This document shows, one piece after another, positions 1 to 64,000 of a stretch of 64,000 bases of DNA. Numbering within the stretch: the stretch's first letter is position 1; the number at the start of each line of letters is the position of its first letter. This DNA comes from Tretioscincus oriximinensis. Taxonomy: Eukaryota > Chordata > Lepidosauria > Squamata > Gymnophthalmidae. The position numbers and the translations under genes are program-made. Below the pieces are notes generated by a model. That model did not search any database. It was not told the DNA's origin and worked only from the letters and a program-made list of their open reading frames with translations. The stretch spans positions 355,091-419,090 of the forward strand of contig JAJVDF010000297.1 in assembly GCA_022410635.1 (NCBI GenBank). Reading direction: 5' to 3'.

Positions 1-95
<95 letters not shown>
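1..95. repeat. (AAT)n microsatellite
   Basis: An uninterrupted AAT trinucleotide run begins at or before the window edge, so its full length is unknown. Confidence 0.98.
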
Positions 96-97
<2 letters not shown>

Positions 98-244
98 CCA
101 TCAATGTACATGGCGCTGTAGTGTATTAGTATAAAAATACAATGTGTAAAATGTGCACAATAATAATAAATGATACATACATTTAAGTTGAAACATCAAA
201 ATAATAAGTAGTCAATTAAAACAAAGTTAATCGGTGATATCAAA

Positions 245-440
245 GGCCGTGGAGAGCAAGAAAGCTCTGACCACCAGGAAAAGCTCCTAAAGGCATACTC
301 CTCCAGTATTAAAAATAATAATAATAATTTTTTATTTTTTTATTTTTTTAAAAAAATAAATTACAGCAGCACCACTAGGAGGCTGTGGCAAGCAGGGCCA
401 GCCCCTAAAGGCACCCCCCACCCCCAGTAAAAATACTGTT
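245..440 (+). repeat. Fragment related to the internal unit of the hAT-type family
   Basis: The text CACCACTAGG...GGGCCAGC.CCTAAAGGCAC...CAGTAAAAAT recurs at 26717-26790 and 26820-26885 inside a complete element. The two half-units here are separated by an A/T-rich stretch. No terminal repeats were found. Confidence 0.4.
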
Positions 441-943
441 TCTTTAGCAGGGTCTTGAATTTATTTTTCTTCCACTCCTAATGTGGGGTGAAGCTGAATT
501 TAAATTCTGCCCCGGAGGTGATGTCCAAAAAATTCTCACGTGCAACGCATGCAGGGAAGCCTCACATACCCAGGATTTTTGGGCTCCCACTGTAAGATTT
601 CCCACCAGAAAACTCATTGTGGGGGGCATAAAAATTTTACTGCTCAGGGGCGTCATACACCCCAAGTGCGGCATCCATGCTTTAATCCAAAATAGCTACA
701 TTTAGGAACCTAGGTAAGCAATGCCTGGGGAGAGACAGAGACCCAGCACCTGCTTCCTGCCCGTTCTCCCTCGTGCCAAGAACTGCACCACGGAGAGGAG
801 GAGGGATGACGTATGAGGCATGAACACCTAACATCTGCTGCCTGCAGTTGGCTTGGGGAAGGATGAAGACTTGGTTATCTCCTGCCTGCATCACCATGCT
901 GCAGGCCGAGTGCTGTTTTATAGTGTATTATTTTATGTTATAC

Positions 944-1345
944 TAGCAGAAAAGCCCGTTGGTAAGGGATACATATTCTTCTTTCTCTTCATTTTCTTAC
1001 TTCCTTTAGTCCTTTTTTTTCTTCCTTCCCTCCCGCCCCTCCCTCCCCTCCCTTTGTTCCTCCCCTCCCTCCTCTTCCCCTCCCTCCCTGTCTGTTCTCC
1101 CTCTACCTCCTTTCTCTGTCCTTCCTCATCTATTCCCTCATGGCTTTTTCCTCCTTCTCCCCTTCTCATTCTCTCCCTCCTCTCCATTTTCATCATATCC
1201 TGACTTCCTTTTCCTTTTTCACCCTATCACCATCCTCCCTCCTCTTCCCCATTTTTCTTCTTTCCCCCTCTTTCTCCTCCTCTCCTCCTTCTCCTCTCCC
1301 TTCCCCTTCACTCCTGCTCCACTCTCCTTCCCCTGTTGTCTTTGA
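944..1345 (+). repeat. Interspersed element with CT-rich body (possibly Helitron-like)
   Basis: It starts ACTAGCAGAAAAGCCCGTTG and runs into about 350 bp of almost pure pyrimidine. The same start motif precedes a pyrimidine tract at 10895. The class is uncertain. Confidence 0.4.
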
Positions 1346-1629
1346 AGTACCTGTTTGTGGCAGCAGGTAACTCCCAATGCAAAGGCGCCACAGGTGGGTA
1401 AATTCAGCCTTTGTTTTGTCAAGTTCATCTGTTGCCTGCTTTGCTGAGCAGCTTTCTGGGCTGGTAGCAGCTTGGAGAAAGAGCTTTAAGCTTGGGCCTG
1501 CTATTGTCAGACTCCTCCTTCAACAATAGAAAGATGGGAACAGCATGGGGCAAGCCTAAAGCCGGAAATCTAAGCTTCTACTGGTACTGGTCCATGAAAC
1601 AAGCAGAAGGTGGCTGGGGCAGCTTTGGG

Positions 1630-2055
1630 TTTTGTGAGCACTAGTGAGCTCTCTGCTGGCCCAGCCTATAAAGCCCTCAAGAACTTGGGTCCCAAATATC
1701 TGAAGGAACGCCTTCTCCCATAGCATCCAGCCCGTGTCTTAAGACCTTCCGAGATGCCCCTCCTGACTGTGCTACCATTCTTGGTAGCAAAGAGAGTGGG
1801 GACCCAGGACAGGTGCTTTCTCACTCCCAGCCCTAGACTATGGAACCGTCTCCCCCTGGAGGAGCATCAATCACCATAATTGTGTTCATTTAGGAAATCT
1901 CTAAAGATGCATTTCTTTAACTTGGCCTGTGGATGAAAAAACTGCACTCTCTTCCTTACTGCATGGTACTGTTGTTTTTTAATGTTAATTCTGTTTTTAT
2001 TGTTAACTGCCCCTTTGGGTATAGGGCAGTATAGAAATGCAAATAAATAAAATCT
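1630..2055 (+). mobile_element. 3' end of an L2-type LINE
   Basis: The degenerate coding end contains the AAATATCTGAAGGAACGCCT context and an ACTATGGAACCGTCTCCCCC motif typical of this LINE group. A 3'UTR follows with AACTGCCCCTTTGGGTATAG and the tail AAATAAATAAA. Confidence 0.6.
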
Positions 2056-2796
2056 ATCTGCTACCTCCTTCCTTCCAGCATGAAAGAGCCAGACGTGTTC
2101 CATCACCAAAGGCTGCATTTGCCATTTCTCCTCCCAACTCATCTTGCACCATTTATTCCAGCCACTGCTGTCTATCAGCTGCATTGATGCTGAAACATCA
2201 GAAGCCACCACCCAATGCCCAGATAGGCAGCCACAGCCAGAAGCAAAGATGGTGGGATGCACAGTATTTACATGGGACGATACCTCCTCTCTCTGGAGGA
2301 TCCAACAGCAGCAGACTCAGAGGCTGAGGGTAACAGAGCCATTCCTCTCAGCCNTTTTTCTGCTCTGTTGGGCAGTTCAACTGGGACCAACACTTCAGTT
2401 TGGTCTTGCCTACCTCAAAGCAATCTGATTGGACGTGCTGGACTGCCTGTCCCAAACAGAACATCCAATCAGATCATTTATTGCATGTGTTTTTTTTGTA
2501 TTGTGTTTTCTGCTTATTATAAATTGCCTTGGGCAATTTTGTTTTTTGGAAAAGTGTTAAATAAAAATGGAAACTCGTGAAAGAAATTATGTTCATAGAA
2601 ACAGATTACACTGGGNTCGTTTAATAAGTGATAATTATAGAAATGTTTCATGGCCTGGGTCCAAATTCCTAGACTGCTGGTCAGGTAAAAGATCTTCAAC
2701 AAGTTTGCATTGTTATGAGCTGCAGACAGAGTTTTATTATAATTACACAGAATGCCATATCTCTGTAGAAATGTAGCTCAACTGTTTTAATTGCTC

Positions 2797-2882
2797 TGAC
2801 GACAATGAGAACCAGACTTTAAAAGTTTAAGAGAAAAAGAATTCTCTTAAAATTTTTAAGTCGGGTTCTAATTGTTGTCAAC
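2797..2882. repeat. Foldback palindrome of about 85 bp
   Basis: The left arm GACGACAATGAGAACCAGACTT is answered by an imperfect reverse complement ending GGGTTCTAATTGTTGTC, around an A/T-rich centre. It looks like a short MITE remnant. Confidence 0.55.
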
Positions 2883-4065
2883 TAACCACCCAAACCTTGT
2901 GGTCACTTCCAGAATAGCTGGAAGGCAAGGTTAGCAATAGTTGATCCCCTGNGATTCAAGAAACGGGAAGTTTCCCCCAGTTATACTGATAAGATGCTTA
3001 CAAGGAAACAATGCTCAAAATGGTTCTTCTGATTCATTTTTGGCAACACTCATGCTACCTCAGTTTACACCAGTGAAGCCCAACAGCCCCAGAATCGTTA
3101 TCAAATCAACTGTGATTCAATGCAAATTGTGTGCTATTCTCTCTTGCAGCCTGTGTGTGCATACAGGGTTTGCTTAAACTCAAATATTTGTTTTAAGAAC
3201 TTCAAAAGAAGATTTCAGAGAAGTAGCTTGGTAATCTAGGTCCAGAGAATCCAGCAAGGAAGTCCAATCTCTTAGTAACAAGAAAAACATAGGCAGCAAT
3301 AATGTATCAGCAAAAAACCCCTCCTTAGCTATGCATATATGCATGTGAAATTAGAATAGTGACTGACCAGTATATAGATTTTGGTTGCAAGAGCTGAATG
3401 CAGTGTATCTGCAATAGAGCCAGAAATCAGCTAGAGTTAATAAAAATGGTAATGAAAACTGAGATGATATCATCATATCCTTATGCAAATCAAGGAGATA
3501 CAGCAACTGCAGTAAGTGTGCTGTTTTGGCTGCAGCATCTCAGAAAGGATGTGTCAGAATCGGTATGTTTCAGATGACAGTGACAGACCAAGGAGCTGGA
3601 GTAGCTTCCCTACAAGGAACGGGACATTACCTGGGGCTTTTTAGTTTAGAAACAAAGAGTTAAAATAGGAATACACAATTATGTATTGCGTGGACAACAT
3701 GAACAAAGATTCTTTTTTATTCTTTCCTAAAATTCCGGAATCGGTAGGGACCCAAATGAAGCTGAATCTTGCATCAAATCAGGACAAACACACTTTAAAA
3801 AAATGCATAATTAAAATGTTGCAATTTGTTGTTTACGAGATGTGGTGTTGGCTATCAGTCTACATGGTTTTATAAAAGGTTTGCACCAATCCCTGCCAAG
3901 TCACAGATATTAATGGCTAGTAGCCTCAATGGCAGTAGGAGGCATTATTGTCCTGAAGACCAGATGGTGGAAGATTACAGCAGAGCAAACTGAGCAAGTC
4001 CTGTTAGAAGGGGCTCCCTACGTAGCTGGTTGGTCACTATGAGAGCAGAAAGCTCCACTAGATGG

Positions 4066-4250
4066 GTCATGAGAACATAAGAGGAGCCCTGATGAATCGG
4101 GCCAGAGCCCATCTTGCCCAGCATTCTCTCTCACCCAGAGGACCACCAATTGCACGTGGGCAGTCTGNAACAGAAGGCGGCAAAATCTTCAACTGTTCTC
4201 GAAGCCCTGCAAAAGGCNTTTCGGGGATACTGCCTGTTGCTCCAGTGGAA
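4066..4250 (-). mobile_element. CR1 LINE 3' end fragment
   Basis: It reads GAGAACATAAGAGGAGCCCTG...CCAGAGCCCAT...CCAGCATTCT, the reverse complement of the CR1 3' end seen in full at 27700-28420. It lies about 100 bp beyond the ODC1 poly(A) site. Confidence 0.65.
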
Positions 4251-4354
4251 TTTCTCATAAATTGTTTAGAGCGCCAATATTTTTTTTTTTTTAAAAGAAA
4301 CCCATTTAGCAACATTTTGGTTTAGATACTGCAAAGAGGGAGGAAAAAGCACAA

Positions 4355-4697
4355 TTTGTTTTCTTTTTCAATAGACTTTATTGTAAAACAGTCGGGTCAC
4401 AATACTACATACAGACCATTCTGTCAAATATACAAGCTACAAATGCTTGCTTGACAGGTAAGGATCAGTTTTAGTAGCAATACTTGAGAAGTGAATAAAA
4501 ATCCATAAAAAACAATATTCAAATAGTTTCCATAGGAACACAGATAAATGTGACCTCCCCGTTTCTTGCCTATTCTGTTACATTTACACACACTCTAGCC
4601 TTCCAAAACATTTAAAAATCCTAGCCAAAATTAAGTTAATGGTCCCCCAAAGCCCTAAAACATCGATTTCCAAGCTTGCAAATTAGCTAGATGGTGT
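4355..4697 (-). other. ODC1: ODC1 3'UTR
   Basis: About 340 bp follow the stop codon before the first good poly(A) signal, similar to the short 3'UTR of mammalian ODC1. The cleavage site near 4355 is inferred from the signal. A CR1 fragment begins about 100 bp further downstream. Confidence 0.65.
4377..4382 (-). terminator. ODC1: Polyadenylation signal AATAAA of ODC1
   Basis: On the minus strand AATAAA lies about 316 bp past the stop codon, followed within 25 bp by A/T-rich and then T/G-containing sequence. Confidence 0.65.
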
Positions 4698-4839
4698 CTA
4701 GACATTAATGCTAGCTGAAGCACAAGCTGCTGGACAGTGTTCAATCCCACTTTCCCAGGCACAAGAGAGTGGCAAAGTGGTATCCTGCTCTTCCACTTCT
4801 GCTTGGAAACCTTGCTCCTTTATCTGTTCCATCAATTGC
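4698..4839 (-). CDS. ODC1: ODC1 coding exon 10 (residues 414-460, stop)
   Basis: It codes for the regulated C-terminal tail [10 protein letters not shown]...SINV and the stop TAG at 4698-4700. The acidic stretch AEVEEQD and the terminal ASASINV match the family. The tail is one residue shorter than in human. Confidence 0.95.
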
Positions 4840-7800
4840 CTAATAAAAAGGGGGNAAAAAGGAAGGTGTGAGTAATCTAAATGAAATCAGCCTCCAGGAA
4901 GATACCAGCAAGTATACTAGTTTTCAACTACTTATTACAGGAAAACGTTACAAAACGTTGCTATAAAAACTACAAAACNACTTATTTTCATCCTGTCTGC
5001 CCCCCAACGGGACAGGCAAATATATATATTAAGCATTGATCTGCGTGCAGCGTTCTACTTTTCCAAACCAAGGGAAAGAACAACAAAAACCTCCCCAAAC
5101 TTTAAATACTTGGGCCTTTAAATTTTATTNTATTTATTATAGCTTTGTTTTTAAAATTATACCACCCAGGTGTAAGTTACAAGCCAGGAACTATTCTGAA
5201 CTCAAATTATGGAAGTCACCGCAAAAGAGATCTGGAAAGTTTAGTATGCTTATCAAGTAATAGTAGTATTAAAGTCATAGTAGTCGTATTAGTAGTAATA
5301 ATGCCACTGTCTGCACATCCCAAAACTAACCAGGGAGGGTCAACAGTCTAGACTACATGGAAGTCCGAANCACTTCTGCTTATCTTAAAGTAGCCTATGA
5401 CGAATTCTATCCACTCCTCAACGGAACCAGACAGTCCTTGTCAGCACTTAAATGGACAGAAGCAGTAATTACTAACCATGCTGGCCTTGACATGACATAA
5501 TGTATTGTTGGCCTCTGGAATCCATTGAAAGTCGAAGCAGCTGCCACAGTATAGGCACCCATGTTCTCAAAGAGCATCCAGTCCCCAACTTGCAATTCTG
5601 GCATACCGCAGCGCTCCACAATGCGATCCAGGCCGTCACACGTTGGTCCCCATATGCTGCAGGAATAGTATTTCTCATCTGGTTTGGGTCTCTGCAAGTG
5701 GTTTAAAATATGAGCTGTCAGTGTAAAGGTTCATGTTTTGTCACATAAATAGTTAAAAAAAATGACAGGCCCCCATTTGCCTCCACACTTCTGCCAGCCA
5801 TGTGTCTTCTGCCATTTTTTACAAGATTAAGAACAGCCTCTCAAGACTACAAGCCAGGGAAAAAGAAATCTCATTACATAAAAGTTGCCCTGGTGACTAA
5901 AATAATTCAAGGGGGAGAAGAAGAGGAATCTGGCATTTATACTTCACTTTCAGTGTACAGAGCAGCCTACACGGTTAATTTTTGCCCAAAGGCTTANATC
6001 TATTCCATCTTCCCCACCAGATTAGTGGTGGTACTCATGAATCTATTTGACATGTAGATTGCAAATCTACTTTCAAATAGCTGCATTGGCTAAAGCTGAG
6101 GTCAGCAGAGGGTGCTCACCCCTCTCCATGGCCAACATAGGGCTTAGAGAACAGATCTCTCACATGAAAGACCGACTCTTAACACCTGAACCATTTGTGC
6201 TTCAGCAACTATACAGTGTAAAAAAATGCAGCCATCATGTTATATTCCTAGGCTGGCAACAAAGACAAGTTGAGCTGGCAGGAACATTTGCAAAAAATGG
6301 GCCTGGTATCTACATGTCACTCCAGGCTAACCCAGGTCTTGCCATGGCTTGTGCTAGCCTGGAATNGCATGTCGACAGCAGGCCACTTATACCACTCTCT
6401 GGAACAGAATATGGCCAGGTGTGAATGAGGCCTAGATTTGCACAATGAAAGTACAGTCCCATCCTGCTGGGCAAACACATTGCTGCTTTTTGTCCACTTA
6501 AAGAAAGTGACTGTCTGAAAAATGCAACATGTGACACCTTCTTACTACAATGTTGTACCTCCTGAATTGAGAACTGGAATATACAGTTGAGTAATTTCCT
6601 TCTCTAGGTAACTTAATGTTGCCTCCGCTTCCTTCCAAAATTGCTTGAAAAGCACCTTCACTATTCCCATTCAGGGCAAATAACCAATGTCTATGTGTCT
6701 TTCCTTAGTTTTGTGAATAGTCAGCAGGCTACCAGCTGGTTGAAAAGATTTTGAACCCTGTAGTTTACATTTTAGTACATTTAGTACCTCTAACAAAACC
6801 AACCAAATAATTCAGTTTTAAAATGTAAATAAAAAGCTTTTAACGTTTAAACGAACACTGTACCTTCTGCAAAACTGGCTTAACATGCGCATGATCATAC
6901 AGAATGCAGTTAAAAGATCCATACACTCCGTCGTTTACATAATACATTAGAGTCTTGTCATTTGGCTCTTCTTCATCTATTGGGGGCCGAGAGAGAAAGA
7001 AATTGGTCACAAATTTGTACAAAAAACTTCTAGTTCTAATCACCCCTTTGCAACTGAACTGTGCCAAGGCAACATAAGGCTTGCACCATCTAGAACAGGG
7101 ATGACCGATAGGTGGCACTCCAGATGTTCTTGAACCACAACTCCCAACATTCCATTCCACTCCCAGCACTAGTCTAGTGAGTAGTACAGACTCTGCTGAA
7201 CCAAATGGAACGTTGGGAGTTGTGGTTCAGGAACATCTGGAGTGTCAACCGTTGGACATCTTTGATCTAGACCCTGCAGCATCCTTAAACCTGGCCTTTG
7301 GTACAAGAAGCAGCTTCCTCTTCCCCAATTTCAGGCTCTGTTGTTTTTAATATGTGAACATTGAATCTTGTCTTTAATGTTGCGTTTTTAAAAAGGGTCT
7401 GTACTGTGATACAAGAAATAAGTACAGATTAAATTAGTTTGTTTGCATGTTTATCCCACCTAATTCAGAAAGTTTCAACGTAATAAAAACAAAATGGAAA
7501 ATACACTAAAAGCAATTAACGAGGCCTGAAAATGTTTCCTGAAGTGAAAGGCCACAGAAACCCTGCAGTTAAGTGCATTCACAGCAGGATTCATCATCCT
7601 CTCCTTTATAAGCAATTAGAAACATTAATTAGAAGCAATTAGTTACTACACAAAATCCTAACACCGATTTGCATTACGTACCATCAGATCCTGTCTGTTC
7701 CTTTATTACAACTTTCTTTGCAATGATGTTAACGGCCAGAGTAAAGGCTGATGCCACATAGTACCTCCCAGGCTCCGCAATAATTCTCACTCCAGAATCG

Positions 7801-10800
7801 GAAGGAAAATACTTGTCCAATGCAGGATTGATGACGTTAGTTATCTTCAAAAAGAGAGAGAAATGTAAGTGGTACAGATGTCCATAATCACCTCAAGGAA
7901 AAAAAACCAACCAAAGTATTTGCTTGCATATTGTATCTTAAAGTCTTTTCACTAATGTTCGCTCAAGAGAACACATTTTACAAACTAAAGAATCTCTGGA
8001 AGGAAAAATAATCAGCCAAAGGTTGTTTTTTTTTAGTGAAAGGGCCAAGTAGTAGTCGCAGTAGAAGAATCTGATTTTTATAACCCGAAGGGACTCAGAG
8101 CGGCTTACAAGGTTAATTTTGCCCAAAGGCCTACATCTCCCCATCAGGTTAGTGATGGTATCATTTATCTAATTGAAATATAGACTGCAAGTCTACTTCC
8201 TTTTGAATAACTGAGTTGGCTAGTAGAAGACGGTGCTCACCCCTCTCCAGGTCTGACACAGGGTCTCAAAATTGGATCTCCAAGTTGAAAGACCAGTTCT
8301 TAGTGACTGCACCATTTGTGCCTTTAAAAACATGTTACTTTTACAGAACATGCAGTGCTTGGGATAAATTGNGGGGGAGAGTCTCAGTATCAGCCTCTCT
8401 CTGGGAGGGCAAGCAGACAGTTAGATACTTCAGAAGTGAAATTCATTCAATGATGTTTGATAGCATGATCTAACACTTGTCAGTGTGGAGTATTTCCAGA
8501 TACTATGTTTGGAGCTTGAAGAACTGCTTGACTTGCCAAACCTGCCCATGCTGGATCAGCGACTGCCAAATGCAGTTCAGTTTTGGCTCCATTCAGAACT
8601 TTGGTTTAACATTGTTCTAAAATGTAAATGCAGTAGTATACTATAAATGTTTTATTTAACCCCCAACTTTATATTCTTCAAGTCAGTTACACCTAGTAGG
8701 TTGACATCTAACATCAAGTATATTTCCAACAGCTGTTTCATTCAGAGGAGGGGTGGCTAGCAAAACACAGAAGTGGGAGGAGGCTGAGCAGTATCACCCT
8801 GACTTAGTGCCTTCTCCCTCTTTTTGGCAACCCTGTAACTACCTGTATGTAGCTGAAACTGTATGGCACATTGCTACCACGTGGCAGAATGATATCTAAG
8901 CACTGTCCATCCTTTGATCCTTCTAAAATCTTACCAGCTTAAAAACTAATTTGAATGGCAAGTCAGAATTCTATGCCCTCTAAAAGCCAATGTGTTTAGG
9001 CATCATAAAATTAGTGAGATTAATGCTATTTCCCCTATTTATTAATCTTAGTCTCATAGGGATTGTGAACAAGTCAGATAAAATCACGTACCTCTTCAAA
9101 TTTAAGTTTTACATCTTCAGAGCCAGGGAAGCCACCCCCAATATCAAGCAGGTACATGTTAAATCCAAGCTCAACCTGAAGTGTAAGAAAACAGGTTCAA
9201 TATCAATTTTATAGGCACTATTCCTGCTTATAATATACAGTAATACTAGTGGAAAGTTTGCAAAAATGGGAAAGCAAGCAGAGGAGGGCTGTCAGTGGCA
9301 GTGGGCAGGCCGCTGTAGTGCTGTCAGTGGTGGGTGGGGTGCTATGATGCTTTCAGTGGCAGATCTGGCCAATNAACAAAAAGTAACAAAGCACACAGTC
9401 TAACCTTGGTCTTTCTCAAAAAAGGTAACCTTGGGAAAATTCAACATTCATCGTGAAGAGTCAGTGTAGGACTTGGGACATTATGGTTGCTGTGTGATAT
9501 CCATGAAACTAGTTGAACTTGTCACTGATACAATGGAAAGCTGCAACCTCAATTTAGACAGTTTTACATTTTAAGAAGTTGGGCTAGACAATAAAAATTA
9601 ATGTTACAGCATTCTCAAGATCAGAAATGTCTGTTGAAACATCAGCCCTCCACTAAGGGTAAGATAACTATTAAGATGACTCTTCAGCTACCTGAACATT
9701 ATGAGATGGTGCTTGCTAAACTTCACAAGGGAGCATTGGCTCTTTGGGGAGGGGGGGGTTGAGGGTAGGACCCCCCCCGCTCAGTTTCCTACCTTCCATT
9801 TAAAGGTTGCAGTGATGCGGGGAGAGTCTTTGNTGCCAATTATGCCGCGCCCACACCAACAGTCATCAATTACCATCCAGAACTGCTTTTGGTGCAAGCG
9901 CAGCATAATCAACACCAAAGACTCACCACGCATCACTGCATCCTTTAAATGAAGATAGGAACCAGGGTGGGTAGGAGGGCTGGGTCAGGCCCTTAGCTCG
10001 CTCTATGGTAGCTCTGCTCCTGCAAGGGAGATACATTCTAGTCTGGGGGTTTAGAAGTCATCTACACCAGTGCCTGAATACAGTGAACAAAAACGTGAGG
10101 CTGGGTTCAGAAAAGATGGAGGCCTTTTCAATTAGCAGTTCCTATATTTGGGAATTGGTTAATCTGCATTTTTGAAAGATGGGCACTACTCCCAATAGCC
10201 CGTGTATGTGTAGAATTTGGGGATGCTTTTAGTTTTATTATTAACCTACATGACTACTTTAGTAAGGAATGCCTAATACTAATTTTGGCTGATTTAATAC
10301 TNGAAGCCCACATAAGTCTAACTTTGCATTGGAAGCTGCAACTAATAGAAAATGCAGCAGACAAGTTGCTGAGGACAGTATTTACTTATGTACCAATAGC
10401 ATCTATGTTTAAACTGCAAGTATCATCGATCACAACTTTACATATGACCTGATAGTCATTATGGGCATGTATTATTTTCACATTACCACAGATCAGCACT
10501 GAAGAAAATGTTATTGAAATATACTTACTCCCATATCAAAGACACACCGTGCATCAGATATAGCTTGAACAAACGTTTCAGGATCTGTACAGCCACTTCC
10601 AACATGGAAACTGGAAAATACCAACAATTTCATTGTAAGATTTACCTAACTTCACAACAGAATATAAATTAGCATCCAATGCCTTCTTACTTACCTGACT
10701 CCAATGACATTAATATCAAGTTCTTTTGCTCGCTCAAGCAACAGTCTGCTAGTTTTTAGTGTGGCTCCAAATTTTACACTCAGACGGCAAACTGCCTTTG

Positions 10801-12265
10801 AGTCATCAGTNGCAATGCGCAAAACCAGCCTAGAAAAGATTTTAAAATATCTTGAAAAATGGTGGCAAGGTTGATCACATCAAATTATTTACTAGTAGAA
10901 TTAGCCCATTGCATCATGGCAATGCAACGAGCCCTAGCACCCCTTCCCCCTTGCTTCTATCAATGCCTCCATTCACCCACTCCCTCCCTTGACCCCTTCT
11001 CTCAACCTGCTGCTTTTCTTAGTTTTCCTTTTATTCTTTTCTCCTTCCTTTTCTTTTTTCCTCATCCTCCTCCCTTATCCTTTCTCCTTCCATCTTTTCC
11101 CCTTCTCCCTTTTCTCCTTCCTTTCTTTTCTCCACCTTTATTCTCATCTTCCTTTCTGCTTATCATCCACCCTTCCTCTTTGGGGGCTGGCAGCTCCAAG
11201 CCCTGTTATTGGTCATTATACTTCAGAATGGTGGATTCTTTGATACCCATTTTATTACATTTATTTATACTTATACACTGCCCTATACACGAAGATCTTA
11301 AAATACAGAGGTCTGTATTTTAGCAATACTTAAGTTGGTCCTCTATCCAACAACAACACATAAACAACTATTTTACTATGAAATTTACTTACTTTGCTTT
11401 TGGATGGGCTCTTGCAACTTTCATCAGTTCAACTTCACTATCAAAAGTCATCATCTGGACTCCGTTATTTGCNGCGTGCTTTATCTGAGAGACTTGCTTA
11501 CATGGATTTGCATATATTATACGTTCAGGAGGCACACCAACACTCTGGACCAACTGTATTTCAGTCTGGAAAGGAATATTTATTAGTTTAAACATTATTT
11601 CCCAGAATAGGCATTTGCAGAAAGGTTCAATAGCAAAATACTACTTTAGCTTTCAATGCATATAACTGCATTAAAAGCAGTCAGGCAGATACTTACCTTA
11701 CTGGCACAATCAAATCCGGCCCCAAGAGCTGCCAGTGTCTTCACGATAGCTATGCTGTCGTGACATTTGACTGCGTAGAAAGGGGATACCCTAGGTAGGG
11801 CTTTATACCATCTCAAGTGCTTTTTCAGGACATCCCCAAGGTCAGCAACATAGAACGCATCTTTATCATCCTAGGGACAATGAAAATGTGCATGAACCAA
11901 CAAATGGATTTATTTATTTATTATTTACGGTATTTAAAATGATTTATATCCTCCCTTCACCATTGGTCCCAGGGCAGGTAAAAGACCAAGATTTTTTTTA
12001 AAAAGAAGTAAACATTAATAAAATGTTTTTAAAAATCCATACTCTACCTCCCTCCAACCCACCCATCCTCCCTGGTTGCTGACATGTTATCCTACAACAT
12101 CACCTTGCCTAATTTTGGACTATTTTTTGTGTGTTATTCTCACTCTTAAAAATGTATACTTACTGAGGCAGAAACTTCATTTATTTTTTGGTCTAGAATA
12201 TCCTTTGCAGTAAAGCCTTCATCAAGGAAAGTAAAATTGAATTCTTCATCACTGAAGTTGTTCAT
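4698..12265 (-). CDS. ODC1: Ornithine decarboxylase (ODC1), complete spliced CDS, 10 coding exons
   Basis: This gene encodes the PLP-dependent cytosolic enzyme that decarboxylates L-ornithine to putrescine, the first and rate-limiting step of polyamine synthesis; it acts as a homodimer. Coding exons (minus strand) are 12164-12265, 11697-11870, 11393-11565, 10695-10829, 10529-10610, 9092-9175, 7682-7844, 6864-6976, 5477-5691 and 4698-4839. All joins have GT donors and AG acceptors and keep frame, giving 460 residues against 461 in human. Visible active-site residues by the usual numbering are Lys69 in PFYAVKC (PLP Schiff base), His197, the GGG loop 235-237, Glu274 in AEPGR, Asp332, Cys360 in WGPTCDG and Tyr389. 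The protein begins MNNF and ends SASINV, with the C-terminal tail that in mammals directs antizyme-dependent proteasomal decay. One residue is lost in the tail relative to human, so the degradation-linked cysteine is at 440. Arg411 replaces a usual glycine. The start is the first ATG of the exon and matches the family N-terminus. Confidence 0.97.
5477..5691 (-). CDS. ODC1: ODC1 coding exon 9 (residues 343-414), Cys360/Tyr389 exon
   Basis: It codes for [15 protein letters not shown] (Cys360, contributed across the dimer interface) and [17 protein letters not shown] (Tyr389). Near its end it reads VMSRPAW, where mammals have VMSGPAW, an Arg at 411 in place of Gly. The donor is GTTAGT, less canonical than the others in this gene. 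Confidence 0.95.
5905..6200 (-). mobile_element. tRNA-derived SINE (CTT-tail family) in an ODC1 intron
   Basis: A degenerate reverse copy contains GGGTGCTCACCCCTCTCC and GATTGCAAATCTAC as in the better copies at 38312 and 40477. It lies in the intron between coding exons 8 and 9. Confidence 0.6.
6864..6976 (-). CDS. ODC1: ODC1 coding exon 8 (residues 305-342)
   Basis: It codes for the acidic loop and the strongly conserved [20 protein letters not shown]; Asp332 contributes to ornithine binding. The preceding Asp codon is split across the intron. Confidence 0.95.
7095..7265. mobile_element. Palindromic MITE in an ODC1 intron
   Basis: The arms GGCACTCCAGATGTTCTTGAA..CACAACTCCCAACATTCC and GGAACGTTGGGAGTTGTGG..CAGGAACATCTGGAGTG fold back on each other. 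The CCACAACTCCCAACAT type arm is common in non-autonomous DNA transposons of reptiles. Confidence 0.65.
7682..7844 (-). CDS. ODC1: ODC1 coding exon 7 (residues 251-305), Glu274 exon
   Basis: It codes for [18 protein letters not shown] and [11 protein letters not shown]; Glu274 pairs with the PLP pyridine nitrogen. It ends in the acidic variable loop (TGSD) where family members differ. Confidence 0.95.
8035..8320 (-). mobile_element. tRNA-derived SINE (CTT-tail family) in an ODC1 intron
   Basis: A reverse copy: the tail side GAGTAGTCGCAGTAGAAGAA precedes GGGACTCAGAGCGGCTTACAA, then the GGTGCTCACCCCTCTCC box. It lies in the intron between coding exons 6 and 7. Confidence 0.65.
9092..9175 (-). 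CDS. ODC1: ODC1 coding exon 6 (residues 223-250), glycine-rich PLP loop
   Basis: It codes for [16 protein letters not shown]; the GGG at 235-237 grips the PLP phosphate. It is 28 whole codons long with a GTACGT donor and CAG acceptor. Confidence 0.95.
9285..9370 (+). repeat. Short degenerate tandem repeat
   Basis: Roughly two and a half copies of a GCTGTCAGTGGCAG/TGGGCAGG unit, in the ODC1 intron between coding exons 5 and 6. Confidence 0.45.
9755..9990. mobile_element. Foldback MITE in an ODC1 intron
   Basis: CATTTAAAGG.TGCAGTGATGCG..GAGAGTCTTTG on the left is mirrored by CAAAGACTCACC..CGCATCACTGCATCCTTTAAATG on the right, with GCGC arms near the centre. The total is about 230 bp, in the intron between coding exons 5 and 6. 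Confidence 0.6.
10529..10610 (-). CDS. ODC1: ODC1 coding exon 5 (residues 195-222), His197 exon
   Basis: It codes for [13 protein letters not shown] and ends FDMG. His197, which stacks on the PLP ring, is present. The serine codon before it is split across the intron. Confidence 0.95.
10695..10829 (-). CDS. ODC1: ODC1 coding exon 4 (residues 150-195)
   Basis: It codes for [20 protein letters not shown] through DINVIGV in the PLP-binding barrel. One n falls within the codon after RIA. It is separated from the next exon by a short 84-bp intron, as in other vertebrate ODC1 genes. Confidence 0.95.
10890..11190 (+). repeat. CT-rich interspersed element in an ODC1 intron
   Basis: It begins ACTAGTAGAATTAGCCCATTG and continues into a 230-bp pyrimidine-rich tract, parallel in order and strand to 944-1345. 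On the ODC1 transcript strand the tract is purine-rich. Confidence 0.45.
11393..11565 (-). CDS. ODC1: ODC1 coding exon 3 (residues 93-150), antizyme-binding region
   Basis: It codes for [22 protein letters not shown] and the following segment to HPKA, nearly identical to mammals. Residues of about 117-140, known in mammals as the antizyme-binding element, fall in this exon. One codon carries an n in the assembly. The donor is GTAAGT at 11387-11392, with the last lysine codon split across the junction. Confidence 0.95.
11697..11870 (-). CDS. ODC1: ODC1 coding exon 2 (residues 35-92), PLP lysine exon
   Basis: The exon carries [13 protein letters not shown] and PFYAVKC, placing Lys69, the residue that forms the internal aldimine with PLP, at the expected number. 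It is flanked by CTAG acceptor and GTAAGT donor sequences on the minus strand, and is 58 whole codons long. Confidence 0.96.
11905..11990 (-). mobile_element. LINE/SINE 3' tail fragment
   Basis: TTTATTTATTATTTACGGTATTT is followed by ATTTATATCCTCCCTTCACC. This is the reverse complement of a retroelement tail, placed in the small ODC1 intron between coding exons 1 and 2. Confidence 0.4.
12164..12265 (-). CDS. ODC1: ODC1 coding exon 1 (residues 1-34)
   Basis: It codes for the N-terminus, starting MNNFSDEEF and ending NEVSAS, with the donor GTAAGT at 12158-12163. The exon ends on a complete codon, the same phase and position as in mammalian ODC1. Confidence 0.95.
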
Positions 12266-12304
12266 CTTGTTTGGTGTTATGTATACGATTTTCAGTGCAA
12301 CAAA
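12266..12304 (-). other. ODC1: ODC1 5'UTR segment in the first coding exon
   Basis: On the minus strand a pyrimidine-rich tract and CCCACAG acceptor end at 12305. Then 39 untranslated bases precede the start codon at 12263-12265. This segment contains no upstream ATG. Confidence 0.8.
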
Positions 12305-15300
12305 CTGTGGGCACAAAGAAAATATTTATTTGTATTACCATCCCATTAAGACTGAAAAAATGAATGAGAGAAAAAACATCACTGCAAACAAGTTCATGTA
12401 ATTTTCCAAGAAGCCCAAGTCCAGCCTCAAGCAATCTTGCCCAAGAAAGCAATTTTTTGAAATAACTAGTCCTTCTCCCTGGACAGTAATATACAATTAT
12501 TTGAACAAACAAAGGATTACAACTCTAGAACAAAAGTGGTTCAATACAAGTCAAAAAAGTATTGTGATCACATGTAGTTTGCATATCTAAGTTTGTTCTC
12601 TTTTCATTCTTCCATTTACAGTATCAACCTGCAATCTTTCAGTGTATTTAAGAAAGTTGTTATCTTATATAGGTCTTAATTTAGTTACTGCCATGATTTG
12701 TATTTATACAAGTAGCTAAGAATATGCAAAACANTCATCTACATGAATCATTTGCCCACATAAACATCAGCTACACTGGTACAGAGATCACCTCGAAAAG
12801 CATTTAAATACACTTTTGGCAGATACAACCCAAATTAAGAATAAAACTAAACTAAAATTAAAACCTCTTTTCATGTAACTAAAAAATAAACAGTGCTGAT
12901 ACATCTGTGGCAGACTTTAGCTTTCCAATAATTTTCTGTGGAAAATTAGAAGCCAATTCTATATAGTTTTTGGCATCTGATTAAAACATAACTGTTCACC
13001 AGGCCTTTGATTTTTAGTTCCTGACAATAGTCTTGCCAGGCTGGGAGAAAGGGTGGACAGATGAATTGCATTTTATTGTCCTTTTTTAATGTATGACTCA
13101 CCCTAAGACCTTTGAGTGAAAAGTTAGATACAAATGTTTTCTCCTCTTTTAAAAAATGTTTTTATTGACTCTTACTAGCTGCCCAAAACATTATGAAGCT
13201 GGCAGAATAAAAGTACACTTGTAAATAAATTAAATTAGGGTGGAAATGGGAGTACACAAGTGCCTGGGGAGAGGAGCCTGTAGGATGAAACCTAAGAACA
13301 GTCATGTGCAAATTTGAGAAGNCTTTACTCTTGGTTCAGCATTACAGATTTAATGCTATGACCATCATGCATGTTTAAATTAAGCTCTACTAAAGATAAT
13401 AGGAATGGTTACTGTGAAATCCTACATCAGAAGAAAATGGCACTTTTGCCACTTTGTCCGTGTCCTAAAGAAAAAAATTAAAAAACTATCCAATGGCATT
13501 AAACTCTCTATTTATATGAATAGAGTGTTTCAGGCTTTCAGCATATTTAGGGACAAACTAGTAAAGGGCTGAAAGAATGAATCTCCTCCACAAGATGAAG
13601 CCACATTAAAAATTTACAGGAAAATATTCTGACACATTNAGCATATTCTGACACATTCACAACATTTGTACAAGAACCAGAATGAATAAAGAATGGGACT
13701 GAACTTGCAGAGCTTCCAGGAGATAACACCATCACTTCTTAGATCTTAAAAAAAGATTCACAATCCCAAGGAAAAGTAATATGGTAAAGAGTTGCACTAG
13801 AATATCATATTTTCATAATATTCAGCACACTCCTCGAATCAGGATTTCCACTGATGCAGTAGTCTGAAGTGGAGATTTACAGCAAGCAATTTAACAAATT
13901 TTCCACTCTCTCACTCTCAAAAACTTTGAAATGCAGTGCTTTTTCATTGGTTGAACCATATTTTGATTTTTTTTACCACAAACCACAAATAACTTCAAAG
14001 CAACAATTTCATCAGAAAAGTGAAATAAGCATAATTCTCAACATGCCTCCACTGGTTCATAACCTTCTTTATTTTTAGTTACACCACATAAGAATATGAG
14101 AGGAGCTCTGGCACAGCCAAAGTAGTCCAGCATTCTGTCTCACACAGTGACCACCAATTGTACTCATGCTGTCCCTAGAGTATAACATGAATATATTCAG
14201 AAATAAATTTTACCAATGAACTTCAAATCTTGAAGGGCAAATGCAAACTAAACAAAGCACTTACTCACTAGACATCTTATTTTCTAGAAGGTGGAATTTT
14301 TNAAAAAATCTGATTTTTATAGGAAAGAAGGAATTAATCCTCACACCTGCTTAAAGCAGTATAAACGTGTTGAAAATATTACAATCTAATTTACACTGCA
14401 TGCTTCAAAATAGTAAAATGAAAAAAAATCCTTCCTTTCAGTTTCTTTAAAATGCTTTCATTAACAGGACAGCTCATTAACAGGGCAATTTTGTTAAATC
14501 CCAATTCTTTCTAGAATACTTTCCAAAAAACTTAGTAACAGAAGTAGGTAACTGGTGGTGCACTATTTGGATAAGAGCGCTGATGTCATTTATATGGATT
14601 TCAGAGTACTTTAAAGCATGAGACATTATTAGCCATCTGCTGTCCAACGTACAAACTGTATCAATGGCAATCAATAGCAATATGACTCATGCAACACATT
14701 ATTTGTCATCCCTCTGTCTTGTAGGAAATTCGAAAGAAAACCGACCTCTTGTGCCAAGGATGATAAAGCATTATTTTCCTACTTCTTCCCGTATTAATAC
14801 ATATCAGAAAAGCAAATATACAGTCCAAATATAAGAAGGGGATGAGCAAAAATACAAATCAGACTAAAAAAACAGGCAGGTGAAGTCTGGAGGTCCATAA
14901 TCACTTCTGTGCAAGTGCCTTTTTGAGGTCACACTGTGGTGACGTCTCACAAGACATAAATAGACTTAACGCATTAGAAGCATGCTCCATTCTGGTGTTC
15001 ACCTGATCTCCAACAGCTTCAGGCTATTAGTTTTCATTACTGCCAATTTCACCTCCTACACAGATATTCTTACAGCCTTCCCTTTCTCTCTTCATTCAAG
15101 AATCTAAATACTTGATTGTACATAACTTATATTATCTACGTATCTCTTCCTGACATTTAAAACACCAAACATCCATTTATTCATGTAAAAATTTATATCC
15201 AACCATTTCCCCTATGCCTCATAACTGATCATAGTAATAAAAAATATTCTGGGCGAACGAAGTATAATCCATTAAGCTCTACCAAAGACAGTAGAAACTG

Positions 15301-15630
15301 TTTCTATACATTGTGCTTGTAGAGTTATTGAAATAGTTTACTTTTTAAATTGCAGTTACAGCGTACAAGGCAGGTGAAGCACATCTTCTCATTTACGTTT
15401 TCTTCCTTTCTACCACACCCTCCCCATGCCTGAAAAGCTGAATTTAGGTCATACGTTAATGAATTTATATTTATGGCCCCTGCAAGTTATGAGACTGGCC
15501 CTTACTGGAAGGATCTCATTCTGTTGCCTGTGCATTGATTCTTTTACAAAATATATCACTCTTGTCTTATTCAAAAGAGCCTTGCTATGGAGATCACTGG
15601 AGAGGCAATGTGACTGAGCAAAATTATTGC
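12305..15630. other. ODC1 5' intron sequence, no further gene seen
   Basis: This is A/T-rich unique intron between exon 1 and the first coding exon. Apart from a CR1 remnant at 14085-14180, I see no confident element. Mammalian ODC1 has a second short untranslated exon and, in human, an H/ACA snoRNA (SNORA80B) in this part; neither could be recognised here by eye. Confidence 0.6.
14085..14180 (-). mobile_element. CR1 LINE 3' end remnant
   Basis: CATAAGAATATGAGAGGAGC...CCAGCATTCTGTCTCACACAG...CCACCAATTG matches the reverse of the CR1 3' end. Confidence 0.6.
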
Positions 15631-15639
15631 TCAATGAGC

Positions 15640-15790
15640 CTTATTCTGGGTTAAATCGTGGTACAGAGCTTGGCCACCCACATGCCAGTGGGGACAATGG
15701 CAGGCACCCTTTGTGGCCTGCCATAGTCTACACTAGCATGCAGATGGCAGGTTCCTATTCTGAGATACAGCTCAGCAAGTCTGGAACTAG
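15640..15790. mobile_element. Palindromic element, TTATTCTGGGTTAA family
   Basis: It shares GCCTTATTCTGGGTTAA, the GCCTGCCATAGTCTACAC core and TATTCTGAGAT with the copies at 17028, 17424 and 18125. It lies in ODC1 intron 1. Confidence 0.55.
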
Positions 15791-16073
15791 CCAATGCTTT
15801 ATTTCAGAAATACCCAAGTACAGCGTAGTAAGGCTGCACCCGGCCATCGCTGCCTCGTTGCGCCACCCTTTCATATGCCAAATTAAAACCCGCTTTACTC
15901 CGGAATGCGCACTGAATGAAAGCGGAATGAATGCAAGAGAGGGGTGTAAATGGATGTGGCTTCCAGTCAGCGTCATCCGCAGGCAGCCTGAAAGAAAACG
16001 TGGCAAAGCCGAAAGCGCTGCTGCCGCCTTTCGCAATCCTGGCCCCCCAGTGAGAAGACGCGGAATCCCTTGA

Positions 16074-16079
16074 CACGTG
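16074..16079. promoter_or_regulatory. ODC1: E-box CACGTG in ODC1 intron 1 (distal)
   Basis: This is one of two CACGTG sites in the first intron. Mammalian ODC1 has paired intron 1 CACGTG elements bound by MYC/MAX; this site is in the corresponding place. Confidence 0.6.
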
Positions 16080-16271
16080 ACGGCACGCAGTTCCCCGCGT
16101 CCACACATTCGTTCGCGCTCATTCCTCGCCTCTTCTCCCTTCCCCGCCCCGTCGCTGGCAAGCGGGGCCAAGTCATCGCCGCCGCCGCCGCCGCCATCCT
16201 GGCCACCAAGGTCGCTTCGCCCCGGCACCGCCGCCCGGCACCGCCTTCCCCTGCCCGCCGTCCCGGCACCC

Positions 16272-16277
16272 CACGTG
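16272..16277. promoter_or_regulatory. ODC1: E-box CACGTG in ODC1 intron 1 (proximal)
   Basis: The site lies just inside intron 1, 18 bp past the exon 1 splice donor and 193 bp from the second CACGTG. Its position matches the MYC-responsive pair in mammals. Confidence 0.65.
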
Positions 16278-16300
16278 CCCGCGCCGTCCCGCTCCCTTAC

Positions 16301-16598
16301 CGCAGGCGGGCTTGGGCTTCTCCTTCTTCCTTCTTCAGCAGCAGCAGCCGCTTCCTGCCTCCCCTGCGCGGCAGCCGGCGGAGCTGGACAGGCGGCGGGT
16401 CAGGGTGGCCTTGGAGGGCCTGGAAGGAACCGGCTGCCAAGTGAGGCGGCGAAGAACTGGCGCTGCTGTTCCGCCTCCTCCTCCTGCTGCCGCCTGCCTG
16501 CCCGCCCGCCCGCCCGCCGCGCAGGGTTAGTAGCCGCCGCCGCAGCTGCTGCTGCTGCTGCTGCTGCTTCCGCCGCCGCCGCGTCTCGCCTGGTGTGA
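16301..16598 (-). other. ODC1: ODC1 non-coding exon 1 (GC-rich 5'UTR)
   Basis: The 3' edge is a clear splice donor: on the minus strand CCTGCG is followed by GTAAGG (16295-16300). The 5' edge near 16598 is inferred from the TATA box at 16625-16630. The exon is very GC-rich, contains a CAG-type triplet run and GGC runs, and has no ATG on the minus strand, so no upstream start codon arises here. A long, structured 5'UTR is typical of ODC1 and restrains its translation. The exact start cannot be set without transcript data. Confidence 0.75.
16545..16568 (-). repeat. CAG-type triplet run in the ODC1 5'UTR
   Basis: There are about eight GCT units on the plus strand (AGC/CAG on the transcript strand), directly followed by GCC/GGC units. 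The run falls inside exon 1, so it is transcribed into the 5'UTR. Confidence 0.75.
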
Positions 16599-16624
16599 CA
16601 AAAGCGCCCGCCGCAGAGGCTGAA

Positions 16625-16630
16625 TTTATA
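16625..16630 (-). promoter_or_regulatory. ODC1: TATA box of ODC1
   Basis: On the minus strand the sequence reads GGGCTATAAATTC, about 325 bp upstream of the exon 1 donor. It is a lone TATAAA in very GC-rich surroundings, as in mammalian ODC1, which also has a TATA promoter. Confidence 0.75.
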
Positions 16631-16732
16631 GCCCGGCCTCGTTTCCACGGCAACACACCAGCTCAAACCAGCCCCGATCGGCTGCGACCGGGGAAGCGGC
16701 CTTCGCCAGCCAGCAGGCAGCCGCCGCTATTA

Positions 16733-16740
16733 TGACGTCA
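16733..16740 (-). promoter_or_regulatory. ODC1: Perfect CRE (TGACGTCA) upstream of ODC1
   Basis: This palindromic CREB/ATF site lies about 105 bp upstream of the TATA box. cAMP-responsive control of ODC1 is well known in mammals. Occupancy here is inference. Confidence 0.65.
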
Positions 16741-16820
16741 GGTGGCGGCAGCGAACGCGAGCGTGGCATGTCAGAAGCGAGCATCTCCTCCCCCTCTTCT
16801 CTGAAAATGGTGGGTGGGGA

Positions 16821-16836
16821 GGCCACGCCCCCTCCT
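16821..16836 (-). promoter_or_regulatory. ODC1: GC box / KLF-Sp type site upstream of ODC1
   Basis: On the minus strand the motif reads GGAGGGGGCGTGGCC, a good match to an Sp1/KLF site, about 190 bp upstream of the TATA box. It is motif evidence only. Confidence 0.4.
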
Positions 16837-17027
16837 TTGGGAGCGAGGCCAGCGTGGATGTAGGGCGAAATCGGGATAAGGCCAAGGTCGGGACGGAGCT
16901 GACGAGGCGCTTATTGCGTCTCCCTCTGGCCTCCCCAGCACCACCCGTATTCTCTAATCGTGTGAAATTTCCATCGAGACACGTCAACAATGTGGCTGCA
17001 TCCCACATCCCCTGTCCACACGGAGCC

Positions 17028-17170
17028 TTATCCTGGGCTANACCTCAGAATAGGAGCCNCATGCTAGTGTAGACTATGGCAGGGCCCGAAGTCTATATTG
17101 CCATAGTCTATACTGGTATCTGAATGGCCAAGCTCTGTCCCGAGATATTACGCAGAATATGGCTCCATGT
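17028..17170. mobile_element. Palindromic element, TTATTCTGGGTTAA family
   Basis: CCTTATCCTGGGCTA, then GCTAGTGTAGACTATGGCAGG and GCCATAGTCTATACTGGTAT, then GCAGAATATGGCTCC. This is a diverged foldback copy upstream of the ODC1 promoter. Confidence 0.55.
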
Positions 17171-17317
17171 GGGCAGGGCTAGATATTCTACCATAAAGAA
17201 TAACGATATTCCACAATATCCATGCTTTATTGAGGGATATCCAGTTATAGTGGAATAAATGTGGTGTGCGGATGCAGCCAGTGTANTGACTGATGCCGTC
17301 CCCATTGAGAGACTAAA

Positions 17318-17425
17318 TCCTGATCCACACACCACTTACATTCCACAACAAAGCATCGTGTGGACGGATTTATTCTGGAATAGCCATGGTTTGTTGTGGA
17401 ATAAATAAGCGATGTGTGGATCAGG
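17318..17425. mobile_element. Short palindromic MITE with CCTGATCCACACA ends
   Basis: The left end CCTGATCCACACA is answered by TGTGTGGATCAGG at the right. The inner arms CATTCCACAACAAAGCAT and GGTTTGTTGTGGAATAAAT also pair. It directly abuts the next element. Confidence 0.6.
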
Positions 17426-17581
17426 CTTTATTCTGGGTTATTTCTCAGAACAGGAACCTGGCATCTACATGCTAGTGTAGTCTATGGCAGGCCCCGAATG
17501 GGGCCTGCCATAGTCTACACTGGCATGTGGATGGCCAAACTTTGTACCAGGGTTTAACCCAGAATAAAGCTTCAGTGCAGA
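17424..17581. mobile_element. Near-perfect palindromic MITE
   Basis: The ends GGCTTTATTCTGGGTTA and TAACCCAGAATAAAGC are inverted repeats. The centre (17477-17518) pairs 19-bp arms with one mismatch around GAAT. It is the best-preserved member of the family. Confidence 0.7.
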
Positions 17582-18124
17582 CTGGGCCTCTTGTTTCTGC
17601 TTCATTTTGTAAAAATCACCTGCTGGCCACACAGTCAGAAGAAGAACAAGAAAAATAATAGATTCCGTTCCATGTTATCCAAAGGAAAGCAGGAAGGTTC
17701 TCTGAGTTAGAGGAATCAAAACAGTTTGCCAATTTGGGCCATCATAATGCCTCTTCCCCACAATACAACGGAGCTTTTCCGGGGAAAAGCTCCTTTGTNG
17801 CAAAACATCAGTCTGAAATGGCTGCTGCTTCCATAGGAAGCTGTCTGCCGTTCTGTATTTGGCACTTTTAGTACTGTGAGAAGTTGTCAGCCAGCCAGGA
17901 CTACAGAACCACAGTTGACTGACATTCATGGTAGCGGTTTCCTTGTCCCTCCAACCTTTCTTTCATCAGCTCGCTGCAGATTTGGGAGGTAAATATGAAT
18001 GGAAAAGCAATTGTCTTATTTNGGGTTTAAACCCCATTTTGGGTTTTACCCTGTAGTTTGGAGGGGACCTTTGCTGATGCACTTTCACTCAGAAAATAGT
18101 CTGAAGCTAGGTTAAAACCTTCCG

Positions 18125-18250
18125 CACTAGGCTTTATATTTCACTGCCGTTCACATGCTAGTGTAAACTAAGGAAGATCCGCCATAGTCTACACCAGCAT
18201 GAAAACAGTAAATCCCTATTCCAATAAATAAGAATAAGGCCCAGTGCAAA
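18125..18250. mobile_element. Degenerate member of the TTATTCTGGGTTAA palindromic family
   Basis: TAGGCTTTATATTTCAC, GCTAGTGTAAACTA, GCCATAGTCTACACCAGCAT and AATAAGGCC recur in the order expected for the family. Confidence 0.5.
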
Positions 18251-18259
18251 AAAGACCTA

Positions 18260-20200
18260 AAACTTAAGCATGGCCACAGCCTTGCTTTTTATAATCTGCC
18301 CTGAAAACTGAAATTAAGAAGTATTATGGAAATATTTTTAAATTAAATTTGGAAGAAACAATTGAAAGCAAAGGAATATTGTTAAAATTCACACATTTGG
18401 AGGTGTTTTCACTCCATGGTTGTGATCTAAAACAGTAATTTTTGTCCCTTCTTAAAGTTATGTCACTATCTGTCAGCTGATAGTTGTTTAAGGAAGTACT
18501 TTGTTTATACAAATGCAATTTATCAGTGAGAGAGATCTGCTTGCATTTGTGCTGATTGTAGAATAAACCAAAAGAAACAAAAATATCCTTTCAGTTAATA
18601 TTTCTCCTAGCAGTGAGAGCTCAGTATAAAATAGGGAAGATAAAACCTGGAAAAGTTTTTTTTTTACAAAAAAATAATGTTTCCCTAGGCAGAATCTGAA
18701 AAGNTGCACAAAGCAGGCTCTACAAAACTCCTGGGGTGGTTTTTTAAAAAAATAGTTAAAAAAACTGTGACCTTCTTGAAAAATTCCTTGGATAATTAAA
18801 TAAAAATTGGATTAAACTCACATACCTCTTCTCGGTTCTTTTAAGGNCTAAGAAAATACAGAGACTTTGGTTGTTCAAATACTAAACCTTATTCCTGGAT
18901 AAACCTTGGAATAGGGGATTAGGATCTGCATGGACTAGCATATTGATAACAGACTCCTAATCTGAAATATTTCTCGGGATATGATCCAGAGCAGAAAAGG
19001 CTGTGATGTCCCTCACAAATCTACCTCACACTGGATGGAAAAACTGAAAATGAGAGGACTGCTTTGTTTGTATTTTGAGATAGGATACCCAGTAGTGCCA
19101 TATTTAGGCATGTACAATACATGCAGCAGCACAGGGTAGCAAAACCTGGGGAGGGCCCAGCAAAATATAGCTAGTAGAAAAATATATTAATATTTTTAAT
19201 TGCTTTTATCATTATAAAATCCAAAGTAAATCAACATTCTGGCACTAAAGTAATATAGATGGAACATACTGTTTTTAATTTGTTAATTTTCTATTCATGT
19301 TTTACTTTTGGCCGCCCTGAGACCTTAGGATATAGGGTGGGGTATAAGTATAAATAAATAAAATAATATTAGTACACCACTTCACCTTATTAGTCTGTAA
19401 ATGAATAGCAACGTTGAAGTTTAGCTGACGGAAGAGGGGGTGTAAAATAAATGACTGCATGGGGGCATCATACATCCAAAATACTGGCCTAATGGCCAGA
19501 TGTGAAAAAAGCCAGCTGTTGCTCCTTGAATGTTTTTGTGGGGTAAAAGGAGGATTTCAACTACAGTTGGCCATATACCACCTGCTGAATTTTCCCTTGT
19601 ATGCAGCTAGGAAATACCAGGAGCTTTGTCACGGCCACCTGTTACAGATCTTTTATATCTGATGTACTTGAAAGTCTTTTAAAAAAACATTACGATTCCT
19701 GCTTCCTTTTGCTTCTTCCTTCAGGATGATCCACTGAACCTTGCTTGCCTGCCCTGGATTTAGCAGTACCCTAAGATACTGTTTTTCCTGTATTTACTGT
19801 TTTTTGTTTTTTTGCTGTGATCAATATTTCCCAGAATAGAAATAAGACAAGACAGGATGGGCTTCAGTGTTGCTTTTTGGTGTCTTTCTTTTGAAACAAC
19901 CTCTTTTCAGCTTCCTGAATTAAGAAGTTAGTCATGCTCTACACTCCAAAGGCAGGAAACAGGGTCATTGGTTTGGACACAGAGCGAAGCCAAGCAGTTC
20001 AGGCCCAAATTGGCAGAGTTAAACCACCGTTCTTGAAGAAATCCTACCCACTTTCTTTAGCAATTAATTTTCATTCATAGGCATGACATTAGGCTTTGAA
20101 CAAGAAATTCTTTTCCTACAGAATCTAAAGCTATTTATGCACTTACCATGCTAAATCTATGTTAGTAAATCTGGGTTTTCACATTAGCAGTAGAAAATGC
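18260..20200. other. Intergenic sequence with few recognisable elements
   Basis: Mostly unique A/T-rich DNA. A SINE tail lies at 19310-19375 (GGCCGCCCTGAGACC...ATAAATAAATAAA), and there is a possible weak palindromic-family remnant at 18885-18975. No gene is seen. Confidence 0.5.
19310..19375 (+). mobile_element. Truncated Sauria-type SINE 3' tail
   Basis: GCCGCCCTGAGACC..AGGATATAGGGTGGGGTATAAG followed by an ATAAATAAATAA tail is the typical 3' end of squamate SINEs. Confidence 0.6.
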
Positions 20201-20203
20201 GTG
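20199..20203. repeat. Left 5-bp target-site duplication of the solo LTR
   Basis: GCGTG, repeated at 20942-20946. Confidence 0.7.
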
Positions 20204-20941
20204 TGTGGCNTCCTCCATTTTAAAGGTTTGTGTTTCTTTTATAAACTTACGAGATATCCCAGAGGGAGGGGGGAAGAGTAGGCCTGGGCAGGGGCGTGGC
20301 TTCCTGGATCCCTGTTTGGGAGGGGGCATGGCTAGAGGAGCCAGCCAATGGGGCCTCGAGTAGCCGGCTGGTCAGAAAATAAAAGGGAAGCTGACCAGGG
20401 CTAGAAGCCTTTCTGTCGAAGAGACTTGTGGTGTAGCAAGTNGACAGAGGGGTCCGCTTCTGACCTGCCTCNGAGGGAGGGGGTGGNAGTGTATGGTAGC
20501 CTGAAGGAGTCAAAGCTGAGGCTTGACTTGGGGCTGGAACAAGCAAAGTGACACAGGGCCTGTCTCTTTAAGGATCTGGAAACTAATGTTGCTCTTGCTT
20601 GGTGTGTGTGCTTGAGTCAGGCTTACTTTATAAAAGCCGAAGCCTTATTAGTATAATCTTCTCTCTTTTTCTTATTTGTAAATAATAAACTTGTTATTTG
20701 TTTCATTTCAAACATTTCTTTCTTTTATTTCTGTAACAACAAAATATAAGCACNCTACTGGTGGGGGCTGTGAATAAAGCCCCAACCGTGAGGTAAACTC
20801 TGAGGCCTTGTGTAGGCCTGAGGAAATTACTGTTGCTCCAAGCAGTCGTGGGTGCTGGCTTGGGCAACAGGGTGGGATATTGTGGCACCCCTGACTGTGA
20901 GGGTCATCGAATAGTAGGGCCCTCAGGTAGGGGTTGCCACA
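20204..20941 (+). mobile_element. Solo LTR of an LTR retrotransposon / endogenous retrovirus-like element
   Basis: The 738-bp unit begins TGTGGCN and ends TTGCCACA, giving the TG...CA inverted ends of an LTR. It is flanked by the same 5-bp duplication GCGTG (20199-20203 and 20942-20946). Inside are a CCAAT-type box and AATAAAAG near 20380, read on the plus strand, and a poly(A) signal AATAAA at 20684-20689 followed by T/G-rich sequence. There is no internal coding region, so this is a solo LTR left by recombination. Superfamily is not resolvable by eye. Confidence 0.75.
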
Positions 20942-21884
20942 GCGTGTATCTGCACTCAGCAGGCTGGGCAGTGTTAAAACTGAACCGGTGGCTGCTACAT
21001 TGCAGATCCAATGCAAACACCTTTCAGTTACACCCAAGCACATTCCAGTTCAGTCTGCACGTAAAGTGCTGCTGCTCAATCCACACAGTATTGGTACAGA
21101 TACAGTACTGATTAATGTGATCTGCTTTTATCCTCAATTGGAGAACTCTTAGTACAAATGTGATCTGAATTATCATTAGTCCCACAGAATTGATGTGGAC
21201 TAGGGAGCTTCTTGAACTGTGCACACAAAGGTTTTAAGGGGTAGAAGGTTTTAATAGCCCTTCTCAGTTGGCTGTTTTTGTTTTTTTTAAAAAGGAGCCA
21301 GTCAAGACAAACCACTTCTTGCAAGGCATACCATTTTTGTCATGCTTTAGAAGATAATTTTCTTCACTTAGTAATCCTGTTCAATTGGTCTGTATGATGT
21401 TGAAAAGCTGTGTCCAGGTAACTGCTTACTTAGCAGTGAGATTCAGCAACGTTTAATTTGTACTCATTGGATACAAATGAGCTTAGCCCTCATTTGCATC
21501 TACATGAACTGATCAACTTTAATAAAAGCTTCATCTATTGTAGTAGGAGTACTCCATGTTTTTATGGAGAAGTTTGAGGCACTTTAGAAGTGCCTTAAGC
21601 CGACAAGCCATGCAAACGGCAGCCTGTTACCACAGATGACATGTCAGAGGCTGTGTTGATGCAGAGAGCAATCCAGCTCTCAATGTTAGTGCATGTCAAA
21701 ACAATGCTAAAATTTATGTCTGCATGAATCCAGTAACAATATCTATTTCAGTGGCATACCACTGCTCAGCTAAGAAGAGCATGCCACAAGATGGTAAGCA
21801 ATGGCAATAGTTGGGGAAGGGAATGTGGATGCCAGGATTGTATTTTCTTGTCTTGGGCACTGACAACCCACACTATGTCACACT

Positions 21885-22008
21885 ATGGATATATCTATCC
21901 ATCTGTATATCTATCGATCTATCTATCGGTCTGTCTATCTATAGGTGTGTCTATCTATCAGTCTGTCTATCTATCTGTCCATCTCTCTCTATGTATCTAT
22001 CTAGCATC
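21885..22008. repeat. CTAT/ATCT-type microsatellite
   Basis: A degenerate tetranucleotide run of ATCT with CTGT and other variants. Open frames rich in Y, L and S across it are artefacts. Confidence 0.9.
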
Positions 22009-22009
22009 C

Positions 22010-23205
22010 ACTTAGCCTAGCAAAAGCTTTGCTTTAGTTAGAATTAAGGCATACGTCATTAAATGTTTCAGGTCATTTGCTTGCAATGTGATATCTCCAT
22101 GGAAAACAGACACCAGAAGGAAACCCAATATTCAAGGCCCTCTTGTGCATTGTTCTTAAGAGATCCAGAAATTACATGGAATACAAGGCAAAGTTATAAC
22201 TGCCTTAAAAATGCAGACATTATAGGGCATGTATGCACGGACCTCAATCATGCATTTTAAGGATCTGTTAGCACATCTAATGTGTTGTAGGTGCATTGAA
22301 CAACAGATCTTTAAAAACATTACTGAGCCTGTGCAAACAGGGTCTACCTCCTTTGTGTTTAAGTATTTTAGGCCCTGTCCCCACTGAGTTTTATTGTGGG
22401 CTGGATCTCTGGGCAGAGCTTGGCATTTCACATGTTAATGTAGATTATGGCAGGCTCCAGTCAGTCTTCAGAATTCAGTCTTCAGAATTCAAGTATATTT
22501 AAAGCAAATTTCAAATCCTCATGGAAGATAAGGTCAAACTACATTTTATTCTGAATGATTGTACCGTGTCACATTTGGTTTGAAAGTCCAGGAACATGCT
22601 AGGCACCAGATGTGTATAGTGATATGAAATGGTTGAAACACGTTGAAAATAGTTTATTTGACTAATCATATGACCATTTCAAAATATAATACTATTAAAA
22701 ACAAAGCAAAAAAGAGGTGAGCAGCAGTCTCTCCATTTACAGGCAAAAACCTATTTTCCCGGTTCCTGTTTCAGGAAGTCAGCTCTTTTCTTGGTAGCCT
22801 TCAGGATGAAAAGGCTTACAACAATTATGATGGATCTTTCTTGTCCTTGCAGAAGAAAGGACACTAGGTCATTTCTATCAGGGGGCCTTAAGTTGCCTAG
22901 TATTGGATGCAGGTACCTAGAACAGAGTTCGGTTTATGCTGGGCAAACAATTAAAAATGTTCAGTATCTTCCACAGTTTGTTCCCCCCAAACACAAAGTC
23001 TCTCTCTTCTTGGAATATTGCACTAGCAGCCAGTTTGCATCATAATACCGAGTTGTTCAAACCTTCCTCTTGTGTAAATTCTTCTTAAGGGTGGTATAGT
23101 GATAATTACTGCAACTCCAGAATGTTAGGTGTGTTCACCACAACTCTGATTCTCTTGGCTTAGCCGAAGGACCAAAAAATGTTGCCTATATTTAGCTGTT
23201 GTTGT
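22010..23205. other. Intergenic, largely unique sequence
   Basis: No gene is seen. There is a 15-bp tandem duplication (CAGTCTTCAGAATT) at 22462-22490 and a possible weak palindromic-family remnant at 22370-22460. Confidence 0.45.
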
Positions 23206-23215
23206 CCCATAATAT

Positions 23216-23625
23216 CGATTGACCAGATTTTTTGAGGCCCAAACCGGGGTGATTAATATTCATACTAATTTGCATATTAATGAATGTGCAAATCACCCAC
23301 CAACATACATTCTCCTCTGAAATTCCCGCCTCAGAAATTTGTGAAGCATGTGAGAGTTTTTTAAAGTGTGCGAAATTGTTTGGAGAGCATCAGAAATTTG
23401 CATTTTATTTATTTTTTTACTGAGGGGAGGGTGCCTTCAGGATCTGACCTCAGTTACCAGAGCCCCCTAGTGAATTTTCTTTTTTTCCCCATTATTATTT
23501 TTAATATATATATATATTTTTACTCAACGAAAACCAGGGAAATGGTGCCCACCCCTCCTATAGGGCGGGGTAGACACCCGCCAACCGGGTTTTCCCTCCC
23601 CAAAAGGAGTGATCTGGTCAGCTTA
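23216..23625 (-). mobile_element. hAT-type MITE (TAGGCTGACCAGAT family), inverted copy
   Basis: The ends ATTGACCAGAT and ATCTGGTCAGCTTA are inverted repeats, flanked by a perfect 8-bp duplication CATAATAT (23208-23215 and 23626-23633). The interior matches the copy at 26582 in the opposite orientation, including GTTGGTGGGT and GGTGCCTTCAG segments. Confidence 0.75.
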
Positions 23626-24119
23626 CATAATATCTTCGATCTCTTATGACAGGAAAGTCATTCATCTTGGAAGACTGAGTTTGATAGTGAGTTTCCCTGT
23701 GCATTTATGACTCAGAGGCATAGATTGGGCAGTAACTACAGAGGAGCAGACACAGCAATACATAAACATAACCTAAAGTGCACAAATGAGACACAATAGG
23801 CCTAACATCCGCACTATGATGATATACAGTATATACAGCCCGCAAAGTAGAATTAAAATGGGTCTGTAATGTGAGGGACTTCACATAGTTCACGTTGCTT
23901 TTTGTCTCCATTTACACTGCCACCTGATCCCTACTTCACTGTGTTCCAAAAGAAAGGCTGCTTCTTTCTCAGAAGACAGAGAACACAGTTGGCTACATGA
24001 CACATTTACCAGGGCACTTTCTTTCACGGGAAAATGTGTCAAGCAGCCTTGTGTGTCACAGTCAGAACAAAGCTGCATTGTTGTCACTGAAACTGTAACA
24101 AGAACATTTTTGGCCATTT

Positions 24120-25010
24120 AGTCATTTATTCTCTCTTACATTCACCCCCACACAAGTCCATTTCACATCTAAAGCCCCAGAGGCTGCATCCACAACTGCG
24201 CCAGTGTGGTGCATTTTAAGGAAGAGTAGACTTATAGCTTGCTCACCCATAATTTCTTTTTTTGCATGGCGATCCTGACGACCTACTCCTGAGTAGCACC
24301 ACATCGTCATTGAAACAGGAGTGATGCCGGAATTACGGTGAGGTAGATCCCGCATGCTGTCTCCCTGATTGGCTGCTGAAGTGTCATCTCATGTGACTTT
24401 GTGCCAAGATCTCACTCTATCTGAGGAGTCCGTGTCCGTACAGGTGGGTTGGGCACTGCTGTCGAGGCCTCCGCTTCTGGATCGCGATTTCCCCACTCTC
24501 AGAAGTAGTGGGACAAATTTTCTGCACAATTAGGGCAGGTGACCCACAATCTAGTGTGACGGAGCTGCCCCCAGAGCGTTTCCCATTCAACTTTGAGGCT
24601 GACATGTGGATGCACCCTGAGTTTCTGAAGTACCATATTTTCCAATATAGACCCACAAGTTTTAGTGAGATTTTTTTAAAAATGGGGGCCTTCTTGTACT
24701 TCTTTTTTCTTGGAGGTGTGAAGAGTTGTGGCACTTGAGAGAAATTTCTCAGTGGTAGCTCCCCTGCTTAGGAGTCACCTCCCTTTGGAGGTACATCAGA
24801 TGCCAACTCCATACGGTTTTCAGTGCCTAATTAAACTTATGTGTTCAGTCAGGTCCTTGGAACTTAGTTCCTGAAAACAGTCATACCAAGGTAAAAGAAA
24901 AGGAAGAAGGTTGGAAGGTTATATTTTTAAATATATTTTATTACTTGTTTTCTAATGTGATCTGTCCTGGACTTTCGATTGAAGGGCAGCAAGCAAATAA
25001 ATAAATAAAT
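24120..25010. other. Intergenic sequence, repeat-like but unassigned
   Basis: It ends in a retroelement tail (AAATAAATAAATAAATAAATG at 24996-25016). A GC-richer segment at 24420-24620 has open frames but no recognisable protein. Confidence 0.4.
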
Positions 25011-25294
25011 AAATGCAGAAGGATAGAAAGAACTGTGACATTTTCCTGCTACTTTGTCCCACATTGCAATTACCTGCCACAAGAGCATTGCAAAGAGCCC
25101 TGGGGGAAACATCAAATCATGGATTGAAAGTTCCAAGACATCAATGTTCTTGTTACCACATAGTATGCTGTCAATATAGCAAGCGAAGATCACTCCTGGA
25201 GTGATCCTTGCTCCTGGCACAGATTCCAATGCCATGTGGAACCTGCCATAGGTAAAATGTTGTTTGAAATATTTACTGTCATCATGAATATGTC

Positions 25295-25547
25295 CAGTGC
25301 TTTTTTTCTAGAAAAAAAGGTGACGGTACTAACGCCGGCGAGGGGGGCGGCGGCGTTAGCCCCCCCCCCCGCCGCCGCTAACGGCGCAGTACCGGCACCT
25401 TTTATTTAGGTGGGGGGTTGGGAGGCGGCGTTAGCGGCAGAGGGGCGGTGTTAGTGGCGGCGGCGGCCACCACCACCCCGCCGCCGCTACCACCGCCGGC
25501 GCTACCGCCACCCACCCCCGGCGCGTTCTGTCACAAAAAAAGCCCTG
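25295..25547. mobile_element. hAT-type MITE with GC-rich expanded interior
   Basis: The ends CCAGTGCTTTTTTTCT and AAAAAAAGCCCTG are imperfect inverted repeats. The flanks AATATGTC (25287-25294) and GGTATGTC (25548-25555) fit an 8-bp duplication with two mismatches. The interior consists of GGC/GCC/GTTAGCGGC units in both orientations. Confidence 0.6.
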
Positions 25548-26036
25548 GGTATGTCCCAATCCAGTTGAATATACCATTAATTTTATCTGGGAAACTGGTA
25601 AATTGTACAGTTTACCTATAAGAAAATTCACATTAACCATAAAAAGCACAGACTGGCAAATTTATAAGAGCATGATGTCTCATACATCAGGCGGCTGGTG
25701 TCAAAAATGTGCAGAACTAAGTGGCAATTTATTACAGTAACTTAAGATCTAAGTACAACCCAGCCCTCTAGAATGCCTTATTAGCTCTGGTAGCTACAAA
25801 GTTGCTGGGATATAGGAAGATATTCATGTTTCAAATTTCATTGGGTTATGAAATTAATACCCTTCCTTATTTAAAGTCTGTGGCATTAGAAGCCAACAGT
25901 ATTGCTACTTAGCTTTCTCTTTCAGGGCAGAATCAGACTCAGCATTTAAACAAGACAGTTTTTCCCTCATAGTCTTGATACATGTATTTTTTTCTGTGAT
26001 GACAATGTTTTATTTTACTGAGTTAATTAATGAAAT

Positions 26037-26240
26037 AATGAATTATAGAATTAAAGAGTTGGAAGGGACCTCCAGGGCCATCAGGTCCAACCCTCTGCTC
26101 ATTGCAGGATTCACTAAATCATCCCAGGCAGATGACTGTCCAGTCTCTGTTTGAAGACTTCCATTGAAAGCGAACTCACCACCTCCTGTGGCAAACTGTT
26201 CCACTGGTTTATCACCCTTACTGAATGAATAATACAGATG
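26037..26240 (-). mobile_element. CR1 LINE 3' end
   Basis: TTATAGAATTAAAGAGTTGG, AAGGGACCTCCAGGGCCATC and CCAACCCTCTGC..CAAACTGTTCCACTGG is the classic reverse complement of the CR1 3' region known from birds and reptiles. Confidence 0.8.
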
Positions 26241-26400
26241 AAACCCTTTATAAAGAACCCTGATATAAGAAAATTTGAAATTCCTGGTGGAATGCCAGTA
26301 AGAGTAACGTTGGTTACAATGAGTTTTATTATAACAAAATTTCATTATAACAAACCAATTTGCCTGACCCCTTGCCGTCTACAATGGGGTTTCTTCTGTA
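26234..26400. mobile_element. Tigger/mariner-type MITE fragment
   Basis: It starts CAGATGAAACCCTTTATAAAG and contains TTATAACAAAATTTCATTATAACAAACCAA, parallel to the complete copy at 56532-56719. The right end is degraded. Confidence 0.55.
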
Positions 26401-26581
26401 ACAACAACAAATGCCTTGACATATTAAACTTTTTCCAGTTTTTTCTTTGACTTTCCTACAGTGAAGGGGCTAAAATGAATTTGAGTTTAGATTGTTTTTA
26501 ATTGTTTGGGGTCTGAATGGAAAAAGATTAACCTGAGCAGTTTCACTCCCTTCTCCTGTCCTTTCCCCCTTTGTCATAGAA

Positions 26582-27057
26582 TAGGCTGACCAGATGACCC
26601 CTTTTTTGGGGGGGGGACTCAGTTTTGGGGTGTCTATCCTGCCCTCCTGGGGAGGGGCAACATTTCCCCGGGTTTTGCTGAGGAAAAATATATTTAAAAA
26701 AAATAATCACTACATCACCACTAGGCGGCCCTGGCATCTGGGGCCAGCTCCTGAAGGCACCCTCCCCTCAGTAAAAAATAAAAATTCTCTCACACTTTAA
26801 AAAAAAAACAAAAAACTGCACCACCACTAGGTGTCTCTAGCAACCGGGGCCAGCTCCTGAAGGCACCGTCCCCTTTGTAAAAATAAATTTAAAAAATCTC
26901 GCACACTTAAAAAAATTCCCACATGCTTCACAGATTTTTCGGGTGGGAATTTCGGAAGGGAATGTATGTTGGTGGGTAATTTGAGTATTTATGAACATGC
27001 AAATTAGCATGAATATTAATTACCCCGGTTTGAGCCTCAGAAAATCTGGTCAGTCTA
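26582..27057 (+). mobile_element. hAT-type MITE (TAGGCTGACCAGAT family), longest copy
   Basis: This 476-bp element with ends TAGGCTGACCAGAT and ATCTGGTCAGTCTA is flanked by a perfect 8-bp duplication TCATAGAA (26574-26581 and 27058-27065). It holds two tandem internal units (CACCACTAGG...CTCCTGAAGGCAC). The 8-bp duplication points to the hAT superfamily. Confidence 0.8.
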
Positions 27058-27699
27058 TCATAGAAAAGCAGGCCGAAACACAACTTAAAACCATAAAACA
27101 GGAATTCTGCCAGGAAGTACAGAAACAGGAAGCTGGCAGTTTGTTATTGTTTATTGCCATCTATAAGGCAGGTTAAAAATACAGCTAAATTAATGATGAA
27201 AACTGGGAAACTTCTTATTTCAAGAAGAACCAAAAATTATTTGAAGAGAACCAAAAATCCTTCCAGATTTTCCGAGGGAAAAGATGAATTGTCCTAATTT
27301 TGTTGGGGATATGAATGCTTGCAAGGGCTTTGAATTTTGCGTTTCATGTCTTGGCAACAATCACGGACGGAAATGGTATGTGTGGGTGAAATATTTGAAA
27401 CCTCTGCAACAGCATTACCTGCCTTGCCCTTTTGAATATCTGGAGGCAATGCAAAAAAGAAGCTATACATTTCCTGTGTAACACATTCAGCTTGTCTGCA
27501 GTCTTAATGAAATCTCTTGACAGCAGCAGACCGAAAATGCTAGTGAAACAGGATAAAGTTGTAGAATAGCAAAGGAAGTTATTTATGGTTAGAAAAAATG
27601 TAGGTAATTCTAGCTGAATCATAGACAAGATAGAAATCAAATAGGCAACTCCCAAGCTGTGACAACTATGAAATAGAAAGCTAGGCCATCTCTTCAGCT

Positions 27700-28420
27700 A
27701 TCCATGTTGGGGATGATTAGGAAAGGAATTGAAAACAAGTCATCAAATGTTGCTTTGCCTCTTTATAAATCTGTAGTGAGGCCACATTTGGAATACTGTG
27801 TTCAATTCTGGACATCACATCTCAAGAGGGATATTGTGGAACTAGAGAAGGTGCAGAAAATGGCAACAAAAATGATCAAGGGTCTGGAGCACCTCCCTTA
27901 TGAAGTCAGGCTGCAATGTCTGGGCCTCTTCAGCCTCGAAAGGAGATGTTTGAGAGGTGATCTGCATGGGATGGACAGGGTGAATAGAGAAAAAAATATT
28001 TTTTCTATCACACAACGCTAGGACCAGGGGGCACTTCTTAAAACCGATGGGTAGAAAAGTGAAAACAGACAAAGGAAAGTATTTTTTCACCCAGAGGGTC
28101 ATCGGCCTGTGGAATTTACTTCCTGAAGAGGTGATGGTAGCTAACAGCTTGGATAGTTTCAAGATAAGACTAGGCAGGTTTATGGACATCAAAGGCATAA
28201 ATGGCTACTAGGATGGATGTCTGGATGTTGCCTCCGGGATGGAGCAACAGGCAGGACTCCTTAAATGCCATTTGCAGGGAGTCATGAACAGGTGCATATT
28301 TTGCTTTCCTCTGTTCAGACTGCCCAGATGCGTCTAGTGGGCCTCTGTGCGAGACAGAATGCTGAACTAGGTGGGCTATGGCCTGATCCAATATCGCTCT
28401 TCTTATGTTCTTATGTTCAA
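27700..28420 (+). mobile_element. CR1 LINE 3' fragment with reverse transcriptase C-terminus
   Basis: The open stretch 27704-28021 encodes VRPHLEYCVQFWTSHLKRD, then GLEHLPYEVRLQCLGLFS and LERRCLRGDL, the conserved C-terminal end of CR1 ORF2. The reading frame then loses an internal EVYKIM segment and decays. The 3' end closes with the 8-bp tail repeat TTCTTATG. It is a dead, 5'-truncated LINE. Confidence 0.9.
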
Positions 28421-28429
28421 TTTAAAGGA

Positions 28430-30130
28430 GAAATTAGTAAAAAGAATGTTAGAAGTGAAACTGAAACGTCTGAACCAGAAAAGCAGATAGTTCAAAACAT
28501 CATTTCACTTTTTCTCTTTCAGCCATATTTCATTTTCTTGATCGCTTAATATATGTATAGTCTGATCCATTATGTTTGTTTAGTGGGTTAATATTCATAT
28601 GGGTTTCTGCAAACTTGGAGTCTGCGTCCATGGTACTTTTTATTCCGCATTTTACTGATGATCTTGGTTTATCAGTTTACCATTTTTAATTCCCCACATC
28701 TGTTCTGAGTTCTGCCATTCTGTCAGCTCCTGACATGCAAGGTTTTTCATGCACTTGATTTATTCTCCCTCTAGTGAGTAAACCTGCAAAATCAGGTTGA
28801 TAAGGTGACTCCACCTGTCCTCTCCTCCCATTGCAGCTGCAGCCAGTGAGGGAAGGTGGTTCCCTCCTCCATAACTCCACTTCTCTCCTCTGTTCTGCCG
28901 TTGGTGAGGGCCTGCATCAAGCATCAGCTGCCTCTCGCTGGAGGCTGCCCTCTGCNCCATGTTGGGTGGATGATTAGGTAGGTTATGACACTGCAAGGTT
29001 CAACATTCTGAGCCCAGTCATTGGTCCATAAAGACCAATGACAGATCTCAGAACTTTGGACACTGTCATGCAAGTGTTATTAATAGTAGGGGTTAGCCAT
29101 TTTGTTTACCAGTTGTCAAAAGGAAGTATAGTAGTTCCATCTATCAAAGGCTATTGGATAATTTGCTGTCAATATCAGGGTCTTTCCACCTCTCTCCACA
29201 TTTTCTTGATAATATGTGAAGGAATGGCTGTGGTAATATAAACAGACTTTTACTAATATTAAGGGCACAGATGATTTCATAGCTTTCTCTATCATTAATG
29301 TACCTTTAATGATTACAGTTATAGACAAAAGTTAACAAATCATAATTTTGCATAGTAACCGTTATGTATACAAATTATGGAGACAGAATCAACTATCAAA
29401 GCAGCAAAGTAATCAAATATAATTCGTTAATTCCTCTTTCCAGTTTAGCAATGACTAAAATTGTGTGTAAGATTTTCACACAGAGGAACATTTTAATAAT
29501 CTCTCACCAAGACTATTCACACACAAGTCTTTCCACAATAACTATATATAGCAGTTAACTGGTAAACTGATCCTCGGTACGTCGATTCTGAAATGCTATA
29601 ATTTTATATAAAACTTGGATTGCCAAACAAAGCATACATTTGACTTCTAGCAGATAAATGGCAACCACTGGATAGTGCCAGAGTGTTTCACATCTCACTA
29701 GTACCATCTTTTCTGGTTCCTGATGCAATCTTACTTTCAGTTGCCCCATTCTCTATCCTGCCAGCCACAATGGACACCATCCAATATTTTATTTAATTTG
29801 CATTATTGATCTAATGGGAAAGAATACCCAGCGTGAACCCAGTTACTTTTATTCAGAGGTAGCCAGCCTGAGTTTGAGGGTGAAAGTTAGATTTTGATGT
29901 GGGTAAAGCCTGTCAAATAGACCCTTGACTCATTTGCCACAGTTTTCAAACACTGGGAACTCAGGACAAACCACCGTCAATAGGGCCTTCTTTATATCAC
30001 ACCTCACTACTAATGTAGTAAAGAAGCTTGGATGGATTAATTGAGGTGTTAATTAAAAAGCAGTTTGAAAAAACAGTGAAACATTTTGAAATTGTTGCCT
30101 GGTAAATTGTTGAAAGGTAATGTAGAGGGA
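28430..30130. other. Intergenic sequence without a recognised gene
   Basis: Mostly unique A/T-rich sequence. The GC-richer stretch 28680-28990 may be an old repeat, but I cannot name it. Confidence 0.4.
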
Positions 30131-30142
30131 TACACCAAAGAT

Positions 30143-30322
30143 TAGGCTGACCAGATGACCCCTTTTTTGGGGGGTGAAAACCCAGTTTTGGGGGGCCTCC
30201 TGGTTTTTGCTGAGGAAAAAAAATTCAAAAAAATTTTTTTGAATTTTTTTTCCTTAGCAAAAACCAGGAGGCCCCCCAAAACTGGGTTTTCACCTCCCCA
30301 AAGGGGTCATCTGGTCAGCCTA
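30143..30322. mobile_element. Fully palindromic hAT-type MITE (same family)
   Basis: Two 90-bp arms are near-perfect reverse complements. The ends TAGGCTGACCAGATGACCCC match the family. The flanks CCAAAGAT (30135-30142) and TCAAAGAT (30323-30330) are an 8-bp duplication with one mismatch. Confidence 0.8.
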
Positions 30323-30330
30323 TCAAAGAT

Positions 30331-31355
30331 ACTTATTTTTTCATTCCTTCACTAGACTGTCCACTTATCTCCTTCCTCCTGCTGTTAAAACAGTCATTTA
30401 TCTCACTCTCCCCAGAGGATGTGATGACTGGGCGATATATCTAGCATTACAACTCATAATAGTGTTATGCCAGGTTGCTCTTCTTTTATAAAGCATGTCC
30501 ACATGCTGTAGTAGTGACTATAAATCAGCAGAGATAATGGGGCATGTGGGCTATTTTGATTTTGACAATCTAAAGTAATTACTAGAACCATTGCAGCCAT
30601 ATACTCCAATCAACCTTTTATCCTCACCTGAAGCTTTTAAGGTCTAGGTTGTGAATTCATCCTGTTATTCATATTATCAATAAAAAAACCAAAACAAAAC
30701 CCCATCTCTTATAGTATTATTGCACCTTAGATGTATCAGCTTTTGTCACAACTGACTTCCCTTTTGCTACTTTTTCAAAATACCTCTTAGGTGTAACTTT
30801 GTTTCAATCTGTGGTCAGGGCTGTATACAGAAAACATTGCAGGGAAACTGAGCTATGCAACTTCAACAAAATGGGCACAACATCATAGATCAGGGAATTT
30901 CTTACATAATGGGACAGTAAAATGTGAATAGTTTTCTCATTAGGAAATAATGGAACTTTTCAGTTTTCACAAGGTGTCTGTTGTGATGAGAACAGAAGGT
31001 TATGATAGCTGCTTTGAGTCCCTTCAGGTTGAGAAAAATGGGGTATGAAACCAATTCCTCCCCCACCCCACTTCTCCTAAAGCGAAAGGCTCTCCCAGAC
31101 ATGGAATTGTGAAAATATATCTATTCAGCCAAAATGCCCTTCAGCATGATTGCATCTGGAAAGTAACACACCCAAGGTGTGCATCGACTAGTTGAATGAC
31201 ACATCCTTATGAGCGTCAAATGCAGTTTATTGTTTAATGGTGCAAAGATCCTTTGAAAATAGAAGACACTAATAAGCTATTAATTCAGCCGAGCAAATTA
31301 CTATAAAATAAAAGGCCATATAAATATAAAAGTCTGTCATTAAATACAAATGAAC
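30331..31355. other. Intergenic unique sequence
   Basis: No element or gene is recognised. Confidence 0.4.
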
Positions 31356-31367
31356 TCATAAATAATA

Positions 31368-31565
31368 TTTCAGAGAAATAGCCGTGTTAGTCTAGCAGAA
31401 AGTCCAGCAAAGGAGCTAGCAGCACTTTGAGACTAACTTGAGAAAAGTGGTTGGCATAAGCTTTCGTAGACACGTCTACATCTGAAGAAGTAGACCTGTC
31501 TACGAAAGCTTATGCCAACCACTTTTCTCAAGTTAGTCTCAAAGTGCTGCTAGCTCCTTTGCTGA
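31368..31565 (+). mobile_element. Foldback retro-type element with hammerhead-like core, copy 1
   Basis: It begins TTTCAGAGAAATAGCCGTG and folds back over arms of about 70 bp. The flanking 12-bp duplications TCATAAATAATA (31356-31367 and 31566-31577) are perfect. At the centre, CTGAAGA (31482-31488) is followed by a 5-bp hairpin and GAAA (31504-31507). Confidence 0.8.
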
Positions 31566-31649
31566 TCATAAATAATAGACATCCAAATGAGGGCAAAATG
31601 TGAGCTCGAGTCACGGACAATACGGATTAGGTTTCTCCCTCTTTCTTTA

Positions 31650-31693
31650 GCAAAGGAGCTAGTAGCTCCTTTGCTGGACTTTCTACTAGACTT
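31650..31693. mobile_element. Short derivative of the foldback element
   Basis: AGCAAAGGAGCTAGTAGCTCCTTTGCT continues into GGACTTTCTACTAGACT. Only the distal arm sequences remain, joined head to head, less than 100 bp from copy 1. Confidence 0.6.
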
Positions 31694-31699
31694 CTTAGT

Positions 31700-33000
31700 T
31701 CACAGCATATGGAAGTGTAACATATGCAATGCTTCAACCCTGCCATGTTTGCCCAATAGTTGTTTTTTTAATCCAGTTTAGCATTTTCCACAATAGATCG
31801 ATTAATATTTCTGGAATCTTATTTTGCTATATGATATGAATAAGGAGCAGACATTTTTTGTCTTTCTAATCTTCCATGATTACTTCCTAACCCCCCAAAT
31901 CAGTGGTATTCAATAGGATCTTGAAGCCTTGCAAACTGAAAATTATTCCCTAAAGCCAACTTATGGAGTGGAAGTATACTAAGGAGCAGGAGAAGAACAT
32001 AATGGCCCTGTAGGCCTCTCCATCATCCCCACAGCAGGTCAGTAAAGCTGGATTCACTCTTCATGTGCAATCCAAGAAAGAACAGTAAGCAAGTTGACAC
32101 TGTAGGTCAACACTGTAGGAGAGGTAGTGCCTAGGGCTGAACCTGCCTTCCTTTATCCTTCCCAGTGTGATTTCAGGGAGTTACACAAGGCTTTGATCAC
32201 ACTGGGAGGCAAACAGCACCCTTCCCTGTGGGTCCCATGACACACCAGCTCTGGAAGCGAGGGAGTGTGTGATCTGAAGTTGATTTTGACATGGCAAATT
32301 CTGACCGTGTCCCAATTACCACTGTTGCCATGGGACATTGTAAACATGGTCAAAAGACTAGAGTTGGGCATATCTGCAGCGTGTTGCTATGAGGAGGTAA
32401 TTTGGGGTGGGAGAGCACAGTTTAAACCTACTGCACCCCACCCTTTCTGTAATTCCCTTCAAAACATCCTGACCTCCTTCCTACTATCACCTTGCATCTT
32501 CTCTACCTCATTGCACAGTTCTTACCCCAATGCTAGGTATAACCAAGGCAACAATGTGTTTAAAAACATGCTGCATTTTCATTCTGTCCTTCTGTTTCTG
32601 CATCTATGCCCAGAACGTAGGGAGGCACTCAGTGTACAGGCATATAGACTTCCTAAGAGCACCTTTGGTGATGGTACTAGAGCCATCAAACCCCTTTACA
32701 AGACTTCCTGAAGCCTGGAGGAAAGCCCAGTCTAGCACTTTGGCCAACATAGTGAAGACACACTCAGGCACACACTTCTAGTAACTTAGGTGATTCATTA
32801 GTTAATTAATTCTTACAGAAAGTGATACTATACTTTAAAGCATTAGCTGTTACACCTGAAGTGCATACTCAAATAGATGACTATACCATTAGTGTATCAT
32901 TAATAAAAGACGCATTGCCGATGATAAAATTACAAGCATCGGGATAGGTCTTTATTGACCAATCCCAGAACTCAGAATTTTATCATCAGTGTGTGTGTGC
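31700..33000. other. Intergenic unique sequence
   Basis: No gene or confident repeat. An open frame at 32265-32711 has no recognisable protein similarity. Confidence 0.4.
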
Positions 33001-33005
33001 GGTGG

Positions 33006-33610
33006 TAAGAACATAAGAACATAAGAACATAAGAAGAGCCATACTGGATCAGGCCACAGCCCATCAAGTCCAGCATTCTGTGTCACACAGAGGCCCACCA
33101 GATGCACCTGGGCAGTCCGAACAGAGGAAAGCAAAATATGCACCTGTTCATGACTCCCTGCAAATGGTATTTCAGGAGTCCTGCCTGTTGCTCCATCCCA
33201 GAGTCAACATCCAGACATCCATCCCAGTATCCATTTATACCCTTAGTGTCCATAAACCTGTCTAGTCCTGTCTTGAAACTGTCCAAGCTGTTAGCTACCA
33301 CTACCTCTTCAGGAAGTAAATTCCACAGGCCGATGACCCTCTGGGTGAAAAAATACTTTCCTTTGTCTGTTCTCACTTTTCTACCCAAGGAGTTTTAAGG
33401 AGTGTCCTCTGGTCCTTGTGTTGTGTGATAGAGAAAACATTTTTTCTCTATTCACCCTGTCGATCCCATGCATGATTTTGTACACTTCAATCAGATCACC
33501 CCTCAAACATCTCCTTTCAAGGCTGAAGAGGCCCAAACATTGTAGCCTTGCTTCGTAAGGGAGGTGCTCCAGACCCTTGATCATTTTTGTTGCCCTCTTC
33601 TGCACCTTGA
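33006..33610 (-). mobile_element. CR1 LINE 3' fragment
   Basis: A reverse copy starting at the AAGAACAT tail repeats. Its decayed ORF2 end (minus frame 33381-33605) reads IKGLEHLPYEARLQCLGLFS and LERRCLRGDLIEVYKIM. It closely resembles the copy at 27700-28420 and keeps the segment that copy lost. Confidence 0.9.
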
Positions 33611-34022
33611 TTTTTAATACCGTAGACTCACCTCCACCAGATATGGTGGAGTGAATGGCAGCATCTGGTGGCCAAACCTGCTGCGTTCAAAATGCGGGCG
33701 AGGGCTGTACCTTCACCTGTGTTGTCAATGGCAAGAGTTTGGGCACTGTAGGCTCTGTTCTGAGTGAAGCCTACAGTGCCCCAAACTAAGTAAACGAAGA
33801 GGGAATGGGACCCAGGCCTGCATTAGTGGGCTTTTCAACTAGTATTTGATTTGGCAATATTGTCATCCTTATGTGCAGTAAAGCCTTATGTGCAGTAAAG
33901 CACTGGTAGCCTACTTCTGAACCCTGAATTCCTTTGAGGGATTATCATATCCAGGACTATTCTGGACAAATTGGTTTGCATGGTAAAGCATATCCATGCT
34001 CATTCAGAATCAGTCTGCATGT

Positions 34023-34290
34023 GAGAGCCTGTTTGGTGTGGTGGTTAGAATGTGGGACTCTTATCTGGTAGTCTCCCAGTTCAGTTCCCCACTCCTCCAT
34101 GAAGCCAGGTGGGTGACCTTAATCCAGTCACAGTTCTTTGAACTCTCTCAGCCCCACCTACTCCACAGGGTGTCTGCTGTGGAGAAGGCAAAAAAGAAAG
34201 CAACAAAAGCTATGTGCGCCACCCTATGGTAGCCCACCCTGAGACCTTCAGGTATAGGGTGGGATATAAGTACAAATAAATAAATAATAG
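34023..34290 (+). mobile_element. Sauria-type SINE, full length
   Basis: It begins GAGCCTGTTTGGTGTGGTGG, followed by TCCCAGTTCAGTTCCCCACT in the tRNA-related part and CAGCCCCACCTACTCCACAG. It ends with CCACCCTGAGACC and an AAATAAATAAATA tail. This order is diagnostic of the squamate Sauria SINE. Confidence 0.85.
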
Positions 34291-34299
34291 ATAAACTAG

Positions 34300-36335
34300 C
34301 GTTCAATTTGGAACATGTAATACTGGTGCAGATATAGCGCTGATAATGAGGTCGTCTGCTGTTCTGTATTAGAGGGTTCTTAATACAGATCTGGATTACC
34401 ACTACTCATATGCAAACAATGTGGAGAAGTGAGATCTTGATTACAAGGTATATGCATAAAAGACCATACTTTGATTTATTTATTAATTTTTCTTGCCAGA
34501 AAATAAAGAATTTCTTATGTTCCAGTTGCATTCTGTGGACGTAAAGTCACATTTTGGGCTTGAAATAATTCCGAATATTTCTTGTTTGCCTGCAATATGA
34601 AGACTCTGTTTATCTTTCCAGGTTTAATGTTTGGTTTTATACATTGATTGGTTTGGTGCTGTCTGATTGCATGTTGACTTGCTTGTATGTTGATACTGTT
34701 TTGAATTGTTTTGATATAAATGTTTTAATAATTTTTGTTTTAAGGGTAAATATGACTCTGAACAATTATGATATCGCTCCCCCTCTCCCATTTTAGAAAG
34801 TTTTCTGGCATGAAGAATTAGGGGAAAGTAAATAAACCTAGACTTAGTTTTATTGCTTTCTCATGAATGTTATTTTAGAGGTTTTAGTGGTTAGTTTTTA
34901 TATTCTTGGTACAGTATTGTTATTCTTAAAACTGTAAGCCTCCAGTAAAGCCAGGATAAAAGATGGATTACGGTAAGTAAACAAAACAAGTAAAAGGAGG
35001 GAAAAAACCTCCAACAATGAATTTCACAGCAGCCAGTTTGTCTCAATCCCATTGTCTTTCCTTGAAGACAACTAGAAAAGTACTGCCAATTTGGCAAAAG
35101 GCACTTTGGCATCTTTTAAAAGGAACGGAATTTGCTTTGACTGCTTTGACGGAAATGAAAACGATAAGCAAATACAGACAGTGAAGGATGCACTGACAGG
35201 TGTGTGTGGTTTTTTCCTTTGCTTTTAAGGGCGAGGAGCAGTGAATCATTTGCTGTGACCCAGTTTTCAACTTCTTGTATTCAAACTATAAAGCTTTGAT
35301 GGTTTTGAGTCACCCTCTCACTGCATGCATTATGTAACTGTATTTTGTGTGGTTCCTAGCTATCGCTTCAGGATGTGTCACCATGGATAAGTATCTAGAG
35401 GTTTGATATCTGCCGGTTACCTGAGAACTTTTAAAAGTTGCATATCTTGAAAGACAGAAAGAGGCATTTCTGGAGGTTTGTTAAAAAGGGGCAACTTGTC
35501 CAATATAAACCTGAATGTGAAGTCCCCAAGGGTTGGTATGTCCACCTCCCTCTGCTTGGCCAGACAGCCACAATCCCTGGCAAGCAGGACTTGTCCGTTG
35601 TTCCTTCATTTTATGACTTCATCTGGGCTTAAGGGTTCACCTTATGGAATTATCCTCCCAAGTCCCTTTACTAGGAATCTTCTCCTTAGAATGCTTTAGC
35701 GTGGCCTGGTGGTTCTTTTATATACAAGAGACAACCAGGTGACCACCCTTAACAATAAAGTTTAGGAGGTATTTCCTGGGCTTGTCCTTCTAGACGGTCA
35801 TGTAATTTCACAACTCAGACCAGCAAAAATTAACAAGAAAAAATAACTTTATTGTTCAGGACAGAATAAAAAAAATTGAACAGTGTAATGCTTAATTAGT
35901 CTTTACTTTGGGGGGTTTGACTAAACCTAGGAACTAATTAGAAAGCTTGTATCTACCCTCCCCTTCTCTCTGGCTGGGGCATCAATACAGTTTCAATACT
36001 GTTAATATTCAGGCTAATATTTCTCTCTTTATATGATTTGAAATTCTCTTACTCCACACACTGGTTTTTCTCAGAGAATGGGCCTCTCCCTAAACAGGAA
36101 AGAGTGGTGGTGGTGACCAAGAATCCCGTACATTTTATCAGATTATCCACTCTTCTACAAGGTATCAATTCTTGTACACCAATGCCCAAGGATTCCGTTG
36201 GGGGGTGGAATTCCTCCGCCGTGGAATCAGCCTTCCCCAGCAACCACAAAATGTGTGGGGAAAGGGTCTATTCCACAGAGCTGGCACAGATGGCCTGCCG
36301 TTTCGTGAGACAAGCCAAAGGTTGGGGCACATTGA
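34300..36335. other. Intergenic unique sequence
   Basis: No gene is seen. Open frames of up to 125 residues near 36040-36415 lack any familiar motif. Confidence 0.4.
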
Positions 36336-36339
36336 GTGC

Positions 36340-36465
36340 CCCAGGAAAGGTAAGTGGGGATGTGGCCTTCTTCTGCTTCAGACTTCCCTGCTGTAATTGG
36401 CGGACCATTGTGTGAGGCAGAATGCTGGACTAGATGGACAAGAGTCCATTCAGCAGAGCTCCTCT
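36340..36465 (+). mobile_element. CR1 LINE 3' end fragment
   Basis: The text GCTTCAGACTTCC..TGTAATTGGCGGACCATTGTG and CAGAATGCTGGACTAGATGG is the CR1 3' end. It is followed directly by the microsatellite. Confidence 0.65.
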
Positions 36466-36815
36466 TATTCATTCATTCATTCATTCATTCATACACACAT
36501 ACACACATACACACATACATACATACACACATACACACACACATACATACATACACACATACACACATGCATACATGCATACATGCATACATACACACAT
36601 ACACACATACACACATACACACATACATACATGCATACATACACACACACANACACACATACACACATACACACATACACACATGCATACATGCATACAT
36701 GCATACATACATACATATATACATACATACATACATACATACATACATGCATGCATGCATACATACATACATACATACATACATACAGACAGACAGACAG
36801 ACAGACAGACATATA
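36466..36815. repeat. Complex microsatellite (ATTC)n (ACACAT)n (ACAG)n
   Basis: About 350 bp of tetra- and hexanucleotide units with one n. It sits between a CR1 end and the 3' end of a minus-strand SINE, so it is at least partly an expanded SINE tail. Open frames of H/T/I and Y/V/C across it are artefacts. Confidence 0.95.
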
Positions 36816-37048
36816 TACCTCCCTATACTTGAAGGTCTCAGGGCGGCCAACCATAGGGGGGGCACACATAGCTTTTGTTGCTTTGTTCACAACAGGCACC
36901 CTGTGATGTAGGCAGGGCTGAGAGAGTTCTAAAGAATTGTAATTGGCCTGAGATCACCCAGCTGGTTTCCTGGAGGAATGTGGAATCGAAGTGGGAGACT
37001 ACCAGATAAGAATACAACGCTCTAACCACTACACCAAACTGGCTCTCT
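36816..37048 (-). mobile_element. Sauria-type SINE, reverse copy
   Basis: The 3' side CTTGAAGGTCTCAGGGCGGCC comes first, then CAGGGCTGAGAGAGTTCT, TCACCCAGCTGGTTTCCTGG, and finally ACTACACCAAACTGGCTCTC, the reverse of the SINE head. Confidence 0.85.
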
Positions 37049-37059
37049 TGTGTTCTTAT

Positions 37060-38305
37060 ATGGCTCAAGTGAGGAGGAGATAAGAAGGGACCAGTAGTAG
37101 TAATAGTAGTGCTAATAGTAGTTTAATTCTGGGATGTCTGAATCTTGTGGGATGGAAATTAGCAAGGCATCTTTTTTCTGTAGCTCCTCCCCTGTTCACT
37201 GTGCCTCTATCTGAAAGTGGAGATGTGGTAAGGTCTCCACATCTGTGGCTCCTCCTCTGGGGTGAAGGTCATCACGAGAGCCTAGGGGAAGGTATGTAGG
37301 GAGATGAGACTATGGGACCTAAATTGTATTTGCCACTCTCTACTCCCCATAGTTCCACATCCCCCTACTAGTTTCCTCCAAGTCTTGCTTCACACCCACC
37401 TTGTTTTTACCCCCAATCCCAGATCTGTTGCCAAACTTTTAAAGGTTGAGGGTAACAACAACAGAAGTGTGAGCTTCCCATTCTACACTCAGTCTGCCTA
37501 ACCTTAAAACAGACCGAGGCTGCGTGCACACTGCTATTTTCTACCTCATTCAGGAAGTATGATGCATTGGTTTGCCATGTATCTTGCCACTGGGTGGCTC
37601 ACATACACATTGCGTGAACTACCTGTCGCTGAGCCTGGTGTGGATATAGTCAGTCTTGGGAAATGATGATTTTAACATCCTCCCAAAGGTCCTGAACTAT
37701 AGTTCGTATCATTCCTTCCAGTTGGCCATGGTGCTCCAGGTAAATGCAACTTGCACTTCAGCAGAATTTGGAGAGCCATATATTAGTCATTTCTGCTTCA
37801 GGATGAGTGACAGAGAATGGTTCCTTAAAATAATAATGCCTTAGACCCTTATATGTTGCAAGAAAAAGGCAATAAAATAGAACAAGGCTGGATTATAGGC
37901 AGGGATATGGCTATAATAACAGAATTTAACAGAACAAAAAGGCTGTCAGTCCCAGCTTGCTTGCCAGCCTGTCTGGATGGCAGCTCTGGTTTGTGTGTAC
38001 TGTAGGCACTCCTTTGATGTTCTGCAACGTACCCTAAAAGAAGATCAAAAGCATCCAAAGATGTGAAACAAGAGTTTAAGCTAAAGAGGGGCAGGAAATA
38101 TAAAACAAGAAGGAAACACATTATAGAATTTGTGTCACATTAAGGCACAGTTTAGAAAAATGTGCATATATTCTTTAAAATGCAATGAGATTTAAATATA
38201 GCTAAATGCAAGCACACTATTGAGTCTTGTATTTGTCAGAGTAAGAGCTAAAGAGTCAACAACTTCTTTGAGTAACTTTAGATTTGAGCATTTATTCAGC
38301 AGAGA
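37060..38305. other. Intergenic unique sequence
   Basis: No gene or confident repeat is seen. Confidence 0.4.
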
Positions 38306-38311
38306 GTCCAA

Positions 38312-38625
38312 AGGTACACGAATGGCTCAGTTGCTAAGTAAACGGTCTTTCATCTGGGGGAATCGGGTTTAAAAGCCCTGTGTCGGATGTGGGGAGGGGT
38401 GAGCACCTTCTCCTAGCATGTAGCTCTAGCCAACCCAGCTATTCGAAAGCAGGAACTGCAAGAAATTGCAACTGACTGCAAATAGATAGATGGGAACCAC
38501 CACAGCCTGGTGGGGAAGATAGAATGTAGGTCTTTGGGCAAAACACCCTTGTAAGCCGCTTTGAGTCCCTTTGAAAGGTGAGAAAAGTGGGGTATAAGAA
38601 CCCAGTTCTTCTTCTCTTCTAATCA
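38312..38625 (+). mobile_element. tRNA-derived SINE (CTT-tail family)
   Basis: GAATGGCTCAGTTGCTAAG is an RNA polymerase III A-box-like segment, and ATCGGGTTTAAAAGCCC is the B-box region. The body contains GGGGTGAGCACCTTCTCC. The 3' end is AAGCCGCTTTGAGTCCCTTT...GGGGTATAAGAACC, and the tail is CTTCTTCT. Confidence 0.8.
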
Positions 38626-38639
38626 GATTTTAAATGGCC

Positions 38640-40470
38640 GGTCACTCTTAGAGACTTAAGTCCTTTTTTAAAAAAATAAAATTTTATTTGTAAATGCAAA
38701 AAGATATTAACATATGCAACTTGCACATTCTATCTATTTATACTGTGATTGGACAATATTAGTACTAATCCCATTCTAAAGCCATGGCCAGGCTGGCAGT
38801 AGTTGCCATGGGACCTGATCCAGCACAGCAGGAGGAACAGGAAAGGAACAACACAGGAAGAGGGTAGGAGAAACATGAGGGGGGGGGGAAGAGTAAACTA
38901 CACCCCACCTCCATTTCCCAGTTGCATTATTCTTATTCCACTAGTTCAACAATAAAAGAAAATAACCATCTCCCCTCTAACCGTTTATGAAGGAATTAGA
39001 AAGTTAATAATCTGTTACAGTCCGGAGTCTTGATATTTTATTAATTAGAGTTTTAAGTGCTGCATTTTCATTGGTGTAATTAAATAGTTTAGCCCATTCT
39101 TCTCTCCAGTTTGATCTTAAATTTTCTCAAAAAATAGTCTTCTGTGCTTGGATAAGTCAAATTCTAGTTCTCTGATATATTTAAACTATTTTTTGCATGT
39201 CCATTGTTTGGTATCCTTCCATCCAATAGTAATACGGTAGTACTGTGGGCTGCATGTAACAGCCTCTTATTTAAGCCTTTTTGATTGTTTCTGATATTTT
39301 GACTATTAAGAACAAAAAAGTAGGCCCTTTTTGAACATACTTGCTTTGACGTTTTTTAGTTAATCTGGATTGGCCTAGTGTGGATTAGCAGCAGTCGCAT
39401 GTGTTTGAAGGAAGCAGCCTGATCTATATTAGAAGTAGAACAATGTGTGCTAGCAAACAAACACCAAGCTGGTGTGATACATGACATGGGGTCAGTTACA
39501 GATTATATCCAATTCACTTCAGCACTGTTTTGAGGACAGCTCTGAAAGTACCTCTAAAGGGAGCCTGGAAATTCAGAACTTTCTTTGAGGACGGCTCTGG
39601 ACCTGCCTCTAAAAGTGCTTTGAAGAAACTTCATATCAAAACTTCTGCAACAAGATCATTTCCTCTTCACTGTATAAATCTGTTCTGCTAATGTGTTTTT
39701 AGCAGCCTTACAACATACGTAGGACAGATGTATCTGGTCTCCAGTAACCCATTTTATCAAGTTGTTACTACATACTGTATTTGATGTGGTTTAGCACTCT
39801 TCAGACAATGTGGAATAGTGAGCTCTTTAAAGCAGATTACTAAACCTGTGAAAACAAAGCCTGAAGAGCCATCAGATACATATTGCTGAACATGATAGAA
39901 AAGTGTTGATTTGCAAAAACATCTTTCCAGGGATTCATTTGGGTAAGAGTGCATAACCACTTCTCACATCTGTTGCCATATTTTATTCAATTATTTGTTC
40001 TTCTCTTTGATCTGTCCAAATCACAAACTGACCCATGTTTTGATTGGAGAGATCAAAGGGAGGCTTCTAAACTGAGCTCTGTCTCCTTTTCCCTATGATC
40101 TCATTTGTATAGGCTGTCTCCAGACAGCTGTAGAGAATAATTGGTTTTAGAAATATTCTGGAGTGAAAGACCTCTGGACTTCTTGCTAAGAATTCAGATC
40201 GCTTGGCAGCAATGTGGGGAAAGTGTCTGCTTGCCTGATAACCTGATGCACAGATCCATGTATTTCAGCATTTATAGTATGTCTGTGCATTAGAGATGGC
40301 ACTCGTATATATGGTAACCAAAAACGTAAGCATCACATAATTATACTTTTAATATTCATCTAGCTGGAATCTGATAGCGGTTACCTTTAAGGATTCAGGG
40401 TTTGCCTTTGCATCAGTGTAAAATATTGTGTTATCTGTGTCATTCAAAATGGGCAGCACTTCCACACATC
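38640..40470. other. Intergenic unique sequence
   Basis: Nothing recognised apart from A/T-rich DNA and short G runs near 38880. Confidence 0.4.
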
Positions 40471-40476
40471 CTTAAA

Positions 40477-40790
40477 AGGCACGGATAGCTCAGTTGCTTA
40501 GCAATTCGTCTCTCGCCTGGGAGATCGGGTTTTGAAGCCCTGTGTTGGAAGTGGGGAGGGGTGAGCACCTTCCANTTGCCTGTAGCTCTAGCCAACCCAG
40601 CTATTCGAAAGCATGAATTGCAAGAAATTGCAACTGACTGCAAGTAGATACATGGGAACCACCATAGCCTGGTGGGGAAGATAGAATGGAAGCCTTCGGG
40701 CAAAATATATCCTTGTAAGCCGCTTTGAGTCCCTTTGAAAGGTGAGAAAAGCGGGGTATAAGAACCGAGTTCTTCTTCTTCTTCTTCTAA
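40477..40790 (+). mobile_element. tRNA-derived SINE (CTT-tail family), best-preserved copy
   Basis: The A-box-like TAGCTCAGTTGC is at 40486-40497 and the B-box region GGGTTTTGAAGCC at 40527-40539. Next come GTGAGCACCTTCC, CCAACCCAGCTATTCGAAAG, AAGCCGCTTTGAGTCCCTTT and a pure CTT tail. Confidence 0.85.
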
Positions 40791-41200
40791 ATGATCCTTC
40801 CAAGAGCAATAATTCTCCCATGTGCAGGAGGGTTTTTTTACATTAAATTGCAAAGTCTTGATTATAAATTTTGTTATGTGAGCATAGAATCCCTAAAACT
40901 TGGAGGATCAAAACTAATGAACAGTCGCGTCACTGATCAAGCTAAGAAACAAGGAAAAGTTTTGGGATGCCAAAGCTCCAACTTCCAGACAAGCTGTATT
41001 CTAAAGAAGAAGCTCAAATATATTAAACAGGCAATAAAAACACGGCATAAATGATACTGACACTGGTTATAAAGGAGCCTATACAGTTTGTTGAAAAGAA
41101 GAGAAATTATGTTCTAAAGGAGCAANGGAAAACTGGCTGAGGGGAGGTTGGATGAGGGGAGAAGTGCCACAGAGGGTCATGACTGTGGAAGTGAATACAG

Positions 41201-41390
41201 CAAAGGAGCTAGCAGCACTTTGAGACTAACTTGAGAAAAGTGGTTGGCATAAGCTTTCGTAGACAGGTCTACTTCTTCAGATGTAGACGTGTCTACGAAA
41301 GCTTCTGCCAACCACTTTTCTCAAGTTAGTCTCAAAGTGCTGCTAGCTCCTTTGCTGGACTTTCTGCTAGACTAACACGGCTATTTCTCT
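41201..41390 (-). mobile_element. Foldback retro-type element with hammerhead-like core, copy 2
   Basis: On the minus strand it runs from AGAGAAATAGCCGTGTTAGT to the CTCCTTTG arm. The flanking 13-bp duplications GAAGTGAATACAG (41188-41200 and 41391-41403) are perfect. The core CTGAAGA, hairpin and GAAA lie at 41280-41255 on the minus strand. Confidence 0.8.
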
Positions 41391-41754
41391 GAAGTGAATA
41401 CAGTGATTCTGCAGTCCTGCAGTGTTGCCACAATGGCTGTAAGTGCGCAACACCTTAAAACGGGCGCAACTGCGACGCCAGTTTCTCTGCAGCGGCACCC
41501 GCTGCTGTCATGTGTGCTGTGCGGGCTCTTAACCTGGAGAGGAAATGGACATGGATTTCAGCATCCATTTCGGATAGAATTTGGTAATTTTCTAAGCTCT
41601 TTCCAATCTGTTTTAGGTGTAGTGCAAATACAACCTCAGTGATGTAGATAAATGGCCAGGTTTTCTCTGTTTTGTTTAATGGCTCCATTTACATACCTTA
41701 GACCACAGTCATCAGTTAGCATGGTATGTGAGAGCAGCAAGCACCCGAGGGCAG

Positions 41755-41812
41755 ATTGTTTGCTGGCTGGCTGGCTTATTGATTGATTGATTGACTGACT
41801 GACTGACTAGTA
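41755..41812. repeat. Short tetranucleotide repeat (CTGG, GATT, GACT units)
   Basis: Three successive tetranucleotide types in tandem. Confidence 0.8.
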
Positions 41813-41819
41813 GGGAAGC

Positions 41820-43275
41820 TTCGCTAGGCACAGGGAGTATTGTTTGCCTGTCCGATGGCTGGACGAAGAGGCGGCATGGGCATGTGTTTCCCCTTCCATC
41901 TCTCCCACCACCATTGCTCACTGACTAGGAGTGGGCATCTTTCTGTACGTTCCCAGACAGCCGGTGATCTGTGACACTGACGTGCACAATGACTCCTCCT
42001 CCATCCAAGCTCTAGAATTGGTTGGAATAAAGGCCAATCTCAGGGCTCGGATTTCAGGTGTCTCAGTGATGCTTACTTTATTAATAGTAGAGACAACTTA
42101 TTTATTTATACTTTTATCCTGCCTATGATGATAAATACTGCTTTAATACTCTTTTACCTCACATCTTTTTGCATGGTATACGAGATCTAAGGCTAGGTCA
42201 GGATGTCCTCTCTGTATATCCACCTCAGCCTTTTTCCTTGTTCACTGCTACCAGTTAACAATAATTGTAGGTTAGCTACTCACTTTACATATGTCTCCAA
42301 TATCAAAGTAGGGCTTTGGTAACATAAACCAAGAATAACGTCCATTTAAAAGTGAAATGTCTTGAGGATGTGCAAGAACTTGAGCTCTTAATGGTTTCAG
42401 CTCAGATATGAGGCACAATTTAGCACTCCGGAAATGATCTGCTTATTTACACTGAACCATGTCTAACTTTTCATGTACTGTCTGTTGAAGAAATTCTTAT
42501 ACCCCAGTTAAAAAGCCAGAAGACATATATCTTCTGTGTGTTTAATGAATATCAGGAGAAAAATTACAAATGATATAGAAGCCTGTCCCTAAAGGCAGTT
42601 CAAAGAAAATGGTTTACAATAATACAGTACCCCGTGAGACCAGGGAACAAGCAAGCATCACCTATCCTGAAGACAAGCCTAGATAGGAAAATAATTTGAC
42701 TCATCTGTCCAGTGTGGAACTTATTGCAGTGTTAATAATATTTAAATATTTTATAGTTTGCTACTTTGCATGCATCTAATGAATCAGTCAGTCCTTGGTA
42801 AATTTACAATGCAACACAATTTGTTTAAAAGAGGAAAAAAACAAGAAGTGGCTTGCCAATTTCAATTGGGTAACTTCTTAAACTAGAGAGTCTTACAAGG
42901 AATGTTTTGTTTTTACAAAATGTAGATTAAGAATGAACATTTTGTGCCCTGCAGCCAGATCAAAGGAACAGTAATATCGCCTAGTGTCAAAAATGTATAC
43001 TTGCAGATGAGGATACAAGATATGAGTTGCACCTTCTCTTATATACTAATATATCCTGCTTCATTAACTTTTTCCAAAAAGAGTCCATGGGGGTTTCAGT
43101 ACAGCCAAGGGTAACTAGAATAAAAGTACCATTGAGTGTTCATGACAATCCAAATGCTTGGAACTTAGAATAAATGATCAAAGTATCGGTAAATAGTTCA
43201 CAATATCACCAATCTGTCCCATCTGGGCTCAATATCAAACAAATAATACAAGTATTTTACCCATGGACAGCACTG
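41820..43275. other. Intergenic unique sequence
   Basis: No gene or confident repeat is seen. Confidence 0.4.
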
Positions 43276-43284
43276 GGATGCAAA

Positions 43285-43455
43285 GGAATGGTGATGCAGA
43301 GGTTAAGAACAGGCCTTTCAACAGAGTGGTCTTCATTTGAGGCCCATGTGTCTGCCGTGGAGAAGGGTGAGCACCCTCTACTGGCCTTAGTTTCAGCCTA
43401 CCTACTTGTTCGAAAATGAGCAATCGCAAGTAGATAAAGTTGGTGCTCATATAAT
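43285..43455 (+). mobile_element. tRNA-derived SINE fragment (CTT-tail family)
   Basis: GGTGATGCAGAGGTTAAG, GGTGAGCACCCTCTACTGGCC and AGCCTACCTACTTGTTCGAAAA match the head and middle of the SINE; the 3' end is missing. Confidence 0.6.
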
Positions 43456-44404
43456 CATCCAACAAATGGGATTGGATCCCATTCCCAGATATCAATGGGA
43501 TTTCACTAAGGAGCTTCCTCTGGCTCTTCTAGGCTTTATAGATTAACATGGTATAATATTGGTATTCCTAATGGCATCCCCGTAACATAATAGAACTAGT
43601 GTACAGAGTCTAGAGTCTGTTGGTCATGTGTTGAGAGAAAAATTCCCAGGACCATGAATCCGGTGCAAGCAAAAACCCTCTTCTGAAAGGCAGTCCTTCC
43701 AGTGGGAGGGAAACCATTTTCTATTTGGTTTAAAATCCTATCAGAATGGCACCAAAAAGAGATCCTGTTACGGATTTGATTTCTCTTTGTTTGCTCAGTA
43801 AACAAAGCTATAAATAAAGCTCATGGCTTCGAGTGCAAGAAACTTTCGGACAAGTGAACACTGAGTATTCATGTCTTGAAATGCTGTGACAGAGCAAAGT
43901 CATTCTGTGGGCTGCACTAATAACAGTATAAATCAAGCATTAATCAGAAGTAGACAGCAAATTCTCTGTATTTTTCAAAAGACTTGTAGGAGCTGAACTT
44001 TAGGATAGGCCCAAACTAGCTCTGTTTTTAGTAGCATAAATGCAGTCAGACAGGAGGCGCCACTGTATCTTTGTCCTAAAACATAACAGTGTTTGATATA
44101 AAAGAATAACTAAAACAATACAAAGCGACTGGTCTAACCATCTGTAGCAAAGTGCCAGTGAAGGACAGTCAAATGAATCTCAAATCAGATATTTGATTGG
44201 TTCTTCAAGTGCTTGTGTAAGGAAGGATGAAATCAGGCAAGAAACAAATTGTCTCTGTAACTAACTGGATGGGATTTGTCTACAAAGCATCCCAGTGCAA
44301 AAATAAATGTGTTCCCATTATACGATAGCTTCAGATTTCATGAAGGGTTTGTGCAGCATCAAGACTTCATTTATTCTGCTATAGCTAGATATACTGAAAT
44401 AAGC

Positions 44405-44695
44405 TGTCTGGATAGTGATACAGCAGTTAAGAGCCCTGGTGTTTCAGCAGAGATACTGAGTTCAAAGTGCTGTGTGGACTGTGTTGGGTGAGCACCCTCT
44501 ACTGGCCTCAATTATAGCCAACCCAGCTATTCAAAAACAATAAATTGCAGTTAGATAAAGGAGACCACTATATGTGTGGGGAAGTTAACATAAGCCTTCA
44601 GGTGAAAAATAAACTTATAAGCCGTTCTGAGTCCCTTCAGGTGAGAAAAGCAGAGTATAGAATCCTTCTTCCTTCTTCCTTCTTCCTTCTAGTAT
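44405..44695 (+). mobile_element. tRNA-derived SINE (CTT-tail family), variant
   Basis: It shares GGTGAGCACCCTCTACTGGCC with the 43285 copy, then CCAACCCAGCTATTC, AAGCCGTTCTGAGTCCCTTC and a CTTCCTTCTTCC tail. The two form a subfamily distinct from 38312 and 40477. Confidence 0.75.
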
Positions 44696-44699
44696 GCTT

Positions 44700-47600
44700 G
44701 GAATAAAGAAGAGGAGGAGACGGAGGAGGCATCTGCATACAGTCCAAGGCTCCATCCAGTTAAGATATTTTTCACACTATAGAAATTGCACGGGAAGGAT
44801 CTGCCTCACATTCTCATGCAACTTCAGCAATGCATTTTCTAAAAAGCTCCTTTCCCACCAGTACTTTTATACAAATTCCATAGCGGGCTTCTCTGTATGG
44901 GATGCCCTTATGGGATCAGGCAAGAGCAAACGAGAACTCTGGTAAGGATTGAGGCAAGGCATATTGTTTACTTCTTGGAGCTAAGATGTGCAAGAAAGGA
45001 GGGGAAGAGAAGCCAGTCAGGAAACTGCACATGCAATGTGCTGAGAAGTTCCTGGATGTGCAATTTGATGGGAATATAGTTCTCTATTCAGTTCGTCAGC
45101 TTCTCACTGCAGGAACGCAGACGATTTTAGGTAACATGAGAATGGACTCACAATTAGATTATTTTGGAATTAAAGGAAATAGCAAAAGTAAATAGGCTGG
45201 ATGGTGCCGTGTCAGGGCAATTGACATTAAAACATTCCCCAACCCTATCAGAGAACCAGTGAGATAATTTTAGGTCAGAGATTTAGTAATCATTAGAGGA
45301 TTCCACTTTGGACATAAAAGTGCTTTCTGCACTGCTTCTAGGGAATGGTCCCAGCAATTGGTAAGAATAGATCATTTGCAGCTCCATTCCCAAGGCAGTT
45401 GGAGCTGTTCTCCTTCTGTTCCAAGCCTTCTATGGACTGCTTAAAAGCAATCCATAAGTCAAGGACAGCAACCTGAATAGCGTCCTACTAATATTAACCC
45501 TTCCTTTTCTGACATCTGCTACCATTTCTTTTTAACTTTTCTTGTTCTCATTTCCAGCAGCCACATCTCAATCTCATCACAATCTAAACGTGATTGCAGA
45601 TTTTATTCATTTATATCTACTTGCAAAATCCCTGAGGAGCTGGCGAAAGAAAGTGGTGAAGGCTATGATGCCAGCTGTGATACTGCAGCCCTCCTAGCAG
45701 GGGTCTTCTAGCAATATGCAAAACCCACGATGACGTGGCACACATCAGCCTGCTCAATGGGAGGCAGCAGATCTTTTGTGCTGATTCCTGAAAGGATCAG
45801 CAATCAGATATTCCAGGTGGATATTCACATATTCTCGAGTGGGTAACAGAACCTCCTTTATCATGTGGAGTGATACCAGGATCATGGTAGGAAAACCTCA
45901 TGGGCCTACAGCCGAAAACAGAAGCAAACAAAACAGGAGCAAAAATGGAAGAAAGTCAAAGAAGGGCCAGGTGGCAGTTTCCCACTTGAGAGCCCACAGT
46001 CAGACCTGAAATGCACCAGCCTTGGGGACCTTGGCTGCTGGCTTTTAACCTTCTGGTCTATGGCTACAACTCCAACCTTTACCTTCTTCCTGCTTGGATT
46101 TGCTTAGATACTATGAGACTGGGCTTAGGTGAGATTTAAGGGAAGCAGAAGGAGTTATGAGGACTGAGTGGGAGGGAACCGAGCCCTTTCCCCATCATCC
46201 AAGAAGTAACACTGATAGTTTCAGCAACTGATTACACCATGAAAAATCAACGGTAGAGTGTCTGTTTTGCACAATTCTGCACCAATTCCAGCCTAGTGTG
46301 GATCAATGAGGGAAACAGCGCTACCCCAGTGAGTAATATTATACATTTAGGTAAAGTGCATTTGTAGGGATTTGGCACTTATGAATAAACTGAATCCCTC
46401 CTGTTAGTTGTTTAAAAATTACCATAAACAAACCAAGACTTTGTAATACGGCTTATTTTTAGCTTCTCAAATGTCATTAAAAGGTATTGCAGTCAGCTTG
46501 TTCCTTTATTCCCAGTTCTATGCAAGTGGGTGTGTTAAAATGGGCCTTCAGTGAAATAAAATAAATGTTTTTGGAAATGTGCATCTATTGCTGGAATTCC
46601 CCACCCTGGACAATAGAACGTGTGCTTTCTCTGCTCTCTTGGAATGTGGAAGCATCTTGAGAAAGGAAACTGGATTCCAGCTGCACTGATAAACAGACCC
46701 CTTCCGTACCTAATTAAAAAACATACTCGCACCTTCATTACTATCACCACCATCATCCTTTCCTATATGGTTGCCAGATTTTAAGTTTCTTCCCTGATTC
46801 ATACATCCTGCAGATGCGTCTTCTTGAATTCCTTTTCTGTTACATTTAAGGCATTAATTTAAAGGAAACAGGCACTGCTGGCGAAGCAGAAGGCTGGCCT
46901 AGATTTGGAAGAACTAAACCAGTGGCTGGACTGTTCTGCTTCCTAGTTCAAGGATCTCAAAACTGTACACACCTTCAGAAGATAGCAATGGTAGAGAGAT
47001 AAAGGAGCAAGAGGAAACAGTGAAGAAATAGAAAAAAAAATCAATATCCAGCACTATCTTTTCCAATGATACCCTTTCATTTCTGCAACATTGTGGGCAC
47101 TAATATCGAAGGTGACGAACTCTAGCTATGAAATGTTCAAACATAGTGATCATTTTTGTTATCTTCTACTCACACTGTACATGTCTTAAAATAATATAAG
47201 GAAGCAATCCAAGGATTTGGATATGTTTAGCAATTGAAAATGTTTCAAACATTGAATATGTTTAGCAGTTGTTGCTAAACATATTCAGAATATTTAGTTG
47301 TTAGGAACTGAAAATTAGTAGTATCAGTGAATTGTGGGGAGAAAACTATGGTCTATCAGGTTTAAAATTCTAAATTATTATAACCCACACCCCATTCTTT
47401 ATTATATAGTTACTCTCACTTGACAGATTTATATCTCTTATTTGGTTAGATATCTTACTGCCCACCATCAATTGGATATTGCAATTGAGAATCCGATTTG
47501 GTTTCTGTATAACCTGTTCATCAAAATGTCTAACCTCGTCACCTTTGTTAATATGTCCCATTTATATGACAAAAATGCCAACATAATGAGATGTCTACCA

Positions 47601-48025
47601 TATGGTGAAATTGAACCCCCAGTTCTGTACCACTTTATAATGAATTTTCCTTTCTCAGTTCTGTTAATTTATGCATTGTATAGAATTAAGGTTTTTCACA
47701 AAATTAAAAAAAATCAACTTGATTCATTATTACATTCAATTGTTGTTTAATTAAATTCATGTTATTATGTTTGTATAATGCTAGTAAACTATATTCTTCC
47801 TTTTCCCCAACTTATTTAATTAAGTTCTTATTTTTTCAAATTCCTGCCTTTGTACTTGCATACTTCTTTTAATACAACTTTATTATGAAAGTAAACTAAG
47901 CTTTACTTTCTAGATATGATATTGGTTGATCGTACTTAAAATATTTGGCGATGTCTGGGTTTTTTCCTACTTAAAACATCATTTTAAAATGTGTTTTACA
48001 TGTCACAGGAAGACAGGACATAAAC
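44700..48025. other. Intergenic unique sequence, 3.3 kb
   Basis: No gene or clear element. It is A/T-rich with several short open frames but no recognisable protein. Confidence 0.4.
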
Positions 48026-48029
48026 TATG

Positions 48030-48455
48030 AAGGGTTTATAACTTGGACAAGAGTTATTTTCTGTATCACAAATACACTAGGACCAGGGGGCATTCCTTGA
48101 AACTGATAGACAGACAAGGGAAAGTATTTTTTCATCCAAAGTATCATTCGTCTATGGAATCTTCTAGAAGAGGTGGTGGTGGGTAACAGCCTGGATAGCT
48201 TTAAGGCAGGATTAGATGAGTTCATTGAAGCCAAGGGTATAAATAGCTCCTGGAATGGATCTCTTGATACTGTCTCTGGGATGGAGCAACAGGCAGTATT
48301 CCAGAAGAACCATTTGCAGGAAGTTGAGAATAGTTGAGGGTTATGGTTTTTGCTTCAGGCTGGCCAGGTGCAATTGGTGGACCACTGTGTGAGACCAAAT
48401 GCTGGACTAGATGGGCGCTGGCCCAATTCAGTAGGACTGCTGTAATGTTCTAACT
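48030..48455 (+). mobile_element. CR1 LINE 3' end fragment
   Basis: GGACCAGGGGGCATTCCTTG, then GGAAAGTATTTTTTCATCC, GATGGAGCAACAGGCAG and GCTGGACTAGATGGGC follow the order of the CR1 3' end at 28020-28400 but are more diverged. Confidence 0.75.
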
Positions 48456-48459
48456 TTAT

Positions 48460-49190
48460 ATAAATCCTCGACATCCTATGAGGAGTTGAATCTCAGCAAA
48501 TCATAACTCCTTCGAATGTACTGCAAATTGGCCAACTATACCCATTCATTCCTTGTCACTGGATATCTGAGACAAACAAAAAATTAAAGTATAATTTATT
48601 TTCCCTTTACATGCATTTCCACTCATGTTTAACCTGAATAAAACTCCTTACAAATTTCACTCTGGGTGTTTGTTCATCCCTCTTTAAACCAGCAGTCCCT
48701 GAACCAGCTTTGTTCACTGGTCTCCTTCATCTCTATATCATGTGCTGCCCTTATTGTCAAAAGAGAATCCCCATCTTTGCTTTTATGGAATACTAGGCAG
48801 TAATGTATGTAGGTTATCTTTAATACGGTGAGACTCATTTCTCAAACCAATCCATGCCAGGGTATTTCATCGATTCTGGCTCCAGGACCTATGATACGGA
48901 TCTAGATGTAATGGCACACCACGAGAAAGGAAGCAGCGTGCCCCCAAGGCAGTCTGTAGGACTTTCTAAGCTTAAAATACACTCAGAACTAACAAGCAGT
49001 AAATATGAAAAGATATTTCAAACAACTTCAAACAGTTTGCACCGCACTGCAGTGCCTTGAACTCTGGATACTACAAATGTAAGAGACATTATTTTATTTT
49101 TTTATTTACATTTCTATGCCATTCTATAATGGAAAGTCACAGGGCAGTTAACAATAAAAAACAAATTAACATATAAAACAATATCTGAAA
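48460..49190. other. Intergenic; retroelement tail near 49085-49160
   Basis: TTTTTATTTACATTTCTATGCC is the reverse complement of a LINE tail. The rest is unassigned. Confidence 0.4.
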
Positions 49191-49359
49191 GTAGGTAAGG
49201 GAGAGCACTTTGTTCAGCCAAAAGCTGTTTTCATCCCCACCACCTGTCCCTGAGTCTCCCCTCCATCGCAGAATTGGCCTGAGGTTGCAACCTCCATTAC
49301 TGGGAAACACCCGAAAACCTCCAGGTGCTCCCAGTAACGGAGCCGGGGATCGGGCATAC

Positions 49360-49690
49360 TCCCGCCCTCCTTTCCTACCCCAGTCCACCCACCCTTCCCT
49401 GTCTGTCCATCCATCCCCCTGACCCCTCCTCTCCTTCTCCTCCACCCACTTCTCCCTCATTCTCTTCTCCCCCACCCCACCCCACCCAGTGCTACTCCCT
49501 TTTCCCTTCCCCTTCTCACTGACTGAGAAGGGAAAGGGAGAGCCCCAAAGCAACTACTGTGGAGTCCCAACAGCTGCTCCAAGTCTAAAGCCCCCTCCCC
49601 TCCTCTGTTTCCCCCCAGGTCCTCCCCTTCCCCCACCTTCCCTCCCCTTCTTCTCCTCCTCTCCTCTCTCCCCCCTCCTCCTCTTCCCTA
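49360..49690 (+). repeat. Pyrimidine-rich block
   Basis: CCT/CTC/TTC-rich DNA interrupted by a short unique stretch near 49510-49580. Open frames here are compositional artefacts. Confidence 0.8.
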
Positions 49691-49839
49691 TCCGGTGCAC
49701 CTTACCCATTGCAGGTGTGGGAGCTCTGCAGGTTCCGTGCAGATCCCATGGAAGGCCAGTCTGCCTGGCCAACTTGAATACTCTTCAGTCCATTGCTGGC
49801 CTGTGGAGCTCCCAGACCTGCAACTAGTAAGGCAGGGAG

Positions 49840-50375
49840 AAGATGAGGGGGAGGGGTAAGAGGAGGGAGGAGTGGGGGGGGGAGAAACAGAAGGAAGAGA
49901 GGGACGGGAGTGGAAAGGAGGGGACAGGAGAAAGAGGAGAAGGGAGAGGGGAGGAGGGAGGGGTAAAGAGGAGGAAGAGGGAGGAAGAAGAAAAAGAAAA
50001 CAAGTAGAAAACAAGAAAAGAGAAAAAGAAAACAAGAAGAGAAGAAAAGAAGAAGAAAACAGAAGAAAGTAAGGTAGAGCCCTAAGGGGAGGTAGGAACA
50101 GAGAAAGCGCAGCGGGAAAACAAGGAGGGGATGGGGAGGGAGGGAGGAAGAACACAGGGAGAGGGAGAGAACAAGGGAGGTACGTAGGTAGGTAGGTAGA
50201 TAGGAGGTGAGTAGGAAGGAAGGCATGAAGGAGGAAAAAGAAGGGAAGAATAAGGAGAGGAGAAGAAAAGAAAAAGGAATGGAAGGAGAGGGAATGGGAG
50301 GAAAGAACAAAAAAAACCAAGAAGAAAAAAAAGAGAAGAAAAGAAGAAGAAAAAAGATCAGCAGCAGCAGAAGAA
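49840..50375 (+). repeat. Purine-rich block
   Basis: More than 500 bp of GGA/GAA/AAG-type sequence with almost no pyrimidines except in a GTAGGTAGGTAG insert at 50183-50215. The long minus-strand open frames (S/L/F/P-rich) are artefacts. Confidence 0.85.
50183..50261 (+). repeat. Segment duplicated 1.6 kb downstream, copy A
   Basis: About 80 bp beginning CGTAGGTAGGTAGGTAGATA is repeated at 51792-51871 with a single one-base insertion. Confidence 0.85.
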
Positions 50376-50376
50376 A

Positions 50377-50442
50377 AATTAAGCCCACTGCCTTAGGGAG
50401 AACTCTACAGCCCACTGTATCCCTAAGGCAGTGGGCTTAATT
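50377..50442. repeat. Perfect 23-bp inverted repeat with 20-bp loop
   Basis: Left arm 50377-50399 (AATTAAGCCCACTGCC then TTAGGGA) is exactly complementary to right arm 50420-50442. The loop contains a partial repeat of the arm (AGCCCACTGTA). Confidence 0.9.
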
Positions 50443-50445
50443 CCA

Positions 50446-50600
50446 TAGTAAGAAAATAATAACATGAGTCCTGCTGAATTGGGCCGGAGCCCATCTAGTC
50501 CAGCATTCTGTCTCATACAGTTGACCACCAATTGCCCCTGGGCAAAATCTTCACCTGTTCTCGATGCCTCTGTTCTCAACAGAGCTCACGAGACAGACAG
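50446..50600 (-). mobile_element. CR1 LINE 3' end fragment
   Basis: GGGCCGGAGCCCATCTAGTC, CAGCATTCTGTCTCATACAG and ACCACCAATTGC match the reverse CR1 3' end. Confidence 0.65.
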
Positions 50601-51791
50601 CTGAATGATCATCCTGAGATCCAGTCCTGAAACAATGCTAGAGAGACCTGCCACACATACAGAATTTGTGGGCATTCTAGCAACCTATTTTATCAGCAGC
50701 CAGGGCAATATTATAGGGCAGGGTATGAGCAACAAATTTTGGGCGATATTGACAAACTTTGGGGTTGTCTCACCATTCTTCAGACAGCTATAGTACTTCA
50801 GAACCAACTCCTGGTATTTACTTTGAAAGGACTGATTAAAAGCAATCTGGAGGCTGCAGGGTGTGGGGGTGCTGCATGCCTTCCCTCAACCAGTCGTGGT
50901 GGGAGATAGATCGACTAGCAGGCTCACACCATCTAAACTTTTAAGTCCATATCCAGAGGCAAAATCATTCCTGTGTCCAAGTGTAGTAAAAGCCACAGAA
51001 GCACCAATAACAGAATCAGAAGTTACACACATATGGCTTTATTTTTTCACATTCTTTCCTTTAAATGCTATGCATATTCTTTAACATGGACTTTTTAAAA
51101 AATTGCAGTGGTTTTTGTATTTTCCTTTTGCTCTGTTATTGCAAAAGTTAGAATATCAAAATGATAATGTGGGTTGTTGTGCGAATGCCACATTTCTCCC
51201 CAATGTGGGCCACAACAAAGTGGTGATTCACTCTCTGTGTTGGAAGCCACAGCACCTCCCAAGGTGCCTTTCCTAAGCAGCTTAAATGAGTCGTCACAAC
51301 AAGGAGAGATCAAGATATAAGGTGAAGAGGAGCACTTAAGTGGGACAATCTGTTGCCATGTGCGCCACTGGTGAGCTGTCTCACGTGGGGCAGTAATGCC
51401 ATCCTCATGCTTTTTTGGGTTACAGAATTAGTACAACCAATTAACCATGGCTTGCATTCAAACAGATATTGGTTGATAATTCAGACCAAAGAAACCATTA
51501 GAAAAGATAGCAAGTGACTTAAGGAGGATGTCTGTGGCCTCTAAAGAGGGAAACATATTAAGCACAACACTTTATCTATGCAAACTTTATGTATATCAGA
51601 AACCACAAACTACTATTTGACCCAAATGCTTGTAGGTTAAAGCTCCCCATGAAATAAAGTTGAACATCATTCATGCTGCAATAAAGTATCCCTGAAAGTG
51701 GAAACTGAAATGTTCAATCATTTTGAGGTTGCTCACAAATATTCAGTTACATTCCTGCACTTTTGTTTACTTTTTGTCATTCAGTTGTGTC

Positions 51792-51871
51792 CGTAGGTAG
51801 GTAGGTAGATAGGAGGTGAGTAGGAAGGAAGGCATGAAGGAGGAAATAAGAAGGGAAGAATAAGGAGAGGA
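51792..51871 (+). repeat. Segment duplicated from the purine block, copy B
   Basis: It is identical to 50183-50261 except for one inserted T in GGAAATAAG, but embedded in ordinary sequence rather than a purine block. Confidence 0.85.
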
Positions 51872-51879
51872 TCTTAGCG

Positions 51880-53810
51880 TGCCCGGATTTACTCTCTTCT
51901 ACTGCCATCTAAAACCTTCCCAAGCTCATATTAGTTGTCTATGCTTACTTGTTATATTGAACTAACTGTCAAGATTCTCTGGATAGTTCCCAAGAAACTA
52001 AAATGCAATACAGACTGCAATTAAAAAAGAAACAATATAGAACATTTGCAAAGATTGGAAATTCTATGGGCCGTTCCACTGCTTTCTTAGTCTGTCTCAA
52101 TTAAGATTTTTTTATGTTGGCTGTCCCTTTGAAGGGATTATCTATGGACTTAGATTTTTCACATAGATAATAATTATATTAGACACAGATACGGCATCTA
52201 TAATAGCCCAGGAGAAAAGCATATCCATTGGTATAATCTATTAAGCAAGATTAAAGTCTCAGAGAGGAAGTGGAAACCTCATGAAACGAAGCCAACTGTG
52301 GAAACATGACCATCGTGTTCATACACTGTCCCATAGAGTTGCCTTCAGGGGGTGTTAAGCAATCGCCGTTCTTATTACCCAAGCAGAATTTGTTTTGTGA
52401 AAACTGCTCATAAAGTGAAGACTCCATTGCTACTGCAGCCGCTCGCTTGCAAGGAAAAATACGTTTGACTAGTAAAAATCAGATAGAACTTTTACTTGTA
52501 AGATATTCTCCCTAACAGTATTTACATAATGAGATCACTGTGGATCAACCCTGATGAAATTCTACGAAAAGGCATCGTCGTCATCATTCCACTCCCTGTG
52601 AGAAAGGCTCTTTGGGGATTTTCTGCCTTTGTAGCAACGTGACTATGTAGCATGGTTTGATACATGTATCTGATACTGACACTTGCTGATCTTCCAGCTA
52701 GAAAAAAACATGCTGCCCCATACTGGACTCTCATTATTGAGAAGCACCGCAGTGCAGCCTGCCACCTACCTGTGTGAATTTGACCAGTCAGTATATTTGC
52801 TATATTGTTCAATGAATAGGGTTTGACCATTATTAAGCCATGTTGTCCTGTGCCTGTTATAGGGGTGTGTTATAATTTTGTTATGTGATCTGGGGCCATT
52901 CAGGGAAAGGTGGACCATCGTTAAAATAAATGCTTTTACATTTTTAAATATAGAAAATGTATAGAAATGTAAATAAATATTATGGCAACCAAAACAATCT
53001 TGTTCCAATCTTTATTTTTGCTTTTTTAAAGAAAAAAGAAATCCAGCGTTGTTTATTGGACTCACCTAAACCACCATAAGATAAAAAATACAGAAATAGA
53101 TGCCCTGCGCTTCAGGAATCGGCCTCCTCAAAAATGAATACTTAAAACCATGTACACAAATCAGCTAAAAACTCAAGGTATACAAGGGGGAAATGACATT
53201 AACATATTGTGTAGAGAGAAGATACCATGATAACTTTCGGAGGGTCTAGATTTACTACAAATGAATTTATCTGAACCAATCAATCATCTACTATTTTGGA
53301 TGGTTATTTGGAAGGCCTGAACTTTAGTTTTAATGCATCTGCTGTCTACCACCCCTCCTTATGTTGTGCTCATATTTGGTCAAAAGCAGCCTAAGCTTTG
53401 AACTAAAGGTCTTCTAAGGAACATAGCAGGCAAGGAAAAAGGTGAACAACTATTTTTGAAAGCAAAGCAATGTGGGACAAGAGGGATCCGCCCTCTGCCT
53501 TAAAAAACTCTCTTAAATTTTACTGAAATAATTGGCAACTATGCTTATGCCAGCAATCGGTTGGAAAGTGATTTATATTCAGGGTGGACAACAATGAAAA
53601 TAGAATATAAAAAGAACTATATTATTCTGTATTTCAGCTTCTAGTTTGCAATCCGAAGCCCAAACCAGGGATACCTTATATGAACACACTGGTTCTCAAG
53701 GTCTCAATATCAATAAATAGTTCACATAGATCTATCATCTAAAAAAGTAAAAGTACTATATGATCAGCAACAATCGACACCTGTACCGACATTAAAACAA
53801 AGTCTACTTT
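51880..53810. other. Intergenic unique sequence
   Basis: No gene is seen. The retroelement-tail-like GTATAGAAATGTAAATAAATAT at 52959-52980 is the only hint of a repeat. Confidence 0.4.
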
Positions 53811-53814
53811 TTCA

Positions 53815-53944
53815 GTGCACCTGAAGAAGTACTGTAGACTTGTCTACAAAAGCTCATGCCATCCACCATTTTCTTGTTAAGAGTCTGAAATGCTATATTT
53901 GCAAGATTTTCTGGATCTACATGAATACGGCTGTTTCTCTGAAA
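53815..53944 (-). mobile_element. Foldback retro-type element, degraded copy
   Basis: CTGAAGAAG...GTAGACTTGTCTAC..AAAAGCTCATGCC and the end ACGGCTGTTTCTCTGAAA match the family in reverse orientation. The GAAA of the core has become AAAA and no target duplication was found. Confidence 0.65.
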
Positions 53945-53949
53945 TCTAC

Positions 53950-54795
53950 TACTATGGACTGATAGCATGTTCTATAGTATTTTGGGTGCTGTTTTCAAGT
54001 CTGTTTTCCAAATTCATGTGACAGGCAAAGATTTTGAGTAATGTGTATTTAAACATTTGTTACATTTATGTATTGTAGTGCCTACATAAAATAAAATACA
54101 GCAGTTAGCTAACCTAAATTGAACTTTTTGTTGATTTTCTACTAAATCAACTGTTCCCACAAACAGACGTTATAAAAATAGGCATGTTTACTTAGAGACT
54201 CAGCAGTTAGCAGGTAGTGTGTGCAGATAAAAATTAGGAAGTGATTTTCTTTTTACCTACTAATTTTTCCACATTCTCAAGATTATTCTACCATAAGAAA
54301 GAAATCACTGATTCAAGTCAAACCATTTCAGAAAGATAGCTCAAGTGACTAAATTTTCTCATCTTGAAACTTGGCCTCTTCTAACACAAAATGTTTATAA
54401 ACTAGAGTCCTAAGGCAGAACTCAAACTTGACCCCTCACTCTCAGTTGCTTTGACAATTCTGCTTTGGATTTAGATAGGCGTCTTAAACCCATTTGGCGT
54501 GCTGAAAGTTCAGATGGGCATGATAATATACAAATACTAAATTGTAAGTGAATCCCTCCTTAATCTGAGAAGTGAAGAGGGAAGCATGGTATGTTTTCTT
54601 GGATTTACGATGCTAATTACAGAAGCGTGCATCAGCTTTACTTCTATGCTGAAGGACAAAACTAAATATGTAAACAGATTTATTGATGGTATGCAAGTGT
54701 AAAAGGGCTCAAGGAAAGTGCATTTTAATTGCTAGGAATGGTTGCCAGCAATATCCAAGAATCTGGTTCCTAAACTACATGAACAGTAAACAATG
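53950..54795. other. Intergenic sequence downstream of NOL10
   Basis: A/T-rich and unique; nothing recognised. Confidence 0.4.
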
Positions 54796-54818
54796 CAGAA
54801 CCAAATTCCTTTAAATAA

Positions 54819-54824
54819 TTTATT
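54819..54824 (-). terminator. NOL10: Candidate NOL10 polyadenylation signal AATAAA
   Basis: This is the first AATAAA on the minus strand after the NOL10 stop, about 440 bp downstream. Confidence 0.5.
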
Positions 54825-55031
54825 TTGAAGTTTTTTAGTCTCTTCAAACTGTTATTACTGAAAGAGTTTAATTTTATAAAACTGAAGTCCAGTTCACAAA
54901 GAGAGACTTCTGTATGAATCACATGCAAGGTTATACAATAACCAATCACTGCTCCTGCAGAAACATAAAATATCCAAACTGAATCTCTCCACTCCTATAG
55001 AAACATGGCTTGGAGACATCACTATTGATAT

Positions 55032-55198
55032 CAGTGTTTCCCAACCAGGATTTCTCCAGCTGTNATTGACTTACATCTCCCATCGTTGTACATAATCAAA
55101 TGTATGCTTGTGTGCAACTCCTATCTCATTCAGAGTCATTCCTGCATATTAACCACAATTACAGCAGCAGTTGGAAGAACCCAGGTTGGGAAAGTCTG
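55032..55198. mobile_element. hAT-type MITE inside the NOL10 3'UTR
   Basis: The ends CAGTGTTTCCCAACCAGG and GGTTGGGAAAGTCTG are imperfect inverted repeats typical of hAT elements. The flanks ATTGATAT and ACTTATAT are compatible with a diverged 8-bp duplication. The interior is degenerate. Confidence 0.6.
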
Positions 55199-55265
55199 AC
55201 TTATATCCATGATTTGGACAAGAGAGAACTGATGTCTGAACTCGAATGAGTGAAAGGTCATAGAC

Positions 55266-55385
55266 TCAATGGAAGGGTCGTCCTCGTCCTCGTTTGCTTT
55301 TGAGGTGTCCAGCTGAACGCTTCAGTTTTTTCCTCTCCAGGTGATGATGCTTTTCTGCTTCCTGCTGCTTTTTCTGTTGCTCTGA
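55266..55385 (-). CDS. NOL10: NOL10 last coding exon
   Basis: It codes for SEQQKKQQEAEK, then RSAGHLKSKRGRGRPFH and the stop TGA at 55266-55268. The end of the protein is as basic as in mammals. Confidence 0.94.
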   Translation of the reverse strand, partial: SEQQKKQQEAEKHHHLERKKLKRSAGHLKSKRGRGRPFH

Positions 55386-58300
55386 CTGAAAAAATTGTTG
55401 TAGAAAAGAATTAAACGCGTTGGTTGTCTAAACCATACTAGTACCTGAATCAAATACCGCAGTCCAAGCTGCAAATGAAATCTAGTTATACAGAATGTAG
55501 CATTTGCAAGGGAAAATGTCAAGGCTGATGAACGAAAAGGGAATGGCACACTTTTAGCATGACGCAGCTTATGAAGGCTGAGATCAGCGTTTTTGATCCA
55601 TTCCCTGTTTTTAACATTTGAAACTGATGACTACGGCGTGACTCTTGGCAGTGGGTATGTCAGAAATATATCTATAGCAATTCTGTTGCATTAAGTGAAA
55701 TGGAAATTACAGAGATATACCATATAGAGAGGTATGAAACACTTTGCTCTAGAATATTTATAGAAGCCAGGCACTCTGTTAGGTGGGTTATCATCCCTCC
55801 TGGGAGCAGCTTAGTGCACCTACCTGGAGACACATGGTCCTCTTAAAGAACTTAGGAATTTTCCAGGTCTGAGGGGTCAGAAGTTGCCATACCGTGTGTG
55901 CCATGATTATGTGGGGCTGTGCATATTAGGCCTGCATCAATTCCCCCAATCCCTCCCAGGCAAAAGGGCTGAAAATTCAGTGGTATGGCACTCTCCTTCT
56001 CTATCCTTATACTTTCTGCTTTAATCTTCTATGAAGTTGACAGAACCACTGGAGCTCCTCCAAAAGTAATACAGTTGAATTTCTATCAGTACCATACGGT
56101 ACGGAGTACAATTTGGCATAATGAGAATTTTTGTCCATGGCACCTGAAGTGTGCAATGCATTAGATTCAAGCATGAAATTTGTAACAAAGCTACATAATC
56201 TCTACGTAACTCTTTTGTTTCCACACTGAGTATGATATCCTTTGTCCCATATGGTGGGAAAAATATTAGACTCAATGTCCTATTTTTTTAGCTTGAATTT
56301 CTATGATTGCAAACTTGGACTTTGAGACTGTTTTTCAGTGCATTTCAGTACTTCTCCAATTGTTCTATTTCAGAGAAATAGCAGTGTTTAGAAAGACCAG
56401 CGAGGGACTTGTAGCACTTGGAGGCATCTGAAGAAGTAGACATATCTACGAAAGCTCATGCCACCTACCTTTCTCCTGTTAGTCTCCAAGTGCTAAAAGA
56501 CCCCTTGCTGGACTTTCCAATTATTCTACTACAGGTGAAACCCTGTTATAAAGAACCCTGATATAACAAAATTTGCAGTGTAACAAACAAATTTGAAAGT
56601 CCCTATGGAACACCCATAAGGATAATGCCGATTACAATGGGTTTTGTTATAACAAAATTTCATTGTAAGAAACAAGTTCACCTGACCCCTTGACGTTCAT
56701 TATAACAAGGTTTCATCTCTATTTATTTTCCCAGGTGATGGAATTTTTTTTATTTTGGTGAGAGTTTGTATTAGGTCACTGAGTCTAATATTTTGCTCAC
56801 CATGAAAAACAAAGGATATCTTACTCATTGTGGAGAAAAAAAAGAGCATGAAATTAAGTGTTATAAATTTCGTGCTTCAGTCTAGTATTTTGCACACCTC
56901 GGTAAGATGTGATTCCATCTGAGGTGCTACAGGAATGAAATCAGAACTCTCACCATCACTTGTGCATGCAAAACTGGATTTTGTTTTGATGAGAACACTG
57001 CTGGATTCAAGCCAGGCAATATAGTAATGATTCCCACCTCAGCTGAGTAATGGACAAAAATTCAGCAGACTGCATAGCACATTAACTTCCCATCATCAGA
57101 AGCAGCAGCGATCGGCAACAAGCCATGAATATGTCACTTTCCGGCACAAGGGACCCATCCCTAGAATCAATTATCAATGTTTTGCATACAGGAAGAAAAA
57201 AGCCAAACCCCACAGACGTATTGCTGTTATTTACAACATATTAACTCCTGTCGTTGCAGTTTTAAGCTTACCTTTTTTAATTTAAAAGTCACTTGTTTAC
57301 TCCCAACAGAGGTATCTTGTACACTAAGTGCTCCCACTCTTTCTTCCAATTTCAAACGCTCTCCAAGTGTTTTTCTGCAAAAGGCACAAGAGTAAAAGTA
57401 TAATTTCTTGTCCTTTTTCTTCAGCTCTTTATAAAGAAAAAAATAAAATGTCTAGTAAATTGCTATTTAAAATATGTTGATAAAAATTGAAAATCCCAAA
57501 AGTTTTATTACAGAGATTTTCTCCTTTAGACAATAGGCATACCAAAGGCTAATTTTTAAAGGGCCATCTATGTAATTGCACTGGTGTTTCTACTCTGTTA
57601 CGGAAATACAGAATACGCTTCATTTTATTAAGCAACAGAGTGTTTTAAGGCAAGTTTTATATGAAATCAAAGGAACAGCTTAAAACTAGGGATATACATC
57701 GACATTGACAACAAATTGTTTTTTGTATCAGCTTGGATAGTTTCAAGACAGGACTAGATAGGTTTATGGACACCATGGGTGCAAGGATGAATGTCTGGAT
57801 GCTGCCTTAGGGATGGAGCAACAGACAGGACTCCTGAAATGCCATTTGCAGGAAGTCATTAACAGGTGCATATTTTGCTTTCCTCTGTTCATACTGCCCA
57901 GTTGCATCTGTTGGGCTACTGTGTGAGACAGAATGCTGGACTAGATGGGCTCTGGCCTGATCCAGTATGGCTCTTCTTATGTTCTTTACAATAGGATATT
58001 GAGTATCAAGCAATTTTTCACAGGAATTTCATATGAACTTTGTAGAAATCAATCTCAAATCCAGTACGATTCTGCATTAATACCCCAGAAAATAACACAC
58101 TAATGGACAACTTTTCTATTGAGAGACAAATAGCTGCAAAATAGAATCAAGTGATAAACTGAAAGGATAAGAACTAAGCAATAGGTTGAAAGGATAAAAA
58201 GCAGCTTCTTTGTATTTATTTTTTGTAAAATTGTGGAATGAAATATCATTACACTCTCAGATTTTCCTACCCTGGAATTTCCAGCCCTCAATAAAGTGAT

Positions 58301-61300
58301 GCTCAGAGGGAAACACCTCTAGCATTACAACACTCATTTAACCAGAGAAGAAAGAAAGGAGACATGAGTTATACTTCTTGCCAAATTGATGAGCTTCAAC
58401 GGTTTTAGATGATAGCTTACCTCACATCTCAGCTGAACATCTGGTACATAAATTTTTAAAGTATCCTGTTTGTTTTACATCTGATGAAAGAAGAAGCAGC
58501 AGCAGAAGGAGAAGCAGAAGAAGAAGAAGAATGCAGTTTTTATACCCCACCCTTCTCACCCAAAGGGCAACTTACAGGACTAATTTACACCCAAAGGTTA
58601 CATCTTATTCTATTTTCCCCAACAGGTTAATAGTGATCCTCAACAATTTTTGGCTTTAAGGTCTTGAACAGGACTGCTTCATTAATTTTATTTCTTGATT
58701 AGGTAACTCCCACATCACCATTGAGATGAAAATGTGTGGTCTTAAACAGAACTGCTTCAGAACAGCAGCAAAGAAGTTTTCATTCTTTTCTGGACTATGT
58801 GAAAATCTCCCCCTTCCTGCGCATCAATGGCACGTGAAATATTTCGGACACGGAAGATGACGTGACGCATGGATTTAAAACTTCATAAAGATAGAATACC
58901 TAGGAAAAGACATCTCAGCATTTAAGGCTGGAACCCGGGCTTTAAAACCAAGCTTCAAGAGACACTGAGTAATACGACAAGGAACACCCAGTTTTATATA
59001 AAAGAGTCATAAGCCTCTTAACAAATGTGATCATAAAAATTTTAAAGTCTGCTTGTAAAATGGACTGATGAGAATTTAAAGTCAGTATAAGAAAAACAAT
59101 CAAATCCTGATGAATATTTTTTTAAAAAAGCATAATAATACATGTATTTAATGTAGAATAATATAGCATAAGTCGAGTGTCAGAAACTAATGCAGAATGA
59201 AGAGAAATGCAGCAACCGCCCCGCCCCCCCNAAAAAAACCTTGTATGTCAGAATTTACTTTATTAGGCATGAAAATATCATTTACTACTACGCTTGCCAA
59301 TTGATCTATGCAGATGTCATATGATGAGGGCAAAATGCAGAGTTATCATCTGGTACCAGCAGTTTTGCCATAGAGGACATCTCTGAAGTGCCAGGAACTG
59401 CTATTCCCTGAAGATCTTCCATCTTCAAGGCCAAGCTCTAGCTAGACAGGTTCCAACCTGAAGGTTAGACTAACCCTTCGGGAATCGTGAAGGCAGAAAA
59501 TATTTATGCAGAAAGAAGGTTAGTAAAGAACAGTCTTTGCAGGACCCAGGACATCCCAGACACCTTATGTCACAGAAGAAGCTGTGTGCCTATCCAGTGA
59601 GAATTCCCTTTGTAGATTTACAGGGATTGATTGGTGCAAGAACTATATGGTGTCTACAACTTCCTTTCTGGTCTTCCACACCCATGTCAATTGTCCTTTG
59701 GCTACTGGGAACTACTGTTGTGAATGCTGGTTCTGCCCCATTCCTGAGTCCTCAATATTGAACAAAGGCTCAGTTGAAGGTTTCTGCTGTGGCAACTCCA
59801 GTTCCCAGCGAAAGGTTCATCAACCTGGCTAAAGTTGGAAGCAAATACTGAACAGTCAGGACAATTGTGAGCTGTATAAACTGGATTTTGAATCCTGATA
59901 AGGTACCATTGTTGTTGATGGGTGATTCTTGGCTTTCTCTAGAGGAAATTAACCTTTCCTTCGAGGCTCTTTCTGAATCCAAAATCTCACTGCTGGGCCA
60001 AGGAGCCTTTATTTTGTATCAAGGAGAACCTATTTACAGATCCCTTTCAGGTGACGATGGTTATAACACTGTTCCGTGCTGGAGCCCTTTTGAGCTCCAG
60101 TGGGGACTCAAGGCCTCTGCTTGGGGTTGGATGAGGCCATGTCTAACGGCACCAACCTTGCGTGAACCCACTTTTGTTGGGAGGATGGCTTCGCCGTCCT
60201 CCCACGACTGCGCAAATGAGCCGATGGCCCATATGCAAAATGATGTCACCGTCTGCTGGCTCGCCTGGTCTTTATAGTATAGGATGGTACGTTTTCTCTC
60301 TGAGTGATTAAGAACAATGAATGAAATCAGGAACTTACCTGCCCTACTATATCTAACTCTAGCATAAAACGCAGCTCAAACTCATGTAAGAGAAAGTACG
60401 AATCATACGTCTTGAGAGCAAACTGAGGAACTAATCTTACTTCATTAACTTCTGCCTTTTGGCGGTGTCCTTGAAACTCCTGAACTCCTCTCCAGCCTTA
60501 ATTTCAAAAAACCGAGGTTCTAGGACTGTTTGCTGATCCTCCTTGAACCTTTTCTGCTGTTTTACTTTTTCCTCTTGGCGTAGAAGTCTGCGCTGTTTCC
60601 TGACCTCTTCAACCCAGCCTTTTTCATCATCTGATGTCTCAGAACTTTCTGCATCACTTGGTTTTCCTTCTGGTTCTTCCTCTTCTTCCTGTAGGCAAAA
60701 ATAGCTGCTATTTTTTAAAAAATCAATTAATGTCCCTTGGAAGAACCAATAAAAGTACGTGACATTCTACAGATGCTCTACCCAGAGAGGGCTATAATGT
60801 TAAGACACACAAAAAACCTGGGGTGTAAGAGGGAAAGGACAATTGAAAATACATGTAACACATTTATTTGTAAAAGGTAATTATTAATAAGTTGATATAT
60901 CACATCTATACTATAAGATAAGACAGCTTGGGATCAACCAGTCTCATAGCTGTGACAAAAAGAATCTATCCCAAGAAGGAAAGAAAATAAACTGACACAG
61001 GTTTTTTCCCGAGTGCACATAGTGCTTTAGCCTGCTTCCCACTAACAGTTGCTCATAACGGGTTACAAGTTGTTCATAATGAGTTACAAATCTATTTTAA
61101 AAGCTGCTACAAATAGTCTTGCATTTTATATGAAGATAATATCAGTAACAGTTGAGAATTATCAGGGTTAGGTAGAAGAAGAAGAAGAAGAAGAAGAAGA
61201 AAAAGAAAAAAAGAAAAAGAAAAACAGAAAAAGAAAGACAGAAAAAGAAAGAGAAAAAAAGAGAAAGAGAAAAAAAGAGAAAAAGAGAAAAAAAAAGAGA

Positions 61301-63574
61301 AAAAGAAGAAGAAAAAGAAGAACTGAGTTCTTATACTCTGCTTTTTCTTACCTTTCAAAGGGACTCAAAGCGGCTTACAAGGGTATTTTGCCCGAAGGCT
61401 CACATTCTATCTTCCCCACCAGACTCTGGTGGTTCCCATGTATCTACTTGCAGTTAGTTGCAATTTCTTGCAGTTCCTGCTTCCGAATAGCTGGGTTGGC
61501 TAGAGCTATGGGCTAGTGGAAGGTGCTCACCCCTCCCCACATCCCACACAGTGTTTCGAAACCCCATCTCCCAGGTGAGAGACGGATTCCTTAGTGACTG
61601 AGCTATCCGTGCCGAGCTATAGGTTTCTTTAACAATCCCCACAGGGATTTAATGCACATTTATATGAGGGAAGAAGATGATGGAAGAGGAGGTTGGTTAT
61701 AATAACCCACTTTTCTCAGCCTGAAGGGAATCAAAGCAGCTTACGTAACCTTCTGTCCTGCTCCTCACAACTAACACTTTGAGAAATAGATGGAGCTGAG
61801 AAAGCTTTGAAGAACTGTGACTAGCCCCAGGTCACTCAACTTAATTTGTAGAATCAAATTGGGAGTCTGTGGGTATAAATCTGACATTTTAACTACAACC
61901 AGACTGCCTGTGGTCTGCAGCCTCAAATATTGAGGCACACTGGGTCACAGATATTCAGATGTGAATGCCATCAAAGAGCACTTCCAGTCCCGAAATTTCT
62001 TCAGAAGTTCCTTAGTGGAAAATGTTTCTAGTGACACACAGAATGTTTGGATGGGGTCATTTGCTTCCTTTCCAATATAAGGATGGATGAGGGAAATGAG
62101 TAAGTCACATGAAACTGAAGTCCCTGAGGGATTAGCAGGAATGGATAAAAAAAGCTCAAGCCCTCTGGAGGACTTTTAAGAAGAAGCCAGTGATTGTCTT
62201 TTTAAAGAAGTATTTCTAACTTCCACCTGTGCAACAAACCTAAAATGTGAAATTCATAGTTCAATATATTGGGTGAAGATTTGGTTACATTTAAGTAATG
62301 TCAGGCATGAGTGCTTTGTAAACATAATTGTCAGGTTATAGTGACATTTCTGTATGTATATATGTAATTATGGTGTTGACTCTATTGTGTATAATTAAAA
62401 GGATGACTGTTGGGTACATCTCTGGGCTTTTCGAGGGAAACTCTGGGTTTGCAAATGTTGTATAAGGTTGAATAGGTTTTGGAAGGAAAATCTGGGTGCA
62501 GTGGTTGGTTGTCAAACTGTATAAATAGAGCTGTTTTGAGATGCTGGTCAGCAGACCAGACTCAGATTCCCTTCAGATCTGAATTAACACTTTTGAACTG
62601 AAATCACTTGTCAGGCAGGAGTGTTCTCACAATAACACAGCAAAGTTCTGAAGATTTCTTAAGACCATTAGGTGGATCAGATTACAGAAGGTATTATCAA
62701 AATACCAAGAAATGGTCCTCAGAACAGTATTATGAGAATACGATGATGACTCTGTCATTTGTTGACAAATTCTAACCAGCAGTTCAGCAATGATAAACAA
62801 AAATTCCATGAATTCTCTGCAATGCATTAAACTCCAAAGCTTTGGCAATTATCAGACCATGCCTCAGCTAAAGAAAATAACTGTTTTAAGTCTAAACATC
62901 TATAGGAAGTGATCTAATCTCCCACTACCAGACCAAGGAAACTAAGTTAAGAGTGTTTCCTGTTAAAAACACAGGACCAGTAACATGTTGGGACAATCCT
63001 TTTTGGGACAATTTTGACCTGAGTGGTCTAGCACAGTTTCTTTCAATCTCTGCTCCGAAACATAAATATTTACGAAACCTGTGAAGATCACAGCAGCAAC
63101 ATTCTTCTGGGCCTCAGGCATATGCTAATATTATTATTCTCAGGGGCTGTCAACTGCAGCTGTGTTTTGGCGAACCAACTAAGATCAGCTCTATCATACA
63201 AGGTGATCTTTAACATAATTCTATTTGCACATAGGATCCATACATATTTTAAGGAATGATTCTTTTGTATTGCAGTAACTAGAAAGTCATCTGGTCAAGA
63301 AGCAGGATGATTTTGGTTCGTGAAACTTCCCTTTCTTATACACAGGCAAACGGAGGAAAAACAAGTATTGAGATCATAACAATATCTCTCCTAAATTTAC
63401 CTCTCCCGTATTTTCTTGGAGCTCTAACATTTTTAATTTCTTTTTCCTTTTCTCACTTATTTTTGAAATAAGTGGATTGAGCAGCCGGAATTCTTCACTC
63501 TTGTCATCCACCTGGAAATCAGGGTTCTCAAACATGACTTTGAAACGATCATCACTCAGAATGCTGGGCATTTT
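55266..63574 (-). CDS. NOL10: Nucleolar protein 10 (NOL10), C-terminal 214 residues, four exons, 5' part outside window
   Basis: NOL10 is the vertebrate homologue of yeast Enp2, a nucleolar WD40 protein of the small-subunit processome needed for 18S rRNA maturation. The exons here (minus strand) are 63401-63574, 60441-60688, 57272-57374 and 55266-55385. All have GT/AG junctions and consistent phase, and give 214 residues of a protein that is about 690 in mammals. The first exon carries the NUC153 motif (SDDRFKVMFENPDFQVDD, then EEFRLLNP). Next comes an acidic stretch (EEEEEPEG, SSETSDDE), then a long basic helical/coiled region (VRKQRRLLRQEEKVKQQKR), and finally a Lys/Arg-rich tail ending GRGRPFH, expected to help nucleolar targeting. 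The N-terminal WD40 domain and promoter lie past 64000. The identification rests on collinear similarity across all four exons. Confidence 0.95.
56368..56516 (+). mobile_element. Foldback retro-type element with hammerhead-like core, copy 3 (NOL10 intron)
   Basis: It starts TTTCAGAGAAATAGCAGTG and ends CTTGCTGGACTTT. The flanks CCAATTGTTCTA (56356-56367) and CCAATTATTCTA (56517-56528) form a 12-bp duplication with one mismatch. The core CTGAAGA (56428-56434), GTAGA-CATA-TCTAC hairpin and GAAA are enclosed by GGCAT and ATGCC. Confidence 0.75.
56532..56719. mobile_element. Tigger/mariner-type MITE in a NOL10 intron
   Basis: The ends CAGGTGAAACCCTGTTATAA and TTATAACAAGGTTTCATCTC are inverted repeats, flanked by TA on both sides as expected for Tc1/mariner target duplications. 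Confidence 0.75.
57272..57374 (-). CDS. NOL10: NOL10 penultimate exon
   Basis: It is 103 bp long and codes for KTLGERLKLEERVGALSVQ and DTSVGSKQVTFKLKK. The SVGSKQ(V/L)TF motif is diagnostic. It is flanked by a TTGCAG acceptor and GTAAGC donor. Confidence 0.94.
57725..57985 (+). mobile_element. CR1 LINE 3' end in a NOL10 intron
   Basis: AGCTTGGATAGTTTCAAGAC, GGATGGAGCAACAGACAGG, GCTGGACTAGATGGGC and CTTCTTATGTTCTT give the CR1 3' end through its tail repeat. Confidence 0.85.
58490..58640 (-). mobile_element. tRNA-derived SINE 3' fragment (CTT-tail family)
   Basis: The AAGAAGAAGAAG tail side is followed by TTTATACCCCACCCTTCTCACC and CAACAGGTTAATAGTGATC, the reverse 3' half of the SINE. Confidence 0.65.
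58650..60435. other. NOL10 intron sequence
   Basis: Mostly unassigned. A GC-richer stretch at 60080-60280 may be an old repeat. Open frames at 59537-60277 have no recognisable similarity. Confidence 0.4.
60441..60688 (-). CDS. NOL10: NOL10 exon, acidic and basic coiled region
   Basis: It is 248 bp long, from EEEEEPEGKPSDAES to RQKLM. It contains GWVEEVRKQRRLLRQEE and EIKAGEEFRSFKD, close to mammalian NOL10. The donor GTAAGA follows a split lysine codon. Confidence 0.94.
61155..61325 (+). repeat. AAG-rich purine tract (expanded SINE tail)
   Basis: Starts as pure AAG units and becomes A/G-rich with GAAAAAG variants. It is continuous with the 3' end of the adjacent minus-strand SINE. Confidence 0.85.
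61320..61620 (-). mobile_element. tRNA-derived SINE (CTT-tail family) in a NOL10 intron
   Basis: TGAGTTCTTATACTCTGC, GGGACTCAAAGCGGCTTACAA, GGTGCTCACCCCTCCCC and GTGACTGAGCTATCCGTGCC are the full SINE in reverse, from tail to head. Confidence 0.85.
61690..61912 (-). mobile_element. Sauria-type SINE, diverged reverse copy
   Basis: AGCTGAGAAAGCTTTGAAGA, CCCCAGGTCACTCAACTT and TTTTAACTACAACCAGACTG match the reversed SINE body and head. Confidence 0.65.
62000..63395. other. NOL10 intron sequence, mostly unassigned
   Basis: A TATAAATAG box and promoter-like layout at 62500-62640 raise the possibility of an LTR, but no bounding repeats were found. Confidence 0.35.
63401..63574 (-). CDS. NOL10: NOL10 exon with NUC153 motif
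   Basis: It has 58 whole codons, beginning KMPSILSDDRFKV after a TTCTAG acceptor and ending ENTGE before GTAAAT. The ATG inside it is not the gene start; upstream exons are outside the window. Confidence 0.94.
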
Positions 63575-63814
63575 CTAGAAGGAAACCGAAGAAAAAAATC
63601 AGAAGCTCATGACAAAAACTGAAAACATTCTAAAATACAGTTTGGAAAATACAGCATTTATAGAATAATCAGATATTTTTCTTGCAAGGTCAAAAATAAA
63701 TTTTTCCTTTTAATTAAAGAACTCCACTGCTCCCCTTTGGTACATTTTACTCTGTAAGTAATACCATTCCTTTCAAATTATTTCATTTAAAATTGATTGA
63801 TTTAATTTAAATAA

Positions 63815-63895
63815 ATGATAGCAATTATTTATTTATTATTTGCATTTTTATACCGCTCTATACCTGAAGGTGTCAGGGTGGTTAATAGTAAATTT
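63815..63895 (-). mobile_element. SINE 3' tail fragment
   Basis: TTTATTTATTATTTGCATTT, then TATACCGCTCTATACCTGAA and GTCAGGGTGGTTAA is the reverse of a squamate SINE/LINE 3' end. Confidence 0.55.
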
Positions 63896-64000
63896 CCTCA
63901 TGTACTCTAAACCAAGTTCACTGCTATTAGTAGTGTATCAAATTAAGACTGCAGATTTTCCTGAGCCCAGAATTTTTTGAAAATGTACACATGTGGACCA

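Follow-up and report, generated by a model that had tools for sequence, protein, structure and literature searches.

The foldback at positions 31368-31565 of the window (the whole 64,000-nt stretch analysed here) is a non-coding, non-autonomous product of a Penelope-like element (PLE). It consists of two copies of the element's pLTR unit placed head to head with nothing between them, and its hammerhead-like core is inherited from that pLTR. Comparison with further foldbacks from the same genome indicates that such structures are probably made by the PLE from two target-primed cDNAs, one per cut target strand, with a head-to-head join between them.

The 198-bp element is a near-perfect foldback in which inverted arms of 79 nt (31405-31483 and 31486-31564) are 97% complementary across a spacer of 2 nt. 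The coordinates and motifs given in an initial annotation of this DNA are all present in the sequence, and its description of a foldback stands, with arms longer than the approximately 70 bp it proposed. The perfect 12-bp target duplication it reported is likewise found, as TCATAAATAATA at 31356-31367 and again at 31566-31577, directly bounding the element. The predicted fold energy is -145.2 kcal/mol, compared with a mean of -50.6 kcal/mol for shuffled sequences (z -22). The two ends of the foldback are unequal. The tailed arm (31368-31479, minus strand) is a PLE end unit that runs from a putative distal reverse-transcription start site, CTCTGAAA, as far as +14, where GTAGAC lies at the foot of ribozyme stem II, while the untailed arm (31480-31565, plus strand) is an end unit extending from the RNA 5' region (ATCTGAAG) to a putative internal start site (TTTGCTG), its final base being ambiguous with the target duplication. 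The tail itself comprises the extra 37 nt of the left arm (31368-31404, minus strand), which lie between the distal and internal start sites and have no counterpart in the right arm. No open reading frame (ORF) of at least 110 aa overlaps the foldback, and none could fit within 198 bp; the element is therefore a derivative of a PLE and not autonomous.

Four further pieces of the same unit occur in the window. A second foldback (41198-41393, minus strand) is 99.5% identical to the first and has an equal centre and other flanks, where it is bounded by its own GAAGTGAATACAG direct repeats of 10-13 bp with ambiguous ends. An older foldback (56368-56515, plus strand) has a different join, in which the tailed arm ends CACTTGGAG and the untailed arm begins GCATCTG, and carries a 13-bp duplication with one mismatch. 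The remaining two pieces are a single diverged unit that does not fold back (53815-53944, plus strand), with an altered ribozyme G12 (CTACAAAAG) and a flanking repeat of just 6 bp, and a small separate foldback fragment of the unit (31649-31692, plus strand) with 13-nt arms 1 nt apart. The family-context pattern CTGANGAAGT..ACGAAAGCTYATGC matched three times in the window, each time within a copy of the unit, and in 0/100 shuffled sequences.

The identity of the unit emerged from the 1.54-Gb genome assembly. In the flanks of some foldback loci the unit stands by itself, preceded by TATAAA..CCCTCAGCATCTGAAG; at locus L025 a GIY-YIG frame terminates about 200 nt upstream of the unit, and a GIY-YIG frame at locus L042 reaches 29.3 bits (cut-off 22.6). 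A genome search for GIY-YIG returned 2213 first-look candidates, and all 150 that were scored exceeded the cut-off. Among 60 neighbourhoods examined from these 150 (20 returned loci and 40 picked lower in the list), the unit was detected in 57 with one probe and in 58 with a longer probe. It lies downstream of GIY-YIG and on the same strand in 56/60, is found elsewhere in L065 and L066, and is absent from L044 and L083. Two PLE frames of 555 and 517 aa, the two tested and those in which the reverse transcriptase (RT) domain is established, contain RVT_1 and GIY-YIG above cut-off with the unit downstream in each. The unit is therefore the pLTR of a PLE that is abundant in the Tretioscincus oriximinensis genome, and the link to Penelope-like elements that the initial annotation had considered plausible, and with it the link to an autonomous-type retroelement, is clear. 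The five top-scoring named proteins are from turtles (62-67% identity, covering no less than 99% of the query), and a gecko fragment shares 74% identity over 51%. Solved structures searched by sequence with one frame gave no match, and the unit's DNA patterns had 0 matches in viral contigs and 0 in prokaryote genomes.

The head-to-head arrangement is also present in copies of the element that retain coding remnants. In seven of the first 20 PLE loci a second unit lies inverted upstream, within inserts of 854-1437 bp. Four of these inserts have perfect target duplications of 12-14 bp, while those of L046 and L049 (10-11 bp, one mismatch) and L057 (7 bp) score below the cut-off of 9 used for foldbacks. 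One longer and one shorter unit end are present in 6/7, and L057 has two short ends. The ORF-less foldback takes this inverted-pLTR arrangement to its limit.

We compared 76 foldbacks, 41 obtained with 31368-31565 as the query and 35 more with the older copy; the two queries gave 542 and 2040 first-look candidates, numbers that are not copy numbers, and 40 were scored from each. A target duplication score of at least 9 was obtained for 37/41 first-query foldbacks, compared with 2/400 mispaired flanks, and for 32/35 later foldbacks, compared with 1/400. Two of the 37 lie in a microsatellite, leaving 35/39 informative cases. The duplications have a median length of 13 bp, span 9-20 bp when microsatellites are set aside, and are richer in A+T (0.75) than the flanks (0.62). 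Insertion by LINE machinery had been proposed for this element on the basis of its duplication; a retroelement with duplications of the target-primed type is upheld, and the machinery is that of a PLE rather than a LINE.

The outer ends of the foldbacks are two sites of the unit that match the ends of PLE copies. At PLE loci the unit copies fall into two end classes, 35/69 at reference positions 123-143 and 29/69 at 164-185, with 5/69 elsewhere. With positions numbered from the A of AGCATCTG, every one of the 35 later foldbacks pairs an arm ending at +88 to +102 with one ending at +125 to +132; the end-mapping probe stopped at +133, such that longer tails would look identical. The difference between the two ends is about 37-44 nt and varies among copies. 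Foldbacks with two long-ended arms, which the sampling could detect, number 0 among the 35 measured, while those with two short-ended arms are under-sampled because the samples were ranked by likeness to a foldback query.

A further signature of formation is found at the centre, where the two arms meet. Joins were read by script in 74 of the 76 foldbacks (L031 and L134 lack the script's anchor), and with L032, L114 and L126 left out, as a change inside an arm broke the walk, 71 joins were classified. These represent 27 distinct joins, 11 among 39 first-query copies and 17 among 32 second-query copies, with one common to both. The tailed arm, recognized by motif in 67 cases and by alignment in L016, L026, L109 and L140, is the more truncated in 71/71. 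In 48/71, spread over 10 different joins, it stops at the stem II base (+14), and the untailed arm starts at -1 to +4 in 69/71, with one base ambiguous as a C common to both arms. Here +1 is the A of AGCATCTG, approximately 31 nt downstream of a TATA box from which the transcription start is predicted. Filler directly before +1 ends in G in 6/9 distinct filled joins, where the genomic base is C (binomial p 0.01); the count becomes 6/11 (p 0.03) when the filled joins starting at genomic C (L116, L120) are added, and the second largest join class (17 unfilled joins, 17/71) has no G before +1. Reverse transcriptases can copy the RNA cap, and a filler G at this position is what would be expected from a copied cap. 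The signal is weak. The set of foldbacks suggests a template that was a capped RNA uncut by the ribozyme. The largest join class, that of 31368-31565 (GTCTAC^ATCTG), accounts for 23/71 joins and for 23/39 of the classified first-query copies. This class may partly have spread by copying as a unit, since its join, together with a small duplication, is found in the variants L018, L019, L021 and L032, and copies with a common join are non-independent.

Two individual copies count against formation from two cDNAs as outlined above. L043 (6090-6380) is a separate older foldback with a 12-bp duplication (CTGAGGGGTCTA), both arms near full length and traceable to distinct source alleles (CTGATGA versus CTGAAGA), and a scrambled filler in which the unit's 5' end is partially repeated several times. 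In the L020 foldback (987-1133) the untailed arm, as seen by eye, reaches upstream of the predicted start (TCCCTCAGCATCTG).

The origin of the two arms was assessed from their alleles in 44 head-to-head pairs (41 foldbacks, three counted twice through overlapping loci). Six variants are present in both arms of one copy, and four of these six have two or more occurrences among the 64 PLE-locus units, compared with 6/30 variants confined to one arm; a simulation with uniform mutation gave 0.09 chance coincidences of two-arm variants. Both arms are thus usually copied from like PLE RNA. In 15/76 foldbacks, however, the two arms disagree in their pool alleles, at one or two out of three sites. Five of the 15 differ by G/A at a CpG and may reflect later decay, and the remaining ten need two RNAs.

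Minimal hammerheads of PLEs were reportedly described by Cervera and De la Pena in 2014. The motif in the foldback (31479-31515, plus strand, predicted cut between 31511 and 31512) reads CTGAAGA, A, GTAGA-CCTG-TCTAC and GAAA at 31482-31507, followed by GC and TT. Both hammerhead boxes and helix II are present as annotated and constitute the PLE's own minimal hammerhead; helix III, annotated as minimal or absent, is effectively absent. The annotated extra A after CTGAAGA recurs after CUGANGA in 64/64 distinct copies and is therefore no local defect. PLE hammerheads are usually minimal forms without helix III (PMC6155905), and the combination of CUGANGA, helix II, GAAA and helix I within a pLTR, with no real helix III, is shared with those reported (PMC6155905, PMC7229834). 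The foldback departs from them in that helix I, which is 4 bp (GCAU/AUGC) in PLE copies, is cut to 3 bp (CAT/ATG), and in that the opposite arm pairs with its core. Across the 64 distinct copies (of 110), conservation of core positions is 85-100%, lowest at G12, which lies in a CpG, and 98-100% from C3 to A9. In the minimum-energy fold of the unit's first 45 nt (-8.5 kcal/mol), helices I and II are formed and a lone pair sits within the core; holding the core open gives -7.4 kcal/mol. The ribozyme fold would cost 2.2 kcal/mol in the 132-nt unit and approximately 42 kcal/mol in the foldback (-103.3 versus -145.2). The initial annotation had left activity uncertain; because the arms bury the core by this modelled margin, activity in the foldback copy is unlikely.

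Of the three outcomes that the annotation named as refuting its reading, two went against the ribozyme, while the third, on a link to an autonomous retroelement, went in favour of the element. Rfam hammerhead models gave no match, either at the gathering score across the window or at a relaxed E<=10 for three stretches, and the matches obtained were to hairpin (miRNA-type) and unrelated families only; failure of these models would fit a minimal PLE hammerhead without helix III. Compensatory change is essentially lacking, as a single two-sided pair-keeping change, T-A to G-U in helix II, occurs in 1/64 distinct copies and all other helix departures are one-sided or pair-breaking, in a young family whose little variation makes the covariation test weak. 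Cleavage was also considered as a source of the arm ends and rejected, since 0/74 foldbacks have an arm 5' end at the predicted cut between +35 and +36, a count in which such copies would be under-sampled. The hammerhead motif is thus real as sequence and as PLE heritage, is probably silent in the foldback and probably plays no part in making or running it.

In the mechanism we consider probable, a short RNA would be transcribed from the PLE promoter with its TATA box, starting at the A of AGCATCTG and spanning the pLTR unit, its hammerhead included. The PLE protein would make cuts in the two target strands, some 13 bp from each other, and prime reverse transcription from each. One cDNA would begin at the internal start, near +93, and extend to the RNA 5' end, while the other would begin at the distal start, at about +125 to +132, and fall short of that end, in most cases halting at the stem II base (+14). 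The two cDNA 3' ends would then be joined head to head, and gap filling would create the target duplication. In LINE twin priming the second target strand likewise serves as a primer and an inverted piece results; the foldbacks differ from its products in that their arms overlap almost fully, with one stretch of sequence copied twice. A more specific proposal, which we regard as rather doubtful though worth stating, is that two RTs of one PLE complex copy one short capped RNA in tandem. The leading RT would start at the internal site and park at the cap, and the trailing RT, with its distal start, would be halted 13 nt behind, which would explain the mixed start sites, the truncation of the tailed arm only and the recurrent stop at +14. 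Against this, the 10 to 15 of 76 allele-discordant foldbacks would need two RNAs, and a cDNA hairpin at stem II provides an alternative cause for the stop.

Formation from two target-primed cDNAs can be weighed against a single origin, in which one founder foldback arose from a PLE and spread in SINE-like fashion as a non-autonomous unit, from its own transcript and with PLE enzymes. The common borders and 99.5% identity of 31368-31565 and 41198-41393 speak for a founder, as do the predominance of one join among the first-query copies and the small-duplication variants that contain it, and the founder reading may still be true of that class. As an account of the whole set it is unlikely: the 27 distinct joins, and in particular 17 among 32 second-sample copies, are better explained by recurrent formation, two-arm variants are pool alleles more often than one-arm variants, arms differ by pool alleles in 15/76 foldbacks (10 without possible CpG decay), and the unit begins at the predicted RNA start, so that the promoter is left outside. 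Very improbable, in our assessment, is self-priming, in which one cDNA or antisense RNA folds back and copies its own arm. Although the head-to-head arms and near-palindromic centre resemble those reported for rotifer Penelope (PMC3846280), each arm ends at a different putative RT start site adjoining target DNA, the untailed arm contains 5' sequence missing from the tailed arm, and the commonest second-sample join appears to offer nothing evident on which a 3' end could prime. Self-priming would further need perfect centres and always-identical arms, whereas 10 to 15 of the 76 foldbacks have discordant arm alleles; this discordance and the asymmetry of the joins speak against one strand having primed itself.

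The two other readings concern what would drive the element. A working hammerhead, acting for example through cleavage and circular RNA as in retrozymes, could draw on the conservation of C3 to A9 and on the predicted fold of the first 45 nt, yet it is extremely unlikely given the lack of arm 5' ends at the cut, though such copies are under-sampled, the modelled burial of the core in the foldback, the single two-sided pair-keeping change and the lack of an Rfam match; furthermore, the Anolis PLE ribozyme is reported as dispensable for insertion in vitro (PMC11167929). A hairpin DNA transposon of the MITE/Foldback type, moved by a transposase, would share the long inverted arms and short duplications. 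We rejected this reading, to which we attach almost no probability, on its unequal and variable ends, its variable duplication length and the presence of the unit as terminal repeat in RT/GIY-YIG elements.

The field has no settled account of PLE insertion or of the high frequency of inverted ends among PLEs. For the rotifer Adineta vaga, self-priming was proposed and favoured for inverted pLTRs (PMC3846280). The elements in that report resemble those described here in their inverted head-to-head pLTRs, palindromes at inverted junctions, optional 31-bp tail, one pLTR shorter by 37 bp and target duplications of 8-10 bp. The T. oriximinensis foldbacks differ from the elements as reported there in that they have no ORF between the units, are numerous (76 fetched from the first-look candidates) and have joins that point to two target-primed cDNAs and not to self-priming. 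The PAc/Poseidon element of Anolis carolinensis also has a pLTR hammerhead, two RT start sites, to which its tail is mapped, and AT-rich targets, and its protein is reported to cut and extend both strands in vitro (PMC11167929), as proposed for the foldbacks. That report is an in vitro study whose main text contains no ORF-less head-to-head foldbacks, and the end sites found here lie on the pLTR unit, at about +93 and +125 to +132. More broadly, ORF-less PLE foldbacks are not described in the titles and abstract openings of the literature consulted. The genome holds a natural set of very simple PLE products: they are short, their two end sites are mapped, their 5' end is marked and their join can be seen. 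This set speaks more for two target-primed cDNAs than for self-priming, and counting its joins would allow the order of insertion events to be tested. If the tandem proposal were true, each foldback would be the footprint of a dimeric PLE complex.

Several features of the window and of related loci were also observed. A CATA tetranucleotide array of approximately 87 copies occupies 36470-36818, and elsewhere in the genome the adjacent foldbacks L002 and L019 lie inside a similar ATAC array. The open stretches at 27677-28021 and 33033-33398 have no Pfam match and, judged by eye, resemble LINE 3' coding pieces. Positions 26693-26915 contain about two tandem 106-nt units with 78% matches, and 15750-17000 is GC-rich (up to 0.71, compared with 0.41 for the window), resembling a promoter region of the CpG-island type.
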